This document shows positions 1-38,119 of a stretch of DNA of 38,119 nucleotides, piece after piece; within the stretch, counting starts at the first letter, position 1, and each line of letters begins with the position of its first letter. The translations under genes were made by a program, and so were the position numbers. Location of the stretch: contig JAHXGL010000005.1 in assembly GCA_019923655.1 (NCBI GenBank), positions 1 through 38,119 of the forward strand. The letters run 5' to 3'. This DNA comes from Candidatus Nealsoniibacteriota bacterium. Its GTDB lineage: Bacteria; Patescibacteriota; Minisyncoccia; Minisyncoccales; RBG-13-42-11. Under the pieces are notes generated by a model. The model saw only the letters and a program-made list of their open reading frames with translations, did not search any database and was not told where the DNA came from.

Positions 1-924
1 ATGCCAAAAGCAGTTTTACAGGGGCTGAAAAAACATCAGGTGGAGATTTCAGTGATTTGCTCTATGCTTGATTCCGGAGGTTCGGCAGGCAGATTAAGAA
101 AAGATTATAATATTGTTTCTTCCGGCGATATCCGAAGGGCTTTTATTGCTCTGGCAAATACTTCTCCGGTAATTGAAAATGTTTTTAATTACCGTTTTCA
201 AACTGGTGAATTAAAGGGTCACAACTTTGCCAATCTTTTCATCACTGCTTTGGAGCTTAGTAGTAATGATTATAAAAAAACAATTAAAGAAATAAGCGGG
301 CTACTGAATATCAATACTGAAAACAGAGTACTTCCTTCAACTCTTGATAATGCAAACCTTTATGCCATATTGGAAAATAACAAAGTAATTAAGGGTGAAA
401 CCAATATTGATATCCCAAAACATGATGGAAATTTAAAGATAAAAAAGGTTTTCTTAAGACCAAAAGCCAAGGCCTATCCTCTTGCTTTGACGGCAATAAA
501 AAAAGCAGATTTGATAGTTATTGGGCCAGGAGACCTATATACTTCTTTAGTTCAAATTTTTCTTATTGAAGGCATTCATCAAGCGATAAGGAAAAGCAAA
601 GCAAAAAAGGTCTATATTTGCAATTTAATGACTAAATATGGTGAAACAAATAATTTTACGGTTTTGGGTTTTGTCAAGGAAATAGAAAAATATTTGGGAG
701 GAGAAGTTGATTATGTAATTTACAATACAAAAAAACCTTCCAAAGAAAGATTGCAAAAATATAAAAAGGAACAGCCCGAACTTTTGAGCCTTGTAACTTT
801 TGATAAAAATTTGTCTCAAAACAAAAAATTTATTGGAACTGATATTCTTTTTTCCGCTGGACCGATTGTTCATGATTCAAATAAATTAGTAAAGGTAATA
901 TTAAAATTATGCAGGCCCCGTTAG
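1..924 (+). CDS. yvcK: YvcK/CofD-fold protein (gluconeogenesis factor-like), 5' partial
   Basis: The gene is cut by the window edge. The visible protein begins at the second conserved block of YvcK proteins and lacks the upstream glycine-rich nucleotide-binding start (GGGTG type), so the true start lies before base 1. Visible family motifs are SGGSAGRLRKD with GDIRRAFIALA (about residues 25-52) and GPGDLYTSL (about 168-176), typical of the UPF0052/YvcK branch of the CofD fold. Family members bind UDP-sugars and influence carbon flow into peptidoglycan, which suits the GlmU-like gene next door. The last residues (RPR) and the TAG stop are written inside the left arm of a palindromic element (915-928). 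Family assignment is firm; the exact role in this organism is inference. Confidence 0.85.
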   Translation: MPKAVLQGLKKHQVEISVICSMLDSGGSAGRLRKDYNIVSSGDIRRAFIALANTSPVIENVFNYRFQTGELKGHNFANLFITALELSSNDYKKTIKEISGLLNINTENRVLPSTLDNANLYAILENNKVIKGETNIDIPKHDGNLKIKKVFLRPKAKAYPLALTAIKKADLIVIGPGDLYTSLVQIFLIEGIHQAIRKSKAKKVYICNLMTKYGETNNFTVLGFVKEIEKYLGGEVDYVIYNTKKPSKERLQKYKKEQPELLSLVTFDKNLSQNKKFIGTDILFSAGPIVHDSNKLVKVILKLCRPR

Positions 925-983
925 AAATCTTAAATGGCGGGGCATTTCAGAAATACATATGAATCAAAAATTTCTAACGGGGC
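915..983. repeat. TCTAACGGGGC-type inverted repeat spanning a gene junction
   Basis: Two perfect 14-base arms, GCCCCGTTAGAAAT at 915-928 and its complement ATTTCTAACGGGGC at 970-983, are separated by 41 bases. The left arm contains the stop codon of the YvcK-like gene. The right arm encodes residues 4-8 of the downstream GlmU-like protein. Similar arms occur in murG and at the end of rpmA. Confidence 0.8.
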
Positions 984-2242
984 AGGCAGTAATTTTAGCG
1001 GCGGGCGAGAGTTCTCGGTGCTGGCCCTTAAACAAAGGTCATAAGTCCCAAATAAAGATTTTAGGGAAACCTTTAATTTACTGGACAATTAAAGGGATTT
1101 CAAAAAGAGGAATTAAAGATATTATTTTAATTATTGGCCCTAATTCGTCTTTGAAAGAAGAACTGACCTCGATTTCCAAGGAATTAGACGTTATTCTTTC
1201 TTATGTTGTTCAAGAAAAACCATTAGGGACAGGAGACGCTATTTTTCGGGCAAAAGAAACAATTAAAGGACCATTTTTTGTTTTTTGGCCATTTGAAATT
1301 ATTGCTGAAGAGATTGTTGGTAAAATTTTAGAAACAAATAATTCTGCCAAATTCCAAACAATTTTAACGGGACGCAAAACCTCAATGCCTTGGGATTATG
1401 GAATTTTAAAACTTAAAAATGGAAAAGTGGTTGAAATTATTGAGAAGCCGTTGCCGGGTAAAGAACCATCAAATATAAAAACAATCGGGATTTATTTTTT
1501 ACATCCTGATTTTTTTGATTATTATAAAAAATTACCAAAGCGCCATCCTCATGATTTTATTGACGCCTTAAATTTGTATCTGAAAGCCAAAGAAGCAAAA
1601 GTCATTTTTTCGGAAAAAGATTCATCCTTAAAATATCCCTGGGATTTTTTAAGGATATTAAAGATAGTTTTTGAGTTAAAAGAATTTAAAAATTACATTT
1701 CTACGACTGCTCAGATTGCTAAAAATGTCGTAATTAAAGGAGCGGTTTATATTAGCGATAATGTTATTATTGGCGAAAACACAATAATTGAAGGACCCTG
1801 TTTTATCGGAAAAAATTGTAAGATTGGCCATAATAATGTTTTGCGAGGGCCGGTTAATTTAGAAAATGATGTTGTTACCGGCGCTTTTACTGAAATTAAA
1901 AATTGTATAGTTCAGCAGGGAACCCATTTTCATTCTGGTTATTTCGGAGATTCTATAATCGGTCAAAATTGCCGCTTTGGCGCTGGTTTTACTGCCGCTA
2001 ACAGAAGACTTGACAGGGCAAACATTAAATCAACAGTAAAGGGCAAAAAAATAGACACTGGTCTTAGTTATTTTGGCAGCGCTATTGGAGACAATTCTTG
2101 TTTTGGAATCCAATCTGGCACAATGCCCGGTGTTTTAATTGGCTCAAATTGTGTTGTCGGGCCCGGCGCATTAGTTTTTGAAAACATTGAAGACAATGCC
2201 TCTTTTTTCACCGAATTTAAGGGTGTTAAGAAATCTATTTAA
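959..2242 (+). CDS. glmU: GlmU-like bifunctional sugar-1-phosphate nucleotidyltransferase
   Basis: The N-terminal Rossmann nucleotidyltransferase has the signature AVILAAGESSR (residues 10-20) followed by a GKPLI block near 36-40. The C-terminal half (about 240-427) is a left-handed beta-helix with repeated hexapeptide motifs such as VIIGENTIIEG and IGDNSCFG. This two-domain order is that of GlmU, which makes UDP-GlcNAc for the cell wall. At 427 residues it is slightly shorter than the usual 450-460, and the first domain is divergent (SSRCWPL instead of GTRM), so UDP-glucose or dTDP-sugar formation is possible. The residues before AVILAAG (MNQKFLTGQ) come from a palindromic element that also lies just after the start codon, so the N-terminus has been remodelled. 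The gene overlaps folD by one base (TAATG type junction). Confidence 0.75.
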   Translation: MNQKFLTGQAVILAAGESSRCWPLNKGHKSQIKILGKPLIYWTIKGISKRGIKDIILIIGPNSSLKEELTSISKELDVILSYVVQEKPLGTGDAIFRAKETIKGPFFVFWPFEIIAEEIVGKILETNNSAKFQTILTGRKTSMPWDYGILKLKNGKVVEIIEKPLPGKEPSNIKTIGIYFLHPDFFDYYKKLPKRHPHDFIDALNLYLKAKEAKVIFSEKDSSLKYPWDFLRILKIVFELKEFKNYISTTAQIAKNVVIKGAVYISDNVIIGENTIIEGPCFIGKNCKIGHNNVLRGPVNLENDVVTGAFTEIKNCIVQQGTHFHSGYFGDSIIGQNCRFGAGFTAANRRLDRANIKSTVKGKKIDTGLSYFGSAIGDNSCFGIQSGTMPGVLIGSNCVVGPGALVFENIEDNASFFTEFKGVKKSI

Positions 2243-3075
2243 TGAAAATTCTTGACGGTAAAAAATTATCGGAAAAGATTGGCTCTAATCTTAAAAAGGA
2301 GATTAAAAAATCCAATTTGAAATTAAGGTTGGCAGTAATTCAAATTGGTCAAAGCGCTGTTTCGCAAATTTTCATTCATCAAAAAGAAAAAGCCTGCGAG
2401 AGAGCTGGCATTAATTTCAAGCTATTTAGATTTCCCGCAGAAATTGAAACCTCAAGATTAAAAAAAGAAATTAAAGCCATTGTAAGCGCCAAGATAATTT
2501 CCGGAATAATTATTCAACTTCCCTTGCCGTCAAAATTTATTCCCGAAGAATTTTTAAATTTAATTCCGGAAGAAAAAGATATTGATGTATTGTCGGAAAA
2601 AAGTTTGGGGAAATTTTATCAAGGCATTCTTAGTATTATACCGCCAACTGTTAATGGGATTTTATCTCTTTTGAAACATTATAGAATTAGAGTAAAAGGG
2701 AAAAATGTCATTGTAATAGGGGCGGGAAGATTGGTTGGCTTTCCTTTAGCGGTTCAACTTTTGAAAGAGAGAGCAACGCTTTCGGTTTTGAACGAGTTTA
2801 CCAGAGACGCGCCCTCCTTTATTAAGAAAGCCGACATTCTAATTTCCGGGGTTGGCAAACCAAATTTAATAAAAGGCAAGATGGTTAAAAAAGGAGTAAT
2901 AATTATTGACGCTGGCACAAGCATGAAAAAGGGAAAAATAACAGGTTTAGTGGGAGATGTTGATTTTGAATCAGTTTCAAAAAAGGCAAGCTATATCACT
3001 CCCGTGCCCGGCGGTGTTGGCCCTTTAACCGTTGCCTGTTTGCTTGAAAATTTGGTGAGGCTTAATAAAAAGTAA
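2242..3075 (+). CDS. folD: FolD, methylene-THF dehydrogenase/cyclohydrolase
   Basis: FolD interconverts 5,10-methylene-THF and 10-formyl-THF in the cytoplasm. The 277-residue length is typical. Seen motifs: a degenerate substrate-binding segment GQSAVSQIFIHQKEKACE (residues 36-53) with the catalytic lysine at about K48, IQLPLP near 90, VIGAGRLVGFP in the NADP domain, and the family-defining PVPGGVGPLT near the C-terminus. Several positions differ from textbook FolD: the usual Tyr of the YxxxK pair is F44, VDG reads IDV, PCTP reads PPTV and GRS reads GAG. The fold and family are clear; whether both activities remain is uncertain. The gene starts on the last base of the GlmU-like gene, implying co-transcription, and converges on argF with a 33-base gap. 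Confidence 0.85.
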   Translation: MKILDGKKLSEKIGSNLKKEIKKSNLKLRLAVIQIGQSAVSQIFIHQKEKACERAGINFKLFRFPAEIETSRLKKEIKAIVSAKIISGIIIQLPLPSKFIPEEFLNLIPEEKDIDVLSEKSLGKFYQGILSIIPPTVNGILSLLKHYRIRVKGKNVIVIGAGRLVGFPLAVQLLKERATLSVLNEFTRDAPSFIKKADILISGVGKPNLIKGKMVKKGVIIIDAGTSMKKGKITGLVGDVDFESVSKKASYITPVPGGVGPLTVACLLENLVRLNKK

Positions 3076-3108
3076 ATAACAAAATCCTGCATCTCTATCT
3101 AATACGCA

Positions 3109-4059
3109 TCAAGCCTTTAATAAGAATGTCAAGATTGCTTTTTGGACATGTAATCTGTTCTCGGCCTGATCAAAAACAATGGAATTCGGTCCATCAATTA
3201 CTTCGTCTACAATCTCTTGGCCTCGGTGAGCCGGCAGGCAGTGCATTACCATTGCTCCTTTTTTGGCAAAAGATAAAAGCTTCTTGTTTACTTGAAAAGG
3301 AGAGAGAGTTTCAATTCTTTCTTTTTCATCTTTTCTTCCCATACTTACCCAAACATCGGTGTAAATTACCTCAACATCTTTGACCGCTTCTCTGGGGTCA
3401 GAGAAAATTTCAATCTTTACCTTATTTTTTAAAATATCGCTTTTAGCCAAATCCAGGATACCTTGAGAAATTTTATATTTGGCAGGACAGCCAATTTTTA
3501 AATTAATTCCCAATCTAGCGCATAAAAGCAAAAGCGAATTAGTAACATTATTATCTCCATCTCCCACAAAAGAAACGGACAACCCCTTGCCAAAACATTG
3601 GTGAGGGGTTCCTCTTTTTTCCCAGATGGTGAAAAGATCGGTTAATGCCTGGCAGGGATGAAAGTCGCTGGACAAGCCATTAATTACCGGCACAGAGGAA
3701 TTTTTTGCTAATTTTATTATATCTTGATGGTCAAAAACTCGGGCTAAAATCCCATCAACATAACGGGACAAAGTCCTGGCTGTGTCTTCAATGCTTTCTC
3801 CTCTGCTAAGTTGAAGGTCAGAGCTGGAAAGATAAAGAGCATGGCCTCCTAATTGATTCATAGCTACTTCAAAAGAAACTCTTGTTCGGGTGGATGGTTT
3901 TTGAAAAATCATGGCCAGGTTTTTACCCCGCAGTAAATCAAAGGTTTTGTTTGGGGCGCTTTCTTTTAATTCTTTGGTTAATTCAAAAAGTTTCCAAATT
4001 TCATTCGGAGATAAATCTTGGTCAGTGATTAAATGTCTTAGACTTCTAACCGGGTTCAT
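3109..4059 (-). CDS. argF: ArgF, ornithine carbamoyltransferase
   Basis: OTCase joins carbamoyl phosphate and ornithine to give citrulline. The carbamoyl-phosphate loop STRTR is at residues 56-60. FHPCQALTDLFT, DVWVSMGRKDE, the diagnostic HCLPAHRG and the C-terminal VFDQAENRLHVQKAIL all point to OTCase, not ATCase (which has HPLPR). Length (316) is normal. Its ATG overlaps the TGA of pyrB (ATGA), so it is the last gene of a pyrC-pyrB-argF unit. No other arginine gene is visible, so the physiological role (arginine synthesis, citrulline breakdown or carbamoyl-phosphate handling) is open. The first codons (NPVRS) lie on a sequence resembling one arm of the TCTAACGGGG elements. Confidence 0.93.
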   Translation of the reverse strand: MNPVRSLRHLITDQDLSPNEIWKLFELTKELKESAPNKTFDLLRGKNLAMIFQKPSTRTRVSFEVAMNQLGGHALYLSSSDLQLSRGESIEDTARTLSRYVDGILARVFDHQDIIKLAKNSSVPVINGLSSDFHPCQALTDLFTIWEKRGTPHQCFGKGLSVSFVGDGDNNVTNSLLLLCARLGINLKIGCPAKYKISQGILDLAKSDILKNKVKIEIFSDPREAVKDVEVIYTDVWVSMGRKDEKERIETLSPFQVNKKLLSFAKKGAMVMHCLPAHRGQEIVDEVIDGPNSIVFDQAENRLHVQKAILTFLLKA

Positions 4060-4985
4060 AATAAAATCATTTTTAGCAGAGCCATCCGGACATAAAGTCC
4101 ATTTTCGGCCTGTCGAAAATAAGCTGCTCTTGGGTCAAAATCTACTTCTGGAGAAATTTCATCAACCCTTGGCAAAGGATGCATGATAATCGCGTCTTTT
4201 TTCATCAAATCAAGAACCTCTTGATTAACAATGCAGAAACTTTCTGTTTTTTCGTGTTCTTCTAAAAGAGCGCCTCGTTCCTTTTGAGTCCTGGTTTGAT
4301 AAATTATATCTACCTTAGAAGCAATTTCCCTCAAGTCATTTCTTTCTTCAAACCAAACATTGTGTTTTTTTAGATAATCCTTGATATCGTCTTTCATCTT
4401 AGCTGATTCCGAAGAAATAAAATAAATTTTGACTTCGGGAAACTTAACATAAAGATAAGAAAGAGACCGAACTGTTCTTCCATTGGCTAAATCTCCAACC
4501 ATAGCTATGGAAGTGCCGGCAATTTTATTGATTTCTTTTTGAATTGTATAGAGATCTAATAAGGCTTGAGTGGGATGCTGGCCAGCGCCATCCCCGGCGT
4601 TAATAATCGGCGCTCGGGAAATTTCAGCTGCTCTTTTTGCTCCGCCTTGTTCGTCATATCTCAAGACAATAACATCAGGCAGGTAGTCATTAAGAATTTT
4701 AATTGTGTCTTCAATGGTTTCACCCTTAGCTGCTGAAGAAAACTGTCTGGCATTTTCAGTTGAGAAAACGACCTTTCCTCCCAGAAGACTCATAGCTATT
4801 TCAAAAGAGGCCCGAGTCCGAGTGCTAGGCTCATAAAAAAGAGTGAACATTTTTTTCCCGGAAAGAATATCAGAGCCTCCTTGTTTGGCAATTTTTTCCA
4901 TTTCTTTAGCCAAAGGAAAAAGCTCTTTTTCTAAAAAATGGCGATTGAACTGTTGAGATTCAATAATATGATGTAATTTTATCAT
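4056..4985 (-). CDS. pyrB: PyrB, aspartate carbamoyltransferase catalytic subunit
   Basis: ATCase catalyses the first committed step of pyrimidine synthesis, carbamoyl phosphate plus aspartate to carbamoyl-aspartate. Visible motifs are PSTRTRASFE (53-62), AKGETIEDT, AGDGAGQHPTQALLDLYTI, DLANGRTVRS, and HPLPRVDEI followed by DPRAAYFRQAENGLYVRMALL at the C-terminus. The length of 309 residues is standard. No regulatory subunit gene (pyrI) is adjacent, so the enzyme is probably the simple catalytic trimer. Start and stop both overlap neighbours by ATGA (pyrC upstream, argF downstream), a sign of translational coupling. Confidence 0.95.
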   Translation of the reverse strand: MIKLHHIIESQQFNRHFLEKELFPLAKEMEKIAKQGGSDILSGKKMFTLFYEPSTRTRASFEIAMSLLGGKVVFSTENARQFSSAAKGETIEDTIKILNDYLPDVIVLRYDEQGGAKRAAEISRAPIINAGDGAGQHPTQALLDLYTIQKEINKIAGTSIAMVGDLANGRTVRSLSYLYVKFPEVKIYFISSESAKMKDDIKDYLKKHNVWFEERNDLREIASKVDIIYQTRTQKERGALLEEHEKTESFCIVNQEVLDLMKKDAIIMHPLPRVDEISPEVDFDPRAAYFRQAENGLYVRMALLKMILL

Positions 4986-5812
4986 ATAAGATTTAATTTA
5001 TATCCTTTGCTTTCAATTATCTTTTTGGGATTAATAAATAGCTTCTCTTTTAATTGTTTTTCCGAAAGAACTCCGGCTAAAACTAATCCATAAGAAAGCG
5101 GAAGAAATGCTTTGAATCCAGCCATTCCAGTTATTCTTGGCATAGGAGCATAATCTGAAGATATAGCGTCAATTGTCCCGTCTTTTAGGCCCCTTTTGAT
5201 TGCTAAAACATCTTCTTTGAGGGCTAAGGGCGGGTTAACCTTAGTCTCTAAGTCATCTTTTGTATAGGTAAAATAATGAGGGCAAGTTTCGCAAGTTACC
5301 TTTAATCCTTCTTTCTTTGCTTTTCTAATTAATTCAACTGTGTCTTTTTTGCTAATATGTTGAATATGCAGCTTGCCGCCACTTTCTTTTAATGTCTTTA
5401 AATATCTTTTAACAAACTTTGTTTCTAAATACGGCTTTTTTATCCCTGCGTCATAAGGAGGGGAGCAGTGGACTAAAACCAAAACATTCTTTTTTAAAAT
5501 TTCTTTTAGCAAATTTAAGTCTTTTAAGTATTGACCATCATCGCTAAAGCCAGCGACATAGGGCTTAATTTTATCAACTTCAACCAGTTCTTTTCCAGCC
5601 AAATCTTTGGTTATAGCTGAAACCGGAATCGCCCGGCAGTATCTTTTCTTTTTCAAAGATTTTTTAATTTGTTCCAGATTGTCTAATGGAGGCTTAGAAT
5701 TAGCCATATATAAAACAAGGTTAATTCCGCTTTCTTTGGCAATCTTAGTATGACCGGGAATATCGTTTCTAAGATGGCAATGAAGATCAATAATTGGATA
5801 ATCTTTTTTCAT
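4982..5812 (-). CDS. pyrC: PyrC, short dihydroorotase
   Basis: Dihydroorotase closes carbamoyl-aspartate to dihydroorotate. Amidohydrolase motifs seen in order: the metal-binding DLHCHLR near residues 9-15, MANSKPPLDN near 36-45, FSDDGQ, LHIQHIS, CETCPHYF, VNPPL and DAISSDYAPM. The protein has only 276 residues against about 420-430 for class I enzymes; it lacks the C-terminal part that normally builds the small beta-sandwich. The canonical DHAP motif reads DYAP, replacing a conserved histidine by tyrosine. Context (pyrB, pyrDK, pyrE and pyrF around it) supports the assignment despite the reduction. It is the first gene of its operon, with divergent transcription from pyrDK across 104 bases. 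Confidence 0.85.
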   Translation of the reverse strand: MKKDYPIIDLHCHLRNDIPGHTKIAKESGINLVLYMANSKPPLDNLEQIKKSLKKKRYCRAIPVSAITKDLAGKELVEVDKIKPYVAGFSDDGQYLKDLNLLKEILKKNVLVLVHCSPPYDAGIKKPYLETKFVKRYLKTLKESGGKLHIQHISKKDTVELIRKAKKEGLKVTCETCPHYFTYTKDDLETKVNPPLALKEDVLAIKRGLKDGTIDAISSDYAPMPRITGMAGFKAFLPLSYGLVLAGVLSEKQLKEKLFINPKKIIESKGYKLNLI

Positions 5813-5916
5813 AGCTTAATAAATGTTATACTAAAATTTAAGAATTGTAAACCCTATACGCTCTATGATGGCAAGGTAAAATATGATTTAATAATTCTAA
5901 ACTCGTGGATTTAAAA

Positions 5917-7521
5917 ATGAAAAAATATAAAATCTTTAACAAAAAAATCAGCGGACCTTTTACAATTCCGTCCGGAATAGTCGCTACTGAAGCATCAACA
6001 CTTGAAAAAATTGCAAATGAGATTCCGGAGATAGGAATCTTAACAACAAAAAGCATTGGCATAGAGCCAAGAGAGGGGAATAGAGAGCCGATTATTGCTC
6101 AATATTCTCCTTTTTCTTTTATCAACGCGGTTGGGCTTACTAATCCAGGAGCAGAAGAATTTGCCAGGAGATTGGCAGGAATAAAAATTCCTGATGATAA
6201 ATTTTTATTAATTTCAATATTTGGAAGTAATGAAAACGAATTTAAGGAAATAGCGGAAAAATTATTTACTTATGCCGATGGTTTTGAAATAAACATTTCT
6301 TGTCCCCATTCTGATAAATATGGCCAAATTATCGGACAGGACAATAACCTGGTAGGAAAAATTGTGAGAAACATCTCCTCTCTAGGGAAGCCTGTTCTTG
6401 TTAAAATTTCTCCGAATTTAGCGATTAAAGAAACTGTAAAATACGCAATAAAAGCCGGGGCTTTCGGCATAACCGCAATTAACACAAAGGGGCCCGAGAT
6501 GTTTTTGCGTGATAATCACACGGTTCTTACAAATAAAAGAGGCGGAGTTTCCGGAAAGGCAATTTTAGAAATTGGTTTAAACTGCGTCAAAGAGATAAGA
6601 GAGATAACAGATTTGCCAATCATTGCCTGCGCTGGAATTTCAACCAGAGAAGAAGTAGAAAGATACAAGGAAGCCGGGGCTGATTTCTTCGGGATTGGTT
6701 CAGCCCTAGCCGGGATGAATACTAAGGAAATAAAACAATATTTTCATGATTTATTGATTGATTTGGAAAAGGGAACGAATAGGGCAGCCATTTTCTTGAA
6801 AGAGAAATTAAACATGGATTATCAAAAATATAGAGTTATGGAAAATAAGCCTTTGAACGAAGATCTGTCTCTTCTAAGATTAAATGGTCAGATAGAAGCA
6901 GAGCCGGGTCAGTTTATTTTTGCCTGGCTGCCAGAAAAAGGAGAAAAACCATTTTCTGTGTTTGATGATAGTCCTTTAACTTTGTTGATTCAAAAAAAGG
7001 GATGTTTCACTAAAGAATTATTGAATTTAAAAAAAGGAGAAACTCTTTATATTCGCGGGCCTTATGGAAATTCTCCTAAGATAGAAGGGAAAGTTCTTTT
7101 GGTTGGCGGGGGTTCGGGCATAGCCGGTCTTTATCTTTTTGCCAAAAGAAATAAAAATACAATTTCTTTATTGGGAGCTAAAGATAAAAATCACTTAGCT
7201 TATTTGGAAAAGTTTAGAGTTTATTCCAAAACTCTTTATTCAACCACCGAGAAAGGGGATATGGGAGATAAGGGATTGGTGACAGATAGATTAGGGGAAA
7301 TTATTGAAAAAGAAAAGCCCGATTATTGTATTAATTGCGGGCCAGAAGCAATGGTCAGAGAAGCTATTCAAAAAGAAAGTAAAGATATTGACCAAGAAAG
7401 AATCTATTCTTCAATAGAGTTCCTGACTAAGTGCGGGATTGGTTTGTGCGGCTCTTGCGCCACTTCAAAAGGATGGCGAAGCTGCGTTGACGGAACCTTT
7501 TTCCCTCAATCAAGATTCTAG
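5917..7521 (+). CDS. pyrDK: Fused PyrD-PyrK dihydroorotate dehydrogenase (type 1B)
   Basis: Residues 1 to about 300 are a class 1B dihydroorotate dehydrogenase: FMN-barrel motifs IPSGIVATEAS, INISCPHSDKYG with the catalytic cysteine C129, ITAINTKGP and ACAGIST. Residues about 305-534 are PyrK: an FAD-binding region (GQFIFAWLP), the NAD-binding LLVGGGSGIAGLY, and a [2Fe-2S] cluster with C506, C511, C514 and C523 (CGIGLCGSC). In known 1B enzymes these are separate PyrD and PyrK chains forming a heterotetramer; here they are one polypeptide, which should pass electrons from dihydroorotate to NAD+. An upstream in-frame GTG at 5905 is possible, but the ATG at 5917 fits the family start. The last 12 bases overlap convergently with prs. 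Confidence 0.93.
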   Translation: MKKYKIFNKKISGPFTIPSGIVATEASTLEKIANEIPEIGILTTKSIGIEPREGNREPIIAQYSPFSFINAVGLTNPGAEEFARRLAGIKIPDDKFLLISIFGSNENEFKEIAEKLFTYADGFEINISCPHSDKYGQIIGQDNNLVGKIVRNISSLGKPVLVKISPNLAIKETVKYAIKAGAFGITAINTKGPEMFLRDNHTVLTNKRGGVSGKAILEIGLNCVKEIREITDLPIIACAGISTREEVERYKEAGADFFGIGSALAGMNTKEIKQYFHDLLIDLEKGTNRAAIFLKEKLNMDYQKYRVMENKPLNEDLSLLRLNGQIEAEPGQFIFAWLPEKGEKPFSVFDDSPLTLLIQKKGCFTKELLNLKKGETLYIRGPYGNSPKIEGKVLLVGGGSGIAGLYLFAKRNKNTISLLGAKDKNHLAYLEKFRVYSKTLYSTTEKGDMGDKGLVTDRLGEIIEKEKPDYCINCGPEAMVREAIQKESKDIDQERIYSSIEFLTKCGIGLCGSCATSKGWRSCVDGTFFPQSRF

Positions 7522-8379
7522 GAGGGTTTTCAAAATTAAATCAGTTATGTCTATATTTGATTCCTTTTGACAGATAGTATTGGTTAAATAGAGTTTTGAA
7601 TATTTTTTCTTAATTTTTGAAATACCGGCCGGTATTACTCCGTGAGTAATGAGAGCAATAATCTTTTTAGCTCCGGATTTTTTGGCAATTTCCTGAAACT
7701 TTAAGAGGGTGCCGCCAGTTTTAATCATATCATCAATCACACCAATTATTCTTCCTTTGAGATTAATGTTTGAAGTAGTTATTTTCACTTGAAAAGAATC
7801 CATTCTCTTTTTTTGCATTCCTGAAATTTTAGTTCGTCTTTTCCCCCCAAGGTCGGGCGATAAAAATAAAATACCTTGGCCAAAATCTTTTTTAACTTTT
7901 TCAATTAAAATTGGAACGGCCGAGACATTGACAACGGGATATTTTTTTGCCCATTTTCTCCCCCAGAAATGAGCGTCAATAATATAAATTTTTTTAACTT
8001 GATAATAATTTATCAGCTTTTCAGTCAAATTTTCCGCCACATTAGTTTCTCCTTTTTTAAAAACTTTATCTTGCATTCCGTAAGGAAAATAAGTAAAAAA
8101 TATCTCGGGTTTTACATTATTATCTCTTAAAATTTGTAAAATTAGTTCAAGCTCCATCAATCCTTGATTAGGCTTTGGCATTCCTGAATACAAAACAATA
8201 ACTCTGTTGCGTTTCAATTTATTAGCTTTCAAAATTCTTACATAAACCTCTTCATCGGGAAAATATCTTTTTTTGTCCTTATTTATATCAGGGAAAATAA
8301 TTTCAAAAGCTTTAGTTCTATCCAAAATACTTTTGGCTAAATGTTCGGCTGAAGAAGTTGGAATGATAAAATTTTTCAT
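7510..8379 (-). CDS. prs: Ribose-phosphate pyrophosphokinase (PRPP synthase)
   Basis: Makes PRPP from ribose-5-phosphate and ATP, the co-substrate for PyrE and the Hpt-like enzyme encoded upstream. Seen motifs: FPDEEVYVRI near residues 41-50, YFPYGMQDKVFKKGE (a variant of the ATP-binding PYxRQDR segment), IDAHFWG, LSPDLGGKRRT, the PRPP-binding loop IGVIDDMIKTGGT and ITHGVI. The length (289) is slightly below the usual 310-315 and the N-terminal part is divergent. The start codon overlaps the pyrF stop (ATGA), making this the last gene of the hpt-pyrE-pyrF-prs unit; its 3' end overlaps the 3' end of pyrDK. Confidence 0.88.
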   Translation of the reverse strand: MKNFIIPTSSAEHLAKSILDRTKAFEIIFPDINKDKKRYFPDEEVYVRILKANKLKRNRVIVLYSGMPKPNQGLMELELILQILRDNNVKPEIFFTYFPYGMQDKVFKKGETNVAENLTEKLINYYQVKKIYIIDAHFWGRKWAKKYPVVNVSAVPILIEKVKKDFGQGILFLSPDLGGKRRTKISGMQKKRMDSFQVKITTSNINLKGRIIGVIDDMIKTGGTLLKFQEIAKKSGAKKIIALITHGVIPAGISKIKKKYSKLYLTNTICQKESNIDITDLILKTLLES

Positions 8380-9296
8380 CGGCTTCTTAAAGCTTCAAGC
8401 AAATCTTTTTTCATTGCCAAAGCTGCTTCTCTAGCTGCTAAATGAAAGTCTTTGGGTTTGAAGTTATCTTTATAGGGCTTTTGTTTCCAGGCAAAAATTA
8501 TCCCTCGAGCGCTATGGACTATTGCTCCCCGACCATCATTGTTGAAATTTAAGGCAGCTCCTATAGCTCCACCGCCCTGGGCGCCATAACCAGGTACCAA
8601 GATAATGCTTTTTGGCATTATTTTTCTTAATACTTTTGCTTGTTGGGGATAAGTGGCGCCGACTACCGCTCCAACTACCCCATATCCTCTTTTTCCTTCG
8701 GTTCTTTTTGTCCATTTCTGAACCATTTTTCCGACCGCTTCATATAACCTCTCTTTATTTTCTAATATTCTATCCTGAAAGTCTCCGGAAGAGGGGTTAG
8801 AAGTTTTAACTAAAACAAAAATTCCTTTGCCGTATTTTATTGCGTCATCAATAAACGGTTTGACACCATCAATTCCCAGGTAGGGATTAACAGTTAGAGC
8901 GTCAACATCAAATCCTGCTGGACTTAAAAAAGCCGTAGAATAAGCTTCAGCTGTTGGGCCAATGTCATTTCTCTTAGCATCAACAAAAATTATTTTACTT
9001 TTCTTTTTTAGATAGTTTATAGTCTTTTCAAGCGCCTTAATCCCTTCTGAGCCATATTTTTCATAAAAAGCAATCTGGAGTTTATATGCCGGAACAATGT
9101 CAAAAGTAGCGTCAATTATCATTTTATTAAAAATAAAAAAAGACCAGGCAATGGCATTTTTTGTTTTAGAATCTTTTTTTTGGCTTTGTTTTTTGATGAA
9201 ATCAGGAATATCTTCAATTCTAGGGTCAAGGCCGATACAGCTTGGGTTTTCCATTTTGGTTATTTCTTTTAACAATCTATCGGCAAAATTTTTCAT
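8376..9296 (-). CDS. pyrF: PyrF, orotidine-5'-phosphate decarboxylase (type 2)
   Basis: Converts OMP to UMP. The catalytic motif appears as FVDAKRNDIGPTAEAY, holding the D-K-x-x-D array of the family; CIGLDPR near the N-terminus, TVNPYLGIDG and VLVKTSNPSSG are typical of the type 2 (mycobacterial-style) group, as is the 306-residue length. The reading frame is open for 11 more codons upstream (ATG at 9329), but the ATG at 9296 starting MKNFADRLL agrees best with the family. The gene lies 49 bases downstream of pyrE and overlaps prs by four bases. Confidence 0.93.
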   Translation of the reverse strand: MKNFADRLLKEITKMENPSCIGLDPRIEDIPDFIKKQSQKKDSKTKNAIAWSFFIFNKMIIDATFDIVPAYKLQIAFYEKYGSEGIKALEKTINYLKKKSKIIFVDAKRNDIGPTAEAYSTAFLSPAGFDVDALTVNPYLGIDGVKPFIDDAIKYGKGIFVLVKTSNPSSGDFQDRILENKERLYEAVGKMVQKWTKRTEGKRGYGVVGAVVGATYPQQAKVLRKIMPKSIILVPGYGAQGGGAIGAALNFNNDGRGAIVHSARGIIFAWKQKPYKDNFKPKDFHLAAREAALAMKKDLLEALRSR

Positions 9297-9345
9297 AAAC
9301 AAAGTTATAACAAAATTATAGCGAGTCAAAATGAGAAAGGGGTTC

Positions 9346-10035
9346 TCATTGCAGTTTTAGCTTTTTAACCCCATATTTCTGAAAATATTCTTCCACTCTT
9401 TTGGCGATTTCTTCTCCTGGTTTTATTTTTTTGTAAGCCAAGGGTAATAATTCCAAAGCATTTGACATCTGAAAATAAGAAACTCCTTTTTCTTCAGTCA
9501 TAATCTCTTTAACATTTCTCTTGTCGTCTGTTAACTCCATTCTATTGGTTAATATGATAGCCGCAATTATTTGAACTTTAATAGATTTTAAATTATTAAT
9601 TGTTTCAAAAAGAGAACTGCCGGTTGTGGTTATGTCTTCAAGAACAATCAATTTGCCTTTTGGCTGACCAACAAAAAATCTATCTTTTGGCTCTCCGTGA
9701 GTTTTTGGTTTTCCTCTGCCCATTGCTAGAATATGGCTTCTTGGTCCATAATTTGGAGATTTTTTCGCCCATTTATATTGAGTAATAATTCCTAATTTTG
9801 TCGCTCCTTCGGGAACTCCATAAAAGCAATCCGGTTCAAGTTCTAAATCTTTAACAAAAGCAATAATATAATCTGCCAAACACTCCAATAAGAAAGGATC
9901 TTCGGCAACATATCTCCAATTTACATACCAATGGGAAAGCCTGCCTGATTTTAGAGTAATAGGCTCTTTGAAAAAACCAATTACATTATTCTCAATAATA
10001 AATTGATTAAATTCTTGTTGGTTAAATTTAGTCAT
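9346..10035 (-). CDS. pyrE: PyrE, orotate phosphoribosyltransferase
   Basis: Transfers the phosphoribosyl group of PRPP to orotate, giving OMP. The N-terminal segment LKSGRLSHWYVNWR is the orotate/PRPP-contacting block of PyrE; YGVPEGATKLG and the PRPP loop LIVLEDITTTGSSLFETI are also visible. The 229-residue length is near normal, with a C-terminal tail beyond the core. The start overlaps the upstream Hpt-like gene by ATGA, and pyrF follows, so the last two steps to UMP are co-transcribed with PRPP synthase. Confidence 0.92.
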   Translation of the reverse strand: MTKFNQQEFNQFIIENNVIGFFKEPITLKSGRLSHWYVNWRYVAEDPFLLECLADYIIAFVKDLELEPDCFYGVPEGATKLGIITQYKWAKKSPNYGPRSHILAMGRGKPKTHGEPKDRFFVGQPKGKLIVLEDITTTGSSLFETINNLKSIKVQIIAAIILTNRMELTDDKRNVKEIMTEEKGVSYFQMSNALELLPLAYKKIKPGEEIAKRVEEYFQKYGVKKLKLQ

Positions 10036-10595
10036 ATTACTTCAACTTTGTTTCCATTTAGTTTAACGCCGAATAAAGTTTTTGGTTGAAACCCTATTTT
10101 TTCCAATTCTTCTATTCCTTGGTAATCCCTTTTATCAAATATGGCTCCGATATCTGCTATTTCAGCGCCTGCTTTTCTTATGCTTTCTATCATAGCTATA
10201 ATTGTTCCTCCTGTCGAGATTAAGTCGTCAATTATCAATATTTTATCATCTTTTTTTATATTATTAATATGTAGAATCCCTTTTTCATAGCCGCAAGTAT
10301 ATTCAATAGTAATTTCCCTTAATACCCTTTTTCTTCTTTTAGTGGCTATTATTAAAGGAATAGATGTCTTGAGAGAAATAGTGGTTGCGATTGAAATTCC
10401 CATTGCCTCTGGCGTCAATATTTTCGTAGCGCTTTTATAATTTAACTTTTCCAATAATTTGTCGGCGCAATCAGACAGAATGGCCGGTTCTAGGGCCGGT
10501 TCTTGTTCGGTGATTGAATTGATAATGTATCGGTAATCTCGCTTTCTGATAATTCTTGCTTTTCTTAATTGTTCTTTTAGTAAATTCAAGCTCAT
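10032..10595 (-). CDS. Purine phosphoribosyltransferase, archaeal Hpt/Apt-like
   Basis: A type I phosphoribosyltransferase of 187 residues. The PRPP-binding loop reads ILIIDDLISTGGTIIAMI, and the segment TPEAMGISIATTISLKT resembles the VEAMGIPIAT block of archaeal hypoxanthine phosphoribosyltransferases. The ordering of an N-terminal PxLEPAIL stretch, EAMGI and GYEKG also resembles that group and adenine phosphoribosyltransferases. Likely role: purine base salvage with PRPP. It is the first gene of the unit ending in prs. Substrate (hypoxanthine, guanine, adenine or xanthine) cannot be read from sequence. A perfect 14-base palindrome, AAATAATATTATTT, lies shortly before the start codon and may form part of a promoter or operator. 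Confidence 0.75.
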   Translation of the reverse strand: MSLNLLKEQLRKARIIRKRDYRYIINSITEQEPALEPAILSDCADKLLEKLNYKSATKILTPEAMGISIATTISLKTSIPLIIATKRRKRVLREITIEYTCGYEKGILHINNIKKDDKILIIDDLISTGGTIIAMIESIRKAGAEIADIGAIFDKRDYQGIEELEKIGFQPKTLFGVKLNGNKVEVI

Positions 10596-10935
10596 GGCAA
10601 ATAATATTATTTATAATTTATTTTGCGTTTCTATGTTTGTTAATTAAAATATGACGGTTGAGACACCTTTGATTGGGGATAAACTCCGCGAAAAATTTAG
10701 GTGGAATTATACAACTCTGCTCGAACATTTTTTGAACGGAATTGACCACCTCCGCTTTGCTCCGGCGGAACGCTCGGGCGTGGCGGAATTCCCCCCACAC
10801 CCCGTTCCCCATCCGTAGCTTTAGCGAAGGAGGGCATTCCGCCACGCCCTCGCTTTGGACGCTTCTTTTTTCGCCGCCGCAATTTTTCGTGCCAGTGAAA
10901 CTGGCGCGCCGCCTTTTGGTTTCAGTTTACTAATT
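10596..10935. other. Intergenic repeat-rich, GC-rich region
   Basis: About 340 bases without a convincing gene. The part from 10740 to 10920 is far richer in GC than its surroundings. It holds an inverted repeat of GGGCGTGGCGGAAT (10776-10789) with ATTCCGCCACGCCC (10836-10849). Between the arms is CCGTAGCTTTAGCGAAGG (10813-10830), whose complement encodes the PSFAKATDG-type repeat. GCCAGTGAAACTGGC near 10891-10905 is a further hairpin. Short open frames here have no family resemblance and look like repeat translations. Confidence 0.7.
10776..10849. repeat. Inverted repeat flanking a SFAKATDG-type element
   Basis: Perfect 14-base arms enclose the imperfect palindrome CCGTAGCTTTAGCGAAGG. A relative of the enclosed element appears in grpE (37571-37609). 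Confidence 0.7.
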
Positions 10936-12138
10936 TTACTCCTTTGCGGCAAATTCTTTTTTCAATTCAGGAATAACTTTTTGACAATCTCCTTTCAATA
11001 TAAAATCCTCATTTCCAAGGTAAGAAGGTTGGCTCAAATTAACTCCAACAATTTTTCCATTCGAATTATTTTCTTTATACCAACCAAGAAAACCCCTGTC
11101 ATCATAACTTAGCCCAACTGTAATCACCACATCAATATCTTTTAACCATTCTGGTCGGATATTTTCTTTCAACCAAGGACCAGTTAAATGTGTTGCTTTC
11201 ACGCCCGCCCGTTCTTGTAAATGGTCAACATTTTCAGTAAAAATTTGCGATTTCAATTTTTGAGCGAGTGTTCCAAGAGCTTGATGAGCGGGCGTTGCTG
11301 TTTTTTCAAAAGCGGCTTTTGTAAATTCTTCCCATGAATCAATTACGCTTTGCGGATTGGCAACGGCCTTTTTAAGTAAGCCATCTACTTTTTGAGACAT
11401 TTCTATTCCCAAAGTTTCTTGTAATTGATCCATGCTGTGGACACCGCTTGCTATTGAAATACCAGCCCCTGTATAAAATAAAACTTTTTTGTCTTTCAAG
11501 GCCTCAACTAACTGAGCTATTTCCATTTCTTGCGGTTTTGGCAACATTCTTTCTCTAATTTCATTTCTTACCATTTCGGCAACTTTTTTTGGAAAACGAC
11601 TTGAAAGAGCACGAATCGCTTCACGGTCTTGCCTACGAGAAGCTTCAAAAGTTTGTTCAACGATTTGCGAAGTTTCTTCGGGACTTAATTTTGAATGTTT
11701 TGCTAAAATTTCGCTCATGACTTGTTTATTCTCGTCATCAGCGACAAAACTATCAATCATACCACTTTCGAAATCTCTGGATTGAGCAACTCGATATTTT
11801 TTGCTTTGGCTTGGGTCAGGTTCTTCCATTTCCTCTCTTGGCTCTGGGACTTCGCCATGCTTCAAAACATAAACCACTTTTTCAGTTTCGCCCTGCTTTC
11901 TTGTTTCTTTTGTAAATTTTTCTTTTTCTGCTTCGCTTAATTCGTCAGGCAACGAATCAAAATACTCAACCATAAGAAATGGTCTGCCTTCTTTGTGGCC
12001 GAGATAATATCGTCTTGTGTCGGAATAAAAAGAAAAACTCATTTCGCCCTCTTGCTTTTTTTCTTCTTCTGGCGAAACTAATTCTGGCTCTTCTAGTAAA
12101 AGATTTTTTGCTTCCTCTTTTTTCTCTGGATAAAACAT
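10936..12138 (-). CDS. Sir2-like NAD-binding protein without a zinc ribbon
   Basis: The C-terminal 190 residues carry sirtuin motifs, numbered from M1 of the longer frame at 12153: TGAGISIASG (228-237), TPAHQAL (287-293), TENVDHL (306-312), the catalytic-type histidine H322 in HLTG, ITVGLSY (344-350), VGVNLS (369-374) and GDCQKVIPEL (388-397). The region between HLTG and ITVG that normally carries four zinc-binding cysteines is reduced to about 18 residues and has none. The N-terminal 200 residues are charged and unrecognised. Zinc-less Sir2 domains are known as NAD-cleaving effectors in phage defence as well as divergent deacylases, so function is open. The ATG at 12138 is chosen because GGAAGG lies 7 bases upstream. 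Arginine codons here include many CGN, unlike the AGA-rich neighbours, suggesting transfer. Confidence 0.75.
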   Translation of the reverse strand: MFYPEKKEEAKNLLLEEPELVSPEEEKKQEGEMSFSFYSDTRRYYLGHKEGRPFLMVEYFDSLPDELSEAEKEKFTKETRKQGETEKVVYVLKHGEVPEPREEMEEPDPSQSKKYRVAQSRDFESGMIDSFVADDENKQVMSEILAKHSKLSPEETSQIVEQTFEASRRQDREAIRALSSRFPKKVAEMVRNEIRERMLPKPQEMEIAQLVEALKDKKVLFYTGAGISIASGVHSMDQLQETLGIEMSQKVDGLLKKAVANPQSVIDSWEEFTKAAFEKTATPAHQALGTLAQKLKSQIFTENVDHLQERAGVKATHLTGPWLKENIRPEWLKDIDVVITVGLSYDDRGFLGWYKENNSNGKIVGVNLSQPSYLGNEDFILKGDCQKVIPELKKEFAAKE

Positions 12139-12157
12139 TTTTTCGCCTTCCATAATT

Positions 12158-12346
12158 TTATTTCAGTAAATCATCAACTTGAACATCTAACGCTTTGGCG
12201 ATTTTCTTAATAGTATCAACTGTTGGGTTCTGTTGCTTGCCTGCCTCAATGTTGATTATTGTATTATTGGAAACATCGGCAAGGCGAGCCAGTTTTTCCT
12301 GCGACAAGCCCAGTGTTTCCGTTCTCTGTCGCGCGAAGCACGACAG
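12158..12346 (-). CDS. XRE-family HTH regulator, start codon damaged or non-AUG
   Basis: The frame ends with a clean XRE/Cro-type helix-turn-helix: LGLSQEKLARLADVS, NNTIINIEAGKQQNPTVDT and IKKIAKALDVQVDDLLK. Its stop lies just ahead of the Sir2-like gene, so the two probably form an operon. No ATG, GTG or credible start exists between the HTH and the tRNA-Leu gene. The only upstream ATGs lie inside the tRNA, so the first 26 codons of the open frame are tRNA sequence read as protein. A hairpin element (12326-12346) sits where the first helix should begin. Initiation at CTG (12346), ATT or TTG is possible; otherwise this is a 5'-broken gene. Confidence 0.6.
   Translation of the reverse strand: MSCFARQRTETLGLSQEKLARLADVSNNTIINIEAGKQQNPTVDTIKKIAKALDVQVDDLLK
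12326..12346. repeat. Hairpin element at the 5' end of the HTH gene
   Basis: CTGTCGCGC GAA GCACGACAG pairs over nine positions with one C/A mismatch on this strand (G-U pairing on the transcribed strand). It occupies the expected translation start of the HTH gene. Confidence 0.6.
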
Positions 12347-12379
12347 AATTGGTCGGCAAAATTCCTGAAAGTTTGATTG

Positions 12380-12466
12380 TGGTGCCGCGGGTGGGACTCG
12401 AACCCACATGGGATTTCTCCCAGACGATTTTGAGTCGTCTCTGTAAACCAATTCCAGCACCGCGGC
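12380..12466 (-). tRNA. tRNA-Leu (CAA)
   Basis: Class II tRNA of 87 nt including an encoded CCA. Acceptor strands GCCGCGG and CCGCGGC pair perfectly. The anticodon stem GACGA/TCGTC encloses the loop CTCAAAA, giving anticodon CAA. A long variable arm (GGGA...TCCC) is present, and the T arm GTGGG/CCCAC holds TTCGAGT. It lies directly upstream of the HTH and Sir2-like genes on the same strand. Confidence 0.95.
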
Positions 12467-12538
12467 TCATTTTTATTTCTATCAGATTTTTAGCTATTTG
12501 TTAACCACCAAGCTTTTTACGGAAAAGCGCAGGTCGCA

Positions 12539-12558
12539 GATGAAATTTTAGTTTCATC
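12539..12558. repeat. Palindrome overlapping the topA stop codon
   Basis: GATGAAA at 12539-12545 and TTTCATC at 12552-12558 form a 7-base stem with a 6-base loop. The topA stop codon (complement of 12554-12556) lies inside the stem. It could act as a weak terminator or be another short palindromic element. Confidence 0.6.
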
Positions 12559-14641
12559 GAGTGTAATCGCATTCTTTACTTGAACATTTGGTTTGTTTTC
12601 TTTTTGTTTCCCTTAAAAGAGAATCGCATTTTGGGCATTTGGTTTTGAATGGTTTGTCCCATAAAGCAAAATCGCATTTTGGCCAAGACGAACAGCCATA
12701 AAAAATTTTTCGTTTTTTAGTTCTTTTCTCAACAATCTTGCCTTTTTGGCATTTCGGGCACTTAATTCCGAGGTCATTTTTTTCCAATGATTCAGTGTGC
12801 CGGCATTTCGGAAACTTGGAACAGGCGTAAAATTGGCCAAACCTGCCCAAACGGATTAAAAGAGGGGATTTGCATTTTGGACAAATTTTGCCAGTCGGTT
12901 TTTCAGTAATATCTTTTTTTGAAACCTCTTGATATTTTTTTTGGAGATTTTCTTCAAACCCTGAATAGAATTCTTTAATAATCGGCGTCCATTTTTCTTC
13001 TCCTTGAGCAATTTTGTCTAATTTGGTTTCCATTTCAGCTGTAAAGCCAATGTCAACAATTTTTGGAAAATGAGCGACTAAAAGATTATTAACCGCAAAA
13101 CCAATTTCAGTTGGCTGAAACCTTTTTTGTTCGTTTTTTTCAATGTAATTTCTCTCTTGAATAGTAGATAAAGTTGGGGCAAAAGTTGATGGCCGGCCAA
13201 TGCCGTTTTCTTCCAGGATTTTAATTAAACTGGCTTCGGTATATCTTGAAGGCGGTTGAGTGAAATGTTGAGAAGGGATTAGTTTTAAGAATTCTAAAAT
13301 TTCATGTTTTTCTAAAGGCGGAAGTTCGGTTTCTTCGTATTTTATGGGATAAATCTTTAAAAATCCATCAAATTTTAAAACAGAGCCATTGGCCTGAAAG
13401 TCATAATTTTTGACTTTTGATTTTTGACTTTTGACTTTAGCTTCGATTTCCACTTTAGTGGAGTCGAAGCTCGCCTGGCTCATTTGGCAAGCGATAAATC
13501 TTTGCCAAATTAACTGGTATAATTTTAATTGCTGATTATCCATTTTTAACATTTCCGGAAGTTTGTTCGGATAAGTTGGTCTAATTGCTTCGTGAGCTTC
13601 CTGGGCTGTTTTAGATTTTGTTTTATATTTTCTCAAATATCCGGCCCAATAATTTTTGCCGTATTTGGCGCAAATAAATTTTTTAGCTCCGAATAAAGAT
13701 TGGTCTGAAAGATTTAAAGAATCCGAGCGATGGTACGAGATGAACCCTCTTTCATAAAGTTGCTGGGCAATTCGCATTGTAAATTTGGCTGGAAACTTAA
13801 ATCTTTTCCAGGATTCCTGCTGTAGGGTGGAAGTGGTAAACGGCGGCAAAGGATTCCTTTTTATCTCTTTTTTCGCGACATTTATCACTTTATATTCCGC
13901 TCCCTCTAAATCTTTGACAATTTCATCTATTTCTTCTTTTGTTTTAATCCCAAACTTAGAAACGTGTTTTCCGTCTTTCTTTATGAGTTTAGCTAAAAAC
14001 TCATTTTTTGCGTCAGTTCCGCATATTTGCTCCGCGTCTGTTCTGCGTGATTGCAGCAAGGCTGCAATCTCCCAGTATTCTTGAGGAATAAATTTTTCAA
14101 TTTCTCTTTCTCTTTCTACAACAAGACGAACCGCTACTGATTGAACACGACCAGCAGAAAGTCCTCGGGATATTTTTTTCCATAAAAAAGGAGATAATTT
14201 ATAACCGACAATTCTGTCTAAAATTCTTCTTGCTTGCTGGGCGTCAACCAGGTTCTTATTAATTTCTCGCGGGTTTTTTATTGCCTCTTCAATCGCTGAT
14301 TTGGTGATTTCGTGAAAAACAATCCTTTGATATGGCTTTTTTTCATCTAAGCCCAGGGCTTTGGTTAAATGCCAGGCAATAGCTTCGCCTTCTCTATCAG
14401 AATCAACCGCTAAAATTATCAATGAAGCCTTTTGGGCCTCCTTTTTTAAAAAATTAACCGTTTTTCTTGCTTTTAGCGGAATAATATATTTTGGCTTAAA
14501 ATCCTGTTCAATATCAATTCCGAGTTCGCTTTTTGGCAAATCTCTAATGTGTCCATAAGAAGACAGAATCTTATAATCTTGGCTTAAAAATCTTTTAAGA
14601 GTAAGTCCTTTGGTTGGCGACTCAACGATGAGTAATCGCAT
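12554..14641 (-). CDS. topA: TopA, DNA topoisomerase I
   Basis: Type IA topoisomerase relaxing negative supercoils. It starts with the Toprim motif LLIVESPTKG; SDREGEAIAWHL supplies the acidic metal-binding site; the active-site tyrosine is Y303 in GFISYHRSDS. The C-terminus carries three Topo_C zinc fingers (each starting CPKC) from about residue 590 to 695, the first followed by CSKFPKC. Two regions differ from the family: residues about 191-211 encode an inserted repeat (RRTDAEQICGTDA), and residues about 401-411 encode a GTCAAAA heptad tract (KVKSQKSKVK). Both are in frame, so the gene seems intact. The start overlaps dprA by 20 bases. Confidence 0.95.
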   Translation of the reverse strand: MRLLIVESPTKGLTLKRFLSQDYKILSSYGHIRDLPKSELGIDIEQDFKPKYIIPLKARKTVNFLKKEAQKASLIILAVDSDREGEAIAWHLTKALGLDEKKPYQRIVFHEITKSAIEEAIKNPREINKNLVDAQQARRILDRIVGYKLSPFLWKKISRGLSAGRVQSVAVRLVVEREREIEKFIPQEYWEIAALLQSRRTDAEQICGTDAKNEFLAKLIKKDGKHVSKFGIKTKEEIDEIVKDLEGAEYKVINVAKKEIKRNPLPPFTTSTLQQESWKRFKFPAKFTMRIAQQLYERGFISYHRSDSLNLSDQSLFGAKKFICAKYGKNYWAGYLRKYKTKSKTAQEAHEAIRPTYPNKLPEMLKMDNQQLKLYQLIWQRFIACQMSQASFDSTKVEIEAKVKSQKSKVKNYDFQANGSVLKFDGFLKIYPIKYEETELPPLEKHEILEFLKLIPSQHFTQPPSRYTEASLIKILEENGIGRPSTFAPTLSTIQERNYIEKNEQKRFQPTEIGFAVNNLLVAHFPKIVDIGFTAEMETKLDKIAQGEEKWTPIIKEFYSGFEENLQKKYQEVSKKDITEKPTGKICPKCKSPLLIRLGRFGQFYACSKFPKCRHTESLEKNDLGIKCPKCQKGKIVEKRTKKRKIFYGCSSWPKCDFALWDKPFKTKCPKCDSLLRETKRKQTKCSSKECDYTR
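13409..13471. repeat. Heptad GTCAAAA tract and adjacent hairpin inside topA
   Basis: The tract at 13409-13438 is made of TTGACTTT/TTGATTTT units. Next to it AGCTTCGA and TCGAAGCT (13439-13471) form an outer stem enclosing a second stem CCACT-TT-AGTGG. Together they encode part of the TopA linker; the hairpin falls on residues that still fit the family, so its status as an insertion is less sure than that of the tract. Confidence 0.5.
14010..14069. repeat. In-frame repeat insertion in topA
   Basis: GATTGCAGC-AAG-GCTGCAATC (14049-14069) is a perfect 9-base-stem hairpin. Next to it are near-repeats of GCGTCAGTTCC, ATTTGCTCC and GCGTCTGTTCT. The segment encodes residues about 191-211 of TopA, which are absent from ordinary TopA between the conserved EIAALL and FLAKL blocks. 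Confidence 0.65.
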
Positions 14642-15491
14642 AGATGTTTCTTCCCAAGTTTTTTACCTTACTATTTATTTCCATTATCGCAAGACAGCCT
14701 GTTACAGTAGAAGTGGAAAGTTTTGTTCTTTCAATAATTTTATCAATATCTAAGGGTCCTTGTTTAAGAGTTTCTAAAATCAAATTTTCTTCTTTGTTTT
14801 CTCCGGCCAGCCGATCTTTTGAATGAAAAATTAGATCTTTGATATTTAACTCTTTTAGAATATCATTAGCTGATTCAACTAATTTTGCTCCTTGTTTAAT
14901 CAGACAATGACAGCCTTTTGAATTTGAAGAATAGATTGATCCGGGAAGAGCAAAGATTTTTCGGCCCTGTTTTTTTGCCCAGGCAGCGGTAATTAAAGCT
15001 CCTGATTTTTGTTTCGCTTCTATTATTAAAACTCCGATAGATAATCCGGAAATTATTCTATTTCTTGCCGGGAAAGTAATTTTAGAGCCCGGACTCTTGA
15101 CCGGATATTCAGAAATTAAACAGCCGCCAGTTTCAATAATTTTAGCAGCCAATCTTAAATTTGTTCGCGGATAAATGCTTTTGGTATCAAGACCGGTGCC
15201 TAAAACAGCAATTGTTCTCTTGTTTCTTTCTAAAACCGCTTGATGGCAAAAAGTGTCAATTCCCGGCGCTAATCCAGAAACAATTGTAAGGCCGGCTTCT
15301 GCCAGGTCGCCGGCGATCTCCAAAACAGCTTGTTTTCCGTAAAAAGAATTTCTTCTGGTTCCGACAATGGCAAAGCAAGTTTCATCAATCGGCATTTCCC
15401 CTTTTAAGTAGAGAGTATTTGGTCGGTCTTTAATTTGTTTTAAGAGCTTTGGATAATTTTTATCTTTGATAGTTATTGTTGTTATTGGCAT
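14622..15491 (-). CDS. dprA: DprA, DNA-processing protein
   Basis: DprA loads RecA on incoming single-stranded DNA during transformation. Its Rossmann-like core is clear: FAIVGTRRNSFYG, SGLAPGIDTFCHQAVL, GTGLDTKSIYP, FPARNRIISGLSIGVLIIEAK, SGALITAAWAKKQGR, FALPG. A C-terminal winged-helix domain follows (ILETLKQGPLDIDKII to the end). The frame is open to an ATG at 15536, but the ATG at 15491 (MPITTITIKDKNYPKLL) matches the family start, giving 289 residues. It overlaps topA by 20 bases. A dprA gene agrees with DNA uptake as a nutrient or gene source in small-genome bacteria, which is inference. Confidence 0.92.
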   Translation of the reverse strand: MPITTITIKDKNYPKLLKQIKDRPNTLYLKGEMPIDETCFAIVGTRRNSFYGKQAVLEIAGDLAEAGLTIVSGLAPGIDTFCHQAVLERNKRTIAVLGTGLDTKSIYPRTNLRLAAKIIETGGCLISEYPVKSPGSKITFPARNRIISGLSIGVLIIEAKQKSGALITAAWAKKQGRKIFALPGSIYSSNSKGCHCLIKQGAKLVESANDILKELNIKDLIFHSKDRLAGENKEENLILETLKQGPLDIDKIIERTKLSTSTVTGCLAIMEINSKVKNLGRNIYAITHR

Positions 15492-15623
15492 ACATTTAAG
15501 TTTATCATTGAATTCCAAAATTACCAATATACTCATCTATAGCCAGCCCCTTTTTATTTTATTTAAAAATGTTAAAATGTATCTAGATAATAGATAGTAA
15601 GGAATAAATAGAAAGCAAAAAAT

Positions 15624-16985
15624 ATGCAGAGGATTGTTAATGCAAAAACAGTAAAATATTCCGGGCAAAGAATAATGGTTTGTGGTTGGGTTCAAACAAT
15701 AAGAGCGCATGGAAAAATTCTTTTTATTGATTTACGGGACCAAACAGGGATTTTACAAGCTGTAATAACCCCTAGTATTCCGAATCCCGAAGGAATTCGG
15801 AAACGTAAAAATTCTTGTTATAAATTAGCTCAAAAATTGAAGCCAGAATGGGTTGTTAAATTTGAGGGGATAATAAAACAAAGACCAATAGGAATGCAAA
15901 ATCCCTGCATTGAAACAGGCGGAGTGGAGTTGGCTGTAGAAAACTTGAAAGTTTTATCAAAAGCCAAAATTCTGCCCATTCCTGTTTTTGAAATAGGGAA
16001 AAAAGAACCTACCCTTGAGAAAAGAATGAATTGGCGTTGGCTGGACTTAAGAAAACCAGAAAAACAACTTATTTTCAGAGTTTGGACAGTTATGGAACAG
16101 ACTTTTGGGGAATATTGGATATCGCACGGGTATATTCAGATTCATTCTCCAAAATTGATGAGTGTTCCAAGTGAATCTGGTGCTGAGGTATTCGAAGTAA
16201 AATATTTTGATAGAAAAGCTTATCTATCTCAATCGCCGCAATTTTACAAACAAATGGCCATGGCCGCTGGTTTTGAAAAGGTTTTTGAGATAGGACCGGT
16301 ATTTAGAGCAGAACCGTCTTTTACTTCAAGACATGCCACAGAATTCGCCGGATACGATGTAGAAATTTCTTTCATTGAATCGCATCAAGATGTTATTCAA
16401 GCTGAAGAAGAGGCATTAGTTTATGTTTTAACAAAAATTAAGCAAGAGTTTGGTAAAGATATTGAAAAATTCTATGGCAGAAAAATAGTTATACCTAAAA
16501 TTCCTTTCCCTCAATTGACAATGAAAGAAGCAAAAGAAATTTTATCTAAACTAAAAGTAAAAAATAAAAATAACGGTGATTTAAGTCCAGAGGAAGAAAA
16601 AAAACTTAGTGAATTTGTTCGCAAAAGAGAAGGACACGAATTTGTATTTGTAACCGAATATCCAATAGAGGTTCGCCCTTTCTATCATATGCGTCTGGAA
16701 ACTAATCCAAAACTTACAAAAAGCTTTGATCTTTTGTGGAATGATTTGGAAATCACTACCGGAGCTCAAAGAGAACATCGTTATGAAATTCTAGTAAGAC
16801 AAGCTAAAGAAAAAGGATTAAAACTAGAATCTATTAAATATTACTTAAACTTTTTTAAATACGGGTGTCCACCTCACGGAGGTTTTGGATTAGGACCCGA
16901 AAGAATGTTAATGAAAATATTTAATATAAGAAATATAAGAGAAATAACCTATTTATATCGCGGTGTTAAAAGATTAAGACCATGA
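15624..16985 (+). CDS. aspS: Aspartyl-tRNA synthetase, archaeal-type
   Basis: Class II synthetase charging tRNA-Asp, and perhaps tRNA-Asn. An N-terminal OB-fold (GWVQTIRAHGKILFIDLRDQTG) is followed by the catalytic core: YLSQSPQFYKQ, motif 2 FRAEPSFTSRHATEF, QREHRYEIL, and motif 3 GGFGLGPERMLM ending RGVKRLRP. At 453 residues it lacks the GAD insertion that makes bacterial AspRS about 590 residues, so it belongs to the archaeal/eukaryotic-like group, whose bacterial members are often non-discriminating. The position that is tryptophan in known discriminating archaeal enzymes (after GWV) is Q. Residues 52-59 (PNPEGIRK) are encoded by a palindromic element, in frame. It starts a long plus-strand block; dprA diverges 132 bases away. 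Confidence 0.93.
   Translation: MQRIVNAKTVKYSGQRIMVCGWVQTIRAHGKILFIDLRDQTGILQAVITPSIPNPEGIRKRKNSCYKLAQKLKPEWVVKFEGIIKQRPIGMQNPCIETGGVELAVENLKVLSKAKILPIPVFEIGKKEPTLEKRMNWRWLDLRKPEKQLIFRVWTVMEQTFGEYWISHGYIQIHSPKLMSVPSESGAEVFEVKYFDRKAYLSQSPQFYKQMAMAAGFEKVFEIGPVFRAEPSFTSRHATEFAGYDVEISFIESHQDVIQAEEEALVYVLTKIKQEFGKDIEKFYGRKIVIPKIPFPQLTMKEAKEILSKLKVKNKNNGDLSPEEEKKLSEFVRKREGHEFVFVTEYPIEVRPFYHMRLETNPKLTKSFDLLWNDLEITTGAQREHRYEILVRQAKEKGLKLESIKYYLNFFKYGCPPHGGFGLGPERMLMKIFNIRNIREITYLYRGVKRLRP
15778..15802. repeat. TTCCRAAY-type palindrome inside aspS
   Basis: TTCCGAAT and ATTCGGAA form a perfect 8-base stem around the 9-base loop CCCGAAGGA. It encodes PNPEGIRK and looks like extra sequence between the conserved beta-strand and the KPEWVVKFEG block of AspRS. 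Confidence 0.75.
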
Positions 16986-17082
16986 CTCTTTTTAGGTTCG
17001 GTGCTTTCAGTATGGTTATAAGGATCTACCCGCGAAAGAGATAATTGTGCAAATATTGGATTTACCAAGTATCTAATCTAAT

Positions 17083-17232
17083 ATGTGTAATAACTCTAGA
17101 CAAGTAATACCACAGAAAATAAGAAAAGATGATACCATTAGAGTTATTGCTCCATCGCGTTCATTATCTACATTGAACAAAGAAATTATAAAAACCGCCA
17201 ATAAACGTTTTAAAGAAATGGGCCTCCAATAA
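17083..17232 (+). pseudogene. Remnant of an S66 LD-carboxypeptidase (LdcA/MccF family)
   Basis: A 49-residue frame whose VIPQKIRKDDTIRVIAPSRS segment and following helix match the N-terminus of S66 serine peptidases, which normally have about 300-340 residues. These enzymes cut the L,D bond of peptidoglycan tetrapeptides or microcin adenylates. The frame stops right after the first helix and none of the catalytic region follows. Before it, 16986-17082 contains nothing recognisable; after it the Kelch gene begins within 30 bases. It is most likely a decayed gene, though expression of a short peptide cannot be excluded. Confidence 0.65.
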
Positions 17233-17260
17233 AAGAAATAGTTTTTTAAAAAATATTTTA

Positions 17261-18400
17261 ATGAAATTGGAAACATATTTGAAAGTATTAATCGCTGTCT
17301 TGTTAATAGGGGTTAGTTTCTTGGGGGCTGTTTTGTTCCGAGAAGCAAAAGATATTGAGGTCTATTATGGGTTTTACGTTTCCAAACCCCTTCGTCGTTT
17401 GGAAGACAAGGCAGGGGACAAATCGGAATTTGCAAGACCAAAAACAGAGCCATTATCATCTGTTTTTGAGCCTGATTTGCTTTCTTGGAAACAAGTAGAC
17501 TCTGTTATGCCGCTTTGGTCAAAAAGAGACGCTCACACAACAACTGTTTTTAAGGATAAAATCTGGCTTTTTGGCGGTATAGACGGGGAAAAAGGATTTC
17601 CAGGCAGCCATCAGAAAATGCCCCATAAAAGCGATATCTGGACTTCTCAAGATGGAAAAAATTGGCAATTAATTACTAATGAAGCTGGCTGGGGCGAAAA
17701 GAGGTCTTTAACAAGCATAGTTTTTAGGGATAAAATCTGGATAATGGGAGGCTGGGGCCCGATTCAGGGTTATCAAAATAATATCTGGCATTCTTTAGAC
17801 GGCTTAAATTGGATTGAAGCTGTTTCTGAAGCAGAGTGGAGCCCAAGAGAGGGTCATGCTCTTTTAGTTTTTGACGAAAAGATATGGTTAATAGGCGGAA
17901 TTGTTTATAATAAAGGATTTAAGAATGATGTTTGGCATTCTGAAGATGGTATAAATTGGGTTCAGGCAACAAACACTGCTGCTTGGTCGCCAAGATACGA
18001 CCATACAGTAACTGTGTTTCAAGACAAAATGTGGTTAATAGGAGGAATTACTTCTTATGGTCAGACAAAAAATGATATTTGGACTTCAACAGACGGTAAA
18101 AACTGGGACGCAGCCACAGATAGCGCGGTCTTTCCCGCAAGACAGGGTCAGGCAGCGATTGTTTTCAAAGATAAGCTCTGGGTTATTGGCGGCTGGAATC
18201 AAGAAAAGCGCAAGATGTTGAACGATGTTTGGTATCTGGAAAATAAGGAATGGAAAGAGCTTGCGCTTGAAACCCCTTGGTCGGGAAGAGAAGACCATAC
18301 TGCAAATGTTTTTCAGGATAAAATCTGGATAATGGGGGGAAGCGGAATGAATAATAACGCAATGATTTGGAAAAATGATATTTGGCATTTGACAAAATAA
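17261..18400 (+). CDS. Membrane-anchored Kelch-repeat surface protein
   Basis: The N-terminus has one hydrophobic segment (about residues 8-27) with few charges before it, suggesting a signal anchor with the rest outside. From residue about 88 to 379 there are six similar units, each with a pattern like H-T-x-x-V-F-x-D-K-I-W-x-x-G-G, then N-D-I-W-x-S-x-D-G-x-N-W. This is a Kelch/galactose-oxidase-like six-bladed propeller. No oxidase active site is evident, so a binding role is more likely than catalysis. Residues 40-49 (VSKPLRRLED), between anchor and propeller, are encoded by a palindromic element. The gene lies next to the envelope genes; a role in surface attachment or wall assembly is inference. 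Confidence 0.8.
   Translation: MKLETYLKVLIAVLLIGVSFLGAVLFREAKDIEVYYGFYVSKPLRRLEDKAGDKSEFARPKTEPLSSVFEPDLLSWKQVDSVMPLWSKRDAHTTTVFKDKIWLFGGIDGEKGFPGSHQKMPHKSDIWTSQDGKNWQLITNEAGWGEKRSLTSIVFRDKIWIMGGWGPIQGYQNNIWHSLDGLNWIEAVSEAEWSPREGHALLVFDEKIWLIGGIVYNKGFKNDVWHSEDGINWVQATNTAAWSPRYDHTVTVFQDKMWLIGGITSYGQTKNDIWTSTDGKNWDAATDSAVFPARQGQAAIVFKDKLWVIGGWNQEKRKMLNDVWYLENKEWKELALETPWSGREDHTANVFQDKIWIMGGSGMNNNAMIWKNDIWHLTK
17380..17404. repeat. TTCCRAAY-type palindrome inside the Kelch gene
   Basis: TTCCAAAC and GTTTGGAA form an 8-base stem around the loop CCCTTCGTC. Over 25 bases it differs at one position from the copy upstream of murG (24524-24548). It encodes part of the linker after the membrane anchor. 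Confidence 0.8.
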
Positions 18401-18402
18401 AT

Positions 18403-19149
18403 ATGGAATATTTTCCTAATCCCGGAAAAAAACTAATAAAAGAAGTCCAAGGACAAAAGTATGCCCGGTATCCAATTAAGACTCATTTTATTGAAACTTC
18501 TGATAAATTGGAAGATATTATTGAAAAATATGTTTTGCCAAAGGTTCAAAATAATTCTATCCCTGGAGGGTCTATTTCTGGAGAAAGGGAAGGGTTGAAG
18601 ACTTTGTTTATTGTTCTCGGGCAAAAGATTGTTTCTATTCTGCAAAACAGGGTAATTTATAAAAAAGACATAAAGGTTGGATTTTGGGCAAGATTTTTAG
18701 CTAAATTTGCCAGAAAAACTCCTTATGGCTTTTCCGTGGGAAATCCCGTTAAAATGCAAACGGCTATTAATTTAGCCGGCCTGCCAAGGATTTTATTTGC
18801 TTGTTTTTCTGCCGGAATCTGTAAAATTTTTAGAATCTATGGCATTTTTTACCGAGTGGCTGGCAATCAAATTAGCCAAATAGATGGTTTTTATAACGAG
18901 GCATTTCCCCAATATGCTGAAATGGGAATTTTAGGCCCAATAGATTGCGATTTTCTTTGCGAAGAGTTAAAAAATAGATATGGTCTTTCTTTTGCTGTTG
19001 CAGATATAAATGATTTAGGGGGGAATATCTTAGGGAAAAGCAAAGATTTGGAGAATAAAACCAAACTGCTAATAGAGATATTAAAAGATAATCCTGCCGG
19101 CCAGTCCAATCAGCAAACTCCAATTATAATTATTCATCCTGTTGTATAG
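18403..19149 (+). CDS. CofE-like (F420-0:gamma-glutamyl ligase family) protein
   Basis: A 248-residue protein with the pattern of the F420-0:gamma-glutamyl ligase family: YPIKTHFI near the start, a helix ending ILPKVQ-like, TPYGFSVGNPVKMQTAINLAG in the middle (compare the GNPxKMQ block common in CPR homologues), GPIDCDFLCEE, and AVADINDLGGNILG. Classical CofE adds L-glutamate to coenzyme F420-0 using GTP, but no F420 pathway is evident here. Position between a surface protein and an L,D-transpeptidase, next to mraY-murL-murD, hints at amino-acid ligation in the envelope; that is inference. An ATG at 18382 overlaps the Kelch gene; the ATG at 18403, three bases after the Kelch stop, is more likely. 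Confidence 0.75.
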   Translation: MEYFPNPGKKLIKEVQGQKYARYPIKTHFIETSDKLEDIIEKYVLPKVQNNSIPGGSISGEREGLKTLFIVLGQKIVSILQNRVIYKKDIKVGFWARFLAKFARKTPYGFSVGNPVKMQTAINLAGLPRILFACFSAGICKIFRIYGIFYRVAGNQISQIDGFYNEAFPQYAEMGILGPIDCDFLCEELKNRYGLSFAVADINDLGGNILGKSKDLENKTKLLIEILKDNPAGQSNQQTPIIIIHPVV

Positions 19150-19155
19150 CTTTTT

Positions 19156-19728
19156 ATGTCGCCTTTTATGTCTAAAAAATCTTATTTTCTTTTTTTGCTC
19201 GCAATATTTTTATTCGGAGCCTTAGCCGGAGTTTTGATTTTAGTATTGATAATGGAAAAAGAAATTTCTCTTTTTCATCAGAAAGCTGAAGAAATAAAAG
19301 AAAATATAGAGCCAGCAGAACAAGAAATTTATATTTTTTGCCACAAAATTCAAGACGGCATAGAAGTTGACCTTTTCAGACAAAAACTGCGTCTTTGCGA
19401 AAAAGGAACAGCTGTGGAGCAGTTTCAAATTTCTACTGGCAAAAGAGAAACACCAACTCCAACAGGCGAATTTAGAGTAATCCACAAAACACCAATGCTT
19501 TTTTCCAGAATAGCCGGGGCCTGGCTGCCTTTTTGGGTTGGATTTTACAATAATTACGGTTTTCATGAATTACCTATTAACATAGAAACAAACACAAGAA
19601 TCGGAGAAGATAAAATTGGCCAACCCGCTTCCTTGGGATGTGTTAGGTTGAAAGTAAATGAGGCGGAAAAACTTTATCATTGGGCAGAGATTGGTACGAG
19701 AGTGCTAATTTTTGGACAAACTCCATGA
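19156..19728 (+). CDS. L,D-transpeptidase (YkuD domain), membrane-anchored
   Basis: Forms or remodels peptidoglycan cross-links outside the membrane. One N-terminal transmembrane helix (about residues 9-33) is followed by a short helical stalk and the YkuD domain (about 68-190). The fold motif TPTGEFRV, the HxxP block as GFHELP (H137) and the catalytic SLGCVRL with C162 are visible; the common histidine two residues before the cysteine is L160. Starts at 19156 or 19168 are both possible. Its stop overlaps the mraY start (ATGA). It sits at the head of the mraY-murL-murD-ftsW-murG run, implying 3-3 cross-linked wall in this organism. Confidence 0.88.
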   Translation: MSPFMSKKSYFLFLLAIFLFGALAGVLILVLIMEKEISLFHQKAEEIKENIEPAEQEIYIFCHKIQDGIEVDLFRQKLRLCEKGTAVEQFQISTGKRETPTPTGEFRVIHKTPMLFSRIAGAWLPFWVGFYNNYGFHELPINIETNTRIGEDKIGQPASLGCVRLKVNEAEKLYHWAEIGTRVLIFGQTP

Positions 19729-20804
19729 CAGTCTTTACTTTTAATGTAATAAGAATTTTGGTTTTATTCGCTTTTTCAGCCGGAATAGCCTTTATTGCCG
19801 CTCCTTTTTTGATTAGATTTTTACACCAAATTAAATTTTGGAAAAAACAAGCCCGAGAAAAGACAATCACCGGCGAAAAAGCAGAAGTTTTTTATTCTTT
19901 ACACAAAGAAAGAGAAACAACAGTGCCCCGGGCCGGGGGATTGATAATTTGGGCTTCGGTTTTTGTTGTTATTTTTTTCTTTGCTCTTCTTCCGTATATA
20001 ATTGATGTCTGGTGGATAGAAAGATTAAATTTTTTATCAAGGGCTGAAACCTGGCTGCCTCTTTTTGCTTTAGTTATTGGTTCAATTATTGGCCTTTTTG
20101 ACGATGCGTTGGTGGTTTTTGGCAAAGGAAAATATGTTGGCGGCGGCTTAGATTTCAAAAAAAGATTATTGATTGTCGGTTTAATTGGTTTAGTCGGCGG
20201 GCTCTGGTTTTATTATAAATTGGGCTGGGAAACAATCCACATTCCTTTAATTTATAATTTCCCGGAAGGAATTAGTTTATGGCTTGGTCCATGGATAGTG
20301 CCTCTTTTTATTTTTGTAATGATTGCTTGTTGGTCGGGAGGAGTAATTGACGGTCTTGATGGATTAGCCGGCGGCGCTTTTTCCTCGGTTTTTGGCGCTT
20401 TTGCCATTATTGCCCTTTTTCAAGGCCGGGCTGATTTAGCTGTTTTCTGCGCTGTAATTTGCGGCGCTTTATTCGCTTTTTTATGGTTTAATATTCCGCC
20501 AGCCCGTTTTTATATGGGAGAGACCGGGGTGTTAGGTCTTACTTCAACTATGGCTGTGGTCGCTTTTTTAACTGATTCTGTGGTAATTCTGCCAATCATT
20601 GCCGGACTTTTCGTAATTGAAGTTGGTTCAATAATTCTGCAATTATTATCCAAGAAATTCAGAAAAAAGAAAATTTGGCTTTCTACTCCAATTCATCATC
20701 ATTTTGAAGCTAAGGCATGGCATCCTGAACAAATAACAATGAGGTTTTGGATAATCGGAATTATTTTTGCAATTTTAGGAGTAGCTATAAAGTTAATGGG
20801 ATAA
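19725..20804 (+). CDS. mraY: MraY, phospho-MurNAc-pentapeptide translocase
   Basis: Multi-pass membrane enzyme that attaches UDP-MurNAc-peptide to the polyprenyl-phosphate carrier, giving lipid I. It has 359 residues and about ten hydrophobic segments. Motifs in order: TVPRAGGL, the acidic pair D126-D127 in GLFDDALVV, GVIDGLDGLAGG, FNIPPARFYMGETG and the terminal TPIHHHFE (H324-326). Two key places differ from the norm: FMGDxGS is YMGETGV (E266 for the usual catalytic aspartate), and the lysine of DDxxK is not conserved. The start ATG at 19725 overlaps the transpeptidase stop; a longer frame upstream is a shadow of that gene. murL follows after one base. Confidence 0.92.
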   Translation: MTVFTFNVIRILVLFAFSAGIAFIAAPFLIRFLHQIKFWKKQAREKTITGEKAEVFYSLHKERETTVPRAGGLIIWASVFVVIFFFALLPYIIDVWWIERLNFLSRAETWLPLFALVIGSIIGLFDDALVVFGKGKYVGGGLDFKKRLLIVGLIGLVGGLWFYYKLGWETIHIPLIYNFPEGISLWLGPWIVPLFIFVMIACWSGGVIDGLDGLAGGAFSSVFGAFAIIALFQGRADLAVFCAVICGALFAFLWFNIPPARFYMGETGVLGLTSTMAVVAFLTDSVVILPIIAGLFVIEVGSIILQLLSKKFRKKKIWLSTPIHHHFEAKAWHPEQITMRFWIIGIIFAILGVAIKLMG

Positions 20805-20805
20805 T

Positions 20806-22116
20806 ATGAAATTTAAGGAGATAAGAAAAAAATATCCAAAATTTGTTTATGAAAAATATTTCTGGAAAATTTCTGGTAATAATCTGGAAATTTTTTTTGA
20901 TTTTAAGATTGAACCCGGTATTCGTTTTAAGCCAAAAATAATCATAGAAAACATCCCCAAAAGATGGTTGGCGCCCGGTGTCAACCACAACTTCAACCAT
21001 TTAATTTTTCATCTCGGCTTAATAGAGATGATTAGCTATTGGAAAGCGACCTGCTCGCCAATAATTGAAATTAAGGCCGGTTCTTTGAGCAGAGAACAGA
21101 TTAGATGGTGGCAGGATTTAATCAAAAATGGAATGGGCCAGTTTTTTTACGAAAATAAAATTGGCTTTCAAAACCCTTGTTTTATTGTTTCAAATCCAGT
21201 AGGATTTGGAAAATTTATTGTTTCAAATCCAGTAGGATTTGGAAAATTTATCTGTTCAGAACAAAAAACTAAACCTCTAATAATTACAAAATTAAAAAAC
21301 AGATACTTAGTGCCATTTTCAGGAGGAAGAGATTCAATCGCAACTTTAGAAAAACTAAAAGAACAAAAGAAAGAAATTACTTTATTTTCAGTAAATCCCA
21401 TAAAACAAATTCAGAAAACCGCAGAAGTTTCCGGTATGAGAAAACAGATAGTTGTTAAAAGAGGGATTGATAAAAAACTTTTGGAATTAAATAAAAAAGG
21501 GTATCTCAACGGCCATACTCCGTTTACCGCTCTTTTATCATTTTTGTCTGTTCTTTGCGCCTTTTTATTTGACTGCAAACGCATTGTTTTTTCTAATGAA
21601 AAAAGCGCTAATGAGGGCAATACCAAATATTTGGGCAAAACAATTAATCATCAATATTCAAAAAGTTCTGAATTTGAAAAGAAATTTAAAAGTTATTGCA
21701 AGAAATATCTGGTAAAAAATATAAACTATCATAACTTTTTAAGAAAATATACCGATCTTGAAATTTCAAAAATGTTTGGCAAATATCCAAAGTATTTTTC
21801 TGTCTTTTCCAGCTGTAATGCGGCTATGAAAATAAAACCATCTCTTAAAAGTAGATGGTGCGGCAAATGTCCAAAGTGTTTGTTTGTCTATATGACTTTA
21901 TATCCTTATTTAAAAAAACAAGAATTAATCAAAATTTTTAATGAAGATCTTTTTGAAAAAAAAGAGTTATTATCAATAATGAAAAGCTTGATAGGGCAGG
22001 GAAAACATAAACCTTTTGAATGCGTCGGAACTTACAAAGAAAGCAGAACAGCCCTTAATCTGTGCCTAAAAAAAGCCAGAAAATCAGGAAAAATTCCTTA
22101 CCTCTTAACAAGGTGA
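20806..22116 (+). CDS. murL: MurL, UDP-MurNAc-L-Ala-L-Glu epimerase
   Basis: Resembles MurL, the enzyme (known from Xanthomonas) that uses ATP to activate the terminal L-Glu of UDP-MurNAc-L-Ala-L-Glu and invert it to D-Glu, replacing glutamate racemase. Seen: the PP-loop ATP motif FSGGRDSIATLEKL with SGGRDS at 172-177, NHFNHLIFHLG-like N-terminal block (61-72), SNEKSANEGN (263-272), NHQYSKSSEFE (281-291) and a cysteine block WCGKCPKC (351-358). The adjacent murD has the matching MurD2-type signature. Residues 126-147 are two exact copies of FIVSNPVGFGK, encoded by a 33-base tandem duplication of a palindromic element. The stop codon lies in a CTCTTAACAAGG motif also present in pyrG. Confidence 0.82.
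   Translation: MKFKEIRKKYPKFVYEKYFWKISGNNLEIFFDFKIEPGIRFKPKIIIENIPKRWLAPGVNHNFNHLIFHLGLIEMISYWKATCSPIIEIKAGSLSREQIRWWQDLIKNGMGQFFYENKIGFQNPCFIVSNPVGFGKFIVSNPVGFGKFICSEQKTKPLIITKLKNRYLVPFSGGRDSIATLEKLKEQKKEITLFSVNPIKQIQKTAEVSGMRKQIVVKRGIDKKLLELNKKGYLNGHTPFTALLSFLSVLCAFLFDCKRIVFSNEKSANEGNTKYLGKTINHQYSKSSEFEKKFKSYCKKYLVKNINYHNFLRKYTDLEISKMFGKYPKYFSVFSSCNAAMKIKPSLKSRWCGKCPKCLFVYMTLYPYLKKQELIKIFNEDLFEKKELLSIMKSLIGQGKHKPFECVGTYKESRTALNLCLKKARKSGKIPYLLTR
21181..21246 (+). repeat. Exact 33-base tandem duplication of a palindromic unit in murL
   Basis: Units 21181-21213 and 21214-21246 are identical and in frame (11 codons each). Each contains TTTCAAATCC-AGTA-GGATTTGGAA, a 10-base stem with one T-G pair. 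Over 41 bases including flanks the unit matches the xer/uppS intergenic element (28815-28856), with changes in the loop and a compensated innermost pair. Confidence 0.92.
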
Positions 22117-22125
22117 CCGCCATCT

Positions 22126-23397
22126 ATGCTAAATGAATTAAAAAACAAAAAAATATTAATTTTGGGTTTTGGCAGGGAGGGGATAGATACTTTCTTGTTT
22201 TTAAGAAAATTGCGTCCAAAGATGTCTTTGGGAATAGGGGATGCAAAAGAAAATGTCAAATATCAAACATTGCCCCTTAAAAATGTTAAGTGGCACTTAG
22301 GAGAAAATTACTTAAAAACGATTAAAAATTATGATATTATAATAAAGTCGCCGGGAATTCCATTTAAAATTCTTCCGAAATCAATTCTTAAAAAAATTAC
22401 CACTCAAACCGAGATTTTCTTTGAAAATTGTCCGGGAACAATTATTGGAGTGGCTGGAACCAAAGGAAAAAGCACCACTGCCTCCTTGATTTATACGATC
22501 TTAAAAGCCAATAAAAAGAAAGCTCATTTAATTGGAAATATTGGAAAACCAGTATTAAATCTTTTACTTAATGCCAAACCAGTCAATATCTATGTTTATG
22601 AACTTTCAAGTTTCCAGCTAATGAACCTTAAAAAAAGTCCCCATATCGCAGTTTTTTTAAATACTTTTCCAGATCATTTAGACTACCACAAAGACTTTAA
22701 TGAATACGTCCAAGCCAACGCCAATATTGCCAAATATCAAACAAAAAAAGATTTTTTAATTTACAATTCTCAAGATAAACTGGTTAGGGAAATTGCTAAA
22801 AAATCCAAAGCTAAAAAAATTCCAATTAAAGGAAAGATTTTCGATCTTAACAGGGAAGCCGCTAAACAGGTAGGAAAAGTTTTTAAAATTTCAAACAAAG
22901 CCATATCAACGGCAATTAAGCAATTCAAGTTTTTGCCTCATAGATTAGAATGTATTGGAAAATTTAAAGATATTGAATTTTATAATGATTCTCTGTCCAC
23001 GGTTCCGGAAGCCGCTATTGGGGCTTTGGATTTTTTAGGAAATAAGGTTCAAACTTTAATTTTGGGCGGCCTTGACAGGGGACTATCATTTCATCGTTTG
23101 GCAAAAAGAATAGTTAATAGTAAAGTAAAGACGGTTATTTTATTTCCGGACACTGGAGAAAGAATTTGGGATGCCATTCAGCTTGCTTCGCTCTCTAAGG
23201 GTAAAAAATTACCAAAGCATTTTTGGGTTAGTAAATCAATGGAAGAAGCAATAATACTTGCCTATCAGAACACAAAAAGAGGTAAAATCTGTTTATTATC
23301 TCCGGCTTCGGCCAGTTTTAATCTTTTTAGGGATTATAAGGAAAGAGGGGATTTATTTAAAAAATATGTTAAAAAATACAGCAGAAGCCCAGTTTGA
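22126..23397 (+). CDS. murD: MurD2-type UDP-MurNAc-L-Ala glutamate ligase
   Basis: ATP-dependent Mur ligase adding glutamate to UDP-MurNAc-L-Ala. Rossmann N-terminus (ILILGFGREG), ATP loop GTKGKSTT (111-118; usual MurD has GTNGKST), ELSSFQL (159-165), HRLE (272-275), NDSLSTVPEA (287-296) and the C-terminal LSPASASFNLFRDYKERG. Conventional MurD reads DDSKATNP at 287-296; the SxST variant is that of MurD2, which prefers L-Glu and works together with MurL. The gene lies 9 bases after murL, with AGGTGA as possible ribosome site, and its 3' end overlaps ftsW by 32 bases. Substrate stereochemistry is inferred from motif and neighbour. Confidence 0.9.
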   Translation: MLNELKNKKILILGFGREGIDTFLFLRKLRPKMSLGIGDAKENVKYQTLPLKNVKWHLGENYLKTIKNYDIIIKSPGIPFKILPKSILKKITTQTEIFFENCPGTIIGVAGTKGKSTTASLIYTILKANKKKAHLIGNIGKPVLNLLLNAKPVNIYVYELSSFQLMNLKKSPHIAVFLNTFPDHLDYHKDFNEYVQANANIAKYQTKKDFLIYNSQDKLVREIAKKSKAKKIPIKGKIFDLNREAAKQVGKVFKISNKAISTAIKQFKFLPHRLECIGKFKDIEFYNDSLSTVPEAAIGALDFLGNKVQTLILGGLDRGLSFHRLAKRIVNSKVKTVILFPDTGERIWDAIQLASLSKGKKLPKHFWVSKSMEEAIILAYQNTKRGKICLLSPASASFNLFRDYKERGDLFKKYVKKYSRSPV

Positions 23398-24508
23398 TTA
23401 TATTTTACTTGCCATTGTGGCTATTTTAACAGGTTTAGGCATAGTAATTTTAGCCAGCGCTTCAGCGCCTTTTTCCCAAGAGATGTTTGGCAGCCCGTCC
23501 TATCTTTTGCTCCGCCATATTCTCTGGTTGGTTTTAGGGGCAATTTTAGCTTTTTTAGCTTTTAAGATTCGTCTGGATTTTTTAAAAAAAATAGCGCCAA
23601 TTTTAGTTTTAATAAATTTAATCTTATTGGCAATGGTTTTTCTGCCGGTGATTGGCGTAACTGCTCACGGAGCAAGCCGCTGGATAAATCTAGGGATAAT
23701 TACTTTTCAGCCAGCAGAATTTTTAAAACTAACTTTTATTCTCTATCTTGCCGCTTGGCTAAGCAATCGTTCAGAGAAACAGATGATTCAAAAGAGATCC
23801 GGAACCGTGGGCCCAAAAAAAGAATTAAAAATCAGCCAGACCTTGATTGCTTTTTTAGTCATTATCAGTGTCCTTAGTTTGCTCTTGGCGCTCCAGCCAG
23901 ATATCAGCACTTTGGGAGTAATTGTCCTAACCGCAATTTTAATTTACTTTTCAGCTAATACCCCTTTTTGGCATCTTATTTTAATGTTTTTCCTTGCATC
24001 CGGCAGCTTGATCGCTTTGGTAAAGATTGCGCCATATCGAGCGGAACGGATAATGGTTTTTTTTCAGCCGGGAATTGATCCCTTGGGGATTGGTTTCCAT
24101 GCAAGACAAGCCTTAATCGCGGTTGGTTCCGGAGGTATTATTGGAACGGGACTGGGAATGGGTATTCAAAAATTCGGCTTTTTACCTCAACCAATTTCAG
24201 ATTCAATTTTTGCTATTTTTGCTGAAGAAACCGGCTTTATCGGCGCATTAGGCCTAATTTTTCTTTTTTTAATGTTTTTTTGGAGAGGATTTAGAATTGC
24301 CAAAAACAAACAGAGTAAATTCTTTCAGCTTACGGCAATCGGAATTACTTCCTGGATTATTATTCAGGCTTTTGTTAATATTGGTTCAATGATCGGATTA
24401 CTGCCAGTAACCGGCATTCCTTTACCGTTTATTGGTTATGGCGGATCGCATTTAATTGCTGAGCTTATTGGGGTCGGAATTTTGCTTAATATATCAAAAC
24501 AAACATAA
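23366..24508 (+). CDS. ftsW: FtsW/RodA-family SEDS glycosyltransferase
   Basis: Polytopic membrane polymerase for peptidoglycan strands. Hydrophobic segments run throughout 380 residues. SEDS landmarks: LQPDISTLGVIVL, the loop GFHARQALIAVGSGGIIGTGLGMG, FLPQPISDSIFAIFAEETGFIGA, and the final LPVTGIPLPFIGYGGSHLI. The position after murD and before murG is that of ftsW in the classical division and cell-wall cluster, which favours FtsW over RodA. The ATG at 23366 lies within the end of murD; the frame extends further upstream but that part is murD in another frame. Confidence 0.92.
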   Translation: MLKNTAEAQFDYILLAIVAILTGLGIVILASASAPFSQEMFGSPSYLLLRHILWLVLGAILAFLAFKIRLDFLKKIAPILVLINLILLAMVFLPVIGVTAHGASRWINLGIITFQPAEFLKLTFILYLAAWLSNRSEKQMIQKRSGTVGPKKELKISQTLIAFLVIISVLSLLLALQPDISTLGVIVLTAILIYFSANTPFWHLILMFFLASGSLIALVKIAPYRAERIMVFFQPGIDPLGIGFHARQALIAVGSGGIIGTGLGMGIQKFGFLPQPISDSIFAIFAEETGFIGALGLIFLFLMFFWRGFRIAKNKQSKFFQLTAIGITSWIIIQAFVNIGSMIGLLPVTGIPLPFIGYGGSHLIAELIGVGILLNISKQT

Positions 24509-24511
24509 GTC

Positions 24512-24581
24512 TTCCAAATTCGTTTCCAAACCCCTTCGTGGTTTGGAACACCCACGAAGGGGTTTGGAAACGGATTTGGAA
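24512..24581. repeat. Long nested hairpin between ftsW and murG
   Basis: Arms 24512-24541 and 24552-24581 pair over 30 positions with one T-G mismatch and a 10-base loop. The left half contains its own smaller hairpin (24524-24548: TTCCAAAC, loop CCCTTCGTG, GTTTGGAA), which would exclude the long one. The structure ends 10 bases before the murG ATG and fills nearly the whole intergenic gap. Confidence 0.88.
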
Positions 24582-24591
24582 ACTTCAAAAT

Positions 24592-25815
24592 ATGAAAATA
24601 GTTTTTGCTGGTGGTGGCAGCGCTGGCCATATTATTCCAATTATTGCTATAACGAGAGAGATAAGGCGAATCTGTCTGACAGCGGCAAACCGCAAACAAA
24701 AAGAACCTCAATTCATTTATTTTGGCCCGAAAGATGAATTTAGCTCAATTTTACTTTCTCAAGAAGGAATAAAAATAAAATATATTTTAACGGGAAAAAT
24801 CAGAAGAAGCCTTAATTTGAAAAGTTTTTTTCAAAACTTGATTGATATCCTGTTTAAAATTCCGGTCGGCGCTGTTCAGGCATTTACTCATCTTCTGTTT
24901 TTAGGTCCTGATCTTATTTTTAGTAAAGGCGGATATGGTTCAGTGCCAGTGGTAATTTCTGGATGGATATTAGAAACACCGATTTTTCTGCACGAATCAG
25001 ATTCTGTTCCTGGTTTGGCTAATAGGTTTTTAAGCAAGTCTGCCTTAAAAATTTTTGTCTCTTTCCAAGAGACCGAATGCTTTCCGCTCGAAAAAATGAT
25101 TTTGACCGGCAATCCAATAAGAAAGGAAATTTTACAGGGATCAAAAGAAGAAGCAACCAAATTATTTAAATTAAAAAAGGGAAAGCCATTAATTCTAATT
25201 TTAGGCGGTTCGCAGGGAGCTCAAAGAATTAATGATAAAATTCTGGAAATATTACCAGAGCTTTTGAAAAACTTTGAGATACTTCATCAATGTGGAGAAA
25301 AAAACTTCAAGCAAGTTAAAGCTGAAAGCGAAGCAATCATTCCTAAAACAGATTTAGGGGCTGCCCCGTATAATCACGAAGAGAGCTATACAGGACAGGC
25401 CCCGTTAGATAAAAACTATCTAACGGGGCAAGCCCTAAAAAAGCATTATCATCTTTTTCCTTTTTTAAGAGAAGAAGAGATAAAGCAGGCTTACCAGGCA
25501 GCAGATTTAGTCATTAGTCGAGCCGGCGCCGGATCTATTTTCGAAATTGCCGCTCTTGGCAAGCCAAGTATTTTGATTCCATTGCCAGAGTCAGCTCAAA
25601 ATCATCAAATAAAAAACGCTTATGCTTATGCCAGAAATGAAGCCTGTTTGGTTGTTGAAGAGAATAATTTTACGGCGCGCTTTTTTCTGGGAAAATTAAA
25701 ACACCTTGTTTCTAATCTGGAAAAATTAGAAAAAATGAGTTTGGCAGCTCGGGAATTTTCCAAACCTCAAGCAGCCAGAATAATCGCTGAACATATTGTG
25801 AACCATCTTACTTAG
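24592..25815 (+). CDS. murG: MurG, lipid II GlcNAc-transferase
   Basis: Adds GlcNAc to lipid I on the inner membrane face. N-terminal loop MKIVFAGGGSAGHI, FSKGGYGSVP, LHESDSVPGLANR, LILGGSQGAQRIND and the UDP-GlcNAc site SRAGAGSIFEIAALGKPSILIPLP followed by QNHQIKNA. At 407 residues it exceeds the usual 355-370; about 29 of the extra residues (254-283, containing TGQAPLDKNYLTGQA) are encoded by a palindromic element inserted between the two domains' conserved blocks. The reading frame is kept. The ATG at 24592 is the family start; a GTG frame from 24538 runs through the upstream hairpin and is rejected. Confidence 0.92.
   Translation: MKIVFAGGGSAGHIIPIIAITREIRRICLTAANRKQKEPQFIYFGPKDEFSSILLSQEGIKIKYILTGKIRRSLNLKSFFQNLIDILFKIPVGAVQAFTHLLFLGPDLIFSKGGYGSVPVVISGWILETPIFLHESDSVPGLANRFLSKSALKIFVSFQETECFPLEKMILTGNPIRKEILQGSKEEATKLFKLKKGKPLILILGGSQGAQRINDKILEILPELLKNFEILHQCGEKNFKQVKAESEAIIPKTDLGAAPYNHEESYTGQAPLDKNYLTGQALKKHYHLFPFLREEEIKQAYQAADLVISRAGAGSIFEIAALGKPSILIPLPESAQNHQIKNAYAYARNEACLVVEENNFTARFFLGKLKHLVSNLEKLEKMSLAAREFSKPQAARIIAEHIVNHLT
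25353..25439. repeat. Nested TCTAACGGGGC-type element inside murG
   Basis: The core is a perfect 13-base stem, GCCCCGTTAGATA (25399-25411) with TATCTAACGGGGC (25417-25429), loop AAAAC. Outer arms TTTAGGGGCTGCCCCG (25353-25368) and CGGGGCAAGCCCTAAA (25424-25439) pair at 14 of 16 positions. The block adds about 29 codons in frame. Confidence 0.88.
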
Positions 25816-25821
25816 GTTAAT

Positions 25822-27357
25822 ATGACTAAAGAAGAATTTAAGTTTATAAGACCGGGCAAAGTCCGGGTTAGAATTGCGCCGTCACCAACGGGATTTTTGC
25901 ATATTGGTTCGGCAAGGACAGCTCTTTTTAACTATCTCTTCGCTAAAAAACATCAGGGAAGTTTTATTTTAAGAATTGAAGATACTGATATAGAAAGATC
26001 TTCTCCAGAGTTTGAAAAAGATATTTTAGAGAACCTAAAATGGCTGGGGATACAATGGTCTGAAGGCCCGGATATTGGCGGGGAATACGAACCTTACCGG
26101 CAAAGCGAAAGAAAAAATATTTATACTAAATATCTAAAAAAATTATTAGATGAAAATAACGCTTACTATTGTTTTTGCTCAAAAGAAGAAATAGAAGCCC
26201 AAAAACAATACCAAATGTCAATTGGCGAAATTCCCGGCTATAACGGAAAATGCGCTTCGCTCCTTACTAAAGAAGTAAAAAAATATCTATCTCAAGAGAA
26301 AGAATCGGTAATCAGGATTAGAAATCCTTTACACATTAAAAAAATAGTATTTAATGATTTAATTAGGGGGCGTTTGGAATTTGATACTGGTCTGATGGGG
26401 GATATGATTATTGCTAAAAATTTATTATCTCCTTTGTATAATTTTGCCGTAGTAATTGACGACTTTGAAATGAAAATCACTCATGTAATCAGGGGAGAAG
26501 AACATATTTCCAATACGCCAAAACAGATATTGATTCAGCAAGCCTTAGGCATTCCTAAAGTAGAATACACTCACCTCTCTTTAATTTTAGCGCCGGATAA
26601 AAGCAAATTAAGTAAAAGGCATGGAGCAATTCCTGTTGCTGAATATAGGAAACAGGGCTATTTATCCGAAACATTGGTTAATTTTATCGCTTTTTTGGGA
26701 TGGAACCCTGGGACTGAAAGAGAGATTTTTTCAATGGCTTCCTTAGTTAAAGAATTTTCTTTAACCAAAGTTCAAAAAGCAGGGGCAATTTTTAATGTTA
26801 AAAGATTAGATTATTTAAATGGTTTTTATATCCGCCAGAAATCTATTGATAGATTAACCGAGCTCTGCCTTGCTTATTTTATTGAGGCCGGGCTAATTAT
26901 TAAACAAGACGAGAAATTCAAAATTAAGGAAACTAAAGAAGAAATTTCTTTGGAAACTTTAAAAAAAATTATCTCAATTTATCAAGAAAGATTAAAAAAA
27001 CTATCAGAGATTTCCGAACTGGCTGATTTTTTCTTTAAAGAGAAATTAAACTATGATAAAAACCGGCTAATATGGAAAGAAATGTCAATTCAAGAAGTTA
27101 AAAAGAGCCTCTTGACATCAGAGAAATTATTAGCTAAAATAAAACCGGATAATTGGACTAAAGAGAATATAGAGAGGGTTTTGATGCCGGAAGCTGAAAA
27201 AGCAAAAGACAGGGGAGTGCTTTTATGGCCCTTGAGAGTCGCTTTAACCAATAAACAGGCGTCAGCCAGTCCTTTTGAAATAGCGGAAATTTTAGGGAAA
27301 GACAAGACCATAAAGAGAATAAAACAAAGTTTTGAAAGTTTATGCTTAAAAAATTAA
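25822..27357 (+). CDS. gltX: Glutamyl-tRNA synthetase
   Basis: Class I synthetase charging tRNA-Glu, and possibly tRNA-Gln where GatCAB exists. The HIGH motif reads HIGS (27-30) within APSPTGFLHIGSARTALFN; the KMSKS-type motif is KLSKR (262-266) followed by HGA. A zinc-site candidate is C117, C119 and C144. The C-terminal anticodon-binding helical domain is present to residue 511, slightly longer than the usual 470-490. It follows murG by 6 bases and overlaps the next small gene by 16 bases. Glutamate is also the substrate of the MurD2-type ligase two genes upstream, but co-location may be simple packing. Confidence 0.95.
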   Translation: MTKEEFKFIRPGKVRVRIAPSPTGFLHIGSARTALFNYLFAKKHQGSFILRIEDTDIERSSPEFEKDILENLKWLGIQWSEGPDIGGEYEPYRQSERKNIYTKYLKKLLDENNAYYCFCSKEEIEAQKQYQMSIGEIPGYNGKCASLLTKEVKKYLSQEKESVIRIRNPLHIKKIVFNDLIRGRLEFDTGLMGDMIIAKNLLSPLYNFAVVIDDFEMKITHVIRGEEHISNTPKQILIQQALGIPKVEYTHLSLILAPDKSKLSKRHGAIPVAEYRKQGYLSETLVNFIAFLGWNPGTEREIFSMASLVKEFSLTKVQKAGAIFNVKRLDYLNGFYIRQKSIDRLTELCLAYFIEAGLIIKQDEKFKIKETKEEISLETLKKIISIYQERLKKLSEISELADFFFKEKLNYDKNRLIWKEMSIQEVKKSLLTSEKLLAKIKPDNWTKENIERVLMPEAEKAKDRGVLLWPLRVALTNKQASASPFEIAEILGKDKTIKRIKQSFESLCLKN

Positions 27358-27725
27358 TAATAATCACAATAATATTTGGATTTTTATTGTCAGGGCTGAG
27401 TATTGCCGAAGCGCCGAAAACATTAGAGGAGGCAAAACAAACCGCAAAAGAAGCAGGAGAAACAGTCCGAGAGGAATTGCCGGGAATTTTAAGAAAAATC
27501 TGGGAAGAGGAGGTCTTGCCTGTTTGGCAAGGAATGTGGGACTGGTTTTATATTAATGTTTGGTCAAGAGTTGAAAATTGGTTTAGGGAAGACGCAAAAC
27601 CAAAAATAGAAGAAAAGAAACCGATTATTGAACAAGAACTTGAAAGAGAAAAGCAAGAAGTAAAACAAGAAATACCAAAAGTTGGCAAATCTCTCTGGGA
27701 AAGATTTAAGGAATTAATAAAATAG
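27342..27725 (+). CDS. Small secreted or anchored helical protein, unknown
   Basis: A 127-residue protein with a clear signal peptide: MLKK, a hydrophobic stretch (residues 5-20) and an A-E-A type cleavage region near 21-24. The mature part is strongly charged and helical, rich in E, K and Q, with tryptophans at WDWFYINVWSRVENWF in the middle. No family is recognised. It overlaps gltX by 16 bases and closes the envelope block; xer follows after a promoter. A role at the membrane or in the wall is suggested only by the signal sequence. Confidence 0.7.
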   Translation: MLKKLIIITIIFGFLLSGLSIAEAPKTLEEAKQTAKEAGETVREELPGILRKIWEEEVLPVWQGMWDWFYINVWSRVENWFREDAKPKIEEKKPIIEQELEREKQEVKQEIPKVGKSLWERFKELIK

Positions 27726-27761
27726 TAGTTCAAAATTAGTAGGGGATAAGGATTTTTTTCC

Positions 27762-27790
27762 TTGACAAGGCTTTTTACCTTGTATATTAT
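27762..27790 (+). promoter_or_regulatory. Sigma-70-type promoter for the tyrosine recombinase
   Basis: TTGACA at 27762-27767, a 17-base spacer and TATTAT at 27785-27790. The -35 box lies within a small palindrome CCTTG-A-CAAGG. The leader to the xer start is about 68 bases. Confidence 0.7.
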
Positions 27791-27864
27791 GAATATAGAA
27801 TATTTCGCATAATAACTCTTTAGCGAACTATAATATAGGGCGCAAATTTAACCACTTCCCTACT

Positions 27865-28815
27865 ATGAAAAAAGATTCAAGGCCAATTGTAGAACATACT
27901 AATGATTTTTTGGAATATTTAGATATTGAAAAAGGATTGAGCAATAAAACACAGGAAACTTATCAAAGATTTCTAAAGAAGTTCGTTAGTTGGCTAAAAA
28001 TCAATAATTTGGAGACTCTCGTGCCCCACGAGCTCTCTGAAGACCATATCAGAAAATATAGGGTGTTTTTATCCCAGAGCTTTAATAAAAACACCAAAGA
28101 ACCCATTAAAAGGTCCACCCAGAATTATTACCTTATTACCCTCCGCAATTTTTTAAATTACTTTACCAACCGGGACATTCTCTGTCTTCCGTCGACTAAA
28201 ATAAAACTGCCTAAATCAAAATTTGATGAAAGGATGATTAAGTTTTTGCCGGTTGACCAGATTAAAAAACTTTTAAATGCCCCAAAAACTTCTACTTTGA
28301 CCGGATTAAGAGACCGGGCTATTTTAGAAACTTTGTTTTCAACTGGTCTGCGGGTAGCTGAATTAGCCAACTTAAATAAAGAGCAGATTAAAATTACTCC
28401 TGAAACCAAAGATCTGGAAATTGTTATTATCGGCAAAGGCAATCGGCCCCGACCGGTCTATTTTTCGAAAAGGGCTACCAAATGGGTAGGAAAATATTTA
28501 GAAACTCGTAAAGATAAAGAAAAAGCATTATTCATTAATTACAAGGGCCCAAAATCAGGCCCAAGACGTCTTTCGCCTCGTTCAGTTGAAGATATTGTCA
28601 AAAAATATGCCATTTTAGCTGGCATTCCGACCTTTACTAGTCCCCACACGATTAGACATTCTTTCGCTACCGATCTCTTAATGAAAGGGGTTGATTTAAG
28701 AACTATCCAAGAGTTTTTAGGCCACAAAAATATTTCTACTACCCAAATTTATGCTCATGTTACCTCTAAAAAACTTAAAGATACTCATCGCAAATTCCAT
28801 AGCTTAAACGAATAA
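27865..28815 (+). CDS. Tyrosine recombinase, XerC/XerD type
   Basis: Site-specific recombinase that resolves chromosome dimers. N-terminal SAM-like core-binding domain (about 8-110) and C-terminal catalytic domain with the full catalytic set: R163 (STGLRVAEL), K191 (IIGKGNRPR), H261 and R264 (SPHTIRHSF), H287 (FLGHKN) and Y296 (TQIYAHV). Length 316 is standard for XerC/D, and nothing like phage genes or attachment sites is nearby, so a housekeeping role is more likely than an integrase. It is transcribed from its own promoter and ends against the convergent uppS, with a palindrome between. Confidence 0.9.
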   Translation: MKKDSRPIVEHTNDFLEYLDIEKGLSNKTQETYQRFLKKFVSWLKINNLETLVPHELSEDHIRKYRVFLSQSFNKNTKEPIKRSTQNYYLITLRNFLNYFTNRDILCLPSTKIKLPKSKFDERMIKFLPVDQIKKLLNAPKTSTLTGLRDRAILETLFSTGLRVAELANLNKEQIKITPETKDLEIVIIGKGNRPRPVYFSKRATKWVGKYLETRKDKEKALFINYKGPKSGPRRLSPRSVEDIVKKYAILAGIPTFTSPHTIRHSFATDLLMKGVDLRTIQEFLGHKNISTTQIYAHVTSKKLKDTHRKFHSLNE

Positions 28816-28824
28816 AATTTATTG

Positions 28825-28848
28825 TTCCAAATCTGACAAGATTTGGAA
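28825..28848. repeat. TTCCRAAY-type palindrome between convergent xer and uppS
   Basis: TTCCAAATCT-GACA-AGATTTGGAA is a perfect 10-base stem. It lies between the stops of xer (28815) and uppS (28852) and could end transcription from either side. It is the intergenic sister of the units duplicated in murL. Confidence 0.85.
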
Positions 28849-28851
28849 AAT

Positions 28852-29574
28852 TTATCGGCCAAATCTTCGTTGGCGCTGGGCATAATCTTTAACTATCTTT
28901 TCAAACTCCTCTGGACCGAAGTCTGGAAAAAGAGTTTGGCTGAAATAAAGCTGGGAGTAAGCTGTATCCCACATCATAAAACCGGTTGAATTGTGAGGGT
29001 CGTTCTCGCAACCGGTCCTGACAATTAAGTCAACCGGCGGCAAGTCCTTTGTCCAAAGGTTTTCTTTAATTAATTTCTCGGTTATTTTGATTGATTTTTG
29101 TTTAGCAAAATTGGCAATTTTTTGAATACAATTTAGCATTTCGTCCGTTCCATTATAAGCCAGAAGGAATGTCAAAAAGTGCTGGTTATAATCTTTCGTT
29201 CTTTTTATTGCTTTCTCAATTGCTATTTGGGTTTCTTTTGGCAAAACTTCCCGCCAACGTCCCAAAACATTAACCCTTACCTTATTTTTATGAATTCTTT
29301 CGTCGGTAATTATTCTTTTAAATTGGTTGGTATACACTTTGAACAAAAATTTAAGTTCTATTTTGCTTCTTTTCGTTAAATTATCAAAAGAACCGCCCCA
29401 GAAAGTAAAGTAAGGAATTTTTAACTCTATGGCTTTTTCCAAAACCCTTTCAAAATAATTTACCCCCTCTTGATGGCCAATCCAGGGTTTTAATCCCCGT
29501 TTTCTCGCCCAGCGCCGGTTACCATCAGGAATAACGGCGACGTGTTTTGGAATGTTTTTTATTTTATCTGACAT
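28852..29574 (-). CDS. uppS: UppS-like cis-prenyltransferase
   Basis: Makes long-chain cis-polyprenyl diphosphate, the lipid carrier used by MraY and MurG. N-terminal signature HVAVIPDGNRRWAR with the metal-binding aspartate D17; GHQEGV; FLLAYNGTDE; and the C-terminal VDLIVRTGCE and WDTAYSQLYFSQTLFPDF. The usual RISNFLLWQ block reads NSTGFMMWD, so it is a divergent member, but length (240) is normal. A flavoprotein of the geranylgeranyl reductase family ends 4 bases upstream, suggesting that the chain is partly saturated. The stop codon is beside a shared palindrome. Confidence 0.88.
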   Translation of the reverse strand: MSDKIKNIPKHVAVIPDGNRRWARKRGLKPWIGHQEGVNYFERVLEKAIELKIPYFTFWGGSFDNLTKRSKIELKFLFKVYTNQFKRIITDERIHKNKVRVNVLGRWREVLPKETQIAIEKAIKRTKDYNQHFLTFLLAYNGTDEMLNCIQKIANFAKQKSIKITEKLIKENLWTKDLPPVDLIVRTGCENDPHNSTGFMMWDTAYSQLYFSQTLFPDFGPEEFEKIVKDYAQRQRRFGR

Positions 29575-29578
29575 AAAT

Positions 29579-30508
29579 TTACATTAAAAAATCGCTTTCA
29601 ATTCTGATATTTTTTGGCAAAATCCTTGGAAACTTAAATCCTAAAAAATAAACCATTTTAGTAGCTATCTTCGAAAAAAGAATTTTAGGCAAAAAGAATT
29701 TAGTAGATGCTTTTTGATATTTTAGAAAATCAGGAAAATTTAGTAAAAGTATTTCAGCGGCTATCAATCCCCAAATTACCCCTCCCCCGCTCCAGGGCTT
29801 GGTAAGACCGGCCGCATCGCCGCAAAGGGTAATGGTTGAGTGAGAAGGAATTATCAAACCCTGGGGAACTATTGCTGAATTTATTCTTTCTAAATGAAGA
29901 TTATTTTCCTTTAAAAATTCTTCAAAAAGGAGTTTAGCTTCTTTTTGGCTTTCAATTATTCCATATTCTGTTTCTTTGCCTTGAGGAATTTTCCAGGAAA
30001 ATCCTCCTTTGAATGGCCAAACTTCAACATAATTAGAAAAATTAGCTTCCGAAACAAATCCTTGAATACCTGAACAATGCGTCGGTTCAGGCAAATTTAA
30101 ACTTTTTCTTACCATAGATTTGGCTCCATCGCAACCAATAATTCTATCAAAGGCATTAAGGTCTGACATTGCTATATTACAATTTAATTTGATTTCTGCT
30201 CCTGATTTTTGAGCCAGACCAGCTGTCAATCTGTCAAGTTCAATATGGCTCATCACTAAAAACTTTTTAGAGAACTTAACATTTATCGTTTTTTTGGGAA
30301 AATGAATTAAGACGGATTCTATCTGATTTTGAATTAGAGCATTGGTCTTGGGAATAAACTCTAAAATTCTTTCAGAGAAAAGGCCTGAACAGACTTGCTT
30401 GCCAATTCTTTGTTTTTTTTCAAAAACAATCGCCTTATGACCCCTTTCTGAAAGTTTCCAGGCAAGATATAAACCATTTATTCCCGCCCCGATAATAGCT
30501 ATTTTCAT
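29579..30508 (-). CDS. Geranylgeranyl-reductase-family FAD oxidoreductase
   Basis: Starts with the FAD-binding loop IAIIGAGINGLYLAWKLSERGHKAIVFEK. Then SGLFS, IELDRLTAGLA, IIGCDGAKSMVRK and the second FAD motif LCGDAAGLTKPWSGGGVIWGLIAAE, all in the order seen in geranylgeranyl reductases and related p-hydroxybenzoate-hydroxylase-fold enzymes. At 309 residues it is short for the family (about 380-400). Directly upstream of uppS with 4 bases between, it probably hydrogenates isoprenoid double bonds of the carrier lipid or a prenylated lipid. A small membrane-protein frame overlaps its start by 74 bases. Confidence 0.8.
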   Translation of the reverse strand: MKIAIIGAGINGLYLAWKLSERGHKAIVFEKKQRIGKQVCSGLFSERILEFIPKTNALIQNQIESVLIHFPKKTINVKFSKKFLVMSHIELDRLTAGLAQKSGAEIKLNCNIAMSDLNAFDRIIGCDGAKSMVRKSLNLPEPTHCSGIQGFVSEANFSNYVEVWPFKGGFSWKIPQGKETEYGIIESQKEAKLLFEEFLKENNLHLERINSAIVPQGLIIPSHSTITLCGDAAGLTKPWSGGGVIWGLIAAEILLLNFPDFLKYQKASTKFFLPKILFSKIATKMVYFLGFKFPRILPKNIRIESDFLM

Positions 30509-30659
30509 AAAGATGTTCTATTTTGATTGGTTCTTTTTCTTGTTGTTTTGCCGTGATATAGCCCATAGCAAAAGAAAGTAAAGAAATTAAAACAATCCCA
30601 ATGAATAACATTATATCAGCTTGATAATGCTTTACAAATTGTTTAATTTTTGATAGCAT
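30435..30659 (-). CDS. Small single-pass membrane protein, unknown
   Basis: A 74-residue frame with a strong transmembrane helix (about residues 16-36, LFIGIVLISLLSFAMGYI) followed by the polar AKQQEKEPIKIE. This part looks like real coding sequence and does not depend on the neighbouring gene. The last 24 residues overlap the start of the flavoprotein gene in another frame, so the C-terminus may be shaped by that overlap. Its start lies only 9 bases from the divergent rpmA start. Function unknown. Confidence 0.6.
   Translation of the reverse strand: MLSKIKQFVKHYQADIMLFIGIVLISLLSFAMGYITAKQQEKEPIKIEHLYENSYYRGGNKWFISCLETFRKGS
30631..30659 (+). promoter_or_regulatory. Possible rpmA promoter giving a near-leaderless mRNA
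   Basis: TTTACA at 30631-30636, a 17-base spacer and TAGCAT at 30654-30659. The predicted transcript start would be about 3 bases before the rpmA ATG, and no Shine-Dalgarno sequence is seen. Confidence 0.4.
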
Positions 30660-30668
30660 AACTCTGCG

Positions 30669-30953
30669 ATGGCTAAAACAAAAGCGGCTGGCGCTACTAA
30701 ATTAGGAAGAGATTCTCAACCCAAATACTTGGGAGTAAAACTTTTTGAAGGACAGACTGCCAAGCCGGGCAGTGTTATTATTCGCCAAAGAGGGACTAAA
30801 TTCATTGCCGGGAAAAATGTCAGACGAGGCAGAGATGATACCCTTTACTCGGTCGTTCAGGGAGTAGTTTATTTCAAGACAAAAAAAAAGAAATTATTTG
30901 ATAGTTCTCAAAGAATTGTTAAAATAGTTAATGTTGACTCTCTAACGGGGTAA
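30669..30953 (+). CDS. rpmA: Ribosomal protein bL27
   Basis: Component of the 50S subunit near the peptidyl-transferase centre. Family pattern: GATKLGRDSQPKYLGVKLFEGQ, VIIRQRGTKFIAGKNVRRGRDDTLYSVVQGVVYF. The N-terminus starts directly at MAKTKAAGATK with no removable extension. Length 94 is usual. The final residues LTG and the TAA stop are written in a TCTAACGGGG motif, the same as the arms of the elements in murG and before glmU. It stands alone on the plus strand between two minus-strand units; the common partner rplU is not adjacent. Confidence 0.95.
   Translation: MAKTKAAGATKLGRDSQPKYLGVKLFEGQTAKPGSVIIRQRGTKFIAGKNVRRGRDDTLYSVVQGVVYFKTKKKKLFDSSQRIVKIVNVDSLTG
30941..30953 (+). repeat. TCTAACGGGG half-element forming the rpmA 3' end
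   Basis: TCTAACGGGGTAA supplies the last two codons and the stop codon of rpmA. It matches one arm of the palindromes at 970-983 and 25417-25429. Confidence 0.6.
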
Positions 30954-30966
30954 AGCTGTAAAGTTT

Positions 30967-32685
30967 CTAAATTCTTTTGGAATTTAGAATACTCTTGATA
31001 AACTCTCTAAATAATGGATGAGGCCTTAATGGCCTTGATTTATATTCCGGATGAAATTGAACCCCGACAAAAAATGGATGAGTTTTAAGTTCAATAATTT
31101 CAACCAGGTTTTTTTCCGGGTTTATTCCGGCCATAGTCAATCCATTAGCTTCCAAATCGCTTCTAAACTCATTATTTAGCTCATAACGGTGGCGATGACG
31201 TTCAGAGACCTCAGAACACCCATAAGCCCTAAAACTAATGGTTTTGTCGGAAATTTTACAGTTATAAGCCCCTAATCGCATTGTTCCTCCGTATTTTTTC
31301 TCCCTTAAAAGGGCTTTTTGTTCCGGCATAACATCAATTACCGGGTGCTTACAACCAGGAAAAAACTCAACCGAATCAGCCTCTTTCAAGCCACAGACAT
31401 TTCTGGCAAACTCAACCACAGCCATTTGCATTCCCAAACAAAGTCCCAAAAATGGGATTTTGCGTTTTCGGCAAAATTCAATCGCTTTTATCTTTCCCTC
31501 CTTTCCCCTGCTCCCAAAACCGCCAGGGACAATCACCCCGTCATATTCTTTTAATTCTCTAAGTTTTTTTAAATTTTTTTCATAATACTCCGCTGATAAC
31601 CAACAAATCTCTGGTTTTCTTTTATGAAACCAGGCAGCGTGTTTTATTGCCTCTATTACTGAAATATATGAATCTTTTAAGACAAATTTACCGGTTTCAA
31701 AATATTTTCCAACAATACCAATTTTTACCACATTAGAGGTTTGTTTTCTTTGTGTTCCCCTTGTGCCTTGTTGACTCTTAACAAGGTTAACGGTTTTTAC
31801 TGTTTTAATTAATTTTTGCCAATCTTGTAAGTCCGGTTTTTTAGATTTTAAATTAAACTTTCTTAAAATCCGCTTGCTTAAATTTTCTTTTTCAAAATTA
31901 ATCGGTATTTCGTAAATGGTTTCAACATCAGGAGCGGAAATAATATCTTTAATATCCACATTGCAAAAACAGGAAATTTTTCTTTTTCTTGGCTCGTCTA
32001 AGGGAATCCTGGAACGGCCCAAGATAATGTCCGGTTGAATACCGGCTTCATTTAAGGTCCTTACTGCATGTTGAATAGGTTTAGTCTTCATTTCGCCAGT
32101 CGTTTCCAGAATCGGCAAATAGCCGACCAACGCAAAAAGGACTTTTTTGGGTTTCTTGGTTTTTATTATTCTGGCGGCTTCAAGAAAAAGCATGTTTTGA
32201 TATTCACCAACTGTTCCGCCAATTTCAATTAAAACAAAATCAGCGGCTAGCCCGTTTTTTTTATCCTGATTTTGAAATGTATTTACTCGCGAAAGGGCCG
32301 CTTTATCAATTCTGTCAAGGACTTCATTGGGAATATCAGGAACAACTTCAACGCATCTTCCTTTATATCCTAAATTTCTTTCCCGGTTAATCACTGCCTG
32401 ATAAACCCGGCCAGTAGTAATGTAGTTGTCGGTTGTTAGATTTTCGTCTAAAAATCTTTCATAATTTCCAATGTCCTGATCGCATTCTGTTCCGTCATTG
32501 GTCACAAAAATTTCCCCGTGTTCAATGGGGTTCATTGTTCCGGCATCAACATTAACATAGGGGTCAATTTTAATTGCGGCTACCTTAAATCCTTTGCTTT
32601 TCAAAATTCGGCCAATAGAAGCCAAAGCCACTCCTTTGCCAATGCCGGACATTACGCCGCCAGCAACAAAAATATATTTAGTCAT
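30967..32685 (-). CDS. pyrG: PyrG, CTP synthase
   Basis: Aminates UTP to CTP using glutamine. The synthetase half begins YIFVAGGVMSGIGKGVALASIG and has DPYVNVDAGTM and EHGEIFVTNDG. The glutamine amidotransferase half carries the catalytic cysteine in FLGLCLGMQ and the His-Glu pair in VQFHPEYKSRP. A 25-residue stretch in the linker (VKSQQGTRGTQRKQT) is richer in repeats than normal and includes a hairpin-encoded segment. The ATG at 32685 (MTKYIFV) fits the family; an ATG three codons upstream (32694) is also possible. It overlaps the rplI stop by 8 bases and closes the grpE-to-pyrG unit, completing the pyrimidine pathway encoded earlier. Confidence 0.96.
   Translation of the reverse strand: MTKYIFVAGGVMSGIGKGVALASIGRILKSKGFKVAAIKIDPYVNVDAGTMNPIEHGEIFVTNDGTECDQDIGNYERFLDENLTTDNYITTGRVYQAVINRERNLGYKGRCVEVVPDIPNEVLDRIDKAALSRVNTFQNQDKKNGLAADFVLIEIGGTVGEYQNMLFLEAARIIKTKKPKKVLFALVGYLPILETTGEMKTKPIQHAVRTLNEAGIQPDIILGRSRIPLDEPRKRKISCFCNVDIKDIISAPDVETIYEIPINFEKENLSKRILRKFNLKSKKPDLQDWQKLIKTVKTVNLVKSQQGTRGTQRKQTSNVVKIGIVGKYFETGKFVLKDSYISVIEAIKHAAWFHKRKPEICWLSAEYYEKNLKKLRELKEYDGVIVPGGFGSRGKEGKIKAIEFCRKRKIPFLGLCLGMQMAVVEFARNVCGLKEADSVEFFPGCKHPVIDVMPEQKALLREKKYGGTMRLGAYNCKISDKTISFRAYGCSEVSERHRHRYELNNEFRSDLEANGLTMAGINPEKNLVEIIELKTHPFFVGVQFHPEYKSRPLRPHPLFREFIKSILNSKRI
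31766..31786. repeat. Hairpin element in the pyrG linker
   Basis: CCTTGTT-GACTCTT-AACAAGG is a perfect 7-base stem. The right part, CTCTTAACAAGG, also ends the murL gene (22102-22113). Confidence 0.6.
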
Positions 32686-33130
32686 TTTTTTCATTTATAA
32701 TAATAACCCTTATTTCTGTTTCTAAATTATGCTTAAAATGAATTTTTATTGGGAATTCGCCGAGCTCTTTAATCGGTTCTGCTAATTTAATCTGGTTCTT
32801 TTCAACCGCAAAGCCAAGCTCTTTTAATTTTTCTGAAATCTTTTGCACGGTAATTGACTCAAAAAGCTGTTCTTCTTCGCCAACTTTGACCGCAATGATA
32901 ACTTCCTGACCGTCAATCATGGTAGCCAATTCCTGGGTCTCTTTTAATTCTTTAGTAATTTGGTTCTTTTCAATCTCTTTTTGTGTTTCCAGCCAAATCA
33001 AAACTTGTTTGTCTGCCAATTTAACCATATTATTAGGAATTAAAAAATTCCTGGCATAACCATTAGCCACATTTTTGATTTCATATTTCTTTCCTAAGTT
33101 TTCAATATCTTGCAAAAGTACAACTCGCAT
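32678..33130 (-). CDS. rplI: Ribosomal protein bL9
   Basis: A 150-residue L9: the N-terminal domain MRVVLLQDIENLGKKYEIKNVANGYARNFLIPNNMV is a textbook match, followed by the long connecting helix (about 45-75) and the C-terminal rRNA-binding domain. L9 is one of the few ribosomal proteins lost in some CPR lineages, so its presence is informative for placement. It lies 6 bases after the S41 peptidase gene and overlaps pyrG, as part of the minus-strand unit. Confidence 0.96.
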   Translation of the reverse strand: MRVVLLQDIENLGKKYEIKNVANGYARNFLIPNNMVKLADKQVLIWLETQKEIEKNQITKELKETQELATMIDGQEVIIAVKVGEEEQLFESITVQKISEKLKELGFAVEKNQIKLAEPIKELGEFPIKIHFKHNLETEIRVIIINEKND

Positions 33131-33136
33131 AGATTA

Positions 33137-34348
33137 TTATAAGTTTTTTATTATTTCAATTGCTTTATCTAATTGAGGGTCTCTGTTTTTGGTAAAATCC
33201 TCTTGAGTCATTTCAATTTTAATATCCGGCTCAAGGCCTTTGTTGGAAATAAGCTCGCCTTGTGGAGTCAGCCATTGAGCAATAGTTATTCTTAAAGAAT
33301 AGCCCTGTCTTAATTTGGTAAGATCCTGTACAGAGCCTTTGCCGAAAGATGTTTCGCCAATTATTTTTACTCCTCGATTGTCCCGAAGAGCGGCCGCTAA
33401 AATTTCCGAGCCGGAAGCTGTGCCTTGATTTATCAAAACAACTATTGGATACCCTAAAAAACGGGCGTTCCCGATTGCTTTTACTTCTCTTTTCTCCTCG
33501 TTGAAATTTTCAATTAAAATTATATCCCCTCTTTCTAAAAACCATCCGGCAATATCTTTGGTTACCTTTAATATACCCCCTGGGTTATTTCTAAGGTCCA
33601 GAATTATTTTTTGGGCATCGCTATTTAAAATTTCAACAGCTATCTTGGAAAAATCACGATTAGTTTTGGTGCTAAAATGATAAATCTTTAAATAAGCAAT
33701 GCGTCCTTCAAGCATCTCCCATCTCAAAGAAGGAATTTCAATTATTCCCCTAACAATTTCAATTTCTTTAGGGGTCGGCAATTCCCCCCTACGAAGAATA
33801 GATAATCTAACTTTGGTTCCTTTTGGTCCCCTGATAAGATTTACCGCTTCTATAATGCTTAAATTCGCAGTCTTATTCTCGTTTATCTTTATAATTTTAT
33901 CACCTGAGCGAAGACCGGCTTTATAAGCTGGCGTTCCCTTTAAGGGAGCGATTACCCGAAGCTGTCCGTCTCTTATTCCAATTTCCATTCCCACTCCTTC
34001 AAAAACTCCTTCTACGTCTTCAATAAATCTTTTAGTGTTTTCCGGATTTAAAAAAATAGTATAGGGATCTTCTAATTTTTCTATCATTCCGGAAATTGCT
34101 CCATAAAGCATTTCTTGAGGAGTTATCTCTGGAAATTCTCTTTGAATAATCCGCCAAACATCCCAGAATAAAGCAAAATCAATTTCTTTTGGCTTACACG
34201 CTTCTTGATTTGCTGCGTCCTCAATCGGATCTATGTCTTTTTCTTGCATCCCAAAATAAAAACCAAAGCCAAAACCAGCAATGACAAGAATAATCGCTAA
34301 AAAAACTATTGCCAGACCCGGACCTAATTTGGTTAATTTACAAACCAT
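33137..34348 (-). CDS. ctpA: S41 C-terminal processing peptidase (CtpA-like)
   Basis: Secreted serine protease that trims C-termini of envelope proteins. One N-terminal membrane helix (about residues 10-33), a helical region, a PDZ domain (about 112-190; GVGMEIG, GTPAYKAGLRSGDKII) and the S41 catalytic domain with IILDLRNNPGG, the nucleophile S312 (NQGTASGSE) and general base K337 (GETSFGKGSVQ). Length 403 is typical. It lies between tRNA-Lys and rplI; a link to peptidoglycan hydrolases, as in other bacteria, is possible but not shown here. Confidence 0.95.
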   Translation of the reverse strand: MVCKLTKLGPGLAIVFLAIILVIAGFGFGFYFGMQEKDIDPIEDAANQEACKPKEIDFALFWDVWRIIQREFPEITPQEMLYGAISGMIEKLEDPYTIFLNPENTKRFIEDVEGVFEGVGMEIGIRDGQLRVIAPLKGTPAYKAGLRSGDKIIKINENKTANLSIIEAVNLIRGPKGTKVRLSILRRGELPTPKEIEIVRGIIEIPSLRWEMLEGRIAYLKIYHFSTKTNRDFSKIAVEILNSDAQKIILDLRNNPGGILKVTKDIAGWFLERGDIILIENFNEEKREVKAIGNARFLGYPIVVLINQGTASGSEILAAALRDNRGVKIIGETSFGKGSVQDLTKLRQGYSLRITIAQWLTPQGELISNKGLEPDIKIEMTQEDFTKNRDPQLDKAIEIIKNL

Positions 34349-34366
34349 AAAAAAGTATTATCCAAC

Positions 34367-34437
34367 TGCCCCCAGAAGGAATCGAACCCTCGTCAGAAGC
34401 TTAAAAGGCTACTGCTTTACCACTAAGCTATGGGGGC
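34367..34437 (-). tRNA. tRNA-Lys (UUU)
   Basis: A 71-nt cloverleaf without encoded CCA. Acceptor strands GCCCCCA and TGGGGGC pair fully; the D arm is GCTT/AAGC; the anticodon loop CTTTTAA gives UUU; the T arm GAGGG/CCTTC encloses TTCGATT. One mismatch (T-T) lies in the anticodon stem. It sits between dnaJ and the S41 peptidase gene on the same strand. Confidence 0.93.
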
Positions 34438-34447
34438 GCGATTCCCA

Positions 34448-35536
34448 TCATATTCCTTGCTTTTTTAATTCAGTAAAAAGCTCTTTTTGTTTCTTTGTTA
34501 ATTTGGTTGGCGTCTTGACCATTAATATTACATACATGCTTCCTTTGCCATAACCGGAAAAATGAGGAATTCCTTTTTCTGAAATTCGCAAAATTTTTCC
34601 TGATTCAGTTCCTGAAGGAATTTTTAATAAAATTTTGGTCTTTTTTCCGTCCGAACCTCCTAATGTCGGCGCTTCAATTTCATCTCCTAAAGCGGCTTGC
34701 GAAAAAGAAATAGCCAAAGAAACATATAAATCATCTCCCCTTCTCTTAAAAACAGAGTGTCGCTTTACAAAAATCTTTATATATAAATTGCCTGGCTTTC
34801 CGCCTCTTCTGCCTGCTTCTCCTTTTTCCTCAATTTTAAGGACCTGATTGTTATCCACGCCAGCTGGAATAAAAATTTTAATTTTATCTTCGCCTTTTAT
34901 TCTTCCTTCGCCTTTGCAAACATTACAAAGTTTGGTTGGCCGATATCCTTCTCCGTTACACTCCGGACAAATAGTGTGCCTGGTGAATGCCCCTAAAAAT
35001 GTTTTTTTAATTTGCTGAACATGGCCAGTGCCTCGGCAAGAGAAACATTCATTATTTGAAAAACCCGGTTCAGCTCCCCTGCCCTGACACCGAGAACAGG
35101 CAATCATTTTATACAGGGAAATTTCTTTTTCTATTCCAGATAAGGTATTTTCTAACAAGATTTCTAAATCAATTTCAATATCTTTTCCTCTTTTTAGGTC
35201 TTTTCTTCTGCGAGGAACGCCAAAGCCAAACATTTCTTCCATTAACTCTCCTAAATCAAATTCAGCTCCAACGTTTTCTGAATTACCCCAAGCCCAGTTA
35301 AAATCAAAACCAGGATGAGCTCCCGCTCCTTCTTCAAAAACCTGGCCAAAGCTATCGTATTGAGTTCTTTTTTTCTGGTCAGAAAGAACTTGATAGGCTT
35401 CGTTTATCTCTTTAAACTTTTTCTCGTCTCCGCCTTTATCGGGGTGATATTTATGAGCTAATTTCCGATATGCCTTTTTAACTTCTTCTTGAGACGCGCC
35501 TTTGCGAATGCCTAATGTTTGATAATAATCTTTCAT
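34448..35536 (-). CDS. dnaJ: DnaJ chaperone
   Basis: Co-chaperone that delivers clients to DnaK and stimulates its ATPase. J domain at 1-68 with HPD in KYHPDKGG; a short Gly/Phe-poor linker (about 69-110, unlike the usual G/F-rich region); a zinc domain with four CxxCxGxG-type repeats ([32 protein letters not shown]; about 145-210); and C-terminal substrate-binding domains to residue 362. It follows dnaK after 17 bases and precedes tRNA-Lys. Confidence 0.95.
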
Positions 35537-35553
35537 GTTATGTTTTTAGAAAC

Positions 35554-37461
35554 TTAGTCTTCTTTATACTCTCCTTCTTCAATATCTTTGGTTTCTTTAT
35601 CTTTGGTTTCTTTGCTTTGTTCTTTGCGTTTGTCTTCCTGTTTTTGTTCTTGTTTTTGCTCTTGCCGATACATCTCTGCTCCAATTTTCTGGATAACCGA
35701 AGAAAGCTCTGATGTTTTATTTTTAATTTCTTCTGTATTATCACTCTCTTTTATTTTTTTCAATGCGTCAATCTTTTCTTCAATTTCTTTTTTATCATCG
35801 TGCGAAATTTTCTCTCCAGCTTCCCTTAAAGTTTTGGTGCTGGCATAAATTAAACTATCAGCTATGTTCCTTGCTTCAATCAATTCCCTGTTCTTGCGGT
35901 CCTCTTCCATATGAAGTTCAGCGTCTTTTCTCATTTTGGCAGCTTCTTCTTTTGAAATACCGCAAGAACCTTCAATTCTTACGGATTGGCTTTTTCCGGT
36001 CGCTTTGTCTTTAGCTGAAACATTTAAGATGCCATTGGCGTCAATGTCAAAGCTTACTTCAATTTGAGGAATTCCGCGCGGGGCAAGGGGAAGACCGTCT
36101 AAAATAAACCTACCCAAACTTTTATTGTCCGAAGCCATTTGCCTTTCTCCTTGTAAAATATGGATTTCTACTGATGGTTGATTGTCAGCAGCTGTAGAAA
36201 AGATTTGAGTTTTGGCAACCGGCACAGTGGTATTTTTGGAAATTAAAACAGTGTTCACTCCACCCAGGGTTTCAATCCCCAAAGATAGCGGGGTAACGTC
36301 TAAAAGGAGAATATCTTTCACGTCTCCCTGTAGAATTCCGGCTTGAACAGCCGCTCCAATTGCCACGACCTCGTCAGGATTAACCTCTTTACAGGGCTCT
36401 TTGTTAAAAAGCTTTTTAATTTCCTCCTGAATCTTTGGCATCCTGGTCTGTCCGCCGACTAAAATTATTTCTTCAATATCTGAAATTGTCAGGTTTGCCT
36501 CTTTTAAGGTTTTTTTTACTAATTTAATTGATTGATCAATATAGCTCGCTACTAAATTCTCAAGACCGGCTCGGCTTAATTTGTATAAAAGATGCTTGGG
36601 TCCGGCAGCGTCTGAAGTAATAAAGGGAAGATTAATTTCTGTTTCTATTGCGCTGGACAATTCAATTTTTGCTTTCTCCCCTGCTTCTTTAATCCTCTGT
36701 AAAGCTAAAGAATCTTTAGATAAGTCAATTCCCTGTTCTTTTTTAAATTCTTCAACTATCCAATCTATGATTTTCCTGTCAAAATCATCTCCCCCTAAAT
36801 GAGTATCTCCGCCTATTGCCTTGACTTCAACCGTGTCTTCTGAAATATCCAGAATTGAAACATCAAAAGTCCCTCCGCCAAAATCAAAAACAACAATCTG
36901 TTGGTTTTTCTTTTTGGTCAAACCATAAGCCAAAGCAGCTGCTGTTGGTTCGTTAATTACCCTCTGGACATTAAAACCAGCGATTTCTCCAGCTACTTTA
37001 GTCGCTTTTCTTTGTGAATCATCAAAATAGGCAGGACAGGTAATAATTGCATCTTCAATTTTCTCGCCCAATTTTTCCTCAACATCTCTTTTTAGTTTCT
37101 GTAAAATCATTGCTGAAATTTCCAGCGCCTTATACCATTTGGTTCCCATTTTAACTTCCACTTCGCCATCAGCCGCTTCTTTAATTTCATAAGGCAGAAA
37201 TTTTTTATCTTTTTGGACTTCAGCATCAGAGAAGCGCTTGCCTATCAATCTCTTAATTGAATAGATAGTATTTTGAGGGTTGGTAATTTGCTGGCGCTTG
37301 GCTAAAACTCCGACTAATCGTTCATTGTTTTTACTCAAAGCAACAACCGAAGGAGTGGTTCTTCCTCCTTCTTTATTTTCAATGATTTTTGGCTCCCCAG
37401 CTTCTATTACAGCTGTGGCAGAAAATGTAGTGCCGAGGTCAATGCCTATAATTCTACCCAT
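35554..37461 (-). CDS. dnaK: DnaK (Hsp70) chaperone
   Basis: ATP-dependent chaperone. Nucleotide-binding domain begins [22 protein letters not shown]-type segment [51 protein letters not shown]. The substrate-binding domain starts after the [17 protein letters not shown] linker. Length 635 is normal. The C-terminal tail from about 600 is a low-complexity run of Q, K and E ending EEGEYKED, in place of the usual EEVD-like end. It lies in the order grpE-dnaK-dnaJ; no HrcA-binding CIRCE inverted repeat is seen upstream. Confidence 0.97.
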
Positions 37462-37489
37462 AATTTTTTGTGCGTTTGCTTAATAATCT

Positions 37490-38059
37490 TTACTTGGTAA
37501 CCTTTACTTTTGTCGGTCTAATTACTTTGCCGTGTAATTTATAACCTTTTTGAATTTCTTCCACAACTATGCCGGACTTGCTCGCAAAAGCTTCAGCAAA
37601 ACTAGGTTCAACTATTTCCACTGCCTCATGAAAATTCGGGTCAAACTTGGTTCCAATCGCTTTTATCTCTTCTATTTCCTGATTTTTCAAAAAATCCAAA
37701 AAAAGGGTTTTAATCTGCAAAACTCCTTTTACCCCAATAGAAATTTTGCGTTCAACAAGGTCTGCATTTTTATCTTTGGTCATTTCCTTTAATAGTTCCT
37801 TTTCAGCTAAATCAAAATTATCCAAAATAAACAAAATTTTCAAAATTAAATCTAAGTTAGCATATTTTAAAATTTCTTCAACCCTTTCTATTTCTCCTCT
37901 TTTATAATTCAAAAAATCTGCCCTTGCCCTTTGCCAACCAGCTAAATATTCATCCTTTTGTTTTCTGCATTCTTTTATTTGCTGTTCTGCGTCTTTTAGT
38001 TTTGTCTGTTCTTTTTCTTTGCCTTGTTCTTTTACTTGTTCATTAAATTTATCTTCCAT
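37490..38059 (-). CDS. grpE: GrpE nucleotide exchange factor
   Basis: Exchanges ADP on DnaK. A charged N-terminal coiled coil (about 10-95, including KEQTKLKDAEQQIKECRKQ) precedes the beta domain with KFDPNFHEAVEIVE and VEEIQKGYKLHGKVIRP. Between these two conserved blocks lies PSFAEAFASKSG, encoded by a palindromic-type element (37571-37609) and in frame; normal GrpE has only a few acidic residues there. Length 189 is typical. It heads the heat-shock unit under a strong promoter whose predicted transcript starts at the ATG itself. Confidence 0.94.
   Translation of the reverse strand: MEDKFNEQVKEQGKEKEQTKLKDAEQQIKECRKQKDEYLAGWQRARADFLNYKRGEIERVEEILKYANLDLILKILFILDNFDLAEKELLKEMTKDKNADLVERKISIGVKGVLQIKTLFLDFLKNQEIEEIKAIGTKFDPNFHEAVEIVEPSFAEAFASKSGIVVEEIQKGYKLHGKVIRPTKVKVTK
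37571..37609. repeat. SFAEA-type element inside grpE
   Basis: The complement encodes PSFAEAFASKSG, a variant of the PSFAKATDG type at 10809-10834. AGCTTC/GAAGCT-like arms are imperfect. The insertion lies in the loop before the last conserved GrpE block. Confidence 0.6.
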
Positions 38060-38065
38060 ATTTCT

Positions 38066-38094
38066 TCTATACTATAAAAACCTTTAAATGTCAA
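38066..38094 (-). promoter_or_regulatory. Sigma-70-type promoter of the grpE-dnaK-dnaJ unit
   Basis: On the minus strand: TTGACA (complement of 38089-38094), a 17-base spacer and TATAGA (complement of 38066-38071). The spacing puts the transcript start at about 38059, the first base of the grpE ATG, so the mRNA may be leaderless. Confidence 0.7.
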
Positions 38095-38095
38095 A

Positions 38096-38110
38096 CGGGG
38101 TCTGACCCCG
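38096..38110. repeat. CGGGGTCTGACCCCG palindrome next to the grpE promoter
   Basis: A perfect 7-base-arm palindrome, CGGGGTC-T-GACCCCG, one base beyond the -35 box. It could be an operator, the terminator of a gene beyond the window, or another short repeat. Confidence 0.6.
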
Positions 38111-38119
38111 CTATGCACA

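Follow-up and report, generated by a model that had tools for sequence, protein, structure and literature searches.

The window, by which we mean the whole stretch of 38,119 nucleotides that was analysed, comes from a genome of 463,348 bases in 20 contigs, rated 97.9% complete. It carries a peptidoglycan operon in which a YkuD (L,D-transpeptidase-like) gene is followed by mraY, murL, murD, ftsW and murG, and then by gltX. The murL open reading frame opens 1 nt past the end of the mraY frame, and murD starts 9 nt after the end of murL. The genes and residues referred to below are:

19680–20804, forward strand: mraY, directly 5' of murL; TIGR00445, 3.7e-45, 154.8 bits, under the cut-off of 192.05; the true start is probably the ATG near 19725
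20806–22116, forward strand: murL, 436 aa, with a QueC-like predicted structure
21187–21252, forward strand: two tandem 33-nt palindromic-repeat-like units, in frame in murL (22 aa, residues 128–149)
21319–21336, forward strand: PP-loop SGGRDS of MurL (residues 172–177), aligning with GGGKDS of X. sacchari MurL
21814–21879, forward strand: Cys337 and W351-C-G-K-C-P-K-C358 of MurL, conserved cysteines of a predicted metal site
22126–23397, forward strand: murD, MurD2-like, 423 aa
22672–22674, forward strand: Asp183, aligned with E. coli D182 and X. oryzae MurD2 E197; the D-Glu-type residue is kept
22717–22719, forward strand: Asn198 (AAC), where MurD otherwise has its catalytic carbamoylated Lys198
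22984–23013, forward strand: NDSLSTVPEA (residues 287–296), not diagnostic in the MurD alignment
23077–23079, forward strand: Arg318 in GGLDRGL, equivalent to E. coli K348 and X. oryzae MurD2 R358, diagnostic in the MurD alignment and tree
23366–24508, forward strand: ftsW; TIGR02614, 6.9e-104; the frame opens at TTG 23258, with ATG 23366 the likely start
24592–25815, forward strand: murG; TIGR01133, 2.6e-72, 243.8 bits, slightly under the cut-off of 250.25; the frame opens at 24538, with ATG 24592 the likely start

The gene at 20806 was originally predicted to encode MurL from its SGGRDS PP-loop and WCGKCPKC block. Both motifs are present, and the best profile match of the protein is indeed the NCBIfam MurL model NF041275 (E = 2.4e-79, residues 45–422). 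The score of 266.9 bits does not reach the 700-bit equivalog cut-off, but this model is named for Xanthomonadales and its threshold fits one order rather than the whole family; X. sacchari MurL scores 836 bits, the best CPR homologue 494 bits, and even the CPR MurL closest to Xanthomonas stays below 700. The window protein is 29% identical to X. sacchari MurL over 404 columns, and its named relatives come mainly from Candidatus Nealsonbacteria and other Parcubacteria/Patescibacteria genomes. Weak profile matches to the PP-loop families QueC, ATP_bind_3 and TilS suggest that the protein has an ATP site of the PP-loop type. Cys337 and the cysteines of the WCGKCPKC block are invariant in 27 close homologues and 96% conserved in 109 homologues; we take Cys337/352/355/358 to resemble the metal site of QueC. 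A further MurL homologue (323 bits) lies on a mobilizable Pseudonocardia plasmid (L037, 3764–5164) with no murD nearby and may have another role.

No solved structure of any MurL relative was found by sequence. An AlphaFold model built with 27 homologues (mean pLDDT 87.8, pTM 0.89) gave as its best match among solved structures QueC of Bacillus subtilis (3bl5, E = 1.8e-5), after which came QatC and Cap9, with 9y01 and 9nto likewise at <0.001. MurL shares with QueC, QatC and Cap9 the predicted fold, the PP-loop and the C-terminal cysteines, whereas it has an additional N-terminal region of ∼ 160 residues. The Pfam QueC profile gives 18 bits (cut-off 22), and the model suggests similarity to QueC in fold only, not membership of the QueC family. 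QueC uses ATP to activate a carboxylate. MurL is reported to convert ATP to AMP (PMC5808125), and the published work proposes adenylation of the Glu α-carboxylate while seeing no known conserved domains in the protein (PMC8788868, PMC5808125). A QueC-like fold agrees with both the AMP formation and the adenylation proposal, and offers a concrete structural lead on the unsolved mechanism of MurL; a literature search for MurL together with QueC found none.

The neighbouring ligase matches the murD model TIGR01087 (E = 7.1e-91, 305.5 bits, over the cut-off of 211.95) and is ∼ 27% identical to X. sacchari MurD2. The MurD2/MurL pathway is known from Xanthomonas oryzae (XOO_1320/XOO_1319), with verified orthologues in Micromonospora and Salinispora (PMC8788868). 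In X. oryzae MurD2, E197 and R358 (E. coli D182 and K348) set the specificity for L-Glu; E197D changed the specificity and E197D/R358K reverts it to D-Glu (PMC8788868). NDSLSTVPEA, which had been read as a MurD2-type signature, does occur in the ligase, but it fails as a marker: MurDs from CPR racemase genomes commonly read NDSFSTTP, NDSLGTTP or NDTTATTP, and in both classes most CPR MurDs have a hydrophobic or small residue at position 319.

Position 348 proved more informative in an alignment of MurDs from genomes with murL, with murI or with neither gene. It is Arg in the window ligase, in X. sacchari, in 46 of 52 MurL partners and in all 37 readable partners from named loci; it is Lys in every MurD from murI genomes (50/50) and from genomes with neither gene (19/19). 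Five MurL-linked MurDs from other CPR bacteria lack Arg348 (Lys in L085, L088, L106 and L110, Asp in L096), four of them in the lineage where murD precedes murL. These may represent recent acquisitions of murL, or may bind L-Glu by other means. The second specificity position does not mark MurD2 in CPR bacteria, with Asp in 17/52 MurL partners and Glu in 17/50 MurDs from murI genomes. The window ligase has Asp183 and not Glu here, and we therefore call it MurD2-like; given the effect of E197D in X. oryzae MurD2, its sequence suggests that it might take both Glu enantiomers.

The window's own order provides a closer control. Arg348 occurs in all four same-family murL genomes and Lys348 in all 12 same-order genomes with murI only; genome G349, which has neither gene and an ambiguous alignment (GGSSKRE), was left out of this count. 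A member of the window's own family, G274, has an mraY-murD-ftsW operon without murL, and its MurD, ∼ 60% identical to that of the window, carries Lys348. The same genome encodes a class-IV aminotransferase. In a MurD tree built without the specificity columns, one clade (SH-aLRT 98) holds 46 MurL partners including the window ligase and X. sacchari MurD2. Other partners lie within the canonical part of the tree, so that five changes are needed for Arg348 and nine for partnership with MurL. This tree offered too few pairs for an independent-pairs sign test to have power (median p 0.25).

Profile searches of the 97.9%-complete genome (∼ 2% is missing) found neither a glutamate racemase (TIGR00067) nor a class-IV aminotransferase (Aminotran_4). 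A PF01177 match on contig 18 was dismissed as a hidden racemase (18 bits, within an unrelated hydrolase-like frame). The genome encodes four Mur ligases, one each of MurC, MurE and MurF and the window's MurD. The proposal that this bacterium has no need for glutamate racemase is supported at the level of gene content, MurL being paired with a single MurD that carries Arg318.

In a sample of 380 Patescibacteria genomes, with MurL and MurI each counted at >100 bits, murL was present in 58, murI in 115 and both in none; 17.6 would be expected (hypergeometric P = 1e-10, shared ancestry ignored). Eleven taxonomic families include genomes of both kinds, and the pattern therefore does not reflect one deep split. 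Strong MurL and strong MurI were both lacking from 207 of the 380 genomes. Of the murL genomes 7/58 encode a class-IV aminotransferase, as do 24 with murI and 27 of the 207 with neither gene. Weak TIGR00067 matches in 13 murL genomes were not accepted as MurI; those with a listed score reach 28–55 bits and are mostly partial matches. Among 147 genomes of the window's order, a MurL match is found in 98, and MurI passes the cut-off in 14. A single same-order genome, G422 (82% complete, 3% contaminated), has strong matches to both; its murL-murD pair (Arg348) and its murI-murD pair (Ser348, with Ala at 182) lie on separate contigs (L246 and L247), and the assembly may be a mixed bin or a genome that truly has both. 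With murL in ∼ 15% of the phylum sample and two thirds of the order, the linked pair, earlier called noteworthy for a small-genome CPR cell-wall cluster, is not exceptional in CPR bacteria.

In 51 of the 57 other murL genomes the gene lies beside murD on the same strand or is fused to it; in some of the remaining six the locus is at a contig end. The two genes stand in the opposite order in eight genomes. Single MurL-MurD frames of ∼ 730–910 aa, MurL first, occur in 11 CPR genomes (L082, L086, L089, which is cut by the contig end, L093, L097, L099, L102, L105, L112, L120 and L121); two were checked by profile.

These data are consistent with the route put forward in the original prediction, ligation of L-Glu followed by epimerization on the nucleotide precursor: the mutual exclusion of murL and murI, the linkage and fusion with murD and the Lys-to-Arg substitution all support it, and from them we infer the activity. 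We put the probability that murL and murD together constitute the D-glutamate branch of this bacterium's peptidoglycan synthesis at about 0.86. Ordinary L-glutamate would be joined to the wall precursor UDP-MurNAc-L-Ala by the ligase and inverted there. MurL, as a QueC-like PP-loop enzyme, would spend ATP, presumably by adenylating the α-carboxylate of the attached Glu, which would make the α-proton acidic. Such a route would need neither free D-Glu nor a racemase or D-amino-acid transaminase.

Several points have to be set against that reading: Asp183 in the ligase, the five MurL-linked MurDs without Arg348 in other CPR bacteria and the ∼ 2% of the genome that is missing, besides further features of this copy. 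The catalytic carbamoyl-lysine of Mur ligases (K198) is absent from the window MurD; Asn198 occurs in no other compared sequence, all others having Lys except one with Arg. The window MurL has S310N and E317D at two sites that ≥95% of homologues conserve, and its residues 138–150, within and beside the palindromic-repeat-like insertion, fall where 94–99% of 109 homologues have gaps. Judged from the sequence, Asp183, Asn198 and the MurL changes may reflect relaxed specificity, lowered activity or an error of sequencing. They could also mean that MurL is genuine and this particular pair impaired or decaying, with D-Glu or muropeptides supplied by a host cell; the 207 genomes with neither gene imply that other sources must exist. 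We regard decay as unlikely, because both frames are intact within mraY-murL-murD-ftsW-murG, departures at conserved sites are not extreme in number (the window ranks 7 of 162 and 8 of 109), the insertion sits in a loop predicted to be disordered (pLDDT <50 at 129–155) and the ligase retains Arg318.

Slightly less probable still is a ligase that uses D-Glu as usual beside a MurL acting on another carboxylate or a later precursor. The retained Asp183, the K348 kept in some MurL-partner MurDs and the unrelated chemistry that the QueC fold also serves would fit such an arrangement. It does not account for the mutual exclusion of murL and murI, for the way K348R follows murL, a same-family genome with the same operon included, for the MurL-MurD fusions or for a genome without a D-Glu source. 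That MurL simply racemizes free glutamate for use by an ordinary MurD, which would also explain the absent murI, is very improbable: X. oryzae MurL showed no racemase activity (PMC8788868), and K348R and the tight linkage to murD would be needless.

The pair resembles that of Xanthomonas in comprising two linked genes, murL first, with racemase and transaminase missing, in having Arg at the R358 position and in the PP-loop and cysteine blocks common with X. sacchari MurL. It differs in belonging to another phylum, in having Asp at the E197 position and in being set within an mraY-ftsW-murG operon. Compared with the canonical MurI and MurD of E. coli and many CPR bacteria, the ligase family (TIGR01087) and the operon slot are the same, and murI itself adjoins murD in several CPR genomes, whereas the window has Arg for K348, murL beside murD and no murI. 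The published range of MurL covers Gamma- and Alphaproteobacteria, rare actinobacteria and low-similarity orthologues in a few other groups, CPR bacteria not being named. A literature search for MurL with Patescibacteria found no paper linking them; the pathway itself is known, and the window pair extends it to a group for which the papers searched give no listing.

Synthesis of D-Glu by MurI is held to be near universal, and the MurL route offers one explanation of how CPR bacteria that lack a racemase build a wall. The chief interest lies in how widely the route occurs in CPR bacteria, in the MurL-MurD fusions, in a Lys-to-Arg change that recurs and in the likeness of the predicted fold to QueC. 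On balance, though with reserve, we favour the view that MurL derives from QueC and, as a carboxylate-adenylating enzyme, would epimerize its substrate via an acyl-adenylate, and that CPR bacteria acquiring murL repeatedly turned a D-Glu MurD into an L-Glu ligase by Lys348-to-Arg, some of them fusing both into a bifunctional protein. The switches and fusions form a natural series for studies of Mur ligase stereospecificity, and MurL and MurD2 have been proposed as narrow-spectrum drug targets.

Elsewhere in the window, positions 5905–7521 encode a dihydroorotate dehydrogenase and its electron-transfer subunit as a single fused frame (PyrD residues 9–269, PyrK-like 310–535). The palindrome TTCCAAA(N)TTTGGAA occurs at 62 places in the 463-kb genome, compared with 0 for a reversed control. 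Copies lie in the window at 17380–17404, 24524–24548 and 28825–28848, the tandem units at 21187–21252 being related. It is sometimes found in frame within genes, as in a Kelch-repeat frame and, in a degenerate doubled form, in murL; we take it to resemble the palindromic elements inserted in frame within genes of Rickettsia.
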